Assembly: GCF_000020485.1 (NCBI RefSeq)
Contig: NC_011899.1
Span: 1,086,501-1,150,500 of the forward strand
Length of the DNA stretch: 64,000 bases
Source: Halothermothrix orenii H 168
GTDB lineage: Bacteria; Bacillota; Halanaerobiia; Halanaerobiales; Halothermotrichaceae
Direction of reading: 5' to 3'
The position numbers and the translations under genes were made by a program. Shown piece after piece: positions 1 to 64,000 of this stretch. The notes under the pieces were generated by a model. That model did not search any database, was not told the origin of the DNA, and saw only the letters and a list, made by a program, of their open reading frames with translations. The number at the start of each line of letters is the position of its first letter. The first letter of the stretch is position 1.

Positions 1-2
1 TT

Positions 3-1709
3 GTTAATATTTTTGATATCGGGCAGGATAATGATTATCATTACCTGGTGATGGAGAATGTTAAGGGCAGGAATTTAAAAGAAATTATTCAAGAACGGGG
101 AAGATTAAGTATTCAGGAAGCCCTTGATATAGCAAATCAAATCTGTGCTGCCCTCAGTGTTGCTCATGAGAACAATGTTGTCCACTGTGATATAAAACCT
201 CACAATATATTATTGACTGAAGATAATCAGGTTAAAGTAACCGATTTCGGGATCGCCCGGGCTGCTACTTCATCAACTTTGACAATGACTAACACTATTA
301 TGGGTAGTGCCAATTATTTTTCACCTGAACAGGCCCGGGGTGGTGAAATTAAAACCTATTCTGATATATATTCCCTGGGTGTTGTCCTTTATGAGATGCT
401 TACCGGGAAAGTTCCCTTTAATGGTGACAGTCCTATATCAGTTGCCCTTAAACATATTCAGGAAAATCCTAAAAAACCATCACTATTAAATCCTGAAATC
501 CCACCTGAAGTTGAAAGAATTGTAATGAAGGCCATGTCAAAAGAACCGGAAGAGCGGTTTAAAAGTGCCCGGGAAATGAGGCAAAAAATAACAGCTACTT
601 TAAAAAATTTAAAAAGTAATAACCAGGAATCCGATAAAACAATCGTTTTGTCAGATGATGGAGATACCAAGATATTGCAGAAAGTGGATCCTGTCGAAAA
701 AAATGATAAAAGTAAAGGTAATGAAAGAGTATATTTAAGTAAGACTGATAATAAAGCTTCAAATAACTGGATGAAGTGGGCTTCCCTGATAATTGGAATC
801 ATATTTTTGGTGACAATGGGGGTTTTTATTTTTTACCAGCAATATATGGAAGTACCTATTGTTGAGGTACCTGATGTTGTGGGCTTAGAGATAGATGAGG
901 CCCGGGAAGTCGCTGCCCAGGTTGGCCTGCATATTGAAAAACAAAACGATGTGCATCACCCGGAAGTTCCAGAATCACATATTATATCGCAATATCCAGT
1001 TGGTGGTGAAAGGGTACGCCAGACCAGAGTTATTATGGTTACCGTCAGTAAGGGGCCGGCTATTTTAAAGTCACCTGATTTAGTAAATAAAACCCTCAGG
1101 GAAGCGGAAGTTATCCTGGATAATCAAAATTTAAAAATCGGAAAAAAGGAATTTGTTTATAACGACGAATACCCCGAGAATGTAATTATTGAACAAATGC
1201 CAAAACCTGGTGATGAAATCAATGTAGAATCAACTATTGACCTGGTAATTAGTAAGGGAGCTAAACCCAGGATGGTTTCTGTGCCCAATGTTGTGGGGTT
1301 AAGACTCGAAGAGGCTGAAAAGATAATTGAAGAAAATGATTTAAAAGTTGGGGAGATTAATAGAGAATGGACAAGACGATTTATAAAAGGGCAGGTATCT
1401 GGTCAACAGTATCCGGTTGGTAAAAAAATACCTGAAAATAGTACTATTAATCTTACCGTAAGCCAGGGACTTATAAACGAAAAACGTTCCGAAGTCCATC
1501 TGGGAACCAGGGTTGATTTCTATGTTCCCCCTGGAGCGAGAGAGAATAAGATAGAGGTTGTTGTGATTGACGATAATGGTCGGGATGTTGCCTATCAGGG
1601 AACCCATAAACCTGGAGAAAGGGTTATACAGTATATAAATAGTGTCGGTACTACTACAATTGAGGTTTATTGTAATGGTGATTTGCTCGGCTGGGAAACA
1701 ATAGATTGA
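3..1709 (+). CDS. prkC: PASTA-domain Ser/Thr protein kinase PrkC (5' end outside window)
   Basis: Membrane eukaryotic-type Ser/Thr kinase that senses muropeptides and influences spore germination and envelope growth in Firmicutes. The reading frame is open from base 3, so the N-lobe start lies upstream of the window. Visible parts are the catalytic loop HCDIKPHN, the DFG motif in TDFGIARA, the APE-like segment (YFSPEQARGG), a single membrane segment near nt 775-840, and three extracellular PASTA repeats (about nt 850-1060, 1060-1260 and 1270-1470). A C-terminal beta-rich tail follows. The loop has Cys in place of the usual Arg of HRD; I recall this as common in clostridial PrkC, so I do not read it as inactive. 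The partner phosphatase prpC would be expected just upstream. rsgA follows after about 20 bp, as in Bacillus. Confidence 0.95.
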   Translation, partial: VNIFDIGQDNDYHYLVMENVKGRNLKEIIQERGRLSIQEALDIANQICAALSVAHENNVVHCDIKPHNILLTEDNQVKVTDFGIARAATSSTLTMTNTIMGSANYFSPEQARGGEIKTYSDIYSLGVVLYEMLTGKVPFNGDSPISVALKHIQENPKKPSLLNPEIPPEVERIVMKAMSKEPEERFKSAREMRQKITATLKNLKSNNQESDKTIVLSDDGDTKILQKVDPVEKNDKSKGNERVYLSKTDNKASNNWMKWASLIIGIIFLVTMGVFIFYQQYMEVPIVEVPDVVGLEIDEAREVAAQVGLHIEKQNDVHHPEVPESHIISQYPVGGERVRQTRVIMVTVSKGPAILKSPDLVNKTLREAEVILDNQNLKIGKKEFVYNDEYPENVIIEQMPKPGDEINVESTIDLVISKGAKPRMVSVPNVVGLRLEEAEKIIEENDLKVGEINREWTRRFIKGQVSGQQYPVGKKIPENSTINLTVSQGLINEKRSEVHLGTRVDFYVPPGARENKIEVVVIDDNGRDVAYQGTHKPGERVIQYINSVGTTTIEVYCNGDLLGWETID

Positions 1710-1731
1710 TAAGTATCGAGAGGGGGGTTTG

Positions 1732-2580
1732 ATGAAAGGACTGGTAACAAAAGCCGTTGGCGGGTTTTTCTTTGTAGCTGATGAACAACAGAATATAATA
1801 AGAACCAGAATACGTGGTAAGGTAAAAAGGAAAGTATATCCAGGGGATTTTGTAAAAGTGAATGATGCCATGATAGAAAAGCTTTATCCAAGAACAAATT
1901 TGCTATTTCGACCTGCGGTAGCCAACGTTGACCAGGTACTTGTTATTCATTCTATTCAAAATCCTCCCTTTGCCCGTAAAATGCTGGATAAATTTCTAAT
2001 TATGGTTGAAGCTATTGGAGTTAAACCAGTTATTATCATTAACAAGATTGACCTGAAGGTTCCGGATATTGAGCTTGAAAAAGAGATGAAGGATTATAAA
2101 GAAGAGGGTTATCAGGTTTATTTAATTAGTGTTAAAGAGAAGATGGGATTAAATGAATTATACCTTACTCTGGAGGAAAAGTTAAGTGTTCTGGCCGGTC
2201 CTTCTGGAGTTGGCAAATCTTCATTAATCAAAGCACTGGTTCCAGAGGCCAGGGTCAAAATTGGGGAAGTAAGCCAGAAATTAAAAAGGGGCGTTCATAC
2301 TACCCGCCATGTAGAGTTATTACCAATAAATAAAGGGGGATGGATTGCCGATACACCCGGGTTTTCTGCCCTTGATTTACGTGGTATTCTTAGTGAGAAT
2401 TTGAGGTTTTATTTTCCTGGACTGGCCCGTTATGAGGGTCAATGTAAATTCAGGGGATGTACCCATACCCATGAGCCTGGATGTCAGGTTAAGAAAGCGG
2501 TAAAGGAAGGTATGATTTCTGAAAAAAGGTATAATTCTTATCTGAATATATATCGAGATCTTGAAGAACGGGAGTGTTAG
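1732..2580 (+). CDS. rsgA: Ribosome small subunit-dependent GTPase RsgA
   Basis: Circularly permuted GTPase that checks late 30S subunit maturation. An N-terminal OB fold (about residues 1-65) binds the ribosome. The G motifs come in permuted order: NKID (G4), then the P-loop GPSGVGKSS (G1), then DTPG (G3). The C-terminal zinc region has the pattern CKFRGCTHTHEPGC. At 282 residues it is slightly short for the family. The ATG at 1732 is chosen over the TTG at 1729 because the G-rich ribosome site ending at 1727 is better spaced from it. It lies between prkC and rpe, with which it is probably co-transcribed. Confidence 0.95.
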   Translation: MKGLVTKAVGGFFFVADEQQNIIRTRIRGKVKRKVYPGDFVKVNDAMIEKLYPRTNLLFRPAVANVDQVLVIHSIQNPPFARKMLDKFLIMVEAIGVKPVIIINKIDLKVPDIELEKEMKDYKEEGYQVYLISVKEKMGLNELYLTLEEKLSVLAGPSGVGKSSLIKALVPEARVKIGEVSQKLKRGVHTTRHVELLPINKGGWIADTPGFSALDLRGILSENLRFYFPGLARYEGQCKFRGCTHTHEPGCQVKKAVKEGMISEKRYNSYLNIYRDLEEREC

Positions 2581-2581
2581 C

Positions 2582-3235
2582 ATGGTAGAATTTGCGCCAT
2601 CTATTTTATCAGCAGATTTTAGTAATTTAAAAGAGGAAGTTGCCAGGGTAAAAGAGGCCAATTATTTACATCTTGATGTTATGGATGGTATGTTTGTTCC
2701 CAATATTACAATTGGACCTGGTATAATAAAGAGTATTAGAAAACATACCGATTTGAAGTTTGATACCCATCTGATGATTGAGGAGCCTGAGAGATATATA
2801 AAAGATTTTGCTGAAGCCGGTAGTGATATTATTACTGTTCACTGTGAAGCTACTAAACATTTACACCGGCTTATATACCAGATAAAGGACCAGGGATGTC
2901 TGGCTGGAGTTGCTTTAAATCCAGCAACATCATTAACCAGAATAGAACATGTGTTAAAGGATCTGGATCTGGTTTTAATTATGTCCGTAAATCCCGGGTT
3001 TGGTGGTCAGAAACTGATTCCAGAAACTCTTAATAAAATTAAAACCATAAAACAAAAGATCAGGGAGTTAAATCTCAGTATTAAAGTTGAAATCGATGGT
3101 GGTATAAATAATTCGAATGTGAAAGATGTTTCCAGGACAGGGGTTGATATTATTGTGGCTGGTTCTGCTATTTTTGGTCAACCTGATCCAGGTAAGGCTC
3201 TGTCGGAACTAAAAGAAAGAGTAATATCTTCATAA
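2582..3235 (+). CDS. rpe: Ribulose-phosphate 3-epimerase
   Basis: TIM-barrel enzyme of the pentose phosphate pathway that interconverts ribulose 5-phosphate and xylulose 5-phosphate. Family signatures are APSILSADF at the N terminus, the metal-binding HLDVMDGMFVPN, DTHLMIEEP, MSVNPGFGGQ and the phosphate-binding EIDGGI. The length of 217 residues is normal. The ATG at 2582 starts one base after the rsgA stop and gives the canonical N terminus. An in-frame TTG at 2561 would add seven unlikely residues inside rsgA. It ends this operon, because the next sequence is a new promoter and riboswitch. Its product, ribulose 5-phosphate, is also a precursor for riboflavin, which may explain the rib operon next door (inference). 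Confidence 0.96.
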   Translation: MVEFAPSILSADFSNLKEEVARVKEANYLHLDVMDGMFVPNITIGPGIIKSIRKHTDLKFDTHLMIEEPERYIKDFAEAGSDIITVHCEATKHLHRLIYQIKDQGCLAGVALNPATSLTRIEHVLKDLDLVLIMSVNPGFGGQKLIPETLNKIKTIKQKIRELNLSIKVEIDGGINNSNVKDVSRTGVDIIVAGSAIFGQPDPGKALSELKERVISS

Positions 3236-3252
3236 ATAATTGATTTTAATTC

Positions 3253-3282
3253 TTTACATTATTATAACAAATGTGTTATAAT
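3253..3282 (+). promoter_or_regulatory. SigA-type promoter of the riboflavin operon
   Basis: TTTACA at 3253-3258 and a perfect TATAAT at 3277-3282 are separated by 18 bp. Transcription would start near 3289, about 30 bp before the FMN riboswitch aptamer. Position and quality make it the likely promoter for ribD-ribE-ribBA-ribH. Confidence 0.7.
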
Positions 3283-3320
3283 TAAATAAATGTAAAAAAT
3301 AGAATAGGTTATTTTTACAA

Positions 3321-3438
3321 ATGCTAACGGGATACGGTGAGATTCCGAACCGGTGGTGAAAGTCCACAAGCCATATTTATTATGGTTGATTTGGTGAAAT
3401 TCCAAAACCGACAGTATAGTCTGGAAGGGAGTTAGCAT
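3321..3438 (+). ncRNA. FMN riboswitch (RFN element)
   Basis: The region is closed by a perfect P1 pair, ATGCTAAC at 3321-3328 with GTTAGCAT at 3431-3438. Between them lie the RFN core blocks: ACGGTGAGATTCCGAACCGG, GGTGGTGAAAGTCCACAAGCC, GGTGAAATTCCAAAACCGAC and AGTATAGTCTGGAAGGGAG. It precedes riboflavin biosynthesis genes and is followed by an intrinsic terminator, so FMN binding should cause early termination. The 3' core GGAAGGGA (3423-3430) is complementary to TCCCTTCC in the 5' arm of the terminator (3472-3479), which offers a direct antiterminator pairing. Confidence 0.95.
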
Positions 3439-3468
3439 TGAGCGGGTAATTTATACCTGTATATGACT

Positions 3469-3500
3469 AAATCCCTTCCCGGTACTGGAAGGGATTTTTT
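3469..3500 (+). terminator. Riboswitch-controlled intrinsic terminator
   Basis: AAATCCCTTCC (3469-3479) pairs with GGAAGGGATTT (3487-3497), followed by a T run. It lies about 30 nt after the FMN aptamer and 115 nt before ribD, which makes it the expression platform. The rest of the leader up to 3600 shows no further structure that I can support. Confidence 0.85.
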
Positions 3501-3616
3501 AATGTCATGAATCAGGCCCTCGTTCTGTGGATAGGGGATAAGGACTTTACTATATTGATGTATTAATAAAAAGTTGACTAAATAGATAAATATACTTAAA
3601 AAAGGAGAGTTACTTA

Positions 3617-4717
3617 ATGGATAAAGATATTTATTACATGGAAAAAGCATTGACCCTGGCCCGAAAGGGGGTCGGTTATACCAGCCCTAATCCAATGGTT
3701 GGGGCAGTGGTTGTCAGGGATGATAAAATCGTAGGAGAGGGTCACCACAGGTATTACGGCGGGCCCCATGCTGAAGTATATGCCCTGGAGGAAGCAGGGG
3801 AAAAGGCGTTTGGAAGTACCCTTTATGTAAATTTAGAACCATGTAGTCATTATGGTAAGACACCACCCTGTGTCTTTAAAATTATTGAATCGGGTGTTAA
3901 AAGAGTAGTTATTTCTATGGTGGACCCTAATCCCAGGGTATCGGGCAAGGGTATAGAAATGTTAAAAAAAGCAGGCATTGAAGTAACGGTCGGGGTTTTA
4001 GAGGAAAAGGCCCGTAATTTAAATGAGGTTTTTATAAAAAATATTACAAACAGGATGCCCTTTGTATATTTGAAGATGGCCCAGACCCTTGATGGCTATC
4101 TGGCTACCTCTTCCGGAGATTCAAGATGGGTTACTGGTAAAAAAGCCCGTCAATATGTACACAGACTGAGACACCGGGTTGATGCTATTCTGGTTGGTAT
4201 TGGTACAGTACTTAAAGATGACCCCAGACTTACAACCAGATTATCTGATGGTAAAGGTAAGGACAGTATAAAAATTGTACTTGATAGTAAATTAAAAATA
4301 CCTCTGACAGCAAATATTTTAAACCAGGAAAATGATGCCCCTGTCATAATTGTCTGTGGTCACAGGGTAGATAGTCATAAGAAAAAGTCCCTTAAGCAAC
4401 TTAAAAGTGTTGAGGTTTTAAGTCTTGATTTAAATGAGTATGGCCAGATCCCTATAAAAGAATTATTAATTAACTTAAACAAAAAAGGTATTTCCAGTTT
4501 ACTGGTTGAAGGTGGTGGAAGAGTAAACTATTCTTTCCTGAAGGAAGGGTTTGTTGATAAAATGTTATTTTTCATTGCTCCCAAATTATTGGGGGGGAGT
4601 GACGGGGTTTCTGTTTTTGACGGAAAAGGGGCAGAAGTTATGGCAAAAGTAAAGAAATTAAAAAAATATAAAATTGAGGAAATAGGAGAAGATATATTGA
4701 TTACAGGTACTTTATAA
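3617..4717 (+). CDS. ribD: Bifunctional pyrimidine deaminase/reductase RibD
   Basis: Catalyses the deamination and NADPH-dependent side-chain reduction steps of riboflavin synthesis that follow GTP cyclohydrolase II. The N-terminal deaminase (about residues 1-145) carries the zinc site GPHAEVYALEEAG and PCSHYGKTPPC. The C-terminal reductase (about 146-366) shows YLKMAQTLDGYLAT and SLLVEGGGRVN. The length of 366 residues is typical. The ATG at 3617 has an AAAGGAGAG ribosome site at 3601-3609. It is the first gene of the operon and is controlled by the FMN riboswitch. Confidence 0.96.
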   Translation: MDKDIYYMEKALTLARKGVGYTSPNPMVGAVVVRDDKIVGEGHHRYYGGPHAEVYALEEAGEKAFGSTLYVNLEPCSHYGKTPPCVFKIIESGVKRVVISMVDPNPRVSGKGIEMLKKAGIEVTVGVLEEKARNLNEVFIKNITNRMPFVYLKMAQTLDGYLATSSGDSRWVTGKKARQYVHRLRHRVDAILVGIGTVLKDDPRLTTRLSDGKGKDSIKIVLDSKLKIPLTANILNQENDAPVIIVCGHRVDSHKKKSLKQLKSVEVLSLDLNEYGQIPIKELLINLNKKGISSLLVEGGGRVNYSFLKEGFVDKMLFFIAPKLLGGSDGVSVFDGKGAEVMAKVKKLKKYKIEEIGEDILITGTL

Positions 4718-4749
4718 TTTTGAGCAGATTACAAAAAAGGGGGGATATT

Positions 4750-5397
4750 TTGTTTACAGGTATAATTCAGGAAATAGGTAGCCTTGAAGGAAAAGTAAGG
4801 GGAACAAATAAATACCAGCTGACTTTCAAGGCCGATAAGGTTCTTGATGGTATATCCCGGGGAGATAGTATTGCAGTAAATGGAGTCTGCCTTACGGTTG
4901 TAAAAAGTACACATAATTTTTTTACGGCTGATGTTATGCCGGAGACTCTTGAAAAGACTAACCTTGGGTTATTGAAAAACGGTGATAGAGTTAACCTGGA
5001 ACAGGCGATGAAAGCTGATGGTTTTTTTGGTGGTCATCTGGTTCAGGGGCATATAGATGGTACCGGAAATATAATTTATATTAAACCCATTGGAAATGCC
5101 CGGGTAGTTGGTGTCAAGATAACCCCGGACCTTGAGAAATATATGGTTGATAAGGGGTCTATTGCTTTAAATGGAGTCAGCTTAACTATAGTTGAGGTTG
5201 ATAAGGGAATAATAGAAGTGTCCCTTATTCCCGAAACCTGGAACGGGACTATTTTTCAGTATATTCAGGTTGGAGATGAGGTTAATATAGAAGTTGATGT
5301 AATTGGGAAATATGTGGTAAATACCCTGGAAAAGGTTTTTTTGAATAATGGTACAGGTATCAACAGGGAATTTCTACGACAGAATGGGTTTCTATAA
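4750..5397 (+). CDS. ribE: Riboflavin synthase, alpha chain
   Basis: Dismutates two 6,7-dimethyl-8-ribityllumazine molecules into riboflavin plus the RibH substrate. It has two tandem lumazine-binding barrels of about 95 residues each, with repeated motifs VNGVCLTVV / LNGVSLTIV and FFGGHLVQGHIDGTG. The TTG at 4750 is chosen because it gives the canonical start MFTGIIQEIG and is preceded by an AAAAGGGGGG ribosome site. An upstream in-frame TTG at 4720 would add ten unlikely residues. The product is 215 residues. It sits between ribD and ribBA in the operon. Confidence 0.95.
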   Translation: MFTGIIQEIGSLEGKVRGTNKYQLTFKADKVLDGISRGDSIAVNGVCLTVVKSTHNFFTADVMPETLEKTNLGLLKNGDRVNLEQAMKADGFFGGHLVQGHIDGTGNIIYIKPIGNARVVGVKITPDLEKYMVDKGSIALNGVSLTIVEVDKGIIEVSLIPETWNGTIFQYIQVGDEVNIEVDVIGKYVVNTLEKVFLNNGTGINREFLRQNGFL

Positions 5398-5410
5398 GGG
5401 GGGTTTTTAA

Positions 5411-6625
5411 ATGAACACAATTGAAGAAGCAATTGAAGATATTAAACAGGGGAAAATGGTTATAGTAGTTGATGATGAAGACAGGGAAAATGAAGGAGAT
5501 CTGGTTATGGCTGCCGAAAAAGTAACTCCTGAAAGTATTAATTTTATGATCAGGTTTGCCCGCGGGCTGGTCTGTGTTCCCATGGAAGAGGAAAGACTTA
5601 GAGAACTTGATTTACCTATGATGGTTGTTAATAATACCGACCCCCAAGAAACAGGGTTTACTCTTTCAGTAGACCACCGGGATACAACAACTGGAATCTC
5701 AGCCAGGGAACGGGCTTTGACTGTTAAAGAACTGGTTAGCGATAATAGTAAACATACAGATTTCAGGCGACCCGGTCATATTTTCCCCCTCCGCGCCAGG
5801 CCAGGCGGGGTTTTAAGGAGGGCAGGACATACTGAAGCTGCAGTAGATCTGGCCAGGCTGGCTGGTCTGAAACCAGCCGGTGTTATTTGTGAGATTATAA
5901 AAGAAGATGGTACAATGGCCAGGTTACCTGATCTGGAGGAGTTTTCTAAAAAGCATGGACTTAAAATAGTTACAATTGAAGATTTAATAAAATATCGTAA
6001 GTCTAAAGAAAAACTTGTCAAAAAAGAGGCTGAAGCCCAACTTCCAACCAGGTTTGGTGATTTTAAAATAAAAGTTTATAAGTCTATCATTGGTAACCAG
6101 GAACATATTGCCCTGGTAAAAGGTGAGGTAGCTGGCAAAAAGAATGTTCTGGTAAGAGTACACTCAGAATGTTTAACAGGTGATACCTTTGGCTCTTTAA
6201 GATGTGATTGTGGTCAACAGCTGGCCGCAGCTTTGAAAATGATTGATAAAGAAGGCCATGGTGTTTTGCTATACATGAGACAGGAGGGAAGAGGGATTGG
6301 TCTTTTAAACAAAATAAAGGCATATGCTTTACAGGATAAGGGGATGGATACTGTTGAAGCCAATCTGGCCCTTGGCTTTCCTCCTGATCTGAGGGATTAC
6401 GGGATAGGAGCCCAGATTCTGGCAGACCTGGGGTTAACCTCTATACGTCTTCTTACCAATAACCCACGAAAGATTATCGGACTGGAAGGGTATGGTCTTA
6501 TGGTTGTAGACAGGGTTCCCATTGAAATTGAACCCAATGAAACCAATAAATATTACCTTGAGATAAAAAGGGATAAAATGGGTCATTTATTAAATTTAGA
6601 AGAAAGGGGTAAAAATAATGGGTAA
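5411..6625 (+). CDS. ribBA: Bifunctional DHBP synthase / GTP cyclohydrolase II
   Basis: Makes both starting materials of riboflavin. The N-terminal half (about 1-200) converts ribulose 5-phosphate to 3,4-dihydroxy-2-butanone 4-phosphate and carries [11 protein letters not shown] and [10 protein letters not shown]. The C-terminal half (about 205-404) opens GTP and shows the zinc ligands in [15 protein letters not shown] plus RQEGRGIGL. The length of 404 residues is typical for the fusion. It starts at an ATG behind an AAGGGGGG site and overlaps ribH by 8 bp, suggesting translational coupling. Confidence 0.97.
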
Positions 6626-7085
6626 GACTTTTGAAGGAAAATTATTAGGTGAAGGAATAAAGGTTGGAATTGTCGTCAGCAGGTTTAATGAATTTATTTC
6701 CAGTAAACTTCTTGATGGAGCCCTGGATGGATTAAGCCGCCATGGTGTTATCGATGAGGATATTGATATTGCCTGGGTTCCGGGTTCCTATGAGATACCC
6801 CTGGTTGCCAAAAAAATGGCTTTAAGGGGCAATTATGACGGTGTTATCTGCCTCGGGGCTGTTATTAGAGGCGAAACCCCCCACTTTGAGTATGTTTCCT
6901 CTGAAGTAGCCAAGGGTGTGGCCAAGGTTGGTCTTGATTGTGGGGTTCCTGTAATATTCGGTGTATTGACAACTGATACTATAGAACAGGCTATAGCCAG
7001 AGCGGGAACAAAAGCTGGCAATAAAGGATATGATGCAGCCTTGAGTCTGATTGAAATGGTAAACCTGCTGGAAAATTTTAAATAA
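6618..7085 (+). CDS. ribH: 6,7-dimethyl-8-ribityllumazine synthase
   Basis: Condenses the RibD and RibB products to lumazine, usually as a 60-mer capsid or smaller assembly. Diagnostic blocks are [33 protein letters not shown] and [12 protein letters not shown]. The length of 155 residues is normal. It overlaps the end of ribBA by 8 bp and is the last rib gene. The next 145 bp lead into an independent TPP riboswitch, and I saw no clear terminator in that gap. Confidence 0.97.
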
Positions 7086-7230
7086 TAGAGAATTTTAAAA
7101 TATAGTCATGAAATTTATTCTTCTGACATCATTTTTAAAAATAACTAAGAGAACAATCTAAAAATTATTAGAAGTTTTTAGAGGAATTTCAGGTAGTTAA
7201 ATAGAATATATTATCTAGTAAAATATTAAA

Positions 7231-7320
7231 ATTTGGGGAGCTTCGGCTGAGAGAGGCTGAGAGGATGCTAGAGCATCGACCCATTGAACCTGACCCGGGT
7301 AATTCCGGCGTAGGGAAAAT
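7231..7320 (+). ncRNA. TPP riboswitch (THI element)
   Basis: The conserved blocks are GGGGAGCTTCGGCTGAGA (from 7235), GAACCTGACCCGGGTAAT and the GGCGTAGGGA end (to 7317). Flanking ATTT/AAAT can close P1. It precedes thiT and thiN, both thiamine genes, as expected. I could not assign a convincing promoter: TAAAAT at 7219-7224 is well placed, but the -35 region is weak. Confidence 0.95.
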
Positions 7321-7348
7321 AAGATGAACTGTAGTCTACAGTTTATCT

Positions 7349-7395
7349 ATCTCCTCCAGCCGTAGTGTACCCAGAGAAAGGGAGGAGATTTTTTT
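7349..7395 (+). promoter_or_regulatory. TPP-switch expression platform: hairpin masking the thiT ribosome site
   Basis: ATCTCCTCC (7349-7357) is perfectly complementary to GGAGGAGAT (7381-7389), which contains the thiT Shine-Dalgarno sequence. A run of T residues (7389-7395) follows and ends directly at the thiT ATG (7396). The one hairpin could therefore act as an intrinsic terminator, as a ribosome-site mask, or both. A separate small perfect hairpin, AACTGTA/TACAGTT (7327-7343), lies just upstream. Confidence 0.75.
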
Positions 7396-7941
7396 ATGAG
7401 AGAAAACAGAACACGATTAATAGTTGAAGCTGGTATGGCTGTGGCTCTGAGTGCTGTTTTTAATTTGATTCCATTATGGAGGATGCCTCAGGGAGGATCT
7501 ATTAGTCTGGAAATGTTACCGGTTTTGATTATTGCTTTTAGATGGGGGGGAACTCCGGGTTTAATCACCGGGTTTGTTTATGGCCTGGTTCAACTTGCCA
7601 TAGATCCCCATATCTACTACCCTCTTCAGGTAATTCTGGATTATCCACTGGCCTATATGCTGGTCGGGATTGCGGGTTATATTCCGGTTAAAAATACAGG
7701 AAGTAAAATTCCATTTATAAGAATTATCGGTGCTTCCTTGCTGGGGGGGCTTTTACGGTTATTTTGCCATGTCCTGTCAGGGGTTCTTTTCTTTAGTCAG
7801 TATGCCCCTGAAGGGCAAAATGTATGGGTTTATTCAACAGTATACAATGGAACTTATTTAATACCGGCCCTCCTGTTATCAATGGTTTTAATTATCCCTT
7901 TATACAGAAAGTTGATTTTATATAATAATGAAAATATATGA
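7396..7941 (+). CDS. thiT: Energy-coupled thiamine transporter ThiT (ECF S component)
   Basis: Membrane substrate-binding subunit of an ECF transporter for thiamine. It works with a shared EcfA-EcfA'-EcfT module that is not in this window. The 181-residue protein has about six hydrophobic segments and the ThiT signature WRMPQGGSISLEMLP near residues 28-42. It is controlled by the TPP riboswitch directly upstream, with its ribosome site (GGAGGAG, 7381-7387) inside the regulatory hairpin. thiN follows after 11 bp, so uptake and pyrophosphorylation of thiamine are encoded together. Confidence 0.93.
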   Translation: MRENRTRLIVEAGMAVALSAVFNLIPLWRMPQGGSISLEMLPVLIIAFRWGGTPGLITGFVYGLVQLAIDPHIYYPLQVILDYPLAYMLVGIAGYIPVKNTGSKIPFIRIIGASLLGGLLRLFCHVLSGVLFFSQYAPEGQNVWVYSTVYNGTYLIPALLLSMVLIIPLYRKLILYNNENI

Positions 7942-7952
7942 GGTAGGATAAA

Positions 7953-8600
7953 ATGGGTGAAAAGAAAGCTGTGATTGCTTTAAACGGCTTCCTGACAGGA
8001 AAAAAAGAAGATTATCAAAAATATATCAGGGATATAGACCTTGTAATCGGGGCAGATGGTGGGGCTCTTTTATTAAAAAAAATTAATGTAATTCCTGATT
8101 TAGTTATAGGTGATTTTGATTCCCTGACTGAGAGTGAACTCAACTTTTTTAAAAAACAGGGGGTAACTATAAGAAAATACCCTGTTGAGAAGGATGAAAC
8201 TGATGGTGAATTGGCGTTAAATTATTGTATTGAGAAAGGTTATGGTATAGTATATTTTATTGGAGCTCTGGGAGGCAGGGTAGATCAGCAGCTTGCCAAC
8301 ATATTTTTGCTGGAAATGGCCAATAGATATGGTGTTAAGGCCATTGTTAAAGAACCTGATGAGGAGATAGGCTTAATTAATGACAGATTATTGATAAGAG
8401 ATAAACAGGGGGCCAGATTCTCAATACTTCCCCTGGACGACAGGGTTTCTGGTGTTAGCCTTAAGGGATTTAAGTATCCCCTTAAAAATGCCATTTTGAA
8501 TCGATATAAAACCAGGGGAATAAGTAATAAGATTGTTGAAAATAAAGCAACAGTTAAAGTGGAAAAAGGATTGTTGATGTATATTATTTCAGAAGAATAA
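7953..8600 (+). CDS. thiN: Thiamine pyrophosphokinase
   Basis: Transfers pyrophosphate from ATP to thiamine to give TPP, the ligand of the riboswitch upstream. Family motifs are GADGGALLL, PDLVIGDFDSL, the KDETDGELAL block and GALGGRVDQQLANI. The length of 215 residues is typical. In Bacillus the homologue (yloS) also follows rsgA-rpe; here the rib operon and thiT have been inserted between them. The ATG is preceded by a modest AGGTAGGA site. Confidence 0.95.
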   Translation: MGEKKAVIALNGFLTGKKEDYQKYIRDIDLVIGADGGALLLKKINVIPDLVIGDFDSLTESELNFFKKQGVTIRKYPVEKDETDGELALNYCIEKGYGIVYFIGALGGRVDQQLANIFLLEMANRYGVKAIVKEPDEEIGLINDRLLIRDKQGARFSILPLDDRVSGVSLKGFKYPLKNAILNRYKTRGISNKIVENKATVKVEKGLLMYIISEE

Positions 8601-8649
8601 AACCCCTTCCTTTAAAATATTATTTAAGTAGAGGAAAGGGGAGGGGGTA

Positions 8650-8859
8650 ATGGAACTAAAAAGTTTGAAACTGGGGGATCTGGTTTTAAAGAAAGATTCC
8701 AGTTATGGTTTAGTATATCAAATTACCGGGTTTGATGGTAACTTTATTATTCTTAAAGGAATTAAAATACCTATAATTACAATCTGTACTGCAGATGAAT
8801 TAATTAAAATCAATAGAACAAGAAAGGTATCGAATAATTCAATTAGGTGCATTAAGTAA
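8650..8859 (+). CDS. Small protein of unknown function (69 aa)
   Basis: I do not recognise this protein. It is a 69-residue, basic, probably soluble protein with alternating hydrophobic residues (for example GLVYQITGF, GNFIILKGIKIPIITI) that suggest a small beta-barrel-like fold. There is no Cys cluster or signal peptide. The ATG has a strong GGGGAGGGGG ribosome site (8638-8647). CCCCTTCCT (8603-8611) can pair with AGGAAAGGGG (8632-8641), partly covering that site. A strong terminator overlaps its stop codon. Its position after thiN is where Bacillus has spoVM, but the sequence does not resemble SpoVM. Confidence 0.7.
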   Translation: MELKSLKLGDLVLKKDSSYGLVYQITGFDGNFIILKGIKIPIITICTADELIKINRTRKVSNNSIRCIK

Positions 8860-8891
8860 ACAGCAGTTATTAACTGCTGTTTCTTTTTTTC
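8858..8891 (+). terminator. Intrinsic terminator after thiT-thiN and the 69-aa gene
   Basis: AAACAGCAGTT (8858-8868) and AACTGCTGTTT (8872-8882) form a perfect 11-bp stem with a three-base loop, followed by a T run. It overlaps the stop codon of the small gene. Confidence 0.92.
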
Positions 8892-9122
8892 AGGAAAGTT
8901 TTATACTACCCATACTCAACTCTAAAAGGGGATATATTTTTCAAATTAGCTTATATAAATTAGCCCAAAGTAAAAATTATACTTTGAAGGAGAACAGGGA
9001 TAATTTGTTGAAGATATATAGTATAAACTATATTAAAAAATACGTAAAAAACATATGATATAACATATAGTAACCACGTGAACGATTTATATTGTTAAAA
9101 TATATTTAAAAAGGGTGGTTGG

Positions 9123-9962
9123 ATGAGGACAATTGAGGCTGAAGAGATTACTAAAGTTGTAAAGGAAATGATAAAAGAAGCCAACTATTATCTTCCCGAA
9201 GATGTTTTAAGGTTTTTAAAAAATAATAAAGAAAAGGAAGAGTCATCCATTGGCAGGGATATTTTAAAACAGATAGTAAAGAATGCTCAAATAGCCTGTG
9301 AAGAAAAAATGCCTATCTGTCAGGATACTGGTCTTACCGTTGTTTTTCTTGAAATAGGAAATGAAGTTCACATTAATGGAGATATTTACAGGGCTGTTAA
9401 TGAAGGGGTTAGACAGGGGTCACAGGAAGGTTATTTAAGGAAATCAGTTGTAAAAAGTCCCCTTAACAGGGTAAATACTGGAGATAATACACCGGCTGTT
9501 ATCCATACTGAAATTGTACCCGGGGATCGGTTAAAAATTATTATTGCTCCCAAGGGTGGTGGTAGTGAGAACATGAGCACGGTAAAAATGTTGAAACCTG
9601 CTGATGGAATTGAAGGTATAAAAAAGACTGTATTAAAAACTGTTGAAGACGCTGGAGCCAATCCATGTCCTCCAATTATTGTTGGGGTAGGACTCGGAGG
9701 GACCTTTGAAAAAGCCGCCCTTCTGGCTAAAAAAGCATTACTCCGTCCTTTAGATGATTCCCACCCTGATAAAGATGTTGCTGCTCTAGAAAATGACCTT
9801 TTAAATGAAATTAATAAACTCGGAATCGGTCCCCAGGGACTGGGTGGAGTTACAACAGCTCTTTCTGTGAAAGTTGAAGTGTATCCATGTCATATTGCCT
9901 CTTTACCCGTTGGTATAAATATTAACTGCCATGCAGCCCGGCACAGAGAAATTATCCTTTAA
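9123..9962 (+). CDS. Fumarate hydratase class I, alpha subunit
   Basis: Iron-sulfur subunit of the oxygen-sensitive two-subunit fumarase (or tartrate dehydratase family) that interconverts fumarate and malate. Cluster Cys candidates are in MPICQDTGLTVVF, ANPCPPIIVGVG and the C-terminal INCHAARH. GGGSENMS and GGTFEKAALLAKKAL are family blocks. The length of 279 residues is typical for the separate alpha chain. The beta chain follows after 18 bp and malic enzyme after that, giving fumarate to malate to pyruvate. The 231 bp upstream hold no clear consensus promoter. Confidence 0.92.
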   Translation: MRTIEAEEITKVVKEMIKEANYYLPEDVLRFLKNNKEKEESSIGRDILKQIVKNAQIACEEKMPICQDTGLTVVFLEIGNEVHINGDIYRAVNEGVRQGSQEGYLRKSVVKSPLNRVNTGDNTPAVIHTEIVPGDRLKIIIAPKGGGSENMSTVKMLKPADGIEGIKKTVLKTVEDAGANPCPPIIVGVGLGGTFEKAALLAKKALLRPLDDSHPDKDVAALENDLLNEINKLGIGPQGLGGVTTALSVKVEVYPCHIASLPVGININCHAARHREIIL

Positions 9963-9980
9963 TATATACTTAAGTGGGGG

Positions 9981-10535
9981 ATGAACATGATAAAAATTAA
10001 GACACCTTTATCTATTGATGATATTAAAAAATTAAAATCTGGTGACCGGGTCAGTCTTTCAGGTGTTATTTATACAGCCCGTGATGCAGCCCATGCCAGG
10101 TTGGTAAAATTAATTAAGGAAAAAAAGCCACTTCCAGTACCTCTTGAAGGTGAGGTAATATATTATGTTGGTCCTACCCCGGCTAAGCCGGGTAATCCCA
10201 TTGGCTCTGCTGGACCAACTACCGGTTATAGAATGGATCCATATGCCCCACTGTTAATGGAACAGGGGCTAAAGGGGATGATCGGCAAAGGGGCAAGATC
10301 ACCTGAAGTAAAGAGGTCAATGGTTAAGAATAAGGCTGTTTATTTTGCAGCGGTAGGTGGGGCAGCAGCTTTAATTTCAAAGTCAATCAAACATGCAGAA
10401 GTTATTGCCTATGATGACCTGGGTCCTGAAGCCATTCGCAGGCTTGAGGTTGAAAATTTACCCCTGATTGTTGTTAATGATATTTATGGTAATGACCTTT
10501 ATGAAATAGGACGGAAAAAATATAAAAAAATATAA
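9981..10535 (+). CDS. Fumarate hydratase class I, beta subunit
   Basis: Partner of the alpha subunit directly upstream, equal to the C-terminal domain of single-chain class I fumarase. The recognisable blocks are VSLSGVIYTARDAAHARL, YYVGPTPAKPG, GSAGPTTGYRMD and MIGKGARS. The length of 184 residues is normal. ATG codons at 9981 and 9987 are both possible; the GTGGGGGATG site favours the first or second equally. It is followed after 15 bp by malic enzyme. Confidence 0.92.
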   Translation: MNMIKIKTPLSIDDIKKLKSGDRVSLSGVIYTARDAAHARLVKLIKEKKPLPVPLEGEVIYYVGPTPAKPGNPIGSAGPTTGYRMDPYAPLLMEQGLKGMIGKGARSPEVKRSMVKNKAVYFAAVGGAAALISKSIKHAEVIAYDDLGPEAIRRLEVENLPLIVVNDIYGNDLYEIGRKKYKKI

Positions 10536-10550
10536 CAGGAGATGGTCTAA

Positions 10551-11774
10551 ATGGATTTATATCGGGAAGCATTAAATATGCATAAACAGAAAACCGGTAA
10601 AATTAAAGTAGAGTGTAAGGTGGATTTAAAAGATCAACATGATTTAAGCCTGGCTTATTCTCCCGGGGTGGCCGAACCCTGTCGTCAGATAGCTAAAAAT
10701 AAAGAGCTTCAGTATGAATATACTGCTAAAGGGAATCTGGTGGCTGTTGTATCTTCAGGAACAGCAGTACTAGGGTTAGGTGACATAGGGCCTGAGGCAG
10801 CCCTGCCGGTGATGGAAGGTAAGGCTGTTCTTTTTAAGAAGTTTGCCGGTATTGATGCTTTTCCCCTGTGTGTGGGAAGCAAAGATGTAGATGATATTGT
10901 GAACTTTGTAAAGCTTCTAGAACCTACTTTTGCGGGTATCAATCTGGAAGATATTGCAGCTCCGGAATGTTTTGAGATTGAAAAACGTTTAAAAAGAGAG
11001 ACAAATATGGCTATATTCCACGATGACCAGCATGGAACTGCTATTGTTACCTTAGCAGGTTTAATTAATGCTTTAAAACTGGTAAATAAAGATATAGCTT
11101 CAGTTAAAATTGTAGTTAATGGGGCCGGGGCATCAGCAACAGCTGTTACTAAACTTTTACTTGAAGCCGGTGCCAGGGAAATTATTGTGTGTGATAGACT
11201 GGGTGCCCTGTACAGTGGCCGGAGTGAGCATATGAATGATGCTAAAATAGAGCTTGCTGAAATAACCAATCCAGGGAAAGTAAAGGGGCCCCTTTCTAAA
11301 GTAATTAATGGGGCAGATGTATTTATAGGACTTTCAGTCGGTAATATCCTTACTGGTGATATGGTTAAACTTATGGACAGGGATCCGGTTATTTTTGCTC
11401 TGGCCAATCCTACACCCGAGATAGATCCCGGTCTGGCCAGAGAAGCCGGGGCTGAAATAATTGCTACTGGAAGATCTGATTATGCCAACCAGATAAATAA
11501 TGTACTGGCATTTCCCGGGGTTCTTAGAGGAGCTTTAGATGTCAGGGCTAGAGATATAAATGATAAAATGAAACTGGCAGCAGCCCATGCTATTGCCAGA
11601 CTGGCTGAAAAAGAACTCAATAAGGAATACATAATACCGGCTCCCTTTGATTCCAGAGTAGCCCCGGAAGTGGCAGCAGCAGTAGCTAAAGTGGCTATGG
11701 AAACCGGAGTAGCCAGAATTAATATTTCCCCGGAGGAGGTTAAAAGACATACTGAAAAGATAACTGAACTGTAA
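10551..11774 (+). CDS. NAD(P)-dependent malic enzyme
   Basis: Oxidative decarboxylation of malate to pyruvate. The N-terminal malic domain shows LAYSPGVAEPC, VSSGTAVLGLGDIGPEA, FAGINLEDIAAPECFEIE and the metal-site block FHDDQHGTAIV. The C-terminal Rossmann domain carries VVNGAGASATA and FALANPTPEI. The 407-residue length fits the short bacterial form without a phosphotransacetylase-like extension. A long open frame on the opposite strand inside this gene is a shadow. Together with the fumarase genes it forms a three-gene unit feeding pyruvate. Cofactor preference cannot be read from the sequence by eye. Confidence 0.94.
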   Translation: MDLYREALNMHKQKTGKIKVECKVDLKDQHDLSLAYSPGVAEPCRQIAKNKELQYEYTAKGNLVAVVSSGTAVLGLGDIGPEAALPVMEGKAVLFKKFAGIDAFPLCVGSKDVDDIVNFVKLLEPTFAGINLEDIAAPECFEIEKRLKRETNMAIFHDDQHGTAIVTLAGLINALKLVNKDIASVKIVVNGAGASATAVTKLLLEAGAREIIVCDRLGALYSGRSEHMNDAKIELAEITNPGKVKGPLSKVINGADVFIGLSVGNILTGDMVKLMDRDPVIFALANPTPEIDPGLAREAGAEIIATGRSDYANQINNVLAFPGVLRGALDVRARDINDKMKLAAAHAIARLAEKELNKEYIIPAPFDSRVAPEVAAAVAKVAMETGVARINISPEEVKRHTEKITEL

Positions 11775-11893
11775 TATTTTGTTTAATTTAATTTTCAAAT
11801 AATAAAATTAGGGATAGTCCCCTGTAAGAAGGAATCGAGACCTGTTTGATGATTTGAAACTGTTATTGACGCTGGTTAAAGATAAGATGTCAA

Positions 11894-11948
11894 TAAAAAA
11901 AGAGGAGGCTTATTCATCTTTCCATGTGATAATGAATAACCTCCTCTG
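11894..11948 (-). terminator. Intrinsic terminator of rpmB
   Basis: Read on the minus strand, AGAGGAGGTTATTCAT pairs with ATGAATAAGCCTCCTCT and is followed by a run of seven T. It lies just after the rpmB stop codon. The same hairpin may also stop read-through from malic enzyme on the plus strand, though it lacks a T run there. Confidence 0.88.
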
Positions 11949-11953
11949 AACAA

Positions 11954-12184
11954 TTAATATGCTCTTTCAACCCGCCCTGATTTTAAACACTTTGTGCATA
12001 CTTTTATTCGCTTTGGTCTGCCGTCTACAATAGCTTTAACTTTAACCAGGTTGGGCTTTTGCCTCCGTCTGGATGTTTTAGTAATGTGTTTCCCAACACC
12101 GCCTTCTTTTTTTGCTTTACCACGGCGGGTAATTCTATTGGCTTTAACAGTTCCTTTACCACATATTTCACAAACCCTGGACAT
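11954..12184 (-). CDS. rpmB: 50S ribosomal protein L28 (zinc form)
   Basis: Ribosomal protein of 76 residues, strongly basic. Four Cys form two pairs (C5 and C8 in CEICGK; C63 and C66 in CTKCLK), so this is the zinc-binding C+ form. A central basic stretch KTSRRRQKPNL is typical. The ATG at 12184 has a GGAGGTGG ribosome site on the minus strand. As in Bacillus it diverges from the yloU-yloV pair. Bacillus has spoVM near this spot; I saw no SpoVM-like reading frame in the flanking gaps. Confidence 0.96.
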   Translation of the reverse strand: MSRVCEICGKGTVKANRITRRGKAKKEGGVGKHITKTSRRRQKPNLVKVKAIVDGRPKRIKVCTKCLKSGRVERAY

Positions 12185-12249
12185 TTTTCCACCTCCTAGG
12201 TTGTTTCATTACAGTGTCTGGTTAATATAAGTATAAACACCTAGAAATT

Positions 12250-12279
12250 ATTTTAACATAATTAATATTTATTTAGCAA
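12250..12279 (-). promoter_or_regulatory. Probable SigA promoter of rpmB
   Basis: On the minus strand, TTGCTA (12279-12274) and TAAAAT (12255-12250) are 18 bp apart, about 60 bp upstream of the rpmB start codon. This is a moderate match. Confidence 0.5.
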
Positions 12280-12395
12280 GGGCAAATTAAATATTATAAT
12301 TAAATATTACAGTAGTTTAAAATATTTATAGTCGTTTTATAGTTTATTTTTTATTACATGTTTACTCATTAAGGTTCAAATAATAAGTAAAGCAG

Positions 12396-12424
12396 TTGCA
12401 TTAACTTTTATATTATTGTAGAAT
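12396..12424 (+). promoter_or_regulatory. Probable SigA promoter of the Asp23-fakA-degV-recG operon
   Basis: TTGCAT (12396-12401) and TAGAAT (12419-12424) have 17-bp spacing. They end about 28 bp before the first start codon at 12452. Confidence 0.6.
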
Positions 12425-12451
12425 AATTATGAGAAAAGAGAGGTGGTATTA

Positions 12452-12814
12452 ATGGAAAAGGAATGGACTAACGAGTTAGGAAAAATTACTATTGCCAGAG
12501 AAGTGATTTCAAAAATAGCAGGTCTTGCTGCCATGGAATGTTACGGTTTGGTTGGTATGTCAAGCCGTAATGTGCAGGATGGCCTGGCAGATTTACTGGG
12601 CTGGGATAATCTCAGTAAAGGTGTTGCTGTTGACATTGAAGATGATAAAGTAAGTTTGGAATTAAATATTATTGTTGAATATGGAACCAATATACATGAA
12701 GTAGCCCATAATATTATGGAGCGGGTAAAGTATACATTAGAGGATAAAATAGGAATAAATGTGGAAAAAATTGATATCAATGTACAGGAAGTGAGAGTTG
12801 GCAATGCCGGTTAA
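12452..12814 (+). CDS. Asp23/Gls24 family envelope stress protein (YloU-like)
   Basis: A 120-residue member of the Asp23/Gls24 family, small proteins found at or near the membrane and linked to envelope stress; the molecular role is unclear. The family core is visible as GKITIAREVISKIAGLAAMECYGLVGMSS followed by a strand pattern ending VEKIDINVQEVRV; the first block is at residues 9-37. The ATG at 12452 has an AGAGAGGTGG site; a GTG at 12443 is less likely. It overlaps fakA by 11 bp, matching yloU-yloV of Bacillus. Confidence 0.9.
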   Translation: MEKEWTNELGKITIAREVISKIAGLAAMECYGLVGMSSRNVQDGLADLLGWDNLSKGVAVDIEDDKVSLELNIIVEYGTNIHEVAHNIMERVKYTLEDKIGINVEKIDINVQEVRVGNAG

Positions 12815-14453
12815 TGAGATTTCCCACGGTTCATTAAGTAATGTAGACGGAAAAAAATTTAGAGAAATGTTGTACACAGCACTGGCCTGGTTAAAAGAAC
12901 AGCAATCCTTTATAGATTCCCTCAATGTATTCCCGGTGCCTGATGGTGATACCGGTACCAATATGTATCTAACTTTTCTGGAGGCAATTAAAGAAGTAAA
13001 AAAGATAGAGACAAATAATGTTTCTGAAATTACTTCTGCTATGGCCAAAGGAGCCTTAATGGGAGCCCGGGGCAATTCAGGTGTAATTTTATCTCAGCTA
13101 TTGAGGGGGTTTTCCCAGGCCAATGAGGCCAATAGCAGCTTGACAGCAACCCATCTGGTGAAAGCCCTGAGGAAAGCCTCAGATGTTGCCTATCAGGGTG
13201 TTTTAAAACCTGTTGAAGGTACTATTTTGACTGTTTCCAGAAAGGCAGCTGAAGGTGCTGAATTAGCCCTTGAAAATAATCTCGATATTAACGGTATTAT
13301 GGAAAACACGGTTGCTGCTGCCCGTGATGCTTTAAATAAAACCCCTGAACAGTTGCCGATTCTAAAAGAGGCCGGGGTAGTAGACGCCGGAGGACAGGGT
13401 TATTTAATTATCCTAGAAGGACTTCTTAAAGGGTTAAACTCAGAGTATGTCCCCCAGGGAGACCTGGAGGTTGTAAAGCCTTCAAAAAAAGAACAACAAA
13501 TTGCTGAAGACATAAAATATGCCTATTGTACCCAGGCTTTAATTAACCTTCAAAAAGATACTACAAAATCAATAGAAGAAATAAGGAATGACTTACAACA
13601 TTACGGTGATTCCCTGATGGTGGTTGGTTCAGATAGAACCGTAAAAATCCATATTCATACCAACCATCCGGGAATTATTTTAGAGTATGGTTTAAAACTG
13701 GGCTCCCTCATTGATATTAATATAGATAATATGAAAATCCAGAGTGCCGAGAAAGTTCGCCAGACTGAAGAACAGCAAAGGCAGGAATTCATGCCAGCTA
13801 AAAAGAAGGGCATTATTGCTGTTGGTAAGGGTGATGGTATTAAGGAAATATTTAAAGATCTGGGAATAGATGTTGTTATTGACGGTGGCCAGTCTATGAA
13901 TCCCAGCACCAATGATTTTCTGGAAGCAATTAATAACTTGAATTCTTCAGAGATAATAATCCTACCCAACAACAAAAATATAATTTCAGCCGCAGAACAG
14001 GCAGCTTCTTTAAGTGATAAAGATGTGGTTGTGATTCCGACGAAAACCATACCTCAGGCTGTTAGCAGTATGATGGTTTTTAATGATGAGGCTGATTTAG
14101 ATGAGTTAAAAGAAGCTATGGAAATGGAAACAGAAAATGTTACCACCCTCGAAATTACCAGAGCTGTAAAATCATCAAAAGTAAATGGTCATAATATTTC
14201 AACCGGTGATGTAATAGGTCTTGAAAATGGTCAAATAGAAGCAGTTGGTAAGGAATATCAGGACGTGATTGTTGAACTTCTTAAAAAAGTATGTAGTGGT
14301 GATGAATTTATTACAATTTTCTATGGAGAGGAAATTAACGAGGATGAAGCCGGTGACCTGGTTGATACCCTGGAAGAAGAATTTAATTTTGAAGATATAG
14401 AGCTATACAGAGGAGGGCAACCACTGTATCCGTATATCATATCAGTAGAATAG
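12804..14453 (+). CDS. fakA: Fatty acid kinase subunit FakA (DhaL/YloV family)
   Basis: ATP-binding kinase subunit that phosphorylates fatty acids carried by a DegV-type FakB partner. The N-terminal DhaL domain (about 1-200) has NVFPVPDGDTGTNMYLT and GARGNSGVILSQLLRGF, the Mg-ATP loops. A central and a C-terminal domain complete the 549-residue protein, as in YloV. The ATG at 12804 overlaps the preceding stop by 11 bp. The next gene is a DegV protein, so kinase and fatty-acid carrier are encoded side by side. The assignment is by family and context; exogenous fatty acid use is inferred. Confidence 0.9.
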   Translation: MPVNEISHGSLSNVDGKKFREMLYTALAWLKEQQSFIDSLNVFPVPDGDTGTNMYLTFLEAIKEVKKIETNNVSEITSAMAKGALMGARGNSGVILSQLLRGFSQANEANSSLTATHLVKALRKASDVAYQGVLKPVEGTILTVSRKAAEGAELALENNLDINGIMENTVAAARDALNKTPEQLPILKEAGVVDAGGQGYLIILEGLLKGLNSEYVPQGDLEVVKPSKKEQQIAEDIKYAYCTQALINLQKDTTKSIEEIRNDLQHYGDSLMVVGSDRTVKIHIHTNHPGIILEYGLKLGSLIDINIDNMKIQSAEKVRQTEEQQRQEFMPAKKKGIIAVGKGDGIKEIFKDLGIDVVIDGGQSMNPSTNDFLEAINNLNSSEIIILPNNKNIISAAEQAASLSDKDVVVIPTKTIPQAVSSMMVFNDEADLDELKEAMEMETENVTTLEITRAVKSSKVNGHNISTGDVIGLENGQIEAVGKEYQDVIVELLKKVCSGDEFITIFYGEEINEDEAGDLVDTLEEEFNFEDIELYRGGQPLYPYIISVE

Positions 14454-14463
14454 GGGTGTAATT

Positions 14464-15363
14464 GTGAAAGTAGGAATACTAACTGACAGCACATGTGACC
14501 TCAGTGAAGATATATTAAAACAGCACAATATAGAGATGATCCCGCTTACAATACATTTTGGTGAAGAGATTTTTAAAGAACGTTATGAAATTACCCCTGC
14601 TCAATTCTTTGAAAGGCTGGAAAATACTGAAATAATATCAACTACGTCCCAGCCTTCCATTGGGTTGTTTGTGGACAAGTATAAAAAGATGGCTGAAGAG
14701 TATGACGCCATTATCTCCATACACCTTTCTTCCAAGTTCAGTGGTACGGTTGAATCAGCCCGGATTGCTTCCCAGCAGGTTGATGGTATTAAAATTGAAG
14801 TTATTGATTCTAAATCAATTAGCCTTGGACTCGGTTATCAGGCACTACTGGCAGCCAAACTTATTGAAGCTGGATTCAGTTTTAAAGAAATAGTGGACAT
14901 GGTTAAAAAAGCCCGGGAGCATGTTGATATTTATTTTACTGTTAATGATTTATCATATCTGGAAAAGGGTGGACGTATAGGCAAAGCCCAGGCATTTATT
15001 GGTTCTATCCTTAATGTTTATCCTCTTCTGGCTATACCGGGGACTGATGGAGAAATAATTCCTCTGGAAAAGGTCAGGGGGAGTAAGCGTATTATTAAAA
15101 AACTGGTCAGTCGGGCTTTAGATTCTTTAAAAAATGAAAAATACGCCTGGATTGGTCTGGTTCATGGGGCTGACAAGGATTCCTTTAACAAGTTAAATAA
15201 AAATTTAACCAATCAAAAATATATTAAAGAAAGAGCTGACTTATATCAGATAGATACTGGATGGATTAGCTCTATTATAGGTTGTCATGCTGGTCCTTCA
15301 GTTTACGGGATTGTTTTAATTAAAGGGGATATATTAAATTATGAAGGAGAAAATGCCCAGTAG
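14464..15363 (+). CDS. DegV family fatty-acid-binding protein (FakB-like)
   Basis: DegV-fold protein that holds a fatty acid in a deep tunnel and presents it to FakA. Family marks are ILTDSTCDL at the N terminus, TTSQPS near residue 62 and the HLSSKFSGT block near residue 86, followed by YLEKGGRIG. The 299-residue length is slightly above average. It starts with GTG at 14464, behind a weak GGGGTG site, 10 bp after fakA. The end overlaps recG by 23 bp. Confidence 0.9.
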   Translation: MKVGILTDSTCDLSEDILKQHNIEMIPLTIHFGEEIFKERYEITPAQFFERLENTEIISTTSQPSIGLFVDKYKKMAEEYDAIISIHLSSKFSGTVESARIASQQVDGIKIEVIDSKSISLGLGYQALLAAKLIEAGFSFKEIVDMVKKAREHVDIYFTVNDLSYLEKGGRIGKAQAFIGSILNVYPLLAIPGTDGEIIPLEKVRGSKRIIKKLVSRALDSLKNEKYAWIGLVHGADKDSFNKLNKNLTNQKYIKERADLYQIDTGWISSIIGCHAGPSVYGIVLIKGDILNYEGENAQ

Positions 15364-17392
15364 TGTCCAGTTCGTCAGGGGAGTTGGACCACGGTATGCA
15401 GAGGTATTAAAAAAATTAAATATTAATACTGTCAAAGACCTCCTGTACTACTTTCCCAGGACTTACCAGGACCGAAGCCAGTTTACTCCCATTAAATATA
15501 TAAGACCAGGTTATGAGGTTACAGTACAGGGGGAAATTATCAAAATTGAGGAAAATAAAATCAGGAAGGGGCTTTCAATTTTAAAAGCCACCATTACTGA
15601 TGGTAGTGATGTTCTTAATGGAGTCTGGTTTAACCAGAATTACATAAAAAAACAGCTAAAAAAGGGCCAGACCTATATTTTTAGTGGTAAACTTAATGAA
15701 AAAAGTTTTAGATTTAGAAAAAAAGAAATAAGTAATCCAGTTTTTGAAAAAGTTGATAAAGGAGACAGTATTCATACCGGAAGAATTGTACCTATTTACC
15801 CCTTAACTTCAGGTGTCACTCAGAAGAGATTAAGGACTATAATTTATAACGCCCTTAATGATTATGCCCATCATTTGACCGATTATTTACCTGGTTTTAT
15901 AAGAAAAAAATATAAATTTCCCGACATTTCCAGGAGTATCTGGGGTTTACATTTTCCTGAAAACCGGGAACATTATATATACTCCAGAAGGCGACTTGCC
16001 TTTGAGGAGTTGTTTTTTTTACAGCTCCTTGTTTTAAAACGAAAGAAGGGCATTATTGAGAGCAGGGGAATCAACCATAAAGATGAGGGGGAGGTAATAA
16101 AAAAATTTTTAAAATTACTTCCCTTCAGGTTAACTGCAGCCCAAAAAAGAGTCTGGAGAGAAATAAAAGCCGATATGGAAAAACCCACCCCTATGCAGAG
16201 GTTACTCCAGGGAGATGTCGGTTCCGGTAAGACTATAATAGCAGCCCTGGCCTTAATTGAAACGATGGCCAATGGTTACCAGGGTGTTTTTATGGCTCCA
16301 ACTGAAATACTGGCTGAACAGCATTACCTTAAACTTAAGGACCTTTTAGAGCCATTAGGATACAGAACCGCCCTTCTGGTTGGAGGTATAACCGGTTCAC
16401 AGCGTGAGAATATTGAACGGGGTATTGAAGAAAAGAAAATTGATCTTATAGTAGGCACACATACGCTTTTTCAGGAAAGGATTAATTATTTCAGTTTAGG
16501 TCTGGTTGTAATTGATGAGCAGCATCGCTTTGGGGTGGAACAACGATTCAAACTTGAGAAGAAAGGGGATAACCCTGATGTTCTTGTAATGACAGCTACC
16601 CCTATCCCGAGAACTATGGCTTTAACAATATATGGTGACCTCGACCTTTCTATAATAGATGAGCTGCCTCCCGGAAGGAGTCCTGTAATTACAACCTGGA
16701 GAACACAAAATTCCAGGAAACGGATTTATTCCTTTGTTAAAGAAAAGTTAGAAGAGGGTCGGCAGGCTTATGTGGTCTGTCCTGTGATTGAACCCTCTGA
16801 AGAGCTTGAAGTAGTTTCAGCGTTGGAAATAAAGGAAAAACTTGAAGATAAATATCTTAAGGGTTATAATGTTGGTCTGCTTCATGGGAAACTTCCCCCG
16901 GAAGAAAAAAAGCAGGTTATGGAGGACTTTCGACAGGGGGTAATAGATGTTCTGGTTTCTACTACAGTTGTTGAAGTAGGGGTTGATGTTCCCAATGCTA
17001 CTATAATGATTATTGAAAACGCCGACCGTTTTGGCTTGGCTCAGCTCCACCAGTTGAGGGGAAGAGTTGGGAGAGGCAAGTATCAATCTTACTGTATACT
17101 TATCGGTAACCCTACGACTGAAGAAGGGAAAAGAAGGCTTAAAGTTATGACCAGCCTTAATGATGGCTTTGAGATTGCAGATGAAGATTTAAAAATCAGG
17201 GGTCCAGGTGAGTTTTTTGGGACCAGACAACATGGTATACCTGATTTAAAAGTAGCCAGTCTTATTAAAGATAAAAAACTTTTACAACTGGCCCGGCAAG
17301 AGGCTTTTAATATTATTTACTCTACCCGGGACTGGCAGGATAAATATAGAAACCTTAAAGAGAGGATAGATGAACTTGATTTAAAGATTTAA
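15341..17392 (+). CDS. recG: ATP-dependent DNA helicase RecG
   Basis: Branch-migrating helicase for stalled forks and recombination intermediates. It has an N-terminal wedge/OB region (about 1-230), Walker A GDVGSGKT, DEQH box VVIDEQHRFG, MTATPIPRT (motif III), and VVEVGVDVPNA and HQLRGRVGRG in the second RecA lobe. The length of 683 residues is close to Bacillus RecG. It starts inside the degV gene. ATG 15341 is the listed start; ATG 15353 is also plausible because AAGGAG lies just before it. Confidence 0.95.
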   Translation: MKEKMPSSVQFVRGVGPRYAEVLKKLNINTVKDLLYYFPRTYQDRSQFTPIKYIRPGYEVTVQGEIIKIEENKIRKGLSILKATITDGSDVLNGVWFNQNYIKKQLKKGQTYIFSGKLNEKSFRFRKKEISNPVFEKVDKGDSIHTGRIVPIYPLTSGVTQKRLRTIIYNALNDYAHHLTDYLPGFIRKKYKFPDISRSIWGLHFPENREHYIYSRRRLAFEELFFLQLLVLKRKKGIIESRGINHKDEGEVIKKFLKLLPFRLTAAQKRVWREIKADMEKPTPMQRLLQGDVGSGKTIIAALALIETMANGYQGVFMAPTEILAEQHYLKLKDLLEPLGYRTALLVGGITGSQRENIERGIEEKKIDLIVGTHTLFQERINYFSLGLVVIDEQHRFGVEQRFKLEKKGDNPDVLVMTATPIPRTMALTIYGDLDLSIIDELPPGRSPVITTWRTQNSRKRIYSFVKEKLEEGRQAYVVCPVIEPSEELEVVSALEIKEKLEDKYLKGYNVGLLHGKLPPEEKKQVMEDFRQGVIDVLVSTTVVEVGVDVPNATIMIIENADRFGLAQLHQLRGRVGRGKYQSYCILIGNPTTEEGKRRLKVMTSLNDGFEIADEDLKIRGPGEFFGTRQHGIPDLKVASLIKDKKLLQLARQEAFNIIYSTRDWQDKYRNLKERIDELDLKI

Positions 17393-17418
17393 ACCTGAAA
17401 GATAATAATATGATAAAA

Positions 17419-17450
17419 AATTAGGAGTTGGCGCTGTGCCAACTCCTAAT
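17419..17450. terminator. Hairpin after recG, possible terminator
   Basis: ATTAGGAGTTGGC (from 17420) pairs with GCCAACTCCTAAT (to 17450) in a perfect 13-bp stem. The T run is on the minus-strand side, and only TTT follows on the plus strand. It may still slow transcription leaving recG, but a classic plus-strand terminator is not clear. The rest of the 249-bp gap to rsmD contains one weak 39-codon reading frame (17483-17602) and nothing else that I can support. Confidence 0.5.
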
Positions 17451-17641
17451 TTGGGAGAGGAGAAATTGGAGGAAGAGTTTTAATGGGGAGGACTTCTGGT
17501 ATACAACTCGTCTTTCCCCACCTCCCTACCGGAACTAATATTATTATGACTCCAAAACACCTTAAATATACATCTAATAATAATTTATTTACAAGGAAAA
17601 AATAGGTATTCAGGAAGGGTAATTACCAAGGAGGAATATTA

Positions 17642-18178
17642 GTGAGAATTATTTCAGGGATTGCCAGGGGAAGAAGATTAAAAAGCATCAGGGGTTCGGG
17701 AACCCGACCCACTACTGATAGGGTGAAGGAGGCTTTATTCAATATCCTGGGACAGTCGGTTATTGAAACAGATGTCCTTGATCTCTTTGCCGGGTTTGGT
17801 AGTCTGGGCCTGGAGGCCTTAAGCCGTGGCGCTAATTCTGCTGTTTTTGTAGAAAAAAATTATCGTAATGTTAATGTTATAAATGATAATATAAAGCTTT
17901 GTGGTTTTGAAGAGCTGGCTGATGTAGTTAAAAAAGATGTATTTACTTATCTTCGGGAAACCGGTTCTGATTTTGATGTAATATTTATGGACCCTCCTTA
18001 CCATAAGAAACTGGCAAATAAAGCGGTTGGTTTGATTGTTGCAGGTCGGATAATAAGAGAGCAGGGGTTAATTGTTATAGAACACCATCCCGGAGAAGAA
18101 ATAATTACACCGGAAGAACTGGACTTAATAACAAACAGGGAATATGGTAAAAGTGGAATAACAATTCTAAAAAAGTAG
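17642..18178 (+). CDS. rsmD: 16S rRNA (guanine966-N2)-methyltransferase RsmD
   Basis: SAM-dependent methyltransferase acting on 16S rRNA during 30S assembly. The SAM loop is DLFAGFGSLGLEALSRGA and the catalytic motif IV is DPPY (in FMDPPYHKK). The length of 178 residues is normal. It starts with GTG at 17642 behind an AAGGAGGA site. coaD follows directly, the common rsmD-coaD pair. The family is close to YhhF/YlbH of Bacillus. Confidence 0.94.
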   Translation: MRIISGIARGRRLKSIRGSGTRPTTDRVKEALFNILGQSVIETDVLDLFAGFGSLGLEALSRGANSAVFVEKNYRNVNVINDNIKLCGFEELADVVKKDVFTYLRETGSDFDVIFMDPPYHKKLANKAVGLIVAGRIIREQGLIVIEHHPGEEIITPEELDLITNREYGKSGITILKK

Positions 18179-18187
18179 GTGGTATAT

Positions 18188-18676
18188 ATGTTAAACAGGG
18201 TTGTTTATCCAGGTAGTTTTGATCCAGTAACATATGGACATTTAGATATTATAAAAAGGGCAGCCCAGATATTTGATGAGGTTATTGTCGCTGTTTTTAG
18301 AAATCCCCGGAAAAATCCTTTATTTTCAATGGATGAGAGAGTAAAGTTATTAAAGGAAGTTACTAAAGAAATAGACAGGGTTCAGGTCGATTGTTTTAAT
18401 GGTTTGTTGGTTGAATATGCCAGGTCAAAAAAAGCCAGGGCTGTAATCAGAGGGTTAAGGGCTGTTTCCGATTTTGAAGGAGAGTTTCAGATGGCTTCGA
18501 TGAATAAACAACTGGATAGTGACATTGAAACAGTCTTTTTTATGACAGATACAAAATATGCTTTTTTAAGTTCGAGTGTTGTCAAAGAAGTGGCCCAGTT
18601 TAATGGAAATGTTAAAGGAATGGTTCCTGACGTTGTTGCTAAAGCCCTGGTAGAAAAATATAATTATTCACGGTAG
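18188..18676 (+). CDS. coaD: Phosphopantetheine adenylyltransferase
   Basis: Penultimate step of coenzyme A synthesis. The nucleotidyltransferase HxGH motif appears as YGHLDII after the YPGSFDPVT start. The C-terminal ISSS-like loop is [13 protein letters not shown], and [16 protein letters not shown] is also diagnostic. The ATG at 18188 gives 162 residues with a standard start; a GTG at 18179 would add three residues. It converges with ylbJ and overlaps it by 13 bp, with no terminator between them. Confidence 0.96.
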
Positions 18677-19884
18677 TGGAAGAATATGACCTCTATACGC
18701 TGTAGTAAATACAAAATCATTGATAACATAAAACTTATCATTAAAATTAAAACTATAAAACCAAAGCTAATAATAACACCATTTTGTGGCACAAGGTTGT
18801 TAACTACAGTTAACATGGTTGGTTCTGTTTCTGTAATAAAGGGTTTAAAGAGGAATATAGTAACAGCACCGGCGATAACACTCTGTAAAATTCTCGCCAA
18901 AAAATATGGTTTTAGATTAATATCAGTACCATGGACCATAGTTGCTACCTGCGCGTGGACTGATAGGCCACTCCAGGCAATTATGGCATTTACTACAATC
19001 ATTTTGTGTAACATGGGACTTTGTGTCAGACTGGCCAGATTACTTCCATTGGTTATCTCAAAAAAGCCACTTATCATCGGTAAGACCATTTCTGAAGATA
19101 GACCCAGGGGATGGAGAATAAAGGATATAATGTTTGATAAGACTGTTATTAAGCCGGTTACAATTATAATCTCTGTTATAACTGAAAAAAGGATTATAAA
19201 TCCACCGATTAAAAGGAGGGTGTTTACTGATTCCTTTACGGCATCACCAACCAGCTCTCCCAGGGGTCTTCCGTCATTTTTACGGGCTTCAATTAGTTCT
19301 TCAAGGGCATAAATAAATATGTTTTTCTTTCGTTTTTTTTCTGTTTTATTTTTTCTTTGTTCTCTTCCCCGATAAAATCTCATTATAAAACCAATAATCA
19401 GACTGGATATATAATGGGCTCCGGCAATAATTATTCCCAGGTCTGCCCGGTGAAACATACCTACTGCTACAGCTCCAATCATAAATAGAGGGTCAGCGGT
19501 GTTGGTAAAGGAAACTAACCTTTCTGCTTCAGTTTTGGTGCATAATTTTTTACGTCTTAAGGCTGCAGTTATTTTAGCACCGATGGGGTAACCGGAAGCC
19601 AGCCCCATTGCCATGGCAAAGGCCCCTACCCCTGGTACTTTAAATAATGGTCTCATAAGTGGTTCCATCAGTGCTCCCATAAAGTGGACCACACCCAGTC
19701 CCATTAATATTTCGGCAATTATAAAAAAGGGTAACAGGGAAGGAAATACGACTTCCCACCAGACTTCTAACCCTTCCAAAGCTGCATTAAAGGCATTTTC
19801 TGAAAAAATAATAATTAGGATAGTAGTTATAACTGCAATTATAGCTGTTATAACTATTTTTTTATCATGGTTATAAGAATGCAT
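18664..19884 (-). CDS. ylbJ: Sporulation integral membrane protein YlbJ
   Basis: Multi-pass membrane protein of the nucleoside-recognition (Gate) family; in Bacillus it is needed for spore cortex formation and is made in the mother cell. The 406-residue protein has about eight hydrophobic segments. The conserved regions are [14 protein letters not shown] and [12 protein letters not shown] in the N-terminal half, and [11 protein letters not shown] in the second half. The ATG at 19884 is chosen because GGAGG stands 6-10 bases upstream; the frame is open further but has no ribosome site. It faces coaD. No convincing SigE promoter was found upstream by eye. Confidence 0.93.
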
Positions 19885-20103
19885 TTTTAGACCTCCTTTG
19901 ATACTGCTATAATTAATTTTTATTTTAAAAAATAACATAATATAACTATTTATTTCCAGGAAAGATACAATAAACCAATACAAACAATGCCTGCCGGCAT
20001 GACTTTTAAAGCCTTTTTTAATAGATTTTTGAGGACTTCGGTGAGTGTTCCCCGGGCAGAAAGTTTGACTTTAAAGCCTTAACTTTAATAAACTATAAAT
20101 TAC

Positions 20104-20112
20104 TGGTATAAT
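20104..20112 (+). promoter_or_regulatory. Extended -10 promoter element before the HAD gene
   Basis: TGGTATAAT contains the TGn extension and a perfect TATAAT. The -35 (TTTAAT, 20084-20089) is weak. It lies about 45 bp before the start codon of the HAD phosphatase. Two copies of TTAAAGCCTT (near 20010 and 20071) lie upstream, without a clear role. Confidence 0.5.
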
Positions 20113-20156
20113 ATATCTATATTATATTTAAAAATATATCTAACAGGGGTGAAAAT

Positions 20157-20810
20157 ATGATAGAAGCCGTAATTTTTGATATGGATGGAGTTATAATAAA
20201 CAGTGAACCTATTCATTATAAAGTAAATCAAATAATATATGAAAAACTGGGGATAAAAGTGCCACGAAGTGAATATAACACCTTCATTGGGAAATCAAAT
20301 ACTGACATCTGGTCTTTTTTAAAAAGGAAATATAATTTAAAAGAATCTGTCTCCAGTCTTATTGAAAAGCAGATAAGTGGGAATATTAAGTATTTAAAAA
20401 GCCATGAAGTTAATCCCATTCCAGGAGTCAAACCGCTGCTGGATGAATTGAGTGAAAAACAGATTACAACAGGTCTGGCTTCTTCTTCACCGGAGATTTA
20501 TATTGAAACAGTTCTGGAAGAATTAGGTTTAAAATCATATTTTAAAGTAACTGTAAGTGGAGAGACTGTTGCCCGGGGAAAACCGGAGCCTGATATATTT
20601 GAAAAAGCCGCCCGGATTCTTGGAGTAGAACCACCCCACTGTGTTGTAATTGAAGATTCAAAAAATGGTGTTAATGCTGCTAAAGCAGCCGGTATGATCT
20701 GTATTGGTTATAGAAATGAAGAATCAGGGGACCAGGATCTGTCGGCGGCAGATGTGGTAGTCGATAGTCTTGAAAAAGTCAATTATCAATTTATTAAAGA
20801 CCTTATATAA
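20157..20810 (+). CDS. HAD-superfamily hydrolase, beta-phosphoglucomutase-like
   Basis: Haloacid dehalogenase fold enzyme with the nucleophile motif FDMDGVIINSE at the N terminus, a helical cap, the Thr/Ser motif LASSS, the Lys of RGKPEPDIF and the acidic motif VIEDSKNGVNAAKAAGM. This pattern is typical of the PgmB/phosphatase subgroup that acts on sugar phosphates. The exact substrate cannot be read. The 217-residue length is normal. It stands alone between ylbJ and the next promoter. Confidence 0.85.
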   Translation: MIEAVIFDMDGVIINSEPIHYKVNQIIYEKLGIKVPRSEYNTFIGKSNTDIWSFLKRKYNLKESVSSLIEKQISGNIKYLKSHEVNPIPGVKPLLDELSEKQITTGLASSSPEIYIETVLEELGLKSYFKVTVSGETVARGKPEPDIFEKAARILGVEPPHCVVIEDSKNGVNAAKAAGMICIGYRNEESGDQDLSAADVVVDSLEKVNYQFIKDLI

Positions 20811-20878
20811 AAAACCTAAAAAATATACCTTTTTCTTAAATCTTAAATTTAGCTCCCTGGATTAAATAGTGGTTATTT

Positions 20879-20907
20879 TTGCAATCTGGCAAACCTTGCT
20901 GTATAAT
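20879..20907 (+). promoter_or_regulatory. SigA promoter of the patatin-protease pair
   Basis: TTGCAA (20879-20884) and TATAAT (20902-20907) are separated by exactly 17 bp. The predicted start near 20914 leaves a leader of about 120 nt before the TTG start codon at 21038. The leader is AT-rich and shows no named element. Confidence 0.7.
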
Positions 20908-21037
20908 AGTTTAAGAGATTATTTTATGTATTTTTCAGGTAAAAAATTGCGGGTTTTTCTTAAGTATAAAATTAGATATAACTTTTTTTGGTAATATTAT
21001 GTCTGTTTATTAATATATTAAATAGGGAGGAATCCTG

Positions 21038-21820
21038 TTGGTAAATGGCCTTAAAATAGGTATTGCCCTGGGAGCTGGAGCAGCCCGTGGTCTGGCCCAT
21101 ATCGGGGTTTTAGAGGTTCTCGAAGAAGAAGATATTGAGGTAGATATGGTGGCGGGCTCAAGTATAGGGAGTCTAATCGGGGGTATTTATGCCTGTGGGG
21201 TTCCCCTTAGATATATAAAGGGTTTGGCCAGTGAGATAAACTGGGATCATATTACCGATATAACCTTTCCCCGGAAGGGATTGATTAAAGGGGATAAGTT
21301 GTTATCGTTTTTGGAGATAATTACCAGTAACAAAGATATATCTGAACTAGAAATCCCCTTTGCGGCAGTAGCCTGTGATATAGAGAAGGGGGAATTAATT
21401 GTAATAAAGGATGGTCCTTTGGCCAAGGCAATTAGAGCCAGCACCTCGATTCCAGGGATATATGTTCCCTATTTTTATAAAAATAGGCTCCTGGTCGATG
21501 GGGCTGTTCTTGATAGGGTTCCGGTTTCAATTGTTAAGGAGATGGGGGCTGATGTTGTAATAGCAGTGGATGTTGGTGTAAAAAATATAAATAAGAAAGT
21601 CAATAATATGTTTGATGTGTTATTTAATACCTTTGATATCATGCAACATGAAATGGATAAATATCGTAAGATAGAATCTGATATTCTAATAAGGCCAGAC
21701 TTAGGTTATTATTCTTCATTTGACCTTGACAGGGCTGAACACTGTATCCAGCTAGGTTACAGGGCTGCCAGAGATTCTTTGCCTGAAATTATGAAAATTA
21801 TTGAGGAGAGGGTTGAATGA
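21038..21820 (+). CDS. Patatin-like phospholipase family protein (YlbK-like)
   Basis: Serine esterase fold of the patatin/RssA group, acting on lipids or esters; the natural substrate is unknown. The oxyanion region is LGAGAARGLAHIGVL, the nucleophile elbow is AGSSIGSL (Ser of GxSxG) and the catalytic Asp is in LVDGAVLDRVP. There is no signal peptide. The 260-residue length fits the family. It starts with TTG at 21038, with GGGAGGAA just upstream. The stop codon overlaps the ATG of the protease gene by 4 bp (ATGA). Confidence 0.88.
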   Translation: MVNGLKIGIALGAGAARGLAHIGVLEVLEEEDIEVDMVAGSSIGSLIGGIYACGVPLRYIKGLASEINWDHITDITFPRKGLIKGDKLLSFLEIITSNKDISELEIPFAAVACDIEKGELIVIKDGPLAKAIRASTSIPGIYVPYFYKNRLLVDGAVLDRVPVSIVKEMGADVVIAVDVGVKNINKKVNNMFDVLFNTFDIMQHEMDKYRKIESDILIRPDLGYYSSFDLDRAEHCIQLGYRAARDSLPEIMKIIEERVE

Positions 21821-22830
21821 CTGAGAATAAGGGTTTAATTAAAAGTAATGCTGTTAAATTATTTATAGCAATAATTATACTTTTTATTATTGTTAATTTA
21901 GTTCCGACAAAATATTATGTGATGTCACCCGGGATTGCCCAGGAATTATCTCCGATTATTACAGTAAAGGGTGGACATAAAGGTGTTACCAGTGGTGATT
22001 TTATGTTGACTGCTGTTGCCTCTCACAGGGCCACCTTATTTGATATAATATATATATCCTTAAAAAAACCAAGGGGAATAGAGATTGAGTCGGTAGAGGA
22101 ACAGCTACCACCGGGAATGGATATGGATGGATATCTGGAAATAATGGCCAACTTAATGGAAGAAAGTAAATTACACGCCCAGGCAGTGGCTTTTAAAAAA
22201 CTGGGTTATAGAGTTAAGGTTGAGGGCAAAGGGGCTGAAATTGTAGAGGTTTTACCTGAAGGCTCGGCCGGTAATGTATTGAAAAAAGGAGATATTATAG
22301 TCGGAATAGATGGAAAAGAGGTTAGCTTTGCTACGGATGCTGTTAAACTGATTAGAAAACATAATATAGGTGAGGAAGTCAAATTGAAGGTCCTCAGAGG
22401 AAAAGAGGTTATGCATTTCAGGGTTAAGACAGTAGAACTCAAAAATAGTCCTGGAAAGGCCTCAATCGGAGTTTTAATAACAACAAGGGATTTATCCTAT
22501 TATTTTCCTAAAAAGGTAATCTTTAATACGAAAAATATTGTTGGTCCTTCAGCTGGAGCCATGTTTACCCTGGAAATTTATAACCAGTTGATACCTGAAG
22601 ATATCACAAAGGGGAGACGAATTGCTGGTACGGGAACCATTTCCCTTGATGGTCATATTGGAAAAATAGATGGTGTAACCCAGAAGGTAATGGCAGCTGA
22701 AAGAGCAGGAGCCGATTTATTCCTGTCACCGGCTAAAAATTACAGTGAAGCGAAAAAGGCTGCCAGGCGTATCAAGGTAGTGAAAGTTAATAATATTGAT
22801 GAGGCTATACGTTATTTAAAAAACAATTAA
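21817..22830 (+). CDS. PDZ-Lon (S16) membrane protease, YlbL/SepM family
   Basis: Membrane-anchored serine protease with one N-terminal transmembrane helix (about residues 12-32), a PDZ domain (about 130-200) and a C-terminal Lon-type domain. The Ser of GPSAGAMFTLE and the Lys of GHIGKIDGV form the expected Ser-Lys dyad. Relatives process signalling peptides in streptococci; the target here is unknown. The length of 337 residues is typical. Translation is coupled to the patatin gene by an ATGA overlap. The stop codon lies inside the first copy of an exact 20-bp tandem duplication. Confidence 0.92.
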   Translation: MTENKGLIKSNAVKLFIAIIILFIIVNLVPTKYYVMSPGIAQELSPIITVKGGHKGVTSGDFMLTAVASHRATLFDIIYISLKKPRGIEIESVEEQLPPGMDMDGYLEIMANLMEESKLHAQAVAFKKLGYRVKVEGKGAEIVEVLPEGSAGNVLKKGDIIVGIDGKEVSFATDAVKLIRKHNIGEEVKLKVLRGKEVMHFRVKTVELKNSPGKASIGVLITTRDLSYYFPKKVIFNTKNIVGPSAGAMFTLEIYNQLIPEDITKGRRIAGTGTISLDGHIGKIDGVTQKVMAAERAGADLFLSPAKNYSEAKKAARRIKVVKVNNIDEAIRYLKNN

Positions 22831-22851
22831 ATTATTTAAAAAACAATTAAA
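22812..22851. repeat. Exact 20-bp tandem duplication at the ylbL-like stop codon
   Basis: Positions 22812-22831 and 22832-22851 are identical for 20 bases (each begins TTATTTAAAA and ends CAATTAAA). The stop codon TAA (22828-22830) is in the first copy. It looks like a recent slippage duplication of the gene's last codons. Confidence 0.9.
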
Positions 22852-22941
22852 GAATTGTTAATATTATTTTTTCCAGCAAGAAACCCGGGGCTTCTATTGA
22901 AGTCTTATTCTTCCCGTTTATTTAGTCTTGGTTTCAATACC

Positions 22942-24210
22942 CTAAATATTTTTTATAACCGGTATTAAAAAATCCTTTCTTCCTCTTCTTTTAGACGGAT
23001 CAGGGTATAAAAGGGAATACATATCTGACGATAAGACATCATAACTCAGGGATTTTTCTAAAAGATTAAGGCTGTTCCTGTTTACCTGCTTTAAATGAGG
23101 CTTGAGATGGGTAATCAGGGGTAGCCTTGAATTTTGTTTTATTTTAGATAAAAGTTTTTCTCCCTTTTTATTAAACCCCAGTACCCTGAAATATCGGGGA
23201 CCTTTTTTATCCAGTATTCTAAAATCTTTTTCTCTTATATTAAACAAAATATGTAAAAGGGTTCGTTGGATCCTGGTCCAGGTAAGGTTTTTATTTTTAA
23301 TATTTTCTATTAACCCGGTCAGGGTTCCTGAGTTATGGGCAGCTTCAAGAAACCGGTATTCTAAACCGTTTTTTACACCTTCATATTGTCTTATTTTTTC
23401 AGGGGTTAATTTCCTTAATTCAGCCAAAATAGCATGTTGTAGTAATTGTTTCTGAACCGGTCCTTTTCCATTTTCGAATTCTTCTTTTAATATTTTATAT
23501 GTAACCGGGGTAATGGCCTGTTTTACAGAGTTGAGGCCTTGTTCATAAATCCCTTTTCTGATAGCAGTGGCACTTGTTATTTTTGTTTCAAGGGAATGGG
23601 AATGATATCCTTTGCCTTTTCTCCTGATGGCTACAGGTTTAATAGTTGAGTTGATTCTAAATAAAGCCTTTATATACTCAATCCCCAGGATATTATTTGG
23701 TTGTTTAATTACATCGGCAATTTCATTAACAGAATATGGAATATTATCTGTTTGTTGAACATATTTTAACAGGGCTTTTTCCCGGGCCCGGGGAAAAGAT
23801 AAGCCCTGTGAGATATATTTTTTTAAATATTGTTTGAAGTTATGTGGTTCCTCATAGAGGATCCGGGCTACAACTTTTAATATATCTGTATTCCCGCTTT
23901 CACTACCAAAAACAAGATAATCAACTGTTTTTGTCTCTTCTAACAGGGTTACCGCTCCATAGGCAAAGTACTCAGCACTCCTTATACCGTAAATCAGGGG
24001 TAGTTCAATGATAAGGTCAACACCGTTTTTAAGGGCCATCCGGGTCCGGGCCCATTTATCTATTAGAGCCGGTTCCCCCCTCTGGACGAAATTACCGTTC
24101 ATAATACAGATAACAGCGTTAGAGTCTGTTATTGTACGGGCCTGATTTAAATGGTAGAGATGACCGTTATGGAACGGGTTATATTCGGTTATAATACCTA
24201 ATACAGGCAT
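22942..24210 (-). CDS. tmcAL: tRNA(Met) cytidine acetate ligase TmcAL (YlbM)
   Basis: Nucleotidyltransferase-like enzyme that uses acetate and ATP to make N4-acetylcytidine at the wobble base of elongator tRNA-Met. The N-terminal block is ITEYNPFHNGHLYHL (HxGH motif), followed by MNGNFVQRGEPA and DLIIELP. A C-terminal RNA-binding half completes 422 residues. The ATG at 24210 is preceded on the minus strand by AAGGAG at a 10-base distance; an open frame further upstream is not supported. The acetate users pta and ackA are divergently placed next to it. Confidence 0.93.
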   Translation of the reverse strand: MPVLGIITEYNPFHNGHLYHLNQARTITDSNAVICIMNGNFVQRGEPALIDKWARTRMALKNGVDLIIELPLIYGIRSAEYFAYGAVTLLEETKTVDYLVFGSESGNTDILKVVARILYEEPHNFKQYLKKYISQGLSFPRAREKALLKYVQQTDNIPYSVNEIADVIKQPNNILGIEYIKALFRINSTIKPVAIRRKGKGYHSHSLETKITSATAIRKGIYEQGLNSVKQAITPVTYKILKEEFENGKGPVQKQLLQHAILAELRKLTPEKIRQYEGVKNGLEYRFLEAAHNSGTLTGLIENIKNKNLTWTRIQRTLLHILFNIREKDFRILDKKGPRYFRVLGFNKKGEKLLSKIKQNSRLPLITHLKPHLKQVNRNSLNLLEKSLSYDVLSSDMYSLLYPDPSKRRGRKDFLIPVIKNI

Positions 24211-24400
24211 ATAGTCACAACTCCTTTTTACCAGGTATTTTTCTAAAAAATAAGACAAGTATAACTTTTAACTGCATTAAAGGATAATAGTATTAATTGT
24301 AGTATATATATAAGTGTGGTTAAAAGTATTTCTAAAATCTTATTATAACAATTTCTTATTTTTTTAGCAAAACTTAATAAACTTTAAGGGGGATTTTTTT

Positions 24401-25399
24401 ATGGGTATTCTGAAGAGATTTAAAGAAAAGGCAAAACAGGATACAAAGACAATTGTTTTGCCTGAAGGAAAAGAACCCAGAATTTTAAAGGCAGCGGAAA
24501 AAATTACGGAAGAGGGTTTGGCAGAATTAATTGTATTGGGAAATGAAGATGAGGTTAATGAGATTGTCCAACAAGAAGGGGTTAATCTCAGAGGGGTCAA
24601 TATAATTGATTCTGCTAAATCTAAATTAGTTAATGAGTTCACAGATGTGTTTTATGAATTGCGTAAACATAAAGGTATTTCCCGTGAGGATGCTGCGAAA
24701 ACAGTCAAGGATCCTCTATATTTTGGTACTCTTCTGGTACATACGGGACACGCTGATGGTATGGTGGCTGGTTCAATTAATGCAACAGGAGATGTATTAC
24801 GTCCGGCTTTTCAGATTATAAAGACCAAGCCTGGTATTTCTATTGTGTCCGGGGCCTTTGTCATGGAAGTTCCAGAGTGTGAGTACGGGAATGACGGGAT
24901 TTTCCTTTTTGCAGATTGTGCCGTAAACCCATCTCCTGATTCTAATCAGCTTGCTGAAATTGCCCTTTCTTCTGCAAGAACTGCCAGGACCCTTCTGGGA
25001 CTGGACCCCCGGGTTGCTATGTTATCCTTTTCGACAAAAGGAAGTGCCCGTCATGAACTAGTTGATAAAGTAAGAAGGGCTACGGAAATAGCCAGAGAAA
25101 AAGCTCCTGACCTTATTCTCGATGGTGAGTTGCAGGCAGATGCAGCCCTCGTTCCCTCAGTAGCCAAAACAAAGGCGCCTGAAAGTAATGTGGCTGGACA
25201 GGCAAATGTTCTTGTTTTCCCTGATTTACAGGCAGGAAATATTGGTTACAAACTGGTACAGCGCCTGGCTGGAGCAGAAGCTATTGGTCCAATTTTACAG
25301 GGGATTGCCAAACCGGTAAATGATCTTTCCCGTGGTTGTTCTGTTGAGGATATTGTGAATCTGGTAGCTATTACATCGGTCCAGGCCCAGGATAATTAA
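24401..25399 (+). CDS. pta: Phosphate acetyltransferase
   Basis: Converts acetyl-CoA and phosphate to acetyl phosphate in the fermentative acetate pathway. Recognisable blocks are [33 protein letters not shown], the SFSTKGSA loop near the active site and [17 protein letters not shown]. The length of 332 residues is the short Pta form without a regulatory N-terminal domain. It starts at an ATG after TTAAGGGGGA and is followed by ackA after 79 bp. ATP production from acetate is the expected role. Confidence 0.96.
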
Positions 25400-25478
25400 G
25401 TTTGAGGTTATGTTTATTTATGTCGTGATAACGGTATTACCGTAAAATATATCCTTAATAAAAAAAGGAGGATTAATT

Positions 25479-26675
25479 ATGAAAATACTTGTTCTAAATA
25501 GTGGTAGCTCTTCATTAAAATATCAGTTATTTGATATGGAAAAGGAAACGGTTATGGCAAAAGGGGTAGTTCAAAGAATTGGAATTGATAATTCATTTTT
25601 AGAACATGAAAACTATAGAGGTGAGGAAACAACAATTGAAACCGATATACCCGATCATAACCGGGGAATTCAATTGGTTATAGATACCCTTCAGGATGAA
25701 AAATACGGTGTCCTCAATAACATGGAGGAGATTGATGCTGTTGGCCACCGGGTTGTCCATGGTGGAGAAAAATTTGCTGAATCTACTTTAATTACTGATG
25801 AAGTAATTAAGCAGATAGAAGAAGTTTCAGAACTTGCCCCCCTTCATAATCCACATAATCTGACAGGTATCCGGGTATGTAGCAAATTAATGCCTGGAAT
25901 TCCTCAGGTAGCTGTTTTTGACACAGCATTTCATCAAACAATGCCCAGGAAAGCTTATGTTTATGCCCTTCCCTATGAATATTATGAAAAATATGGGATT
26001 AGAAGGTATGGTTTTCACGGAACTTCACACAAATATGTTGCTGAAAGGGCTGCCCGTTTAATGGACAAGCCCCTTGAAGAACTTAAGATTATAACATGTC
26101 ATCTGGGGAATGGAGCCAGTGTGGCTGCAATAGACGCGGGTAAATCTGTTGATACCAGTATGGGATTAACACCGTTAGAAGGTCTAGTAATGGGGACAAG
26201 GTGTGGAGATATAGATCCGGCCATAATCCCTTTTATTATGGATAAAGAAAACCTCGATATTAAGGAAGTGGACAATGTCCTGAATAAAAAGAGTGGTCTT
26301 TATGGGGTTTCCGGTATCAGTAATGATTCCAGGGATGTAGAAGAGGCTTCTAAAGACGGTAATGAAAGAGCTACAATTGCCCTTGAAATCTTTAAATACA
26401 GGGTTAAAAAATATATCGGGGCCTATACTGCAGTCATGGGGGGAGTAGATGCAGTTGTATTTACTGCTGGAATAGGCGAAAATGCCATTGAAATGAGAGA
26501 ATCCATTGTTGAAGAACTGGGCTTTTTGGGTGTCAAACTAGATCGTGACGCCAATAACAACCGGGGTAAAGAAATTGAAATATCTACAAAAGATTCAAGG
26601 ACAAAAATCTTTGTTATTCCTACAAATGAGGAATTGGTTATTGCCCGCGATACTGCCCGTATAGTGGAATCTTGA
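25479..26675 (+). CDS. ackA: Acetate kinase
   Basis: Transfers phosphate from acetyl phosphate to ADP, giving ATP and acetate. The N-terminal signature [15 protein letters not shown], the phosphate-binding [10 protein letters not shown] and the [11 protein letters not shown] block are all present. The length of 398 residues is standard. It has a strong AAAAGGAGG site. It probably shares a transcript with pta; a small hairpin (ACGGT/ACCGT near 25430) lies between them. A separate consensus promoter begins just after its stop codon. Confidence 0.97.
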
Positions 26676-26682
26676 TTTTTAC

Positions 26683-26711
26683 TTGACAAATTAAGGGCAG
26701 GTAGTTATAAT
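26683..26711 (+). promoter_or_regulatory. Consensus SigA promoter for the YceD gene and rpmF
   Basis: A perfect TTGACA (26683-26688) and perfect TATAAT (26706-26711) are separated by the ideal 17 bp, starting 8 bp after the ackA stop. This is one of the two strongest SigA sites in the window. Confidence 0.88.
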
Positions 26712-26752
26712 TAACTTTGGTTTATTACGTGATCCGTCAAAGAGGTGAAACT

Positions 26753-27226
26753 ATGGAAATTGACCTGTCCCGGTTAGAAGAGACTGGCAGCCATGGAAAA
26801 ATATCTCGCCAGGTTGATTTTCCAGATATTTCTTTCAGGCATGAGAAACTTGAAACTCCATCGCCTTTCAAGCTGGAACTTGATATTTATTCTACTAAAG
26901 ATTCCTTTGTGTTCAGTGGTATATTGGAAGGGGAGATCTTGCTGACCTGTAGCCGGTGTCTGGAAAAGTTTTTACACGGGATAAAGCTTAAAATTGATGA
27001 AGAATTAATGAAGAATGAAATCGATGATTTAAGCAGAGTTGATCTTACATCTAACCTGGTTGAAGATATACTGCTTTCTTTGCCTATTAAGCCTGTCTGT
27101 TCAGAAGACTGTAAGGGTTTATGTTCCGTATGTGGTCATAACTTAAATGAAGGGGATTGTGGTTGTAACCGGGAAAGCATAGACCCTAGACTGGCTAAAT
27201 TAAAAGAGTTTTATGATAAACAATAA
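26753..27226 (+). CDS. YceD/DUF177 family protein (YlbN-like)
   Basis: A 157-residue member of the YceD/DUF177 family, linked to 23S rRNA accumulation and almost always encoded before rpmF. Cys pairs in TCSRCLEKF and near the C terminus (CSEDCKGLCSVCG, then CGC) suggest metal binding. The ATG at 26753 follows AGAGGTGA; the longer open frame begins inside the promoter and is not used. rpmF follows after 51 bp. Confidence 0.9.
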   Translation: MEIDLSRLEETGSHGKISRQVDFPDISFRHEKLETPSPFKLELDIYSTKDSFVFSGILEGEILLTCSRCLEKFLHGIKLKIDEELMKNEIDDLSRVDLTSNLVEDILLSLPIKPVCSEDCKGLCSVCGHNLNEGDCGCNRESIDPRLAKLKEFYDKQ

Positions 27227-27277
27227 GTTTTATTATTTAATCAAATAATGTATTATTTAGTTAAGGAGGTGTAGTAA

Positions 27278-27451
27278 ATGGCTGTACCAAAGAGAAGAAC
27301 TTCCAAGGCACGCAAACGGAAGCGCCGTACCCACTGGAAGTTAAAAAGTCCTAATCTTGTAGAATGTCCTCAATGCCATGAACTAAAACTTTCTCACAGG
27401 GTATGTCCTTCCTGTGGTTATTACAAGGGAAGAGAAGTTGTAAGTAAATAA
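27278..27451 (+). CDS. rpmF: 50S ribosomal protein L32
   Basis: Small ribosomal protein of 57 residues. It begins [17 protein letters not shown], with the typical HWKLKSPNL block, and carries two zinc pairs (C30/C33 in CPQC and C43/C46 in CPSCG). The ribosome site AAGGAGGTG is ideal. It is co-transcribed with the YceD gene and closed by a terminator 10 bp later. Confidence 0.97.
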
Positions 27452-27460
27452 ACTTACTAT

Positions 27461-27492
27461 AAATAGGTGGAGCTATTCCACCTATTTTTTAA
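27461..27492 (+). terminator. Intrinsic terminator after rpmF
   Basis: AAATAGGTGGA (27461-27471) pairs with TCCACCTATTT (27477-27487), followed by T residues. Confidence 0.93.
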
Positions 27493-27565
27493 TTTAACTT
27501 AAAAGAGGAGATAATATTTTTTTAGTAAATTTTTATTATTATTGGGTGACATGAGTAATTTAACC

Positions 27566-27594
27566 TTGCAAATATGAATTAAATAACGTATAAT
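27566..27594 (+). promoter_or_regulatory. SigA promoter of the fapR-fab operon
   Basis: TTGCAA (27566-27571) and TATAAT (27589-27594) have 17-bp spacing. Transcription should begin near 27601, a few bases before the palindrome at 27606. Confidence 0.75.
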
Positions 27595-27605
27595 ATTAGT
27601 TGGAA

Positions 27606-27622
27606 TTAAGAGCTGGTCTTAA
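27606..27622 (+). promoter_or_regulatory. Candidate FapR operator
   Basis: A perfect inverted repeat, TTAAGA-GCTGG-TCTTAA, spans 17 bp. It lies at about +6 to +22 of the predicted transcript and 16 bp before the fapR ATG. FapR is known to bind a 17-bp palindrome at its own promoter and respond to malonyl-CoA. Position and length fit autoregulation; the exact match to known FapR boxes was not tested. Confidence 0.65.
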
Positions 27623-27638
27623 AAGGTGGTCATAAAAA

Positions 27639-28205
27639 ATGTCGAGGCTGTCAAAAAAAGAAAGACAAAAATTACTTAAACAAGTAATTAAAGATAACCC
27701 TTTTTTAACTGATAAAGAACTGGCAGATAAATTTGAAGTTAGTATTCAGACAATAAGACTTGACAGGTTGGAACTGGGGATTCCAGAGGTCCGGGAACGG
27801 ACTAAAACAGTAGCACAAAATGCCTACGCCCGATTACGGTCAGTAAATGAAGGGGAAGTTATTGGTGAATTGACTAAACTCAAACTTGATAACTACGCCG
27901 AATCCTATTTAACAACAACCCGGGAGATGGCATTACAGAAAACACCTATAATAAGAGGACATCATATCTTTGCCCAGGCAAATTCCCTTGCTGTAGCTGT
28001 AATAGATGCTGAAAAAGTGGTAACTGGTAGTGCTGAAATTAAATTTACCAGACCAGTTATGGTAGGTGATGTAATAAAAGCCAGGGCTGAGGTTAAAGAG
28101 ATTAAAGGTAAAAAGTATTTTGTAGAAATAAAAATATATAAAGATTCAGACCTGGTTTTTTATGGTGATTTTACAATGTTTAAACTTGAAAATGGAGGGG
28201 TATAA
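27639..28205 (+). CDS. fapR: Fatty acid and phospholipid biosynthesis regulator FapR
   Basis: Repressor of lipid synthesis genes, released by malonyl-CoA. It has an N-terminal helix-turn-helix (LTDKELADKFEVSIQTIRLDR, split by the turn near residue 35) and a C-terminal hot-dog effector domain (about 75-188) with HHIFAQANSLAVAV. At 188 residues it has the same length as Bacillus FapR. The ATG at 27639 follows AAAAGGTGG. It is first in the fapR-plsX-fab operon, with a palindrome at its own start site. Confidence 0.95.
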   Translation: MSRLSKKERQKLLKQVIKDNPFLTDKELADKFEVSIQTIRLDRLELGIPEVRERTKTVAQNAYARLRSVNEGEVIGELTKLKLDNYAESYLTTTREMALQKTPIIRGHHIFAQANSLAVAVIDAEKVVTGSAEIKFTRPVMVGDVIKARAEVKEIKGKKYFVEIKIYKDSDLVFYGDFTMFKLENGGV

Positions 28206-29210
28206 ATGAGAATAGTTATAGATGGAATGGGGGGAGATAAAGCTCCTGAAGAAATAATAAAAGGAGCTGTAAGCGCCCTAGATTCGTACGAAGATATAGA
28301 GTTAATAATAACGGGGATAGAAAAACACCTTAACAGGGAACTAAATAAATATAATTTTCCAGAAGACAGGGTTAAAATAATTCCTGCTTCGGAAATAATA
28401 AGTATGAATGAATCTCCATCTAAAGCCCTCAGAAAGAAAAAGGATTCGTCAATAGTGAAAGGAATTAATCTTGTTAAAGAGGATAAGGCTACTGCTTTTA
28501 TCTCAGCAGGTAACACCGGGGCCGTTATGGCCGGTGGTTTATTTTTGCTGGGAAGGCTGCCCAGTATTAAAAGGCCTGCCATAGCTACTGTTTTTCCTTC
28601 ACGTAACGGGGGTACTCTTGTAATTGATGCTGGAGCCAATGTGGATAGTAAACCAGAAAATCTAAATCAGTTTGCTATAATGGGGCAGATATATAGTAAA
28701 CATGTTTTAGGTGTTAAAAACCCGAGGGTAGGCTTATTAAGTATTGGAGAAGAGCAGGCCAAGGGAAACCAGCTTACCAAAGGGGCCTTTTCCCTGTTAG
28801 ATGAAGATAAAAGGATAATCAATTTTGTTGGAAATGTAGAGGGAAGAGATATATTTAACGGAAGTTGTGATGTGGTTGTCTGTGATGGCTTTGTAGGAAA
28901 TGTGGTTCTGAAAACCACTGAAGGAGCAGCTTCATACATATTTGATTTAATAAAAGATACCTTTAATAAAAATATCCTCACCAAATTAAGTGGGCTTATG
29001 ATTAAACCTTTTTTAAAAAAACAGATGGCCCTTGTGGACTATCGTCAATATGGTGGGGCTCCCTTATTAGGAGTTAATGGTGTGGTTATAATAAGCCACG
29101 GAAGTTCCAATTCTACCGCTATTAAAAATGCAATAAAAGTGGCCAAAGAGACTGTTAATAAAAATGTGGTAGGATTAATTAAACAAGAAATTAATAAGGA
29201 TGGTGAGTAA
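28206..29210 (+). CDS. plsX: Phosphate acyltransferase PlsX
   Basis: Makes acyl phosphate from acyl-ACP, the donor for PlsY in phosphatidic acid synthesis. The N-terminal MRIVIDGMGGDKAPEEI block and SAGNTGAVMAGGLF, together with GSSNSTAIKNAI near the end, identify the family. The length of 334 residues is typical. It begins directly after the fapR stop (ATG at 28206). plsY, its partner, is also in this window near 56.8 kb. Confidence 0.96.
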   Translation: MRIVIDGMGGDKAPEEIIKGAVSALDSYEDIELIITGIEKHLNRELNKYNFPEDRVKIIPASEIISMNESPSKALRKKKDSSIVKGINLVKEDKATAFISAGNTGAVMAGGLFLLGRLPSIKRPAIATVFPSRNGGTLVIDAGANVDSKPENLNQFAIMGQIYSKHVLGVKNPRVGLLSIGEEQAKGNQLTKGAFSLLDEDKRIINFVGNVEGRDIFNGSCDVVVCDGFVGNVVLKTTEGAASYIFDLIKDTFNKNILTKLSGLMIKPFLKKQMALVDYRQYGGAPLLGVNGVVIISHGSSNSTAIKNAIKVAKETVNKNVVGLIKQEINKDGE

Positions 29211-29212
29211 GT

Positions 29213-30208
29213 ATGGGAAGGAGAGCAACGGTAACAGGAGTGGGTATGTATGTTCCTCCAAAGATTTTAACAAATAAAGATTTAGAGAAGATGGTTGATA
29301 CCAGTGATGAGTGGATAACTACCAGGACCGGTATTAAAGAAAGAAGAATTGCTGCTGATGATGTGCCGACCTCAGAACTGGCTTTAAAGGCAGCCCGGAA
29401 AGCGCTGGCTGATGCCGATTTGAAGGCAGAAGAGCTTGATTTAATTATGGTGGCAACAGTAACCCCGGATATGTCTTTTCCATCAACTGCCTGTATTTTA
29501 CAGGAAAAACTGGGGGCTGATAAGGCTGCTGCCTTTGATATGGAGGCCGGTTGCTCAGGGTTTGTCTATGCAATGAGTGTAGCCAGTCAGTTTATAGAAA
29601 CAGGTATGTACGATAATATCTTAATTATAGGTGCTGAAACCCTTTCCAAGATAACAGACTGGGAAGATAGAAGTACCTGTGTTCTGTTTGGAGATGGGGC
29701 CGGTGCTGCTGTATTACAGCCAACTGAAAATGGAGGTATACTGGCCACTGAACTGGGGGCAGATGGTACCGGTGGCAAGAGCCTGTTTATGCCAGCCGGT
29801 GGTTCCCTGAATCCAGCTGATAAAACGACAGTTGAAGAGAAAATGCATTATATAAAAATGGAAGGAAATCAGGTCTTTAAATTTGCTGTTAAAAAAATGG
29901 GGCAGGCTTCCCTGGATGTTATTAAAAAGGCTGGTTTAAATCCCGATGATGTTGATTTATTTGTTCCCCACCAGGCAAATATTAGAATTATAGATGCTGC
30001 CGCCAAAAGATTGAATTTAACCAAAGACAGGGTTTTTGTCAATTTACCTAAGTATGGAAATACTTCAGCTGCCTCTGTGCCCATTGCCCTGGCTGAAGCT
30101 AAAGAAGAAGGTTTAATTAATAATGGTGATATAATTGTACTTGTTGCCTTTGGGGCTGGCCTGACCTGGGCATCTGCAATAATTAAATGGGATGAGGGGG
30201 AGAACTAA
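29213..30208 (+). CDS. fabH: 3-oxoacyl-ACP synthase III
   Basis: Starts fatty acid synthesis by condensing acetyl-CoA or a branched acyl-CoA with malonyl-ACP. The catalytic triad is visible as C114 in MEAGCSGFVYA, His in VPHQANIRI and Asn in YGNTSAASVP. The length of 331 residues is typical. It starts 2 bp after the plsX stop, and fabK starts directly after its own stop codon. Confidence 0.97.
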   Translation: MGRRATVTGVGMYVPPKILTNKDLEKMVDTSDEWITTRTGIKERRIAADDVPTSELALKAARKALADADLKAEELDLIMVATVTPDMSFPSTACILQEKLGADKAAAFDMEAGCSGFVYAMSVASQFIETGMYDNILIIGAETLSKITDWEDRSTCVLFGDGAGAAVLQPTENGGILATELGADGTGGKSLFMPAGGSLNPADKTTVEEKMHYIKMEGNQVFKFAVKKMGQASLDVIKKAGLNPDDVDLFVPHQANIRIIDAAAKRLNLTKDRVFVNLPKYGNTSAASVPIALAEAKEEGLINNGDIIVLVAFGAGLTWASAIIKWDEGEN

Positions 30209-31171
30209 ATGGGATTGAAAACAGAATTATGTTCACTCCTTGATATAAAATATCCAATTTTACAGGGGGGTATGGCCTGGGTAGCTACCGGTGAGCTGGC
30301 AGCAGCTGTCTCTAAGGCCGGGGGGCTTGGAATAATTGGAGCCGGAAATGCCCCTGTAGATGTAATAAAGGATGAAATCAGGAAGGTTAAAGAAGTGACT
30401 GACAGACCTTTTGGTGTCAATATAATGTTATTATCACCTTTTGTTGATGATATTGTGGAGCTGGTTCTTGAAGAAAGGGTTCCGGTGGTTACTACCGGAG
30501 CAGGTAACCCGGGAAAATATATTAAAGGTTTTAAAGAAGTGGGAACAAAAGTGATACCGGTTGTCCCCTCAGTTGCTCTGGCTAAGAGGATGGCCCGACT
30601 CGGAGTAGATGCTTTAATAGCTGAAGGTAATGAAGCCGGGGGGCATATTGGAGAATTAACTACCATGGCCCTTGTTCCTCAGGTGGTAGATGCAGTAGAT
30701 ATTCCGGTAATTGCTGCCGGGGGAGTTGCTGATGGAAGAGGACTGGTTGCAGCCCTGGCCCTTGGTGCAGCCGGGGTTCAAATGGGGACAAGATTTGTCT
30801 GTACGGAGGAGTGTACAGCCCAGGAAAATTACAAAAAAGCAATAGTTAAAGCCAGAGACAGGGATGCTGTTGTGACCGGTCGGTCTACCGGTCATCCAGT
30901 TCGTAATCTTAAAAATAAATTGACCCGTACTATGAATAAGCTGGAAAGACAGGGAGTTTCTAAAGAAGAGCTAGAAAAGCTAGGCAGTGGAAAACTACGT
31001 CTTGCCGTAGTAGAAGGTGATATAGATAATGGTAGTGTTATGGCCGGTCAAATATCTGGACTTATAAATGATATAAAACCGGTAGAAGATGTACTCCAGT
31101 CAATTGTCAGGGATGCCGAGAATATAATAAATAAACAATTTAATTTAATCGGGGTGGATAAAGATGAGTAA
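30209..31171 (+). CDS. fabK: Enoyl-ACP reductase II (FMN-dependent)
   Basis: Flavoprotein of the nitronate monooxygenase/FabK family that reduces enoyl-ACP at the end of each elongation cycle. Diagnostic parts are ILQGGMAWVATGELAAAVS, the glycine-rich GGLGIIGAGNA, EGNEAGGHIG and the FMN phosphate site VIAAGGVADGRG. The length of 320 residues is typical. Its place between fabH and fabD supports FabK rather than a nitronate enzyme. No fabI is present in the cluster. Confidence 0.94.
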   Translation: MGLKTELCSLLDIKYPILQGGMAWVATGELAAAVSKAGGLGIIGAGNAPVDVIKDEIRKVKEVTDRPFGVNIMLLSPFVDDIVELVLEERVPVVTTGAGNPGKYIKGFKEVGTKVIPVVPSVALAKRMARLGVDALIAEGNEAGGHIGELTTMALVPQVVDAVDIPVIAAGGVADGRGLVAALALGAAGVQMGTRFVCTEECTAQENYKKAIVKARDRDAVVTGRSTGHPVRNLKNKLTRTMNKLERQGVSKEELEKLGSGKLRLAVVEGDIDNGSVMAGQISGLINDIKPVEDVLQSIVRDAENIINKQFNLIGVDKDE

Positions 31172-32093
31172 CAAAATAGCCTTTTTATTCCCCGGTCAGG
31201 GTTCACAATATGTTGGTATGGGTCAGGAATTAATTGAACATTACCCTGGAACTGATGATTTTTTTAAAAAGGCAAATCATATTCTTGGTTATGATCTTAA
31301 AGAGTTATGTTTTAATGGCCCTGAATCTAAATTAAATAATACTAAATACACTCAACCTGCCATTTTTACAGTAAGTATGATTATCTACAGTATATTGAAT
31401 AGTAATAATATATACCCTGATGTTGTAGCCGGACATAGCCTTGGTGAGTATAGTGCCCTGGCAGCGGCGGGTGTTTTTACCTTCGAAGATGGTCTTAAAC
31501 TTGTACACAGGAGAGGTAATTTAATGGATGAAGCCCTGCCGGAAGGTCAGGGGACTATGGCTGCCATAATAGGGCTTGAAAAGAAACAGGTTTTATCTAT
31601 CTGTCAGCAGGTGGATGGGGTATGTGAAGTGGCTAATTACAATTCACCTTCCCAGTTAGTTATAACCGGGGAAACCCCGGCGGTTCAAGAAGCTATGAAA
31701 CTGGCTGAGCAAGAAGGGGCTAAAAAAGTAGTTGGTCTTGATGTTAGTGGGCCTTTCCATTCTTCTTTAATGAAACCGGCCCGGGATAAACTTTCAAATT
31801 ATATTAATGAAATTAATTTTAATGACCCGCAGGTACCTGTTGTAGCCAATGTAACCGGTGATTATGTTAAGGATAGTGCAGGTATCAAAAAGCTTTTAAT
31901 AAACCAGTTGACCGGTAGTGTGCGCTGGGTGGAAAGCATGAACAGGTTATTGGAAGATGGTGTGGATATTTTTATTGAGGTTGGTCCTGGAAGGGTATTA
32001 AAAGGATTAATGAGGAGGATCAACCGGAAGGCAAGGGTATATAATATAGAGAATATAAAGACCCTTAATAAATTACTAGATATATTAAAGTAA
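31164..32093 (+). CDS. fabD: Malonyl-CoA-ACP transacylase
   Basis: Loads malonyl groups onto ACP. The N-terminal FLFPGQGSQYVGMGQEL, the nucleophile S92 in GHSLGEYSALAA and the His of GPFHSSLM are present. The length of 309 residues is normal. The ATG overlaps the end of fabK by 8 bp. Confidence 0.96.
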   Translation: MSNKIAFLFPGQGSQYVGMGQELIEHYPGTDDFFKKANHILGYDLKELCFNGPESKLNNTKYTQPAIFTVSMIIYSILNSNNIYPDVVAGHSLGEYSALAAAGVFTFEDGLKLVHRRGNLMDEALPEGQGTMAAIIGLEKKQVLSICQQVDGVCEVANYNSPSQLVITGETPAVQEAMKLAEQEGAKKVVGLDVSGPFHSSLMKPARDKLSNYINEINFNDPQVPVVANVTGDYVKDSAGIKKLLINQLTGSVRWVESMNRLLEDGVDIFIEVGPGRVLKGLMRRINRKARVYNIENIKTLNKLLDILK

Positions 32094-32109
32094 ATAATTA
32101 TTATTTTTA

Positions 32110-32138
32110 TTGACAAAAGGTATGTTAATAATTAAAAT
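32110..32138 (+). promoter_or_regulatory. Possible internal promoter before fabG
   Basis: TTGACA (32110-32115) and TAAAAT (32133-32138) are 17 bp apart. A start near 32145 would fall only about 6 bases before the fabG ATG (32151), so the transcript would lack the upstream GGGGG ribosome site. Its use is therefore uncertain. Confidence 0.45.
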
Positions 32139-32150
32139 GGGGGTTGAGAT

Positions 32151-32903
32151 ATGAATTTAAAGGGTAAAGTTGCAGTAATTACAGGAAGCTCAAGGGGCAT
32201 AGGAGCGGCAACTGCCAAAAAGTTAGCCGAGAAAGGGGCCAATGTTGTTATTAATTATCCTTTTCCCGGTGAAAAGGAGAATACTAATAAAGTTGTTGCA
32301 GAAATTGAAAACATAACTGGTGTTGAAGCTATTGCAGTAGAAGCGGATGTTTCCAGCCTGGATGCTGCCAAAAAACTTATAAAAAAAGCAGTAGATAAAT
32401 TTGGTAAGGTAGATATTTTAGTAAATAATGCCGGTATAACCCGTGATAATTTGCTGTTAAGAATGAAAGAAGAAGAGTGGGATTCAGTTATTAATGTTAA
32501 TTTGAAGGGTGTCTTTAACTGTACTAAGGCAGTTGTCAGGAGTATGATGAAACAACGTTCCGGTAAAATTATTAATCTGGCTTCTGTGGTTGGTATTATG
32601 GGAAATGCCGGTCAGTCCAATTATTCTGCCTCTAAAGCAGGTGTAATTGGCTTTACCAAATCTATAGCCAAAGAATTATCCTCCAGGGGAATAACTGCAA
32701 ATGCTGTAGCTCCTGGTTTTATCAAGTCACATATGACTGACCAGTTATCAGATGATGTGAAAGAAGCCATGTTAAATGCTATACCTCTGAAAAAATTCGG
32801 AACAGTAGACGATGTTGCCAGTTTAATATGTTTCCTTGCTTCACCAGAAGCTGATTATATAAATGGTCAGGTTATCAATGTTGATGGTGGTATGGTAATG
32901 TAA
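32151..32903 (+). CDS. fabG: 3-oxoacyl-ACP reductase
   Basis: Short-chain dehydrogenase that reduces beta-ketoacyl-ACP with NADPH. The cofactor loop is [16 protein letters not shown] follows, and the catalytic Ser and YxxxK are in [10 protein letters not shown] and [11 protein letters not shown]. The length of 250 residues is typical. A 57-bp gap with a possible promoter separates it from fabD. Confidence 0.96.
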
Positions 32904-32924
32904 AATATTTGAAAGGGGGTGAAT

Positions 32925-33161
32925 ATGGTGGACAATACTTTAGAAAAGGTAGTTGATATTGTTGTCGAAGAACTGGGAGTTGACCCTGATGAGGTTACCC
33001 CGGAAGCATCCTTTATTGACGACCTTGGAGCCGATTCCCTGGATGTAGTAGAATTAGTAATGGCTTTCGAGGAAGAGTTTGGGATTGAAATTCCTGATGA
33101 GGATGCTGAAAACATAGAAACTGTACAGGATGCTGTTGATTATATTGAGGAGAATTTATAA
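32925..33161 (+). CDS. acpP: Acyl carrier protein
   Basis: Small acidic carrier of growing acyl chains. The phosphopantetheine attachment Ser is S38 in [12 protein letters not shown]. The 78-residue length is normal. The ATG at 32925 has AAAGGGGG six bases upstream; GTG at 32919 is less likely. A terminator follows, ending this transcript before fabF. Confidence 0.97.
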
Positions 33162-33181
33162 TTACCAGTTTATAATTGATT

Positions 33182-33216
33182 CCCCGTTTATGTTTATATA
33201 AACATAAACGGGGTTT
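33182..33216 (+). terminator. Hairpin terminator between acpP and fabF
   Basis: A perfect 15-bp stem (CCCCGTTTATGTTTA at 33182-33196 with its complement at 33199-33213) is followed by only TTT. The stem is very strong but the T run is short, so it may be a partial terminator or an mRNA-stabilising hairpin that keeps acpP levels high. Confidence 0.75.
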
Positions 33217-33285
33217 CAACCTATTAAGTAATATCTTTTTCAGGAATAAATATATAATTTATAAAGTGTTGAAAGGAGGAAGATA

Positions 33286-34533
33286 ATGGATAAGCGCGTT
33301 GTTATAACTGGTCTGGGTGTTGTTTCCTCCTTGGGAATGAACCTGAATGAATTCTGGGAAAACATAAAAAATGGTAAATCCGGTATAAGTAAAATTACCA
33401 GATTTGATACCAGTGAATTCCCCAGTAAAATAGGGGCTGAAATAAAAGACTTTAATCCCGGGGAATATATAGACCGTAAAGACGCCAGAAGAATGGCCAT
33501 ATTTACTCAGTATGCTGTTGTTGCGGCCATGAAAGCTCTTGCGGATTCAAATTTAGAGATAGATGAAGGTAATGCCCATGAGGTCGGGGTCCTGATAGGT
33601 TCAGGTATTGGAGGTATTGAGGTTTTAGAGGACCAGATTGAGAGGTTAATAAAAAAAGGTCCCCGCAGGGTAAGCCCGTTTTTTGTTCCTATGATGATCT
33701 CCAACATGGCCTCTGGACAGGTTTCAATATATACCGGAGCCAAGGGACCCAACAGTAATGCGGTAACCGCCTGTGCTTCTGGAACTACTGCTATTGGGGA
33801 AGCAACCGAAATTATAAGACGTGGTGATGCCAGAGTAATGATTGCAGGAGGTTCTGAAGCAGGTATTGCTCCATCAGCCCTGGCCGGATTCGCTTCAATG
33901 AAGGCTCTGTCGACCCGTAATGAAGAACCTACTAAAGCCAGTCGTCCCTTTGATGCCGAACGGGATGGTTTTGTAATTGGTGAAGGTAGTGGTATTGTAG
34001 TTCTTGAAGAAATGGAACATGCTAAAGCCAGAGGGGCAAATATTTATGCTGAAGTAATTGGTTATGGAGCCAGTGGTGATGCCTATCATATTACTCAGCC
34101 TGCTCCAGAAGGAGAAGGGGCAGCCCGGGCGATGAAAATGGCAGTTGAAAAATCCGGTCTGAAGCCTGAAGAGTTGGATTACATTAACGCCCATGGCACT
34201 TCAACAGGTTTAAATGATAAATTTGAAACAATTGCTATCAAGAAGGTGTTCGGAGACCATGCCCGTAACGGGTTAATGGTAAGTTCTACTAAATCTATGA
34301 CCGGACATTTACTGGGGGCTGCCGGGGGAGTAGAAACGGTAATTTCCTGTTTAACCCTTAGAGATGGAGTTGTTCCCCCGACAGTTAATTATGAAAATCC
34401 GGATCCGGATTGTGACCTCGATTATGTACCTAATGAATCTAGGGAAGTACCTGAATTAAAAACAGTTATGACCAATTCTTTTGGATTTGGGGGTCAGAAT
34501 GCCTGTCTGGTACTTCGGAAAATTGATGAATAA
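33286..34533 (+). CDS. fabF: 3-oxoacyl-ACP synthase II
   Basis: Elongating condensing enzyme. The nucleophile is C163 in [11 protein letters not shown], and the two His are in [11 protein letters not shown] and [14 protein letters not shown]. The length of 415 residues is typical. The start has a strong GAAAGGAGGA site. rnc follows after 21 bp. Confidence 0.97.
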
Positions 34534-34554
34534 GGAACCAGGGGAGTAATTTTA

Positions 34555-35265
34555 ATGATAAGAATTTATAATAAAAAGCTTTTAAAAAAACTGGAAGAAA
34601 AATTAAATATCAGATTTAATGATATATCCCTGTTGCAAAAGGCTGTTACCCATAAATCCTTTGTCCACGAAAAGTCTGATCCGGACCTGGAGGATAATGA
34701 AAGGCTTGAATTTCTGGGTGATTCAGTTTTAAGTATTGTTATAAGTACTTATTTGTATAAAAATTTCCCTGAATATAATGAAGGGGAATTGGCAAAAATG
34801 AGGGCCTATATTGTCAGTTCTTCCCATCTTGCCTGCAAGGCCAGGGAGTTAGGTCTTGGTAAATATATTTTAATGGGCAAGGGGGAAGAACTGAATGGTG
34901 GTAGAGAAAGAGAATCTATTCTGGCTGACACACTGGAAGCAGTAATTGGAGCCATATATCTAGATCAGGGTTTTAATACTATAACCGATTTATTAATAAA
35001 TTTTTTTAAAGATGATGTTAAAAAATTAGACCAGGGGAATATTATCAGGGATTACAAAACCTATTTACAGGAATTTATTCAGAAGGATGGTAGTTGTGAA
35101 ATAAAATACAATATTATTAATGAATATGGCCCCGATCATAATAAGAAATTTGAGGTTGGGGTTAAAGTTAATGGAAAAGAACTGGGCCGGGGGACCGGTT
35201 TTAGTAAAAAAGAAGCAGAACAAAAAGCGGCTAAAGATGCTCTGAGTAATTTAGGAGAAATATAA
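34555..35265 (+). CDS. rnc: Ribonuclease III
   Basis: Double-strand RNA endonuclease for rRNA and mRNA processing. The catalytic signature is NERLEFLGDSVLSIV (about residues 44-58), the second acidic site is in LADTLEAVIGAIYLDQG, and a dsRNA-binding domain fills the last 70 residues. The length of 236 residues is typical. In Bacillus, rnc also follows the fab-acp genes and precedes smc; here a small membrane protein follows instead. Confidence 0.96.
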   Translation: MIRIYNKKLLKKLEEKLNIRFNDISLLQKAVTHKSFVHEKSDPDLEDNERLEFLGDSVLSIVISTYLYKNFPEYNEGELAKMRAYIVSSSHLACKARELGLGKYILMGKGEELNGGRERESILADTLEAVIGAIYLDQGFNTITDLLINFFKDDVKKLDQGNIIRDYKTYLQEFIQKDGSCEIKYNIINEYGPDHNKKFEVGVKVNGKELGRGTGFSKKEAEQKAAKDALSNLGEI

Positions 35266-35297
35266 TTATTATGAAAAATAAATTAAATATTAAACTT

Positions 35298-35366
35298 AAC
35301 CTCCCGGGATATTTCCGGAGTTAACTACATAAGGATGTATTAAAAAGAGTTACTCCCTGGGAGGTT
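35298..35366 (+). promoter_or_regulatory. Long hairpin before the 165-aa gene, covering its ribosome site
   Basis: AACCTCCC (35298-35305) pairs with GGGAGGTT (35359-35366). Inside, GGAGTTAACT pairs with AGTTACTCC with one bulge, and ACAT with ATGT. The outer 3' arm GGGAGG is the ribosome site of the gene at 35372. It may be the rnc terminator or a translational control element; the T run (GTTTT) is short. Confidence 0.6.
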
Positions 35367-35371
35367 GTTTT

Positions 35372-35869
35372 ATGGGTGGATTTTTAAAAAAACTTGAAAG
35401 GATTTTTATGACCTTTCTGGTTATAACCTTAATACTAATGGTAAGTGTTCAAATTTTATTAAAAGATGATATCTCCAGGAGTAAAATAAAGAATATTGAA
35501 ATGGCCATTAAAAATGTAATAGCTCCGGACCGCAATACTGTACCGGTCAGTTCTATCGATAATTACAAAAAAGAAATAACAGAAAAAAAGGGATATATGG
35601 TTATTGACCTACTGAATAACCTTAAATTGCCACAGGTTTATCTTATTAAAAATGGAAAGCGAGTGGCTAATTTTAAAGATGGTGTGGTTACTGTCAGGGT
35701 GGATAATGGTGATTTTCTGGAGATTGATGCCCGGTTTTATAAATCACCCCTGTGGTTTGAAATTACTGAGCTTTCCCCGTCTATTAAGACCTGGAAACCA
35801 GGTCAGCAGTTTAGAGTAAATGGTAATGAGAAAAAACTGGGAATTGTCCGGTTTTATGAAAAACTCTAG
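35372..35869 (+). CDS. Membrane-anchored protein of unknown function (165 aa)
   Basis: I do not recognise the family. The 165-residue protein starts with a basic stretch and one hydrophobic helix (about residues 12-30, MTFLVITLILMVSVQIL), then about 130 mostly polar residues with a beta-rich pattern (VYLIKNGKRVANF, GVVTVRVDNGDFLEID). It is likely anchored in the membrane with the bulk outside. The start at 35372 has GGGAGG seven bases upstream, held in a hairpin. It is followed by the promoter of the aro operon. Similar proteins could be found by profile search only. Confidence 0.75.
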   Translation: MGGFLKKLERIFMTFLVITLILMVSVQILLKDDISRSKIKNIEMAIKNVIAPDRNTVPVSSIDNYKKEITEKKGYMVIDLLNNLKLPQVYLIKNGKRVANFKDGVVTVRVDNGDFLEIDARFYKSPLWFEITELSPSIKTWKPGQQFRVNGNEKKLGIVRFYEKL

Positions 35870-35870
35870 T

Positions 35871-35898
35871 TGATATAATTATTAAATTGTGTTAAAAT
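35871..35898 (+). promoter_or_regulatory. Probable SigA promoter of the aro operon
   Basis: TTGATA (35871-35876) and TAAAAT (35893-35898), with 16-bp spacing, begin 2 bp after the preceding stop. The transcript would start near 35905 and run directly into the hairpin leader. Confidence 0.6.
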
Positions 35899-35912
35899 AT
35901 ACAAAATCAATA

Positions 35913-35975
35913 AAAACACCCCATTTTTACTCCCGGTTTGTCGGGAGTAAGTTACTACAGGCAGGGTGTTTTTTC
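35913..35975 (+). promoter_or_regulatory. Attenuator-like leader before aroH
   Basis: AAAACACCC (35913-35921) pairs with GGGTGTTTT (35964-35972), followed by more T. An inner perfect hairpin TTACTCCCG/CGGGAGTAA (35927-35950) sits within it. The T run makes the outer stem a plausible terminator in the leader of the aromatic operon. No T-box consensus, Trp/Phe-rich leader peptide or known riboswitch core was seen. Confidence 0.6.
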
Positions 35976-36009
35976 TTTATATAGTCAGGTTAGTAAAAGG
36001 GGTGATGTC

Positions 36010-36390
36010 ATGAGAGGAATCAGAGGGGCTATTACTGTTGATACTAATACAGCAGAAGATATCATTAATTCTACAAGGAGACTCTTATCAGAAATTATAA
36101 ATGAAAATCATATCCAGCAGGAAGAAATTGTGAGTATTATATTTACAGCCACTGAAGACCTTGATCAGGAATATCCTGCAGTAGCAGCCCGGGAGATGGG
36201 TTATAATAATGTACCTTTATTATGTCTGCAGGAAATGAATGTTACCGGTTCTCTGTCAAGCTGTTTAAGGGTATTAATACATATTAACCGGAACTGTAGT
36301 CTATCTGATATTAAACATGTTTATTTGAAAGAAGCTAAAAGGTTACGGCCTGATTTAGTAAATAATGTAAAAAAGGGGAGGCTTAGTTAA
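36010..36390 (+). CDS. aroH: Chorismate mutase, AroH class
   Basis: Converts chorismate to prephenate with the trimeric pseudo-alpha/beta barrel fold. Typical parts are [13 protein letters not shown] at the N terminus, [13 protein letters not shown] and the [14 protein letters not shown] end. The 126-residue length is normal. The ATG at 36010 follows AAAAGGGGTGATG; the longer open frame starts inside the leader and is not used. Its stop overlaps the aroF start by one base. Confidence 0.93.
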
Positions 36391-37409
36391 TGATTGTGGT
36401 TATGAAGGATAATGCCAGTAAAAATGATATTGAAAAGGTAGTAAAGAGAATAGAAGAGCTGGGATATAAAACACATATTTCACGGGGTACTGAAATAACA
36501 CTTATTGGAATAATAGGAGAATTAAACCGTGAGGAGCTAATTGATTCTCTGGGGGCCTATCCCGGAATTGAAAGGTTGGTTCCTATTCAGGAGCCCTATA
36601 AACTGGCCGGGAAATCCTTTAATGACTCCAGATCCAGGATTAAAATTGGTGAAGATGTCGTTATTGGTGGTAAAGAAGTTGTAATGATGGCTGGTCCCTG
36701 TGCAGTTGAAAGTGAACAGCAGATTATTAATACAGCCCGGGCAGTAAAAAAGGCAGGTGCTAAAATTCTGAGGGGTGGGGCCTTTAAACCAAGAACCTCA
36801 CCCTACAGTTTTCAGGGTTTACATGAAAAGGGATTAAAATACCTTAAAAAAGCAGCCGAAGAGACTGGTTTAAAGGTAATAACAGAAGTAATGGACCCCA
36901 GGGATGTTGAATTAGTGGCCAGATATGCTGATATCTTTCAAATCGGGGCCAGGAATATGCAAAACTTTTTCCTGTTAAAGGAAGTTGGAAAAACAGATAA
37001 ACCGGTTATGTTGAAGCGTGGTATGAATGCTACTTATAAGGAATTTTTAATGGCAGCAGAGTATATTATGTCAGAAGGAAACCATGATGTCATATTATGC
37101 GAAAGGGGTATTAGAACTTTTGAAACATATACCCGTAATACCCTGGATCTGGTTAGTGTTCCTGTTTTAAATAAACTAAGCCACTTACCTGTTGTCATTG
37201 ACCCCAGTCATGGAACAGGTCAATGGGACCTGGTAGGCCCGGCAGCAAGAGGGGCAGTAGCTATAGGGGCAGATGGACTTATTATAGAAGTTCATCCTGA
37301 GCCGATTAATGCCTTAAGTGATGGACAGCAATCCCTTAAATTTGATAAATTTGAAGAACTGGTAGATGATCTGAAAAAGATTGCCAGGGCAATAGGTCGT
37401 GACCTATAA
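36390..37409 (+). CDS. aroF: 3-deoxy-7-phosphoheptulonate synthase (DAHP synthase)
   Basis: First step of the shikimate pathway. An N-terminal ferredoxin-like regulatory domain (about 1-70, [17 protein letters not shown]) precedes the TIM barrel, with [30 protein letters not shown] and [10 protein letters not shown]. The 339-residue length and the FL domain match the Thermotoga/Bacillus type. This domain is often the site of aromatic amino acid feedback (family knowledge). It is coupled to aroH and tyrA by one-base overlaps. Confidence 0.95.
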
Positions 37410-38284
37410 TGTACCGGGTTGGTATAATTGGACTGGGGTTAATGGGGGGCTCTCTCGGACTGGCCCTCCATAAATATCTACCAAATATCCAAGTATATGG
37501 TCAGGATATAAAAAAAGATAATATAGATTATTCAATAACACATGGTATTATTGATAAGGAATTAACCACTTCACAACTCAAAAATATGGATCTTATCTTT
37601 ATTGCCACCCCGGTGAGAAAAGTAGTGGGAGTTATAAAAGAAATATACCCTTATCTCAATTCAACTAAAACTATAATAACTGACATGGGAAGTACTAAAG
37701 CCGGTATTATAAAAGAAGTAACCAGGTTTTTTCCTGATTTAAAATTCATCGGGGGTCATCCCATGACCGGTAAGGAGACCAGTGGTCCTTCTGTTGCTGA
37801 CCCTGAGCTATTTAAAGACAAGAATTATATTCTGGTCACAGAGGGGAAAGATGCCGAAACCGGGATAATAGAAGACATCTTAATTAAAATAGGGGCCCGG
37901 ATTTATTATTTAAATCCCGAAGAACATGATTTTATGGTTTCCTTTACCAGCCATTTACCCCAGGTCATATCAACTCTGATGATAAATATCCTGACCAGAC
38001 TAGAAAAGGATTATAATGAAATTACCAATCTTATTGGAGGTGGCTTTCTGGATTTAACACGTATTGCAGCCAGTAATCCTGATATGTGGGTTGATATTTT
38101 TATTTCCAATAGAGATAATATTTTAAAACAAATTGATTTATTTATGACTGAATTTAATAAAATTAAGGTTTCACTAAGAAATAATGACGAAGAAGTACTT
38201 TATCGCTTTATGAAATCAGGGAGGCAGAGAAGAAAAGATTTAGAGAAGGTGATAACTGGTGGAACTCAAAATAAAAAAGAGTAA
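37409..38284 (+). CDS. tyrA: Prephenate dehydrogenase
   Basis: NAD-dependent oxidative decarboxylation of prephenate to 4-hydroxyphenylpyruvate on the tyrosine branch. The Rossmann loop is GIIGLGLMGGSLGLAL, with GGHPMTGKETSGP and a helical C-terminal domain (SFTSHLPQVISTLM). There is no ACT domain at 291 residues. It overlaps aroF by one base and aroA by 26 bp. Confidence 0.94.
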   Translation: MYRVGIIGLGLMGGSLGLALHKYLPNIQVYGQDIKKDNIDYSITHGIIDKELTTSQLKNMDLIFIATPVRKVVGVIKEIYPYLNSTKTIITDMGSTKAGIIKEVTRFFPDLKFIGGHPMTGKETSGPSVADPELFKDKNYILVTEGKDAETGIIEDILIKIGARIYYLNPEEHDFMVSFTSHLPQVISTLMINILTRLEKDYNEITNLIGGGFLDLTRIAASNPDMWVDIFISNRDNILKQIDLFMTEFNKIKVSLRNNDEEVLYRFMKSGRQRRKDLEKVITGGTQNKKE

Positions 38285-39551
38285 TCCCCTTAAGGGTGAA
38301 ATAAATATTCCAGGTGATAAATCTATCTCACATCGTTCGGTGATATTTACCTCTCTTGCAGAAGGAAGAAGTTTAATCAGGGGGTTTCTGGAAAGTGAGG
38401 ACTGTTTAAATACCCTCAGGGCTTTCCAGATGATGGGAGTTAATATTGAGAAGATAAAGCCTGGAGAATATATAGTAAATGGGGTTGGCCTTTATGGTTT
38501 AAAAGAGCCTGGTGATGTCATTGACTGCGGTAATTCCGGAACTGGTATGAGGCTTTTATGTGGTCTTCTGGCTCCCCAACCTTTCTATAGTGTGTTGACA
38601 GGTGATAACTCTCTTCGAAATAGACCGATGGGAAGAGTGGTAAACCCTTTAAGACAGATGGGGGCCAGTATCTGGTGCCGTGATGGGGGGTATGCCCCTT
38701 TAAGCATTAAGGGGGAGAAACTTGAGGGAATTTCCTACACTTTACCGGTTGCCAGTGCTCAGGTAAAATCCTCTCTGTTACTGGCAGGGTTGTATTCACA
38801 GGGAGATGTTTTTCTTACCGAACCAGGTCCCTCCCGGGACCATACCGAGAGAATGCTTAAGGGTTTTGGTGTAAAAGTTTATAAAAAAGGTAATTCTATA
38901 AAACTTCCCCATAGTGAGGACACTAAATTAACTCCCCAGGAGGTTTTAATACCCGGTGATATCTCTTCAGCTGCTTTTTTTATTGTTGCTTCTTTAATAA
39001 CACCGGGCAGTGAGATTCTCCTTAAAAATGTTGGTCTAAACCCGACCAGATGTGGTATAATTGATGTTGTAAGGCAGATGGGAGGGAACCTTGAATTGTT
39101 AAATGTAAGAGAGGTTAATGGGGAGAAATCAGCTGATATTTTAGTAAAATATAGTGAGTTAGAGGGTGTTCATATTGATGGAGATATTATACCGAGACTT
39201 ATAGATGAAATACCGGTTATCGCAGTTCTGGCGTCCCAGGCCCGTGGGGAAACAGTTATTAGAGATGCTGCAGAATTAAAGGTTAAAGAGACTGATAGAA
39301 TCAAGGCTACCGTTACTGAACTCGGTAAATCAGGGGTTGATATTGAAGAATTACCTGATGGCATGGTTATTAAAGGCCCCTGTTCTATTATAGGGGGAGT
39401 AAAATTAGAGAGCTATAAAGACCACAGAATAGCCATGTCCCTGGCTGTAGCTGGACTGTTAGCTGAAGAACAGATTACTATTAAAAATAGTGAGTGTATT
39501 AACACATCTTTCCCGCAATTCAATAAACTATTACAGAAATTAATTCAATAA
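38259..39551 (+). CDS. aroA: 3-phosphoshikimate 1-carboxyvinyltransferase (EPSP synthase)
   Basis: Sixth step of the shikimate pathway. Substrate-binding motifs are PGDKSISHRSVIF, the GNSGTGMRLLCGLLA loop, the arginine in TGDNSLRNRPMGR and KVKETDRI with DHRIAMSLAV near the end. The length of 430 residues is normal. The motif near residue 95 (NSGTGMR) has Gly where glyphosate-sensitive enzymes often have Gly-Thr-Ala, so class cannot be assigned by eye. It starts with GTG at 38259 within tyrA. Confidence 0.95.
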   Translation: MELKIKKSNPLKGEINIPGDKSISHRSVIFTSLAEGRSLIRGFLESEDCLNTLRAFQMMGVNIEKIKPGEYIVNGVGLYGLKEPGDVIDCGNSGTGMRLLCGLLAPQPFYSVLTGDNSLRNRPMGRVVNPLRQMGASIWCRDGGYAPLSIKGEKLEGISYTLPVASAQVKSSLLLAGLYSQGDVFLTEPGPSRDHTERMLKGFGVKVYKKGNSIKLPHSEDTKLTPQEVLIPGDISSAAFFIVASLITPGSEILLKNVGLNPTRCGIIDVVRQMGGNLELLNVREVNGEKSADILVKYSELEGVHIDGDIIPRLIDEIPVIAVLASQARGETVIRDAAELKVKETDRIKATVTELGKSGVDIEELPDGMVIKGPCSIIGGVKLESYKDHRIAMSLAVAGLLAEEQITIKNSECINTSFPQFNKLLQKLIQ

Positions 39552-39565
39552 TACAGGTGATGAAG

Positions 39566-40516
39566 ATGAAGAAAAACCTTGAGTATTTTTATGTACTTTT
39601 TTTAATTCCTTTTTTATGGGGTAGTACTTTTTTGTTTACCAAGGTATGCCTCCGGTTTTTTCCACCGGTTTTTCTGGGGGGTTTGAGATATTTAACAGGT
39701 GGTTTAATATTTGCAATAATATTGATTTTAAAGTATGGATACAGTCATACAATAACTACAATTAAAAGAAATTTTGCTGGTATTGTCCTGGTTGGGTTTA
39801 CCGGGGTAACGATAGCTGTTCTTTTTCAAAATCTGGGTTTGATGTATACAACAGCTTCTTCAGCAGCTCTATTAAACTCATTTGAACCGGTAATGGTTTT
39901 TTTCTTATCTATCTTAATCCTGAAAGAGAAAGCAACCCTTAATAAAATACTGGGATTAATTATTGGTTTTTTAGGTGTTATTATAATAATTAGTAATGGT
40001 AATTTAAGTAGTTTATTTTCTTTAAACACTAATTTATTAGGAAATCTATTAATGCTTGTATCACTTCTTGGTTATTCTTTTTATACTATAATCGGAAAAA
40101 TTGTCTTAAATGATACTCCGCCCCTGATTGTAGTTGGAGTAAGTACCCTGTTCGGGGGTATTACCCTTTTAATACCTTCATTTTTTCTGGAGCAAATTCC
40201 TGATTTGACTTTAACTCCTCCTGAAGTATGGTTCAGCTTTATTTATATGGCTACATTACCAACGTGTTTAGCCTATTATCTCTATTTTAAATTATTACAG
40301 AACATAAATGCCTCTAAAACTGTTGGTATCATCTTGATGATTCCTCTTTATGGTTCTGGACTGGGAATACTTATTCTAAAGGAACCAGTCAATCCCTGGT
40401 TTGTTCTGGGAAGTATTTTGGTTCTGACAGGGGCCTGGTTAACCGAATCAGGCAAAAAAATATTGAATTATGTGAGGAATATAAGAAAGTATTTTGAGCC
40501 TGCTCAGGTAGAATAA
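39566..40516 (+). CDS. EamA/DMT family permease
   Basis: Ten-helix drug/metabolite transporter family protein of about 316 residues, with two EamA repeats (about 10-140 and 155-300). Typical features are the FLWGSTFLFTKV start and the GxxGxGLGILILKEP block near the end. The substrate is unknown; placement at the end of the aro genes hints at an aromatic compound or amino acid, which is inference only. Starts at GTG 39557, ATG 39560 or ATG 39566 are all possible; the last has AGGTGA at a suitable distance. Confidence 0.85.
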   Translation: MKKNLEYFYVLFLIPFLWGSTFLFTKVCLRFFPPVFLGGLRYLTGGLIFAIILILKYGYSHTITTIKRNFAGIVLVGFTGVTIAVLFQNLGLMYTTASSAALLNSFEPVMVFFLSILILKEKATLNKILGLIIGFLGVIIIISNGNLSSLFSLNTNLLGNLLMLVSLLGYSFYTIIGKIVLNDTPPLIVVGVSTLFGGITLLIPSFFLEQIPDLTLTPPEVWFSFIYMATLPTCLAYYLYFKLLQNINASKTVGIILMIPLYGSGLGILILKEPVNPWFVLGSILVLTGAWLTESGKKILNYVRNIRKYFEPAQVE

Positions 40517-40622
40517 AGATGCATACAAGACCGGTTGATATTATAACAAATATATAACTGAAATTATTACATTCCTCTGGATTAATTAGCTGGACAAGTT
40601 TATTTTACGTGAGGTGGTAGTT

Positions 40623-41309
40623 ATGAATAATGTAATAGCAATTGACGGACCAGCCGGGGCAGGAAAGAGTACTTTAGCCCGTTTATTGGCCCGGAAGCTT
40701 AAATACAGGTACTTAGATACCGGAGCAATGTACCGGGCCGTTACCTGGTTAGCGCTAAGGGAAAACATTGACCTTGACAATATTCAGGGGTTGACCAGCC
40801 TTGCCAATAACATAGATATAGAGTTTTCTCCACCTTCCGGGGATAGAAAAGGACGGATATATGTTAATGGTAATGATGTTACTGAGGAGATAAGAACACC
40901 ACTTATTAATAAAAATGTGTCAAAGGTGGCCAGGGTTAAAGGTGTCAGGGACGCCATGGTCAGGCAACAGAGGAAACTGGCTCAAGGTGGCCATATTATT
41001 ATTGATGGTCGTGATATAGGTACCAGGGTAGTTCCTGATGCTGAATTTAAATTCTTTATTACGGCTTCATTAGAGGAGCGGGCCAGAAGGCGTTATACTG
41101 AACTTAAAGAAAAGGGTACAGGGGTAAATTTTCAAGAGGTGAAAGCGGAAATAGCAAGGCGGGATAAAATTGATTCAGAACGGGAGTGTTCTCCCCTGAC
41201 CAAACCGGAGGACGCGTTTTTAATTGATACTACTGGTATGTCCATTGATGAGGTGTTAACCAGGGTTATTAATATTATCAGAACAGGGGGCCAGGATTTA
41301 AATGAATAA
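40623..41309 (+). CDS. cmk: Cytidylate kinase
   Basis: Phosphorylates CMP and dCMP. The P-loop is GPAGAGKSTLARLLA, with YLDTGAMYRAVTWLA, DGRDIGTRVVPDAE and RRYTELKEKG. The length of 228 residues is typical of the long bacterial form. The ATG at 40623 follows GAGGTGG. plsC follows with an 8-bp overlap. In many clostridia the order continues with ispH-rpsA, which here lies 6 kb further on. Confidence 0.96.
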   Translation: MNNVIAIDGPAGAGKSTLARLLARKLKYRYLDTGAMYRAVTWLALRENIDLDNIQGLTSLANNIDIEFSPPSGDRKGRIYVNGNDVTEEIRTPLINKNVSKVARVKGVRDAMVRQQRKLAQGGHIIIDGRDIGTRVVPDAEFKFFITASLEERARRRYTELKEKGTGVNFQEVKAEIARRDKIDSERECSPLTKPEDAFLIDTTGMSIDEVLTRVINIIRTGGQDLNE

Positions 41310-41928
41310 ATTAAGGCAGGTATTAGGAAAAGTATTATACTGGTTAGCCTATTCTATATTTAATATATATTTTCTTGTGGTACATAGATGGCAGGTTGTC
41401 GGGAAGGAGAACCGCCTGACAAAAGGACCACTTATTGTAATGTCCAACCATGTAAGTAATCTTGACCCACCTGTGGTTGGTTGTATAATGAATAGACAGG
41501 TTCATTTCATGGCTAAAAAGGAATTATTTGAAAATCCAGTATCCAGATGGGTATTTAATACCATCGGAACTTTTCCTGTAAAGAGAGGAAAACCTGATCG
41601 GAAAGCCCTTCGCCAGGCTTTTTCAATATTAAAACAGGAAAAAGTACTGGGAGTCTTTCCTGAAGGAACAAGACATCGTCAGGGAAAACCGGGTAAAGCC
41701 CGCCTGGGGGCAGTTATGATTGCTTTAAGGAGTGAAGCCCCGATTTTACCGGTGGGAATTAGATATGATGATGGTAAAAAGATCAGGGTATCTATCGGGG
41801 AACCATTTACCCTGGATGAATATTATGGACGAAAAGTAACCAGGGAAGAAATGAAAGAAGCCGGACAAATTATCATGGACAGGATAATACAGCAGCTTAA
41901 TAATATTGAACCGGGGTACGGCAAATAA
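41302..41928 (+). CDS. plsC: 1-acyl-sn-glycerol-3-phosphate acyltransferase
   Basis: Acylates lysophosphatidic acid to phosphatidic acid at the membrane. Motif I is H50-x4-D55 (SNHVSNLDPP), followed by KRGKPDRKA, the FPEGTRHRQG block and VGIRY. One hydrophobic segment lies near residues 11-28. The length of 208 residues is normal. It completes the set of lipid enzymes in this window (plsX, plsY, plsC). A terminator follows at 41974. Confidence 0.95.
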   Translation: MNKLRQVLGKVLYWLAYSIFNIYFLVVHRWQVVGKENRLTKGPLIVMSNHVSNLDPPVVGCIMNRQVHFMAKKELFENPVSRWVFNTIGTFPVKRGKPDRKALRQAFSILKQEKVLGVFPEGTRHRQGKPGKARLGAVMIALRSEAPILPVGIRYDDGKKIRVSIGEPFTLDEYYGRKVTREEMKEAGQIIMDRIIQQLNNIEPGYGK

Positions 41929-41973
41929 ATTATTAATTATATAAAACTAAAATAAATAATATGATAAACCATA

Positions 41974-42003
41974 AACCCTCCTTAAAACGGAGGGTTATTT
42001 TAT
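41974..42003 (+). terminator. Intrinsic terminator after plsC
   Basis: AACCCTCC (41974-41981) pairs with GGAGGGTT (41989-41996), followed by ATTTTATTTT. Confidence 0.88.
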
Positions 42004-42079
42004 TTTCTATTTTTAAATTAATACCCGGGTAATTTTTTTGCAGAATAAACTACAAAAATAACATAAAATAGTAAAAAAT

Positions 42080-42098
42080 AATAATGATTGTCATTAAT
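42080..42098 (+). promoter_or_regulatory. Fur-box-like palindrome before the LytS-type gene
   Basis: AATAATGATTGTCATTAAT matches the 19-bp Fur consensus GATAATGATAATCATTATC at about 14 positions by eye. It lies 55 bp upstream of the sensor kinase start. The score is moderate and AT-rich sequence raises chance hits. Confidence 0.4.
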
Positions 42099-42152
42099 GT
42101 AAACATATGTTATTATTAAACTGGATTAATATTGGAAGGAAGGGGGAAATTA

Positions 42153-43889
42153 ATGTCAGCTATAGATTTAGAAACAGGTCTTTTATTTATTTTAGTGAGA
42201 AATATGGGTGTTGTTGTCACTTTTGCCTATATATTAAGTATGACCAGGCTCTTTAAAAGATTTTTCTATGCCCCATTATCTCGAAAAGAAAAGATTTTTC
42301 TGGTCATTTTTTTTGGGCTCTTATCGGCATCAGGCACATATCTCAGTATATATATTATGGATGCTTATGCAAATATAAGGGCGATTGGGGCCGTAGTAGC
42401 TGGCTTTCTGGGAGGTCCCCTGATAGGGGTTCTGGTCGGGACTGTTGGTGGAATACACCGTTTTACGCTCGGGGGGTTTACAGCTCTGGCCTGTGCAATA
42501 GGAACCATGACTTCTGGTTTAATCGGTGGTTTATTTCATAAATCTTTTAAAAATCAACAAATTAATAGTAAGAATTCTTTTTATATTGGGGCAGTAGCTC
42601 TGATTATAGAGATGGTAATTGTAATTATATTTAGCAGACCAATTGAACTTGCCCTTCAACTGGTGTCGGTTATAAGTTTACCAATGATAATAGCCAATGC
42701 TGCAGGGATTTCATTATTTGTCAGTATTCTCAATAATGTTGAAAAGGAAAATGAAAATATTAAGGCAAAACAGGCGAGATTGACGCTGGATATTGCTAAT
42801 CAGACCATAAACTATTTCAGGGAGGGTTTAGCCCACGGCAGGGCTGTTAAAAAAGCATCAGAAATTATATTACAAAAAACAGGGGCTTCTGCAGTAGCAA
42901 TTACAGACAGAGAGAAGATTATTGCCTTTGCCGGTAAGGGTTCAGATCATCATTTTCCGGGAGAACCATTTTTAACTTCTGTTACCAGACAGACCATAAA
43001 TGAAGGTAAGGTTTCGGTGGCAAAAACTAAAAAAGAAGTCGGTTGTCCGGTTGAAAATTGTCCACTAGAGTCAGTCGTGGTAGCTCCACTGAAATGGGAT
43101 GGGAGAGTAATGGGGTCCTTAAAACTATACCATACAGAACGTAAATTATCTAAAGTTGATATAAGCCTGGCCGAGGGTATTTCAACCCTCTTATCTACCC
43201 AGATTCAGCTATCCCGTTTATCGGAACAGGCTAAATTAAAGACAGAAGCTGAATTAAAAGCCTTACAGGCCCAGGTGAATCCCCACTTTTTATTTAATTC
43301 ACTGAATACAATTGCCTCTTTTACAAGGACAGATCCAGAAAAAGCCAGGGAATTACTCCTGAGGCTATCCGATTTTTTTAGAACAACCCTTTCAAAGGGC
43401 CATGACCTGGTGTCATTAGAGACTGAAATTAAATCTGTCAGGAATTATTTCTTTTTAGAAAAAGCCAGGTTTGGAGAAAGGCTCGAATTAGTTATAAATA
43501 TTCCTGATGAATATATGTCGGTTATGATCCCCAGTTTTACCTTGCAGCCCCTTATTGAAAATGCTGTAAAACATGGTATATTTCCAAAAAATCGAAAGGG
43601 GAAAATAGACCTGTCAGTCCGTAGCAATGAAGATATTATTGAACTAATTGTAAGGGATAATGGGGTTGGTATTCCGGAAGAAGAATTAAAAATGGTCTTA
43701 AAAGAGGGTTATGGTAAAGGTTCCGGGATTGGTTTAAGTAACGTTATGGCCAGAATCAAGAATATTTTTGGTCCAGAGTATGGACTTACCATGGAGAGTG
43801 AAGAAAATACGGGGACCGAAGTTGTAATAAAAGTACCGTTACAGACAATTAAAAGAGAGGAGAACACCCCATGGAAATGCAGGCTTTAG
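42153..43889 (+). CDS. LytS-family sensor histidine kinase (5TM-5TMR, GAF)
   Basis: Membrane sensor kinase of 578 residues. The N-terminal part (about 1-200) holds six or so hydrophobic segments of the 5TMR_LYT type (GAVVAGFLGGPLIGVLVGTVGGI split across helices). A GAF-like domain (about 230-345) with three Cys in EVGCPVENCPLES follows. The kinase has QAQVNPHFLFNSLNTIASF with the phosphorylated His, an N box near ENAVKHGI and the glycine-rich GKGSGIGLSNV. Relatives (BtsS, LytS) sense pyruvate and control transporters. The ATG at 42153 follows GAAGGAAGGGGG. It overlaps the response regulator by 19 bp. Confidence 0.93.
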   Translation: MSAIDLETGLLFILVRNMGVVVTFAYILSMTRLFKRFFYAPLSRKEKIFLVIFFGLLSASGTYLSIYIMDAYANIRAIGAVVAGFLGGPLIGVLVGTVGGIHRFTLGGFTALACAIGTMTSGLIGGLFHKSFKNQQINSKNSFYIGAVALIIEMVIVIIFSRPIELALQLVSVISLPMIIANAAGISLFVSILNNVEKENENIKAKQARLTLDIANQTINYFREGLAHGRAVKKASEIILQKTGASAVAITDREKIIAFAGKGSDHHFPGEPFLTSVTRQTINEGKVSVAKTKKEVGCPVENCPLESVVVAPLKWDGRVMGSLKLYHTERKLSKVDISLAEGISTLLSTQIQLSRLSEQAKLKTEAELKALQAQVNPHFLFNSLNTIASFTRTDPEKARELLLRLSDFFRTTLSKGHDLVSLETEIKSVRNYFFLEKARFGERLELVINIPDEYMSVMIPSFTLQPLIENAVKHGIFPKNRKGKIDLSVRSNEDIIELIVRDNGVGIPEEELKMVLKEGYGKGSGIGLSNVMARIKNIFGPEYGLTMESEENTGTEVVIKVPLQTIKREENTPWKCRL

Positions 43890-44632
43890 TAGTTGACGAT
43901 GAAGCACCGGCCAGAAATGAGTTAATATTTATGCTTGAAAATAGTAAGGTTAATTTCCGGGTCAGGGAGGCAGATAATGGGAAAAAAGCCCTTGAGCTTG
44001 TAAATAATCATAATTTTGATGTGATTTTCCTGGATATTCAGATGCCTTCTTTAACCGGACTGGAAGTAGCTGCTGAAATTCTTAAGGTGGAGGATAAACC
44101 TGAAATTGTTTTTGTTACAGCTTATGATGAATATGCTATTAAGGCTTTTGAATTAAATGCTGTTGATTATTTACTGAAGCCATTTTCCAGGAAGCGTTTT
44201 GAGGAAACCATTAACCGGGTAATGAGTCATTCAAAAAAAGATAGAATAAAAGATACTATAAAAATAAATAAGGCTATTTCCCAATTAACCCCGGAATTAA
44301 AAAGGATACCGGTAAATTCAAAACGGGGACGGATTAAGTTATTAAAACCTTCAGAGATTTACTATGCCACAACTGAAGGGGGTAAGGTCTTTATAACATC
44401 TGAAGAGGGTGTATTTGAGTTTGCTAATGGATTAAAGGAGCTTGAAGAAATGTTAAACCTGCCCCAATTTTTTAGATGCCATCGAAGTTACCTTGTTAAT
44501 CTGTCTAAAGTAAAAGAACTGATTCCCTGGTTTAAAGGAAATTATTATCTTATTATTAATGATGAAAGTGAAGAGGAAATTCCGGTAGGGAGAACCAGGG
44601 TGAACGAGTTAAAGAAAAAATTAAATTTATAG
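43871..44632 (+). CDS. LytTR-family response regulator
   Basis: Two-domain regulator of 253 residues. The receiver domain has the phosphorylation site D55 in VIFLDIQMPS and the conserved Lys in LKPFSRKRF. The C-terminal LytTR DNA-binding domain (about 150-250) includes FFRCHRSYLVNLSKV. It is encoded with its kinase and directly upstream of cstA, like BtsSR-BtsT and LytSR systems. Two direct repeats 21 bp apart before cstA are likely binding sites. Confidence 0.94.
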   Translation: MEMQALVVDDEAPARNELIFMLENSKVNFRVREADNGKKALELVNNHNFDVIFLDIQMPSLTGLEVAAEILKVEDKPEIVFVTAYDEYAIKAFELNAVDYLLKPFSRKRFEETINRVMSHSKKDRIKDTIKINKAISQLTPELKRIPVNSKRGRIKLLKPSEIYYATTEGGKVFITSEEGVFEFANGLKELEEMLNLPQFFRCHRSYLVNLSKVKELIPWFKGNYYLIINDESEEEIPVGRTRVNELKKKLNL

Positions 44633-44644
44633 TTAAATTAATAG

Positions 44645-44682
44645 TATTTAAAATATATATTTTTATTTAAAATATATATTTT
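44645..44682. repeat. Exact 19-bp tandem duplication upstream of cstA
   Basis: TATTTAAAATATATATTTT occurs twice with no gap (44645-44663 and 44664-44682). It is AT-only and contains a palindromic core. It lies between the regulator gene and the direct repeats of the cstA promoter. Confidence 0.9.
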
Positions 44683-44711
44683 ACAGTTTGTCCCCCTATT
44701 TTTACAATTTA
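44680..44711 (+). promoter_or_regulatory. Candidate LytTR operator of cstA
   Basis: TTTACAGTTTG (44680-44690) and TTTACAATTTA (44701-44711) are direct repeats starting 21 bp apart, two helical turns. LytTR proteins typically bind two 9-bp direct repeats with about 12 bp between them. The site is 72 bp before the cstA ATG, leaving room for a -10 near 44720-44730. Confidence 0.6.
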
Positions 44712-44782
44712 GAGAAATTATATAGGTAATATCTTTGTTTTAAATTACAATTAAGGTGAAATATAAAACGGGGGGGACATAA

Positions 44783-46447
44783 ATGAATTCTGCAGTAGTA
44801 GGACTTATTGCATTTTTTCTCTTATTTTTAGGTTATAAGTACTATGGTGGGTTAATAGAACGTAAGGTAGTTAGACCGGATGATAGCAAAAAAACACCGG
44901 CCCACCGTCTTTATGATGGACAGGATTATAGTCCTGGTAAAAAGTCTTTGTTGTTTGGACACCATTTCTCCTCAATTGCCGGGGCTGCCCCTATTATTGG
45001 ACCTGTTGTTGCGGTTTATAACTTTGGATGGGGGTTGGGAGCTGTCTGGATTGTAGTTGGCGCTATTTTTATGGGAGCTGTTCACGATTATTTATCACTC
45101 ATGGTCTCTGTAAGAAATGATGGTAACTCTATGGCAGATGTAGCCGGAAAGGTAATGGGTAAAAAATCCAAAAAGATGTTTGCTATCTTTATGTGGATAA
45201 CCCTGGTATTAATTATTACCGTATTTGGCTGGGTTGCTGCTAAAACCCTGGCTACTAAACCGGAAATTGTACTACCTACCTTTTTGCTGTTACCTATTGC
45301 TATGTTGTTCGGGTTTGCTGTCTACAGGTTAAATGTACCTGTCTCTGTAGGAACCATATCTGCTATATTGCTGCTACTGGGTAGTATATACCTGGGTTAT
45401 AAAGTTCCTATATTATTACCTTTTGCTTTAAAAACCAATATGATACTCTGGTTTACAGCTTTAATGGGGTATGCACTGGTTGCTTCGGTATTACCAGTAT
45501 GGTTACTTTTACAGCCGCGGGATTATTTAAGTACCTTTGTGTTGTTTATCGGTCTTGCCGTTGGAATAGCCGGCCTGCTTGTAACCCATCCTGAAATTAA
45601 CGCTCCGGTATTTACCGGTGTTATGTCAGGGCAGGGTCCTGTCTGGCCAACATTGATGGTTCTGATTGCCTGTGGAGCTATTTCCGGTTTCCATTCTATT
45701 GTATCCGGTGGTACAACTTCTAAACAGCTTGATAAAGAAAGTGATGGAAGGGTAATTGGTTATGGTGGTATGATTATGGAATCAGTTCTTGCTTTTATTG
45801 CTCTTCTTGCTGTCAGTGCCGGACTTTTCTGGAATCCCCCGGCTGGTATGGAGCAATTTGGTTTTAGAACTTTATTTGAACAAAAGGGCTGGATTGTGGC
45901 TTTTGGGACCGGTTATGGACGTTTTGTAGAACCCTTTATAGGGATTTCTCTAGGAACATTATTTGCCATGACCATGTTAAAAACCTTTATTATGACATCA
46001 CTAGATACTTCTACCCGTCTGGCCAGGTTTATATTTACAGAAACATTTGGTGAAAACTCTAATATCTTAAAAAATAAATGGGTAGCTTCATTTATTTCAA
46101 TATTACCGGCATTTATACTTGGTGTAACTGGAAGCTGGCAGGGTATATGGACACTTTTTGGTGCCTCAAACCAGTTGATAGCAGCATTATCTTTAATTGT
46201 AGTTTCGGCTTACCTTATCGGGGTTAAAAAACCGGCAAAATACACCCTTATTCCGGCAGGCATTATGCTTATTACAACTATAGTTGCTTTATTATACAAG
46301 ATTTATTCTGACCTGATATTAGCACCTGAACCCAAATACTTTATTGTTCTGGTAGCTTTAGTAATCTTGTATCTCGCCATTGTAATGATGCGGGAAGCCA
46401 GGGATATCTTCTTTAATAAAAAAATAAACGTAGAAAACAATATGTAA
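44783..46447 (+). CDS. cstA: CstA-family carbon starvation / pyruvate transporter
   Basis: Polytopic membrane protein of 554 residues with about 15 hydrophobic segments. The N-terminal RLYDGQDYSPGKKSLLFGHH and GAAPIIGPVVA, then GAVHDYLSLM and GFHSIVSGGTTSKQL are strongly conserved in CstA/BtsT. Members take up pyruvate or peptides; control by a LytS/LytTR pair favours pyruvate, which fits fermentation by pta-ackA and malic enzyme (inference). The ATG at 44783 follows GGGGGGGACAT. A terminator follows. Confidence 0.93.
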   Translation: MNSAVVGLIAFFLLFLGYKYYGGLIERKVVRPDDSKKTPAHRLYDGQDYSPGKKSLLFGHHFSSIAGAAPIIGPVVAVYNFGWGLGAVWIVVGAIFMGAVHDYLSLMVSVRNDGNSMADVAGKVMGKKSKKMFAIFMWITLVLIITVFGWVAAKTLATKPEIVLPTFLLLPIAMLFGFAVYRLNVPVSVGTISAILLLLGSIYLGYKVPILLPFALKTNMILWFTALMGYALVASVLPVWLLLQPRDYLSTFVLFIGLAVGIAGLLVTHPEINAPVFTGVMSGQGPVWPTLMVLIACGAISGFHSIVSGGTTSKQLDKESDGRVIGYGGMIMESVLAFIALLAVSAGLFWNPPAGMEQFGFRTLFEQKGWIVAFGTGYGRFVEPFIGISLGTLFAMTMLKTFIMTSLDTSTRLARFIFTETFGENSNILKNKWVASFISILPAFILGVTGSWQGIWTLFGASNQLIAALSLIVVSAYLIGVKKPAKYTLIPAGIMLITTIVALLYKIYSDLILAPEPKYFIVLVALVILYLAIVMMREARDIFFNKKINVENNM

Positions 46448-46478
46448 ATATATAAAAGACAAAATCATGTCTCAGGAT

Positions 46479-46510
46479 ACACCCCGGAATATTGATTCCG
46501 GGGTGTTTTA
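46479..46510 (+). terminator. Intrinsic terminator of cstA, directly before intron fragment A
   Basis: ACACCCCGGAAT (46479-46490) and ATTCCGGGGTGT (46495-46506) form a perfect 12-bp stem, followed by TTTA. The group II intron fragment begins only 3 bases later at 46514. Confidence 0.93.
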
Positions 46511-46513
46511 TAT

Positions 46514-46814
46514 GTGTGTCCTGTATGCGTAAACAGCTTTACGGTGATAATCCGGAACAGGAGTTTGCAACGCCAAACGTTAGTAGAATAGTAAGGTCAT
46601 CTGATGTGAGGCAGTGTCTGAAGAAGACTGTAGCAAACTTCATCCCGGGAACAGGTTCCTCTTCTCCATTATAAATACCTATATGGATACCTAAATAATG
46701 CTTACATATCTGGGTGAGGTTGTATAACAGAATAAAACTTAAGTTGTCCGAAAGGTAAATAAGTAAATGGAAACAGGTGGTGATGTGAAAGGGGGCGGGT
46801 TAACCACCGTTACA
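46514..46814 (+). mobile_element. Decayed group II intron, 5' fragment A (domain I)
   Basis: Starts with GTGTG, the group II intron 5' consensus. Blocks that I recognise from full-length bacterial group II introns occur in order: TACGGTGA (46540), TCCGGAACAGG (46551), a TCTGAAGAAGACTG-like stretch (46617), GGGTGAGGTTGTA (46712) and GTAAATGGAAAC (about 46773). No reverse transcriptase and no domain V hairpin are present, so this is a 3'-truncated remnant. The same order occurs in fragment B at 47625. The end is set where similarity to B fades. Recognition is from memory and was not aligned by machine. Confidence 0.72.
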
Positions 46815-46899
46815 TAGTCGATTTTTTAGATTATTTATATATGCGATAATAAGGTATAGTAAAATTACAATAATATAATAGTAATAATAACTAATACTA

Positions 46900-46928
46900 T
46901 TGACACATTACTATAAATATTTTATAAT
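46900..46928 (+). promoter_or_regulatory. Consensus SigA promoter of the bacteriohemerythrin gene
   Basis: A perfect TTGACA (46900-46905) and perfect TATAAT (46923-46928) are 17 bp apart. Transcription would start near 46935, leaving a leader of about 45 nt before the ATG at 46981. Confidence 0.87.
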
Positions 46929-46980
46929 GTTTATAAAGCGATTATATATTGAGATAAAAATATCGAAAAGGGGGATAAAT

Positions 46981-47397
46981 ATGTTTAAATGGAAAGAAGA
47001 GTATTCTGTGGGGATTAAGGAGATAGATGACCAGCATAAAAAATTATTCAGTATTGCCGACGAATTATTTCTTGCCCTGGAAAATAATGAAGAGGGATTT
47101 GACCAGTATGACACTATTCACAAGCTATTAAAAGAATTGCATGACTATACTGTTTACCATTTTGAAACTGAAGAAGAATTAATGGAAAGACATGATTTTA
47201 TTGGACTGGGTAGCCACAGGTTTCAGCATAAAATATTTGTTAAAAAACTGGAGGAAATTGACCTTGAAGAACTGGACCTTAATCAAAAGGAAGGAATTAT
47301 GGATCTCCTGAATTTTATTGTAAACTGGATTGAGAAACATATTCTTGAAGAAGATCAGAAATATGGTCCATTTTTAAGAGAAAAAATTAATACATAA
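46981..47397 (+). CDS. Bacteriohemerythrin
   Basis: Oxygen-binding, non-haem di-iron four-helix protein of 138 residues. The complete ligand set can be read: H19 (DDQHKK), H60 and E64 (HFETEE), H79 and H83 (HRFQH), H120 and D125 (KHILEED). In an anaerobe it probably binds or delivers O2 for detoxification or sensing (inference). The ATG at 46981 follows AAGGGGGAT. It has its own consensus promoter and terminator and lies between two group II intron remnants. Confidence 0.95.
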   Translation: MFKWKEEYSVGIKEIDDQHKKLFSIADELFLALENNEEGFDQYDTIHKLLKELHDYTVYHFETEEELMERHDFIGLGSHRFQHKIFVKKLEEIDLEELDLNQKEGIMDLLNFIVNWIEKHILEEDQKYGPFLREKINT

Positions 47398-47535
47398 AAT
47401 CATTACATAGTAAAGCCTAAATATTAAAGTTTAAAACATTGCCATAAAACCCTATTATAATTATGTTTTAAATGATTATGGAATAAAATAGGTATGAAAT
47501 AAAATAGGTTATATACATAAAATTAAAAATATATT

Positions 47536-47577
47536 AAGATTAAGCTGACTATTACCAGTTTTGCTTAATCTTTTTTA
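47536..47577 (+). terminator. Intrinsic terminator after bacteriohemerythrin
   Basis: AAGATTAAGC pairs with GCTTAATCTT, followed by TTTTTAT. It lies about 140 bp after the stop codon. The 47398-47535 stretch is AT-rich and holds nothing else that I can support. Confidence 0.85.
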
Positions 47578-47593
47578 TATACATCATTAAAAT

Positions 47594-47624
47594 TGCAGGT
47601 TTTTTTACCTGCAGTTTATTTTAT
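47594..47624 (+). terminator. Second hairpin with T-rich tail, directly before intron fragment B
   Basis: TGCAGGT (47594-47600) pairs with ACCTGCA (47607-47613), followed by GTTTATTTTAT. The group II fragment B begins right at 47625. It may be part of the insertion target, because some group II introns choose sites behind terminator hairpins. Confidence 0.7.
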
Positions 47625-47914
47625 GTGTGCCCGGGCATGAATAACAGTTATACGGTGAAAGTCCGGAACAGGGGTTTGCAACATCAACCGTTAACCGAAA
47701 ACAAGGGGTGCCTGACGTGAGGTAGGATCCGGAGGAAACTTCACTACAGGAACACATTCCTCTTCTCCATTATTGGTGTACTTATATGGGGTGGCCTATA
47801 TGAGTTTACATATATGGGTGAGGTTGTACAACACTAAAACCCTAAGTTGCTCGAAATGAATGTCAGTAAATGAAACGGGGGGATGTAAGAAGGTGGCGGG
47901 TTCCCGGGTCCTAC
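47625..47914 (+). mobile_element. Decayed group II intron, 5' fragment B (domain I)
   Basis: Begins GTGTGCCCGGGCATG, very close to 5' ends of known bacterial group II introns. The ordered blocks are TACGGTGA (47651), TCCGGAACAGG (47662), CAAGGGGTGCCTGACGTGAGG (split near 47702), GGAGGAAACTTC, GGGTGAGGTTGTA (47816) and GTAAATGAAACGGGGG. It shares an identical 16-base run, TTCCTCTTCTCCATTA, with fragment A (47757-47772 and 46656-46671). There is no reverse transcriptase or domain V. The copies are clearly related but diverged, which suggests separate insertions rather than one duplication. Confidence 0.75.
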
Positions 47915-48083
47915 TCAATTTAATTTAACCCACTAATTTTTTGATATATGAAAACTTTTTTTAAGTTTTAGGGAGGATTCTTGAGATTAATAGCGAAAAG
48001 TTATAAAGGGTATGAAATAATGTTGTATTTAATGGGTATACTAATTAGCAAATGTTGCATAGCTGGTGCTGGGGTTGAAGGGG

Positions 48084-50195
48084 GTGTCGGTTCTGGAGGT
48101 ATATGTCGCAGATGAATCTGGTTTTTGTTTTGGAGTTAAACGAGCAATTAATCTAGCAATGGAAGCTGCCGGGAATAATAAAGAAGAAATCCCTGTATAT
48201 ACCCTGGGCCCTTTAATTCATAATCCACAGGTTGTAAAAAGATTAAAAGAGATGGGTATTGAATCTTTAGATTCACTTGATATAATTGATAATGGGGTTA
48301 TCATTATACGGTCACATGGTGTACCCCCTGATATAATAGAGAAAGCCCGTCAAAAGGGTTTACATATAATAGACGCAACCTGTCCCTATGTAAAAAATGC
48401 CCAGAAGTATGCCAGAGAGCTTGTTGATAAAGGATACCAGACAATAATTTTTGGGGATAGAGACCACCCGGAAGTTATCGGTATCAACGGGGCAGCGCGT
48501 AATGAGTCCATTATTATAAGCAGTGAGAAGGAAATAAAAGATATTAACCTTTCCAGTAAAGTTGGGCTAATAGCCCAGACTACCAAATCACCTGCTTCTT
48601 TTCAAAAGATTGTAAGTTATATTTTACCTGAAGTTAAAGAGTTACGGATTTACAATACTATCTGTAGAACTACAGAAACAAGGCAAAAATCTGCCGTTGA
48701 TTTAGCCAGACAGGTAGATGCTATGTTCGTAATTGGGGGAAAAAACAGTGCTAATACTACCCGGTTAGCAGAACTGTGTGCTGAAACTGGGACCCCAACT
48801 TATCATATAGAGACTGCCGGAGAGATTGATTTCAGGCAGTTGAAATCTTACAATAAAATAGGTATTACAGCAGGGGCTTCGACCCCAGACTGGTTAATTA
48901 AGGAGGTTATTGAGGCTATGAGTGAAGAAAAAAGAGATGCAGAATTACAGGAAGAAATTCAAGAGGGAGTAAATACTGATAATACTCCTGAAACACCAAA
49001 TGGTGAAGAAAATCCCATTGAAAATGAGGAAGAATTTAACTACGATGACAATAATCCCGCTGATTTAAAAAAAGGTCAGCAGGTAAAAGGTAAAGTTGTA
49101 GAAATTGGGGATAATGGGGTTTATGTGGATGTCGGATATAAAACCGAAGGTTTAATACCCCTCAGGGAATTAAGCCACCGGGATTTTGAAGACCCCCATG
49201 AAATTGTCGAAGAAGGTGAAGAAATCGATGTAATCGTTCTTACCCTTGAAGATGAAGAAGGAAATATGGTCTTATCAAAAAAACGGGCTGATTTTGAGAA
49301 GGCCTGGGAGCGTATCCTGAAAGCCTATGAAAATGATGAAATCATCGAAGCAGAAGTTACCAGAGAAGTTAAAGGTGGTCTTGTAGTAGATATTGGTCTC
49401 CGTGGTTTTGTACATGCTTCCCATGTGGCAATTGGATATGTTGAAGATTTAAGTGATTATGTTGGGAAAACATTACGTTTAAAAGTTATAGAAGTTGAAC
49501 GTGATAAAAACAATGTTGTTCTATCTGCTAAAAAAGTTCTGGAAGAAGAGAGAGAAAAGCAGAAAGAGAAAACCCTGGAAGAATTACAAGAAGGACAGGT
49601 TGTTAAAGGTAAAGTTACCAAGATAGTAGATTTTGGTGCTTTCGTGGATCTGGGAGGAATTGAAGGCCTCTTACACATTTCAGAAATGTCCTGGGGTAGG
49701 ATAGAACATCCTTCTGAAGTATTGGAAGAAGGTCAGGAAATAGAGGTTAAAGTACTGGCAGTAAACAAAGAAGAGGAAAGAATCTCACTTGGACTAAAAC
49801 AGCTTTTACCTGATCCCTGGGAAGAGTTTGCTAAAAAGCATTATGAAGGAGAGGTAGTTTCTGGTACAATTACTAAAATAGTAGACTTTGGAGCTTTCAT
49901 GGAAATTGAAAATGGTATAGAGGGATTAATTCATATTTCACAGCTATCACATCGTCATGTAAAAACTCCAGATGAAGTAGTATCTGTAGGAGAAGAAATC
50001 AAGGCAGAGATTATTAATATTGACCCAGAGCAGAAAAGGGTTGGATTGAGTATAAAAGCACTTGAAGAACAACCAGAAACACCAAAAAAAGTCGAAGCAC
50101 CAAAAAAGGAACCTACCAGGGAAAATGAATCTACCTCTGGAGTAACCATTGGAGAGATTGTTGGGGATATTCTTAAAAAAGAAGATGATAAATAA
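48084..50195 (+). CDS. ispH: IspH-S1 fusion: HMB-PP reductase with four S1 RNA-binding domains
   Basis: The N-terminal part (about 1-280) is 4-hydroxy-3-methylbut-2-enyl diphosphate reductase, the last step of the MEP isoprenoid pathway. Its three cluster Cys are in SGFCFGVKRA, DATCPYVKN and NTICRTTETRQ; RSHGVPP and RDHPEV are active-site loops. After an acidic linker (about 285-325) come four S1 domains (about 330-400, 415-485, 503-575 and 587-660), the ribosomal protein S1-like part. The fusion is known in several clostridia. The start is uncertain: GTG 48084, GTG 48066 or CTG 48093, none with ideal spacing to GAAGGGGG (48077-48084). Confidence 0.93.
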   Translation: MSVLEVYVADESGFCFGVKRAINLAMEAAGNNKEEIPVYTLGPLIHNPQVVKRLKEMGIESLDSLDIIDNGVIIIRSHGVPPDIIEKARQKGLHIIDATCPYVKNAQKYARELVDKGYQTIIFGDRDHPEVIGINGAARNESIIISSEKEIKDINLSSKVGLIAQTTKSPASFQKIVSYILPEVKELRIYNTICRTTETRQKSAVDLARQVDAMFVIGGKNSANTTRLAELCAETGTPTYHIETAGEIDFRQLKSYNKIGITAGASTPDWLIKEVIEAMSEEKRDAELQEEIQEGVNTDNTPETPNGEENPIENEEEFNYDDNNPADLKKGQQVKGKVVEIGDNGVYVDVGYKTEGLIPLRELSHRDFEDPHEIVEEGEEIDVIVLTLEDEEGNMVLSKKRADFEKAWERILKAYENDEIIEAEVTREVKGGLVVDIGLRGFVHASHVAIGYVEDLSDYVGKTLRLKVIEVERDKNNVVLSAKKVLEEEREKQKEKTLEELQEGQVVKGKVTKIVDFGAFVDLGGIEGLLHISEMSWGRIEHPSEVLEEGQEIEVKVLAVNKEEERISLGLKQLLPDPWEEFAKKHYEGEVVSGTITKIVDFGAFMEIENGIEGLIHISQLSHRHVKTPDEVVSVGEEIKAEIINIDPEQKRVGLSIKALEEQPETPKKVEAPKKEPTRENESTSGVTIGEIVGDILKKEDDK

Positions 50196-50232
50196 TCACA
50201 GTTTAATATAATTTTTGCTGTTTTTAGATCAT

Positions 50233-50259
50233 AACCGCCTCCGGGCGGTATTTTTTTTA
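50233..50259 (+). terminator. Intrinsic terminator after ispH-rpsA
   Basis: ACCGCC pairs with GGCGGT across a short loop and is followed by a run of eight T. It lies about 40 bp after the stop codon. Confidence 0.88.
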
Positions 50260-50322
50260 TGTATATACAACCTGATTGTGGGAAACATATTTTATAAAGA
50301 ATACCAACCTGGAGGTGGCATG

Positions 50323-50988
50323 ATGTCAATTGGTGCATTACTTCTTATTGTTCTAGGAGTTTTGATTTATTTTGGGGCTGCCCAGCGAGTACTGGATAAA
50401 TTATATTTAACTGATATTATGGCTCTGGTTGTTATTGCCGGTATTATTATCGGTAGTTTCGTTGATTTTACCGTACTGCGGAATCCAGTGGTAACTATAA
50501 ACCTGGGAGGGGCAATAATACCGGTTATTCTGGCTATTTACGTTTTAAGCAGGGCCGGTACTTACCGCGAACTGGTACGGACTATTATAGCAGTTGTCTT
50601 AACTGGTGGGGCTATATATGGTTTAAGTCAATTTTTTAAAAATTTTGGTCATGGCAGGGATATCATCGACCCCATGTATGTTTTTGCCATCAGTGGAGGT
50701 GTTATTGCCTATTTACTGGGAAGATCGAGGAGGGCTTCATTTATAGCAGGGACCCTAGGATATTTAACTTATAATTTAATTATTTTGGGGCAGGTATTAA
50801 CTGGACGTGTTGTTTCTCAGGTTATGATCGGGGGAGCGGGTGCCTTTGATAGTATTATTATTTCGGGTTTACTGGCTGTGCTACTGGCTGAACTGGTCGG
50901 TGAGACCAGGGAACGCATCCAGGGAGGACCGGTCAGGGGTAATAATTTACCTGGCAAAGAAAGGAGGAGTGATGATGATGAGAAGTAA
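50323..50988 (+). CDS. DUF1614-like membrane protein
   Basis: Polytopic membrane protein of 221 residues with about seven hydrophobic segments (for example LLLIVLGVLIYFGAA and GGVIAYLLGRSRRASF). I recognise it as a DUF1614-type protein, which often stands next to spoIIP and YIEGIA genes in clostridia. Its function is unknown. The ATG at 50323 has GGAGGTGG upstream; 50320 is also possible. The end overlaps the SpoIIP-like gene by 17 bp. The tail is highly charged (KERRSDDDEK). Confidence 0.75.
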   Translation: MSIGALLLIVLGVLIYFGAAQRVLDKLYLTDIMALVVIAGIIIGSFVDFTVLRNPVVTINLGGAIIPVILAIYVLSRAGTYRELVRTIIAVVLTGGAIYGLSQFFKNFGHGRDIIDPMYVFAISGGVIAYLLGRSRRASFIAGTLGYLTYNLIILGQVLTGRVVSQVMIGGAGAFDSIIISGLLAVLLAELVGETRERIQGGPVRGNNLPGKERRSDDDEK

Positions 50989-52057
50989 TAGAGGTCTTTA
51001 CAGTATACTTTTTATTTTTATAATTATATTATCATTGTCTGGATTTGTTTCTGCAGAATTTGTTGGCCACATTGAAGAAAATTGTGTTAAGGTATATGAT
51101 AATGACGGTAATTATATATTCAGTACAGCCATGAAAGTATCAAAGGGTGATAGATATATTAATCAGGATAATATGGAGTATATTGTAGAATCTATTAACG
51201 GTAATCGTGCTATTGCCCGTAAAGTAGGTGAGGTGGATTTACTGGAAGGTATTAAAACAAAAGCAGGTGAATTACTGCCACTGGCTGCAGGTGGAAAAAA
51301 ACTGATTGCCGTTTATCATACCCATAATGGTGAATCATACCTGCCAGGTCCTGAAAATATACCTGATAGAGGCGAGATTCATGAAATAGGTAGGGCATTT
51401 AAAGAAGCACTGGAAAAAAAGGGGATAAGGGCAATTCAATCTGACAACCTCCATTTACCCCATGATGGGGCGGCCTATGAAAGGTCAAGAGCGACTGCTG
51501 TTAACTTACTGAAAAAAAGACCAGACGCTATTTTTGACCTTCACCGGGATGCTGTTCCCAGTCGCAAAGAGTATTTAACCAGAGTGAATGGAAAGGTAGT
51601 AAGTCAGGTCAGACTGGTGGTAGGAAGGCAAAATCCTAACCGGGAGGTTAATGAAAAATTTGCTAAACAGTTAAAAGCAGTGGCTGATAAACAGTATCCG
51701 GGGTTAATCAGGGGTATATTTTTTGGGCGAGGTTCTTATAACCAGCATCTATCACCACACGCCCTCCTGTTAGAGTTTGGTACCCATGTTATTTCTGAAG
51801 GTCAGGCCAGGACAAGTGCTATTATGCTGGCTGATACGATTAATACTTTATTATATGGAGCCGGGGCCAGACCGGGTCAGGCACAGCAGAGTGAAGAAAA
51901 CAAAAGTGCTTTTACTAACTTGATTCTGGTTGGGGCGGTAGTTATAATTGGCCTGGTTATCTATCTTTACCTTAATGAAGGCAGTTTTGAGGGTGTTATA
52001 AGAAGGTTAAAGAGGTTTCTGGGGAGAGAGGTACTTGATAAAGGAGATAATAAATAA
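50972..52057 (+). CDS. spoIIP: SpoIIP-family amidase/endopeptidase
   Basis: Peptidoglycan hydrolase related to SpoIIP, which helps drive engulfment with SpoIID and SpoIIM. A signal-like helix is at residues 9-28 and ends FVSA. The catalytic domain shows VYHTHNGESYLPG, FDLHRDAVPS and the acidic LLLEFGTH near 270. Unlike typical SpoIIP it has a second hydrophobic helix near the C terminus (LVGAVVIIGLVIYLYL), then a basic tail. ATG codons at 50972, 50975 and 50978 follow AAGGAGG at 50961. It is part of the YIEGIA cluster. Confidence 0.88.
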   Translation: MMMRSNRGLYSILFIFIIILSLSGFVSAEFVGHIEENCVKVYDNDGNYIFSTAMKVSKGDRYINQDNMEYIVESINGNRAIARKVGEVDLLEGIKTKAGELLPLAAGGKKLIAVYHTHNGESYLPGPENIPDRGEIHEIGRAFKEALEKKGIRAIQSDNLHLPHDGAAYERSRATAVNLLKKRPDAIFDLHRDAVPSRKEYLTRVNGKVVSQVRLVVGRQNPNREVNEKFAKQLKAVADKQYPGLIRGIFFGRGSYNQHLSPHALLLEFGTHVISEGQARTSAIMLADTINTLLYGAGARPGQAQQSEENKSAFTNLILVGAVVIIGLVIYLYLNEGSFEGVIRRLKRFLGREVLDKGDNK

Positions 52058-52947
52058 TGTTTGAATATGGTGACCTTCTGGTAACAAGCCTCCTGGTGGG
52101 GTCAATTTCGCGGGGATTAATGCTAAATGTTGACTATCGCCAGTTTCCCAGTTATCCCCATTCCTATGTGATACATTTAACCCTGGGTATGATTGCCTCT
52201 GCCCTGGGGGCTCTGGTTTTACCGGCTCTGGCGGAAAAGGAATATATTGCGGTAACTTTTTTGACTATTGGAGCTCAACAATTCAGGGATGTGAGAAACC
52301 TGGAACGGGAGAGTCTGGCCAGAATTGAAGAGACAGAGTTAATACCACGTGGTAAGGCTTATATTGAAGGGATTGCAAAACTTTTTGAAGCCAGGAATTA
52401 CCTTGCCTTAATTACTTCCCTGGTTACAAGTATTATCTTTTTTTATACCAATATTTATCTGGCTGTAAGTGGAGGATTTTTAATAGCATATTTACTTCAT
52501 CGGTTTATGAAAGGCCCTTATGTCTCAGATATAGCCAGGGTAAAAATAGTTCCTATAAACTTTAAAGGTAAAAATATAGGAATTGACGATGTGATTATTA
52601 TGAATGTAGGTGAAGAAGAGGCTTTTCAGAAGTGGTATAATGAAGGGATCGGGATTAAAATTATCCCCAGAGATGAGGATGCCAGGGCTACCCTATCAAA
52701 TGTTGGTCAAAGACAGACAATTCTCCATGATCTATCTATACTGATGGGGGTAAAACTCGATATCGGGGTACAACAATTTACTCCCCTGGCCAGGTTAAAC
52801 CTGGATAATGGGACTTTAAATATTATTATGATTCCCCAGGAACCAGATGAGGAATTTATAAAAAAAGCTGTAGAAAAAATACCGGTAGTTGAAAGTTCTC
52901 AGCGTAAACCATTGAAAAGTAAAATGGGAAGGAAAGCAGCAGATTAA
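52057..52947 (+). CDS. YIEGIA-domain membrane protein
   Basis: Family named for the motif YIEGIA, seen here in KAYIEGIAKLFEARNYL (around residue 105). The 296-residue protein has about four hydrophobic segments in the first 160 residues, then a soluble domain with repeated VGEEEAF / GVQQFT type strands. The family is found in spore-forming clostridia and its function is not established. It overlaps the stop of the SpoIIP-like gene by one base and is followed by a small protein described as its capping partner. Confidence 0.88.
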   Translation: MFEYGDLLVTSLLVGSISRGLMLNVDYRQFPSYPHSYVIHLTLGMIASALGALVLPALAEKEYIAVTFLTIGAQQFRDVRNLERESLARIEETELIPRGKAYIEGIAKLFEARNYLALITSLVTSIIFFYTNIYLAVSGGFLIAYLLHRFMKGPYVSDIARVKIVPINFKGKNIGIDDVIIMNVGEEEAFQKWYNEGIGIKIIPRDEDARATLSNVGQRQTILHDLSILMGVKLDIGVQQFTPLARLNLDNGTLNIIMIPQEPDEEFIKKAVEKIPVVESSQRKPLKSKMGRKAAD

Positions 52948-52965
52948 TAATATGGGGGTTTGACA

Positions 52966-53169
52966 ATGGGTGAAGATGTAAACTTAAGTAATAATATCCT
53001 TGCAGTGATTACCACAAAGGATAAAAGGGAGATGGTTAGTGGTGGGGCCCCTATATTTATTACAGAAGATAAGGAAGAGATGGAAAATGTCAGCATGCTT
53101 ATTGCCCGGTTGACCCTGGGTATGGTTCATGACCTGGGTAATGGAGTCAAAATTATTATAAGACATTAA
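52966..53169 (+). CDS. Small YIEGIA partner protein (capping complex subunit family)
   Basis: A 67-residue protein with GGAPIFITEDKEEMENVSML near the middle and a C-terminal HDLGNGVKIII. I recognise it as the small protein that accompanies YIEGIA genes; databases call it a capping complex subunit for YIEGIA, though its role is not established. The ATG at 52966 follows TATGGGGG; TTG 52960 is less likely. It begins 18 bp after the YIEGIA stop. Confidence 0.75.
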   Translation: MGEDVNLSNNILAVITTKDKREMVSGGAPIFITEDKEEMENVSMLIARLTLGMVHDLGNGVKIIIRH

Positions 53170-53208
53170 CTAAAATTCTCTGTTCTAATATAGATATAAG
53201 GTGAAAAT

Positions 53209-53658
53209 ATGAGAATAATATTTCATCATAGAAGAAATGACCTGCTTTCTGAGTTTATTATTAAATATTATTTAAAATATGAAGAGGTTAAAAATAAAGA
53301 TGGTCAGACAGAATTTAAGAAAAAATTAATCAGGGAAGTTGTAAATGAAGTTGTTCCTCAATACAAACCAGGGGAATTAAATTTTATTGGGCTAGATGGT
53401 TATGGAAACCAGGTTCTATTCATTAATAGAAAAAAACATGAGAAAATTGTTTTCAGGACTCTTTTGGGTATTAACAGGATTTTCTCAAGAAATAGTCCGA
53501 TAATCCTCTTTAATGTAAGTGCTTTTGAGAATTATTATATAAAATTGGCAATATTTTTTAAAAGTATCGGAAATAACTATTATTGTAACAAGTTTCTGGA
53601 AAATGGTCTTGATATAAATATAAAAACCCTGGAAGATTATTTTGCAAGGTTAAATTGA
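53209..53658 (+). CDS. Divergent DUF3189-like protein
   Basis: The 149-residue protein is not an obvious family member on its own, but it aligns with the DUF3189 gene directly downstream. Both have a GELNFIGLDGYGN / GTPFYFGKDERGN block in the middle and a similar spacing of strands. It lacks the conserved CFGSAHSSV start of its neighbour, reading HHRRNDLLSEF instead, so any function tied to that motif would be lost. It is probably a decayed or specialised paralogue. Its ribosome site AAGGTGAAA is moderate. Confidence 0.65.
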   Translation: MRIIFHHRRNDLLSEFIIKYYLKYEEVKNKDGQTEFKKKLIREVVNEVVPQYKPGELNFIGLDGYGNQVLFINRKKHEKIVFRTLLGINRIFSRNSPIILFNVSAFENYYIKLAIFFKSIGNNYYCNKFLENGLDINIKTLEDYFARLN

Positions 53659-53714
53659 CATCAATAATAAGATTTAATAAGACCTGATGCTAAGACTTAA
53701 TACGAGGTGGCCTT

Positions 53715-54179
53715 ATGGTTATTATTTATTCCTGCTTTGGTAGTGCCCATTCTTCCGTGCTGGCGGCAGCTATCCATACTAACATGTTACCAGTGGATCG
53801 CATTCCGGAAACAGGAGAGATTATTAATCTTCCTTACTATGATAAAACCCCTTCTGACTTAATTGGAACCCCTTTTTATTTTGGTAAGGATGAAAGAGGG
53901 AATTTTATTTATATTCTCGGTACGGGAAAAGCCAGGCAAGTTATAGAAAATATGCTAAAAAGCTTTATTAACCTTGAAGGACTTGAAGGTGAAGTTATTA
54001 TTAAAAATACCTTACAATATGTTAATGTCCTTGTCAGGGTTGGAGGTTATTTATCAAGGCGACTGGGTTTAGTTTTTCCGGGAAGATTGATGACGGTTTA
54101 TGGTTTAAAGAAGGTTTACCCTGATTTTGTTGAGGTTGTAAAAAAAGTAAAAGAGGAAATAGGTATTGCTTATAAGTAA
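53715..54179 (+). CDS. DUF3189 family protein
   Basis: A 154-residue protein with the DUF3189 start VIIYSCFGSAHSSVLAAAIH, then GTPFYFGKDERGNFIY and VGGYLSRRLGLVFPGR. The CxGxxHSS loop could bind a phosphate or metal, but no activity is established that I know of. The family travels with YIEGIA, SpoIIP-like and DUF512 genes. The ATG at 53715 has GAGGTGG upstream. Confidence 0.82.
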   Translation: MVIIYSCFGSAHSSVLAAAIHTNMLPVDRIPETGEIINLPYYDKTPSDLIGTPFYFGKDERGNFIYILGTGKARQVIENMLKSFINLEGLEGEVIIKNTLQYVNVLVRVGGYLSRRLGLVFPGRLMTVYGLKKVYPDFVEVVKKVKEEIGIAYK

Positions 54180-54215
54180 TAAATATGGTATTATCTCCAT
54201 ACAGGGGGTAGCTAA

Positions 54216-55554
54216 ATGCCTGTAATAAAAGCAATCGAACCAGGTAGTATTGCCGATGATATCGGACTTAAACCAGGTGATACCATATTGGAGATTAATG
54301 GTAAAAAGATAAATGATTATATAGATTACCAGCTTGAAATCTCTGAAGATTTTATAGATATACTTATCAAAAAAAAGAATGGTGATTACTGGGATATCAA
54401 TGTCGAAAAAGATTACTCACAGAGACTGGGAATAGAGCTGGAAGGAATCATTTATGATGGATTAAAAAGGTGTCAAAATGATTGTCTTTTCTGCTTTGTA
54501 AAACAGATGCCGCCGGGTTTAAGAAAAACCCTTTACTTAAAAGATGATGACTACCGTTTTTCTTTCCTGCAGGGGAGTTTTATAACACTGACTAATCTGG
54601 ATGAAAGTGATCTAAAACGGATTGCTTCTCTGCGTATTAGTCCACTTAATATATCGGTTCATACTACTGATCCTGTTTTACGGGAAAAGATGATGAAAAA
54701 TACCAGGGCCGGTGAATTAAAAGGGCAGCTTGATTATTTATCTGAACACGGAATTAAATTTAATACCCAGATAGTTTTATGCCCGGGTATAAATGATGGG
54801 AGAGCACTTCATAAAACCATTGAAGATTTACTCAGCTTTTATCCTTCTTTACTATCTATAGGAATTGTCCCGGTCGGTATCACCCCGCTTCAGGAAGGGG
54901 CTATATCCCCTCAATAAGCCCCGGAAAAGTGAGGCTCAACAATTATTGAAACAGGTGGAAAAATGGCAGGAAATATGTCTCAAAAGGTTTAATAAACATA
55001 TGGTCTATCCTGCTGATGAATTTTATTTTATTGCTGGGAAAACTATCCCATTCCGGGAAGAATATGACGGATTTCCCCAGCTGGAAAATGGAATTGGTCT
55101 AACCAGGTTATTATGGGATGATTTTAAAAAAATATATGAAAAGATGCCTGCTTCAGTTCCTGATAAAGATTTTGGTATTGTTACTTCTGAACTGGGAGCT
55201 AAGGCTTTAAAACCTGTTATTTCTGAACTAAAAAAAATTAAGGGACTTAATGTGATTTCAATTCCTGTTATTAACAATTTTTTTGGACAAACAGTTAATG
55301 TAACCGGTCTTTTAACCGGACAGGATATTATTAACCACCTACATAATTATCATGGCTTACCATAACATATTATTTTGCCCGGTATAGCTGTTAATGAAAA
55401 TTGTAAATTCCTTGATAGCCTGTCAATACATGATATATTAAATGAGTTTCCTGATAAAAAAATATACCTTTGTTCCAACATTGATGAAGTAATGGAGGTG
55501 ATAGTTAATGGCGAAGCCAGTAGTAGCTATTGTGGGACGTCCCAATGTCGGTAA
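54216..55554 (+). pseudogene. DUF512 PDZ-radical SAM protein, broken by a frameshift and a stop
   Basis: The frame from 54216 gives a PDZ-like start (EPGSIADDIGLKPGD) and a radical SAM cluster motif CQNDCLFC (C-x3-C-x2-C). At CCCC (54883-54886) it shifts: with three C the sequence reads GITRFRKGLYPLNK, the family's usual form, whereas with four it ends at TAA near 54915. The second frame runs to an in-frame TAA at 55363-55365, but similarity-like sequence (ILPGIAVNENC) continues in that frame to 55554. So the gene appears to carry one +1 indel and one premature stop. Sequencing error is possible for the indel. The related intact gene sits before der in many clostridia. Confidence 0.78.
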
Positions 55555-56824
55555 ATCAACTCTTTTTAATAGATTGGCCGGTTACAGGATTTCAATTGTA
55601 GAGGGAGAACCCAATGTGACCAGGGATCGTATCTATGCAGATGTAAACTGGCTTGATAGGTCTTTTATTATTGTTGATACCGGTGGTATTGATCCCTATG
55701 ATAGGGACCAGATTAAAAATATGGTTAAGTACCAGGCCCAGATGGCAATAGATGAGGCCAGTCTTATACTCTTTGTTGTTGATGGCAGAAATGGACTGAC
55801 GGCTACAGATGAGGAAGTTGCTGCCTTTTTGCGGAAAAGTAATAAAAAGGTTATACTTGTTGTTAATAAAGTCGATGATTTTAAAAATATGGAAGAAGAC
55901 TGTTGGGAATTTTATACCCTCGGTTTTGACAAACTGATCCCCATTTCAGCAGAACATGGTAAAAATACAGGTGATCTCCTGGATGAAATAGTAAATATGT
56001 TACCGGAAAAAGGGCCAGAAGATTCCGATGATGATGCAATAGATGTTGCCATAATCGGGAAACCCAATGTAGGTAAGTCTTCACTGGTTAATTATATTGT
56101 GGGCCAGGAACGGGTTATAGTAAGTGATATTCCGGGGACAACGCGGGATGCCATTGATACCCTGGTAGAGAAAAATGGTCACAGGTATAATTTAATTGAT
56201 ACAGCAGGCCTAAGGAAGAAATCACGGGTAAAAGAAGCTACTGAATATTACAGTGCATTAAGGACAATAAAGGCAATAGACAGGTCTGATGGGGTTATAA
56301 TGATGATTGATGCCCTGGAAGGGGTTACTGAGCAGGATAAAAAAATTGCAGGTTATGCTCATGAAGCCGGAAAGGCTATTGTTCTTGCTGTTAATAAATG
56401 GGATCTTGTTGAAAAAGATACCCATACTATGGAAAATTATAAAGAAGAAATATATTATAATTTAAAGTTTTTACAGTATGCTCCTGTTACTTTTATTTCA
56501 GCCCTTACTGGAAAGAGGGTTCAGGAGCTCTTAAAGCTAATTGAATATGTGGTTGATCAGAATTCACGTCGGGTTAAAACCGGATTATTAAATGAAGTGG
56601 TTCAGGAATCTATTCAGCTCAGAGAACCTCCCACCAGAAAGGGAAAAAAGTTAAAAATATTTTATACTACCCAGGTAGGAATAAAACCTCCGACTTTTGT
56701 CTTTTTTGTTAATAACCCCGGGCTTGTTCACTTTGCCTATCAACGTTATCTGGAAAATTCACTCAGAGATGCTTTTGGATTTGTGGGGAGCCCAATTAGA
56801 TTGAAATTTAAACAAAAAACATAG
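55508..56824 (+). CDS. der: Ribosome biogenesis GTPase Der (EngA)
   Basis: Two tandem GTPase domains needed for 50S assembly. The first has GRPNVGKSTL, DTGGIDP and NKVD; the second has GKPNVGKSSL, DTAGLRKK and NKWDLVEKD. A KH-like C-terminal domain (about 355-438) follows. The length of 438 residues is typical. The start has GGAGGTG upstream and overlaps the tail of the broken DUF512 frame. Confidence 0.97.
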   Translation: MAKPVVAIVGRPNVGKSTLFNRLAGYRISIVEGEPNVTRDRIYADVNWLDRSFIIVDTGGIDPYDRDQIKNMVKYQAQMAIDEASLILFVVDGRNGLTATDEEVAAFLRKSNKKVILVVNKVDDFKNMEEDCWEFYTLGFDKLIPISAEHGKNTGDLLDEIVNMLPEKGPEDSDDDAIDVAIIGKPNVGKSSLVNYIVGQERVIVSDIPGTTRDAIDTLVEKNGHRYNLIDTAGLRKKSRVKEATEYYSALRTIKAIDRSDGVIMMIDALEGVTEQDKKIAGYAHEAGKAIVLAVNKWDLVEKDTHTMENYKEEIYYNLKFLQYAPVTFISALTGKRVQELLKLIEYVVDQNSRRVKTGLLNEVVQESIQLREPPTRKGKKLKIFYTTQVGIKPPTFVFFVNNPGLVHFAYQRYLENSLRDAFGFVGSPIRLKFKQKT

Positions 56825-56835
56825 AGGAGGGTATT

Positions 56836-57462
56836 ATGGGTATTATAACGATAGCAATAGGTTATATAATAGGTTCAATTCCTTTTGCCTATATTGTAAC
56901 CAGGTTAATCTCTGGTAAAGATGTCAGGAAATTTGGCAGTGGGAATGTAGGTGCGACCAATGCCACCAGGGTTATGGGGTTACCGTATGGTTTAATGGTT
57001 GCTGGCCTGGATATTTTTAAAGGATATATTGCTGTATTACTGGCACGGTTTATCCTTCCGGTGGAAACCCCCTATTATTTTATTATTCTGGCCGGGGTGG
57101 CAGCCATTATCGGTCATAACTGGTCTGTATTCTTAAAATTTACCGGGGGTAAGGGAGTAGCAACAACCTGTGGAGTATTATTAAATTTAATACCTGTAAT
57201 TTTTTTAATATATGTACTAATCTGGATTGTGATAGTTCTCTCTACCAGATATGTTTCCCTTGCTTCAATATTAGGGGGGATTGCTTTACCTTTTGTTACA
57301 TATTATGTAAATGGAAATATATTGAATGTTATTCTTACTGCTTTTCTGGGTATATTGATTTTATATAGACATAAAGGTAATATTAAACGGCTTCTTTCAG
57401 GAATCGAAAACAGAATGAAATGGCCTCCCAAGATTGAAGGGAGTGATAGTGATGTCAGATAG
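56836..57462 (+). CDS. plsY: Acyl phosphate:glycerol-3-phosphate acyltransferase PlsY
   Basis: Membrane enzyme that uses the acyl phosphate made by PlsX to start phospholipid synthesis. The conserved loops are GSIPFAYIVTRL, GSGNVGATNATRV, and HNWSVFLKFTGGKGVATTCG. The 208-residue protein has about five membrane helices. It overlaps gpsA by 11 bp, so the enzyme and its substrate supplier are coupled. Confidence 0.96.
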   Translation: MGIITIAIGYIIGSIPFAYIVTRLISGKDVRKFGSGNVGATNATRVMGLPYGLMVAGLDIFKGYIAVLLARFILPVETPYYFIILAGVAAIIGHNWSVFLKFTGGKGVATTCGVLLNLIPVIFLIYVLIWIVIVLSTRYVSLASILGGIALPFVTYYVNGNILNVILTAFLGILILYRHKGNIKRLLSGIENRMKWPPKIEGSDSDVR

Positions 57463-58477
57463 GATAAGTATTATCGGTGGAGGTAGCTGGGGGACTGCTA
57501 TTGCCTATTTGTTGGCCATCAATGGTAAAAAAGTATTAATGTATGTCAGAGATAATAATCAGAAGGATTCAATAAATAAAAAAAGGGTAAATAATAAATA
57601 TTTTCCTGATCATCAACTCCCTGAAGGGATTGAGGCCACCACAGATATTAAAGAGGTAGTTTCTTTCTCAAATATTGTATTTCTGGCAGTACCTACCCAT
57701 GCTACCAGGGCTGTTATGAAAAAAATAAATCATCTTTTAAATGAAGAACAGATCCTTGTTTCTACAGCAAAAGGAATTGAAGAGGTCAATTTTTTACGTA
57801 ATTCCCAGATAATCAAAGAATACTGTAACAATAAAATCGCCGTTTTATCGGGTCCGACCCATGCTGAAGAGGTTATAGATGGTCTGCCAACCGCTGTAGT
57901 GGTAGCCTCCCGGGACAAAGAAGTTGCAGAATCCATTCAGGATATCATGATGTCATCAACCTTCAGGGTATATACAAATCCTGATGTAGTCGGAGTAGAA
58001 ATGGGTGGGGCTGTTAAAAATATAATTGCAGTGGCTGCTGGCATCGCTGATGGCCTTGGGTATGGTGATAATACCATGGCTGCCCTGATTACAAGGGGAT
58101 TACATGAGATGAGTCGTCTCGGTGTTCATTTTGGAGGAAAATTACTTACTTTTGCCGGTCTGGCCGGTATGGGGGACCTGGTTGTTACCTGTACCAGTAA
58201 TCATAGCAGGAACAGGAGATTTGGTATAAAAGTAGGAAAGGGTATGAATACGGAAGAGGCCCTGTCAAGTGTAAATCAGGTTGTCGAAGGGGTCAGGACT
58301 ACCAGGGCGGTTTATGATTGGTATCAGGGTAAAAAACTTAATTTTGAATTACCTATAACCAGTCAAATTTATCAGGTATTATTCAATGATAAAAATCCCC
58401 TTGATGCGGTTAATGAATTAATGTTAAGGGGGCCAAAACATGAAATTGAAGAAGTTGTTGATGATGTGAACTGGTAG
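57452..58477 (+). CDS. gpsA: Glycerol-3-phosphate dehydrogenase [NAD(P)+]
   Basis: Makes sn-glycerol 3-phosphate for PlsY. The cofactor loop is IIGGGSWGTAIAYLLA, with STAKGIE, LSGPTHAEEV and the AGLAGMGDLVVTCTS loop. The 341-residue length is typical. The ATG at 57452 is chosen over a TTG at 57434. It ends in a strong terminator. Confidence 0.96.
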   Translation: MSDRISIIGGGSWGTAIAYLLAINGKKVLMYVRDNNQKDSINKKRVNNKYFPDHQLPEGIEATTDIKEVVSFSNIVFLAVPTHATRAVMKKINHLLNEEQILVSTAKGIEEVNFLRNSQIIKEYCNNKIAVLSGPTHAEEVIDGLPTAVVVASRDKEVAESIQDIMMSSTFRVYTNPDVVGVEMGGAVKNIIAVAAGIADGLGYGDNTMAALITRGLHEMSRLGVHFGGKLLTFAGLAGMGDLVVTCTSNHSRNRRFGIKVGKGMNTEEALSSVNQVVEGVRTTRAVYDWYQGKKLNFELPITSQIYQVLFNDKNPLDAVNELMLRGPKHEIEEVVDDVNW

Positions 58478-58509
58478 TTGTCCAGATAAAAAGTTAACAT
58501 AGGTTTGTC

Positions 58510-58538
58510 AAAACAGGGTAAACAACCCTGTTTTTTTT
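58510..58538 (+). terminator. Intrinsic terminator after gpsA
   Basis: AAACAGGG pairs with CCCTGTTT over a short loop and is followed by eight T. Confidence 0.93.
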
Positions 58539-58551
58539 ATGTTTAATGGTG

Positions 58552-58580
58552 GCATATTTTAGACTTGCACTCATATATAT
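58552..58580 (+). promoter_or_regulatory. Candidate SigE promoter of spoIVA
   Basis: GCATATT (58552-58558) resembles the SigE -35 (ATATT core), and CATATATA (58572-58579) resembles CATACAAT, with 13 bp between them. This is about 100 bp before the spoIVA start. The -10 is not ideal and the region is AT-rich. Confidence 0.4.
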
Positions 58581-58677
58581 ATAATGATATCCGAGGGGCA
58601 TAAATATATATTAACTATAAACCTTAGGAGGGATGAAAGTTTTGACAAACACAGATAATAAAAAGGGGGGAGGAGAA

Positions 58678-60156
58678 ATGGAGAAATTTGATATCTACAA
58701 GGATATCGCCGAAAGAACTAATGGAGATATCTATATAGGGGTGGTTGGACCTGTCCGGACCGGAAAATCAACTTTTATTAAAAAATTTATGGAACATAAT
58801 GTTCTTCCTATAATAGAAGATAAATTTATTAAAGAGAGAGCCAATGATGAATTACCCCAGAGTTCCAGTGGCCGAATGATTATGACCACAGAACCAAAAT
58901 TTGTTCCTGAAGAAGCCATTGAAATAAAGCTAGAAGACAATCTTTCCTTCAGGGTCAGGTTAATAGACTGTGTTGGCTATACAGTACCTGGAGCAGTAGG
59001 TTATGAAGATGAAGAAGGCCCCAGGATGGTTTCTACTCCATGGTATGACCACGATATTCCCTTCCAGGAAGCTGCAGAAGTAGGAACCCAGAAGGTAATT
59101 AATGAACACTCTACTATCGGGCTTGTTATAACCACTGACGGCAGTTTTACTGAGATTCCAAGACATAATTTTGTAATGGCAGAAGAAAGGGTTGTCAATG
59201 AATTAAAAGGAATTGGAAAACCATTTATTATATTATTAAATTCTTCCCACCCCGGCAGTGAAGAGACAGTTGACCTTGCTCAAAAGCTAACTGAAAAATA
59301 TGATGTTCCAGTGGTACCCGTCGATTGTATTAATTTAAGTAAAAATGACATTGATAACATATTGAAAAAAGTATTATATGAATTTCCAGTCAAAGAATTT
59401 TATATTAATCTTCCCAGCTGGTTAAATAAGCTACCGGATGATCACTGGTTGAAACAAAGTTATGATGAAACCATAAGGGCTTCAGTAGCCAATGTCGAAA
59501 AAATAAGGGATATTGATGAAGTTGTTGATTTGCTGGCAGATAATGAGAATACCCAGGAGGTATTCCTGGAGAACATCAATTTAGGAGAAGGATTAGCTAC
59601 CATATCAGTTGGTTTACTGGATAATCTTTTCTATGAGATTATAAAAGAATTTTCCGGGTTTGAAGTCAGTAATGATGAAGATTTACTCAGTCTTATTCAA
59701 GATTTAAGCCATGCCAAAAAACAGTATGACAAGGTTGCCCAGGCAATGATTGATGTTCAGGAAAAAGGATATGGAATTGTAACACCGGATCTTACCGATA
59801 TGAGTTTTGATGAACCAGAACTTATAAAACGTGGTAATCAGTTTGGTGTTAAACTAAAGGCATCTGCTCCATCTATACATATGATAAGGGCTGATATTCA
59901 GGCTGAAGTTTCACCGGTAGTTGGAACAGAGAAACAATCTGAAGAATTAATTAAGTTCTTACAGGCTGACTTTGATGAAAACCCCAATGCAATCTGGAAT
60001 ACAGAGTTTCTGGGTCGTTCCCTACATGATCTTGTCCAGGAGGGCATATCAAATAAACTATACCGTATGCCAGAAAATGTACAGCGAAAACTCAGGGATA
60101 CAATAGAAAAAATAGTGAATGAGGGCAGTGGAGGCCTGTTATGTATAATCCTCTAG
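58678..60156 (+). CDS. spoIVA: Stage IV sporulation protein A
   Basis: ATPase that polymerises on the forespore surface as the base of the spore coat. The N-terminal MEKFDIYKDIAERTNGDIY and Walker A GPVRTGKSTFIKKFME match Bacillus SpoIVA closely. The C terminus ends GGLLCIIL (Bacillus: GGLIAIIL). At 492 residues from the ATG at 58678 it has the same length as the Bacillus protein; an upstream in-frame ATG at 58633 is not needed. GGGGGGAGGAG is the ribosome site. Confidence 0.97.
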   Translation: MEKFDIYKDIAERTNGDIYIGVVGPVRTGKSTFIKKFMEHNVLPIIEDKFIKERANDELPQSSSGRMIMTTEPKFVPEEAIEIKLEDNLSFRVRLIDCVGYTVPGAVGYEDEEGPRMVSTPWYDHDIPFQEAAEVGTQKVINEHSTIGLVITTDGSFTEIPRHNFVMAEERVVNELKGIGKPFIILLNSSHPGSEETVDLAQKLTEKYDVPVVPVDCINLSKNDIDNILKKVLYEFPVKEFYINLPSWLNKLPDDHWLKQSYDETIRASVANVEKIRDIDEVVDLLADNENTQEVFLENINLGEGLATISVGLLDNLFYEIIKEFSGFEVSNDEDLLSLIQDLSHAKKQYDKVAQAMIDVQEKGYGIVTPDLTDMSFDEPELIKRGNQFGVKLKASAPSIHMIRADIQAEVSPVVGTEKQSEELIKFLQADFDENPNAIWNTEFLGRSLHDLVQEGISNKLYRMPENVQRKLRDTIEKIVNEGSGGLLCIIL

Positions 60157-60184
60157 ACAAACAAAACATGTATTTTTTTTTAAA

Positions 60185-60218
60185 GCTTGAGGTAAAATAA
60201 CCTTGAGCATTTTTTTTA
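60185..60218 (+). terminator. Intrinsic terminator after spoIVA
   Basis: GCTTGAGGT pairs with ACCTTGAGC (two G-U pairs), followed by at least eight T. Confidence 0.85.
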
Positions 60219-60316
60219 TAAAAAAATTTTTCAGAAAAAGCAGGAGAATTGGTGTTATACCACGAATAATAAGAAATGAAAATGCATTATCGATATACTT
60301 TAAGGAGGTGAATATC

Positions 60317-60616
60317 ATGACAAAAACTGATTTAGTTGATGCTGTTGCTGCAAAAACTGGTTTAACAAAAAAGGACAGCAATAAAGCAGTAAAAGCAGTT
60401 TTTGATTCAATTGTCGAACATTTAAGTGATGAGTCTAAAAAAGCCGAAGGTGATCGTGATAGTGTACAGATAATTGGATTTGGTACTTTTGAAGTTAAAG
60501 ATCGTAGTGCCCGTAAGGGACGTAATCCCCAGACCGGTGAGGAGATTACTATTCCGGCCAGGACAGTACCTGTTTTCAGGCCTGGTAAATCATTTAAAGA
60601 AGCTGTAGAAAAATAA
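60317..60616 (+). CDS. HU-family DNA-binding protein
   Basis: Nucleoid-associated protein of 99 residues. The start [20 protein letters not shown], the [10 protein letters not shown] strand, and [11 protein letters not shown] on the DNA-contacting arm are typical of HU. It is about nine residues longer than the usual 90 because of an extra acidic stretch ([11 protein letters not shown]) between helix 2 and strand 1. The ribosome site AAGGAGGTGA is strong. An open frame further upstream is not used. Confidence 0.95.
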
Positions 60617-60670
60617 AGAAACATGTAAAATAAAAGTTCTATTAAAAGGACTTACATAAATATTATTTTT

Positions 60671-60703
60671 AAAGAAAGGGTTTTTAATCCCTTTCTTTTT
60701 TTT
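60671..60703 (+). terminator. Intrinsic terminator after the HU gene
   Basis: AAAGAAAGGG (60671-60680) pairs with CCCTTTCTTT (60689-60698), followed by T. Confidence 0.92.
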
Positions 60704-60777
60704 ATTTTTTAAAGTATTGAAAAAAGATCTAAACATATATTTTATACAAAGGAGTTGATACCAAGTGGTGAAAATTA

Positions 60778-62121
60778 ATGTTATTTAATAAGGGGGATAA
60801 AACAATTGTTATTATGGGTGATAATAAAATAACAGTGAGTATAGCCCGGATATTAAGTAAAAATAATGATGTAGTTTTGATTTCTAAAGACCCTCTGCTA
60901 CTGGAGAATAACAGGGCCCTGGATGTTGAGTTTATTGTCAGTAGTAATAAAGGACTATTTTCTATAATGGATAATATTGGTTTTAAAAAATCTGACATAT
61001 TCTTATCCTTGACCGCCAGTGATGAATTTAATTTATTTGCCTCTTACCTGGCTAAAAATAAAGGAGCTGATAAGACTGTAAGTCTTGTTAACAATAATTC
61101 TTATCTGGAATTAGAAGCAGGTGACTGGGTTGATTTGATATTTAATCCCAACCAGATATTAACCGATCTAATCAGTGTTCTGTTAAAGGATACCAGATTA
61201 ATAAATATAAAAAACCTAATACCGGGTAAAGTTGATGTTACCCAGGTTACGGTTACTCCTGGTGATAAATTATCATATTTAAAAATAAAAAATATAGATT
61301 TTAATAATGGAATTATTGTTGCCATTAAAAGAGGAAATAAATATATTTTTCCAGACCCAGAATTACCATTATACCCTGACGACAGGTTATTTATATTATA
61401 TAAGAGGGGAATGGTCAGTAAATTATTAAAAAATTTTATAAAAAAGCGCCATAGTAAAAAGAAAATATTTATTCTGGGGGGTAATAAACTTTCCGTGTCA
61501 CTGGTAAAGGCCTGGGAGGGCATATATAAGAGGTTAATAATTATTGAACCTGATTTAAATCAGTGTAATCATCTTGCTGAAAAACTTGAAGATATTTTAA
61601 TACTTCATGGAAATGGTGTAGACCTTAATTTGCTAAGGGAAGAAGGACTTGATAAGGATAGTATTTATGTTGGTTCCAGTCTTGGTGATTTATCAAATAT
61701 TCTGGGTAGTTATATTGCCATGAAAACTGGTTGTACAGAAGTAGTTACTGTATTACATAACCCAGTTTATAAAGGAGTAGCTAATATCCTGGGCCTGAAG
61801 ATGGTTATAAGTTTACCGGAACAGATAGCAAAATATGTGTCCAATTATTTATCTTCAGGTGAGGATATAAACCCCCATATATTTGGAGATAGAATTAGAA
61901 TACGACAGATTCAAATAAACACACTTCCTCCCCGTTTAAGGGGTAATCTCGGAGAACTTGTAATACCACAGGGAGTAATTATAGCTGTAATATTGAGAAA
62001 AGGCCAGACCTTGATACCTGCTAAAAATAATAAAATTAAAAAGGGGGATAAGTTAGTTATAATCTATGATGTAGATAGGGAAGATAAAGTTATGGGATTT
62101 TTTTATGAATTTAGGAATTAA
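60778..62121 (+). CDS. trkA: TrkA-family potassium uptake regulator
   Basis: Cytoplasmic NAD(H)-binding subunit of the Trk K+ system, with two RCK-N/RCK-C pairs in 447 residues. The first Rossmann strand is KTIVIMGDNKITVSIARIL and the second is KKIFILGGNKLSVSLV; both are divergent from the usual GxGxxG. C-terminal domains follow each. trkH is encoded 1.5 kb downstream, so the two form one transporter. Only ATG 60778 is possible because TGA precedes it in frame; GTGGTGA is a weak ribosome site. Confidence 0.87.
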   Translation: MLFNKGDKTIVIMGDNKITVSIARILSKNNDVVLISKDPLLLENNRALDVEFIVSSNKGLFSIMDNIGFKKSDIFLSLTASDEFNLFASYLAKNKGADKTVSLVNNNSYLELEAGDWVDLIFNPNQILTDLISVLLKDTRLINIKNLIPGKVDVTQVTVTPGDKLSYLKIKNIDFNNGIIVAIKRGNKYIFPDPELPLYPDDRLFILYKRGMVSKLLKNFIKKRHSKKKIFILGGNKLSVSLVKAWEGIYKRLIIIEPDLNQCNHLAEKLEDILILHGNGVDLNLLREEGLDKDSIYVGSSLGDLSNILGSYIAMKTGCTEVVTVLHNPVYKGVANILGLKMVISLPEQIAKYVSNYLSSGEDINPHIFGDRIRIRQIQINTLPPRLRGNLGELVIPQGVIIAVILRKGQTLIPAKNNKIKKGDKLVIIYDVDREDKVMGFFYEFRN

Positions 62122-62208
62122 AATACTCTATTTATATTTGTTTAGTATTTAAAAATACATGAATGGCCCTCAGGGGTTAATGGTTATGGCCAGAAGCCAT
62201 ATTGTTTT

Positions 62209-62613
62209 TTATCCCCAGTTGACATTAATATTATTGCTGTACTTAATAAAGTTGAAAAGGGGGTCTTTATCCAGTAGTGATTTTTGTAAACTGGCTAACT
62301 CATTTATAGTTGTATTGCTGGACATATGTATGTTAATGGTTAAATTTATTAATTTATCAAGTTCATTATTAACAGTACCTTCAATAATTAAATAGAGATT
62401 TCTTATGTTTATACCTTTTTCTTCACTGTTTTTTCTAATAGTCATTGTTAAACTCCCACAGAGGGAAAGAGCGAAATATTCAAAAGGGTGAGGATATCTT
62501 TTAAAATTATTGAATTCAGTAGTTAAATCGGAATGAAAATGGGGAAAATGTGGAATATTTAAGGTCATATTTTTATTTCCGTTCCATTGTCCTTCTATTC
62601 TGAAGGTATCCAA
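62209..62613 (-). CDS. OsmC/Ohr-like protein
   Basis: A 134-residue protein that matches the OsmC fold family through the PHPFEYFALSLCGSLTMTIRK helix (about 41-61), which holds the first redox Cys. The second Cys expected near the C-terminal helix is absent (DPLFNFIKYS there), so peroxidase activity is doubtful. It starts with TTG at 62613, with GGAGG upstream on the minus strand. It lies convergent to trkA and divergent from the next gene. Confidence 0.72.
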   Translation of the reverse strand: MDTFRIEGQWNGNKNMTLNIPHFPHFHSDLTTEFNNFKRYPHPFEYFALSLCGSLTMTIRKNSEEKGINIRNLYLIIEGTVNNELDKLINLTINIHMSSNTTINELASLQKSLLDKDPLFNFIKYSNNINVNWG

Positions 62614-62825
62614 TTTTTGACCTCCTTTTTTAATTTAAACTTAGTTTACCCTTTTTATAAAATATTTATAGCTAAATTCATTATTTATACAGGTAAAATA
62701 TCTATTAAAAACTATTTTTAAAAAGATTTATAGAGGATTTTTTGTTTTATTCTAGAAGTAAACTTGTAGTCTACATAATTATTCCATACTTTTATTTTTT
62801 TAAATACATATAAGGAGTGGTATGA

Positions 62826-63485
62826 TTGAAAAGAATAATTGCTATCACATTAATCCTGGTTTTATTAATTTCTTTACCGGTAATGGCTAATGGACAATTA
62901 CCGGATGTAGATAGTGAAAATATTGCTCAGATAACTTTAAAAAAGGTTGCTACACGGGAGGAGAGGTCAAGAATAATTGCAGCAGGTACCCTCGGGGCAC
63001 TGGGAGCAGGTACTTTTATTCTGGGATTTACAATGGATGATCCAGATGCCCGGACCGCTCTTCAGGTCAGTGGGGGTGTTCTGGCAGTAATAGGTGGGAT
63101 AAGATATATTTTAAAAGGCCCGGCTGAAAGGGAATTTGAAGAAGTAATGTCGTTTCCTATAAAAGACAGAGAATACGCTGCTGAGGACTCTTTAGATTAT
63201 CTGGCCCAGAATGCTCGAAAAAATAGAATCATTCAGGGTGTTTCCTATGCCGGTATGGCTATATATTATTTGACGGCTGATGAAAATGCATATTCCGATG
63301 ATGCTGATAATACTTATAGTGCTATATTTTGTGCGGGAATGGCTGCATATAGTTTTCTAAACCAAAGTTATGTAGAAAAAGCCAATGAAAAGGTTAAAAG
63401 GGTTAAAGCAGAGTCCCGGGATAATTTGCAGGTTGGTTTTGTTCCGGGGCAGGAACAACGGCTAGTTATTTCTTATAATTTTTAA
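62826..63485 (+). CDS. Secreted protein of unknown function, possible outer-membrane protein
   Basis: I do not recognise the family. The 219-residue protein starts with TTG at 62826 behind TAAGGAGTGG and has a clear signal peptide (KRIIAITLILVLLISLPVMA, cut after VMANG). Two glycine-rich hydrophobic segments follow (GTLGALGAGTFILGF, VSGGVLAVIGGI). The last residues RLVISYNF form an alternating strand ending in Phe, the usual signal of outer-membrane beta proteins in diderm bacteria. Too few strands are visible for a full barrel, so it may be a small lipoprotein-like or anchored protein. Confidence 0.7.
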   Translation: MKRIIAITLILVLLISLPVMANGQLPDVDSENIAQITLKKVATREERSRIIAAGTLGALGAGTFILGFTMDDPDARTALQVSGGVLAVIGGIRYILKGPAEREFEEVMSFPIKDREYAAEDSLDYLAQNARKNRIIQGVSYAGMAIYYLTADENAYSDDADNTYSAIFCAGMAAYSFLNQSYVEKANEKVKRVKAESRDNLQVGFVPGQEQRLVISYNF

Positions 63486-63594
63486 AATACTGCCATAACC
63501 AAATTTTTTATATTTTGATAGCTTTTCAAGCTTCAATTAAATATTTATTTTTTTATTTTTAAATTCTCTTATTATATATAGAGTTTATTGTTGT

Positions 63595-63659
63595 ATTCCA
63601 CCCCTCATATCTATTGTATCTTGAACATAATTATAGTTTAGAAAATTATGGGGTGGAAT
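63595..63659 (+). promoter_or_regulatory. 10-bp inverted repeat masking the trkH ribosome site
   Basis: ATTCCACCCC (63595-63604) and GGGGTGGAAT (63650-63659) are perfect complements. The 3' arm contains the trkH ribosome site GGGGTGG. The loop is 45 nt and AT-rich. It may control translation of the K+ channel subunit. No known c-di-AMP or K+ riboswitch core was seen. Confidence 0.6.
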
Positions 63660-63663
63660 TAAA

Positions 63664-64000
63664 TGAATTATAAAGCAATACTAAATATTCTGGGGACATT
63701 ATTGATAATAGTGGCTGCGGCCATGATACTTCCTGTTCTTGTTGGGTTATATTACAGGGAAAAGGATATCTTTGCCTTTATAATTACATCTGGAATTACC
63801 TATTTGAGTGGGAAATTATTAAAAAAGTGCACATATGAGGGAAAGGGTTTACAGTATAAGGATGGTTTTGTTGTAGTTACCCTGGGATGGTTTTTGGTAT
63901 CTATTTACGGGGCCCTGCCCTTTTTAATCTCAGGTGTTTTTAAAAACCCAATTGATGCTTTTTTTGAATCTGTATCTGGTTTTACCACAACAGGAGCAAC
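63664..64000 (+). CDS. trkH: Trk potassium transporter TrkH (3' end outside window)
   Basis: Membrane pore subunit of the Trk K+ uptake system. The 112 residues visible hold the first three membrane helices (for example LGTLLIIVAAAMILPVL) and the first selectivity-filter loop ESVSGFTTTGAT. The ATG at 63664 follows GGGGTGGAA, which is part of a hairpin. It is truncated by the window edge. trkA upstream is its regulatory partner. Confidence 0.92.

Follow-up and report, generated by a model that had tools for sequence, protein, structure and literature searches.

The stretch of DNA analyzed (the window, 64,000 nucleotides) lies in a host genome made up of a single contig of 2,578,146 bases. The gene order in the region of interest is cmk-like and plsC-like, LytS-like and LytTR-like, CstA-family, element A, bacteriohemerythrin, element B, and ispH-S1. 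The cmk-like and plsC-like open reading frames (ORFs) occupy positions 40614-41928, with the plsC-like ORF, whose identity was read from its translation, at 41302-41928. They are followed by the LytS-like kinase and LytTR-like regulator at 42132-44632 and by the CstA-family transporter at 44783-46447. The kinase, regulator, and transporter set (42132-46447), located between plsC and ispH, resembles the BtsSR-BtsT pyruvate system. Beyond element B, IspH (LytB) and four S1 domains are fused in one ORF of 709 amino acids at 48066-50195. The first-pass annotation of this DNA had placed A and B in a block that separates plsC from ispH, and this placement is correct. The window also contains an FMN riboswitch (3319-3440) and a TPP riboswitch (7224-7333), both of which scored above the Rfam gathering scores.

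The gene between the two elements, at 46981..47397 on the plus strand, encodes a bacteriohemerythrin of 138 amino acids (NF033749, 113.8 bits with a cut-off of 84; PF01814, 59.8 bits). A perfect sigma-70 promoter, TTGACA-17-TATAAT (12/12 matches), precedes it at 46900..46928 on the same strand, in agreement with the earlier description of a bacteriohemerythrin gene with its own promoter flanked by the two elements. With this promoter the gene needs no connection to the introns; it is an ordinary, unrelated host-gene neighbor of A and B.

Element A spans 46514..46822 (309 nt) and element B spans 47625..47919 (295 nt), both on the plus strand. The two were 72% identical and co-oriented in a within-genome search (E 7e-29). 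They share ordered blocks, and each opens with GTGTG, the group IIC 5' end (46514 in A, 47625 in B), directly behind a terminator, so the blocks and starts reported from the first reading are real. The first-pass annotation had looked to further copies with the same 3' end, and BLASTN against the genome found two full-length copies, A and B, and no others (n = 2). The presumed group IIC target of A is the intrinsic terminator behind the CstA-family gene (46479..46506, plus strand), a 12-pair stem followed by TTTATAT and then the GTG of the intron. That of B is a terminator-like hairpin (47590..47617, plus strand) with an 11-pair stem, followed by ATTTTAT and then GTG.

Group II introns are recognized by a GUGYG 5' end, domain I (D1), the catalytic hairpin of domain V (D5), and domain VI (D6) with a 3' end of AY; an intron-encoded reverse transcriptase (RT) is usual but not obligatory. 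The Rfam model RF02001 (group-II-D1D4-3) matched both elements over their full length, at 24.0 bits for A and 21.4 bits for B, and these were the two best matches in the genome, though below the gathering score of 32. We also constructed a covariance model of 5' ends (R1) from 16 introns of other genomes, with A and B excluded. This model scored A at 44.3 bits (E 4e-11, 46514-46628) and B at 88.2 bits (E 1e-23, 47625-47739), in each case from model position 1, while intact relatives mostly scored 100-133 bits. The resemblance to group II domain I described at first reading is thus borne out by both the Rfam and the R1 scores.

When B was searched by BLASTN in 398 genomes of the phylum, 30 had matches. 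These matches sit at the 5' end of B, save for a few short ones in its middle or end, and most of the matched loci carry group II D1, D5, or RT sequence as determined by RF02001, D5, and RT searches. Alignments of B to introns of other genomes start at position 1 (for example, 79% over 84 nt, E 1.5e-12). The 5' end could be located in 26 relatives, and in nearly all of these a terminator hairpin stands directly before it; the RT of one relative, L131, has the GsI-IIC RT as its best solved match (506 bits). The hallmark of bacterial class C introns is that they insert behind intrinsic terminators (PMC4424553; PMC8919778). Judged from their sequence, A and B derive from a group IIC intron. Pairing of EBS1 with IBS1 in the flanks was plausible by eye and was set aside because the sites are T-rich. 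Apart from 5' ends shared with ordinary introns, no close relative of A or B was detectable by BLASTN in the 398 phylum genomes, no relative or orthologue was found in 37 other genomes of the order, and B had no match among plasmids and phages. A 17-base run common to A and B had 99 matches in 84,980 genomes, and no BLAST match reached beyond approximately 30 bases around the run.

The first-pass annotation had called both elements 3'-truncated, ending at 46814 and 47914. The ends are corrected to 46822 and 47919, a few bases further, and in the tails D6 and the intron 3' terminus can be recognized by alignment, so the term is not supported. Surveyed group IIC introns terminate in ...GTGGTGTGAGAGGACGG-loop-CCTCCTACTCGAT; A terminates in GGTGGTGATGTGAAAGGGGGCGGGTTAACCACCGTTACATAGTCGAT followed by TTTTTAG and B in GATGTAAGAAGGTGGCGGGTTCCCGGGTCCTACTCAAT followed by TTAATTT, with CGAT and CAAT as the last bases in the two copies. 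The putative D5-3'/D6-derived tail of A (46779..46822, plus strand, ending ...TAGTCGAT) aligned to D5-D6 of the intron L241 over 44 nt, without gaps and to the last base, and 0 of 2000 dinucleotide shuffles did as well. The corresponding tail of B (47879..47919, plus strand, ending ...TCCTACTCAAT) aligned to D6 of L239 and L262, again reaching the last base (p 0.001-0.002 by shuffles). When the tails were compared to the stretch from the end of D1 through D2-D3 of the same introns, A was marginal (p 0.04-0.08) and B was not significant (p 0.87); the best match of A was in L239, in a stretch that itself runs into D5-D6. Neither tail continues convincingly into D2-D3.

A model of D6 (R3), scanned without filters over the whole 64 kb window, found its best match in the A tail (46780-46822, 11.9 bits), which at E 0.4 is not significant alone. 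B was absent among the window matches at E<=10, and an R3 search of the organism's own genome gave no match. By a 3'-end weight matrix, the terminus of B ranked 13 of 127,976 window positions and that of A ranked 489th. The best match of a D5-D6 model (R2), run without filters over 1.7 kb, was weak (47849-47919, 3.4 bits) and placed the terminus of B on the 3' end of the model. No single test is overwhelming; taken together, they indicate with fair confidence that the tails of A and B are D6. If the tails are read as D6, the shared GGCGGGTT block would be the 5' arm of D6 and not the end of D1. An earlier reading, in which the 3' end common to A and B closes domain I as a stem (CCCGGG/CCCGGG in B), was dropped on seeing the D6 3' ends of the relatives.

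Because both copies appear to keep a D6-derived 3' end, the loss would be internal, comprising D2-D5 plus the ORF. D2, D3, D4 with its RT ORF, and D5 are absent from each copy. The genome gave no match to RF00029 (D5) at E<=10, and RVT_1 (PF00078) and the GIIM maturase domain (PF08388) are absent from it, so the reported lack of a reverse transcriptase and of domain V extends genome-wide. Splicing is not expected without D5. In both copies the fusion lies between AGTAAATG and GATGT, in a junction region that reads AGTAAATG-(G)AAAC-(A)GG-N-GG-(T)GATGT, and the D1/D6 junction can be placed within about 25 nt. The common fusion region supports the proposal that both were cut at one point. The companion proposal of a miniature element derived from domain I is partly right: there are two full-length copies, and the composition is D1 plus D6 and not D1 alone.

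Two shorter remnants were found elsewhere in the genome. C (L216; G000:C1:2007583-2007668, minus strand; R1 28.9 bits) is a third group IIC 5' end, directly behind a terminator, in which similarity ceases after approximately 70 nt. In an RNA fold of this locus, GTGCCCGTAT is closed by a downstream arm, perhaps by chance. D (L217; G000:C1:2281468-2281563, minus strand; R1 19 bits) is a fourth 5' remnant of approximately 50 nt, also behind a terminator. No D6 tail was detectable in C or D, and the same R1 search also listed three matches weaker than these two. This genome is an intron graveyard.

Internal losses were also seen in another Firmicutes genome (G071), in which the eight fetched copies have lost different internal parts. 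Two of them, L281 (239 nt) and L287 (238 nt), sit behind different terminators with one common junction; the deletion joins half of D1 to D5-D6, so that the remainder of D1 is lost and D5 is kept. L286 (343 nt) consists of D1 fused to D6; the D5 hairpin is absent and the ends are intact. In L285, approximately 180 nt of D1 are apparently joined to the last ten intron bases, as seen by eye and without an R3 match. These losses indicate that introns repeatedly lose internal parts while keeping both termini, and that a D1 plus D6 arrangement is not unique to the window.

Upstream, A and B are flanked by two different terminators, and downstream their flanks seem to have nothing in common, so a segmental duplication does not account for the pair. 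The domain I tree placed A and B as sisters (support 100/98) on a long common branch, adjoining L155/L158 (support 96/89). In intact introns, the end of D1 had no significant similarity to the D5/D6 linker (p 0.1-0.6), which lends no support to a sequence hotspot for repeated deletion. The sisterhood and the absence of a hotspot favor one deletion followed by copying, without proving it, as has been argued for Thermosynechococcus, where identical breakpoints in ORF-less introns were read as one deletion and then proliferation (PMC2882425). We consider it probable that A and B are copies of one group IIC intron with an internal deletion, which was copied to a second terminator (probability roughly 0.58). 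A full-length intron would have been stripped of the whole stretch from the end of domain I to the base of D5/D6, in a deletion that may have happened only once, and what was left would be a D1-D6 element of approximately 300 nt whose 5' end (GTGTG) and 3' end (CGAT / CAAT) are exact. A full-length sister could then have supplied the ribozyme and RT by which the shortened element was copied behind the second terminator. Copying of ORF-less group II introns by a ribozyme and RT supplied in trans is known. The full-length sister would have been lost later, leaving A and B as immobile, decaying fossils.

Several points count against this explanation. There are only two copies, neither with a fold more stable than shuffled controls, and their D1/D6 junction is located only to about 25 nt. 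B was unlisted by the R3 scan, the R3 search of the own genome gave no match, and the R3 score of A is not significant alone. In addition, D5 is the catalytic core, so an RNA that lacks it could move only with D5 provided in trans, and we know of no bacterial intron for which D5 is supplied in trans for mobility. That the D5-less D1-D6 element was itself mobile, inserting behind terminators with D5 catalysis and RT from a sister intron, is a tentative proposal. It is equally speculative that such an element would parallel, in a bacterium, both group III introns and miniature non-autonomous transposons.

Alternatively, A and B could go back to separate insertions of two full-length group IIC introns whose middles were lost independently, in which case no D5-less element moved. 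The losses could have occurred by DNA deletion or by a jump of the RT, while it copied the inserted RNA, from the D5 hairpin base into domain I; since such a jump is internal, both ends would stay. Jumping at the D5 hairpin could also yield the same junction twice, and in L286 the match to D6 sets in at the D5/D6 boundary (R3 model positions 8-44). Among group II copies in bacteria, truncated or inactivated ones form the majority (PMC4424553), and the recurrent terminus-keeping deletions of G071 (L281/L287, L285, L286) have differing breakpoints. However, independent loss needs the same breakpoints twice, between a D1 end and a D5/D6 region without significant homeology, and A and B have both the junction features (AAAC.GG.GG.GATGT) and a long branch in common. 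We regard independent loss as possible but the less probable course of events.

It is improbable that A and B are plain 3'-truncated domain I fragments with D6-like tails by chance. The failure of the D6 model to list B and the tailless state of C and D in the same genome would agree with this, but two tails aligning to D6 and ending exactly at the intron 3' terminus (shuffle p approximately 5e-4 and 1e-3) argue against it. It is also improbable that the host has retained A and B as structured RNAs, for instance in a 3'-UTR or read-through role behind the two terminators: conserved blocks (TTCCTCTTCTCCATTAT; TGGGTGAGGTTGTA) persist in both copies, but folding energies are no better than shuffled (z -0.6 and -0.8), A has decayed to 44 bits compared to 100-133 for intact 5' ends, and the 37 other genomes of the order hold no orthologue, so that A and B are, as far as their sequences tell, most likely inert.

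The reading of one deletion that was then copied can be compared to several known systems. Group IIC introns (class C, the RF02001 group behind the GsI-IIC RT) have the GTGYG start, domain I, terminator insertion, and, if the tails are read as D6, the D6-type 3' end CTCNAT in common with A and B, which lack D2-D5 and the ORF and measure approximately 300 nt compared to approximately 1.9 kb. The TeI3 family of Thermosynechococcus likewise has an internal deletion common to copies at different sites; however, D5 and a working ribozyme persist in the TeI3 introns, and A and B have neither (PMC2882425). Group III introns of Euglena chloroplasts also combine D1-like and D6-like parts without D5, D6 in A and B being assigned by alignment with fair confidence. 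These introns are 90-120 nt long, lie inside chloroplast genes, and are spliced, whereas A and B are 295-309 nt long, intergenic, bacterial, and probably dead (PMC4424553). The G071 copies L281, L285, L286, and L287 resemble A and B in having kept the termini and lost the middle, and L286 also in being D1 plus D6 without D5, but their breakpoints are independent and L281 and L287 retain D5.

The underlying biology is known. A and B are fossil group IIC introns and represent mostly ordinary intron decay with a slightly unusual architecture, D1 plus D6 with a deletion that is probably common to the two copies. If the shared deletion does reflect copying, a group II RNA that lacks the catalytic domain could be inserted with both ends intact, with D5 coming from another molecule, and this would be a step long proposed toward spliceosomal and group III introns. 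If it does not, decay by internal deletion that keeps the termini still recurs, and it would be missed by truncation surveys anchored on RT or D5.

Short introns of other kinds were also encountered among the relatives. L239, L240, and L258, all from one genome (G131), are ORF-less group IIC introns of about 460-650 nt, and the middles of L239 and L240 differ. At L264 (G107:C1:2164400-2167300), ORF-less IIC introns of 662 nt, four or more of them, lie in tandem, head to tail and without a spacer, as if each had inserted at the end of its predecessor.
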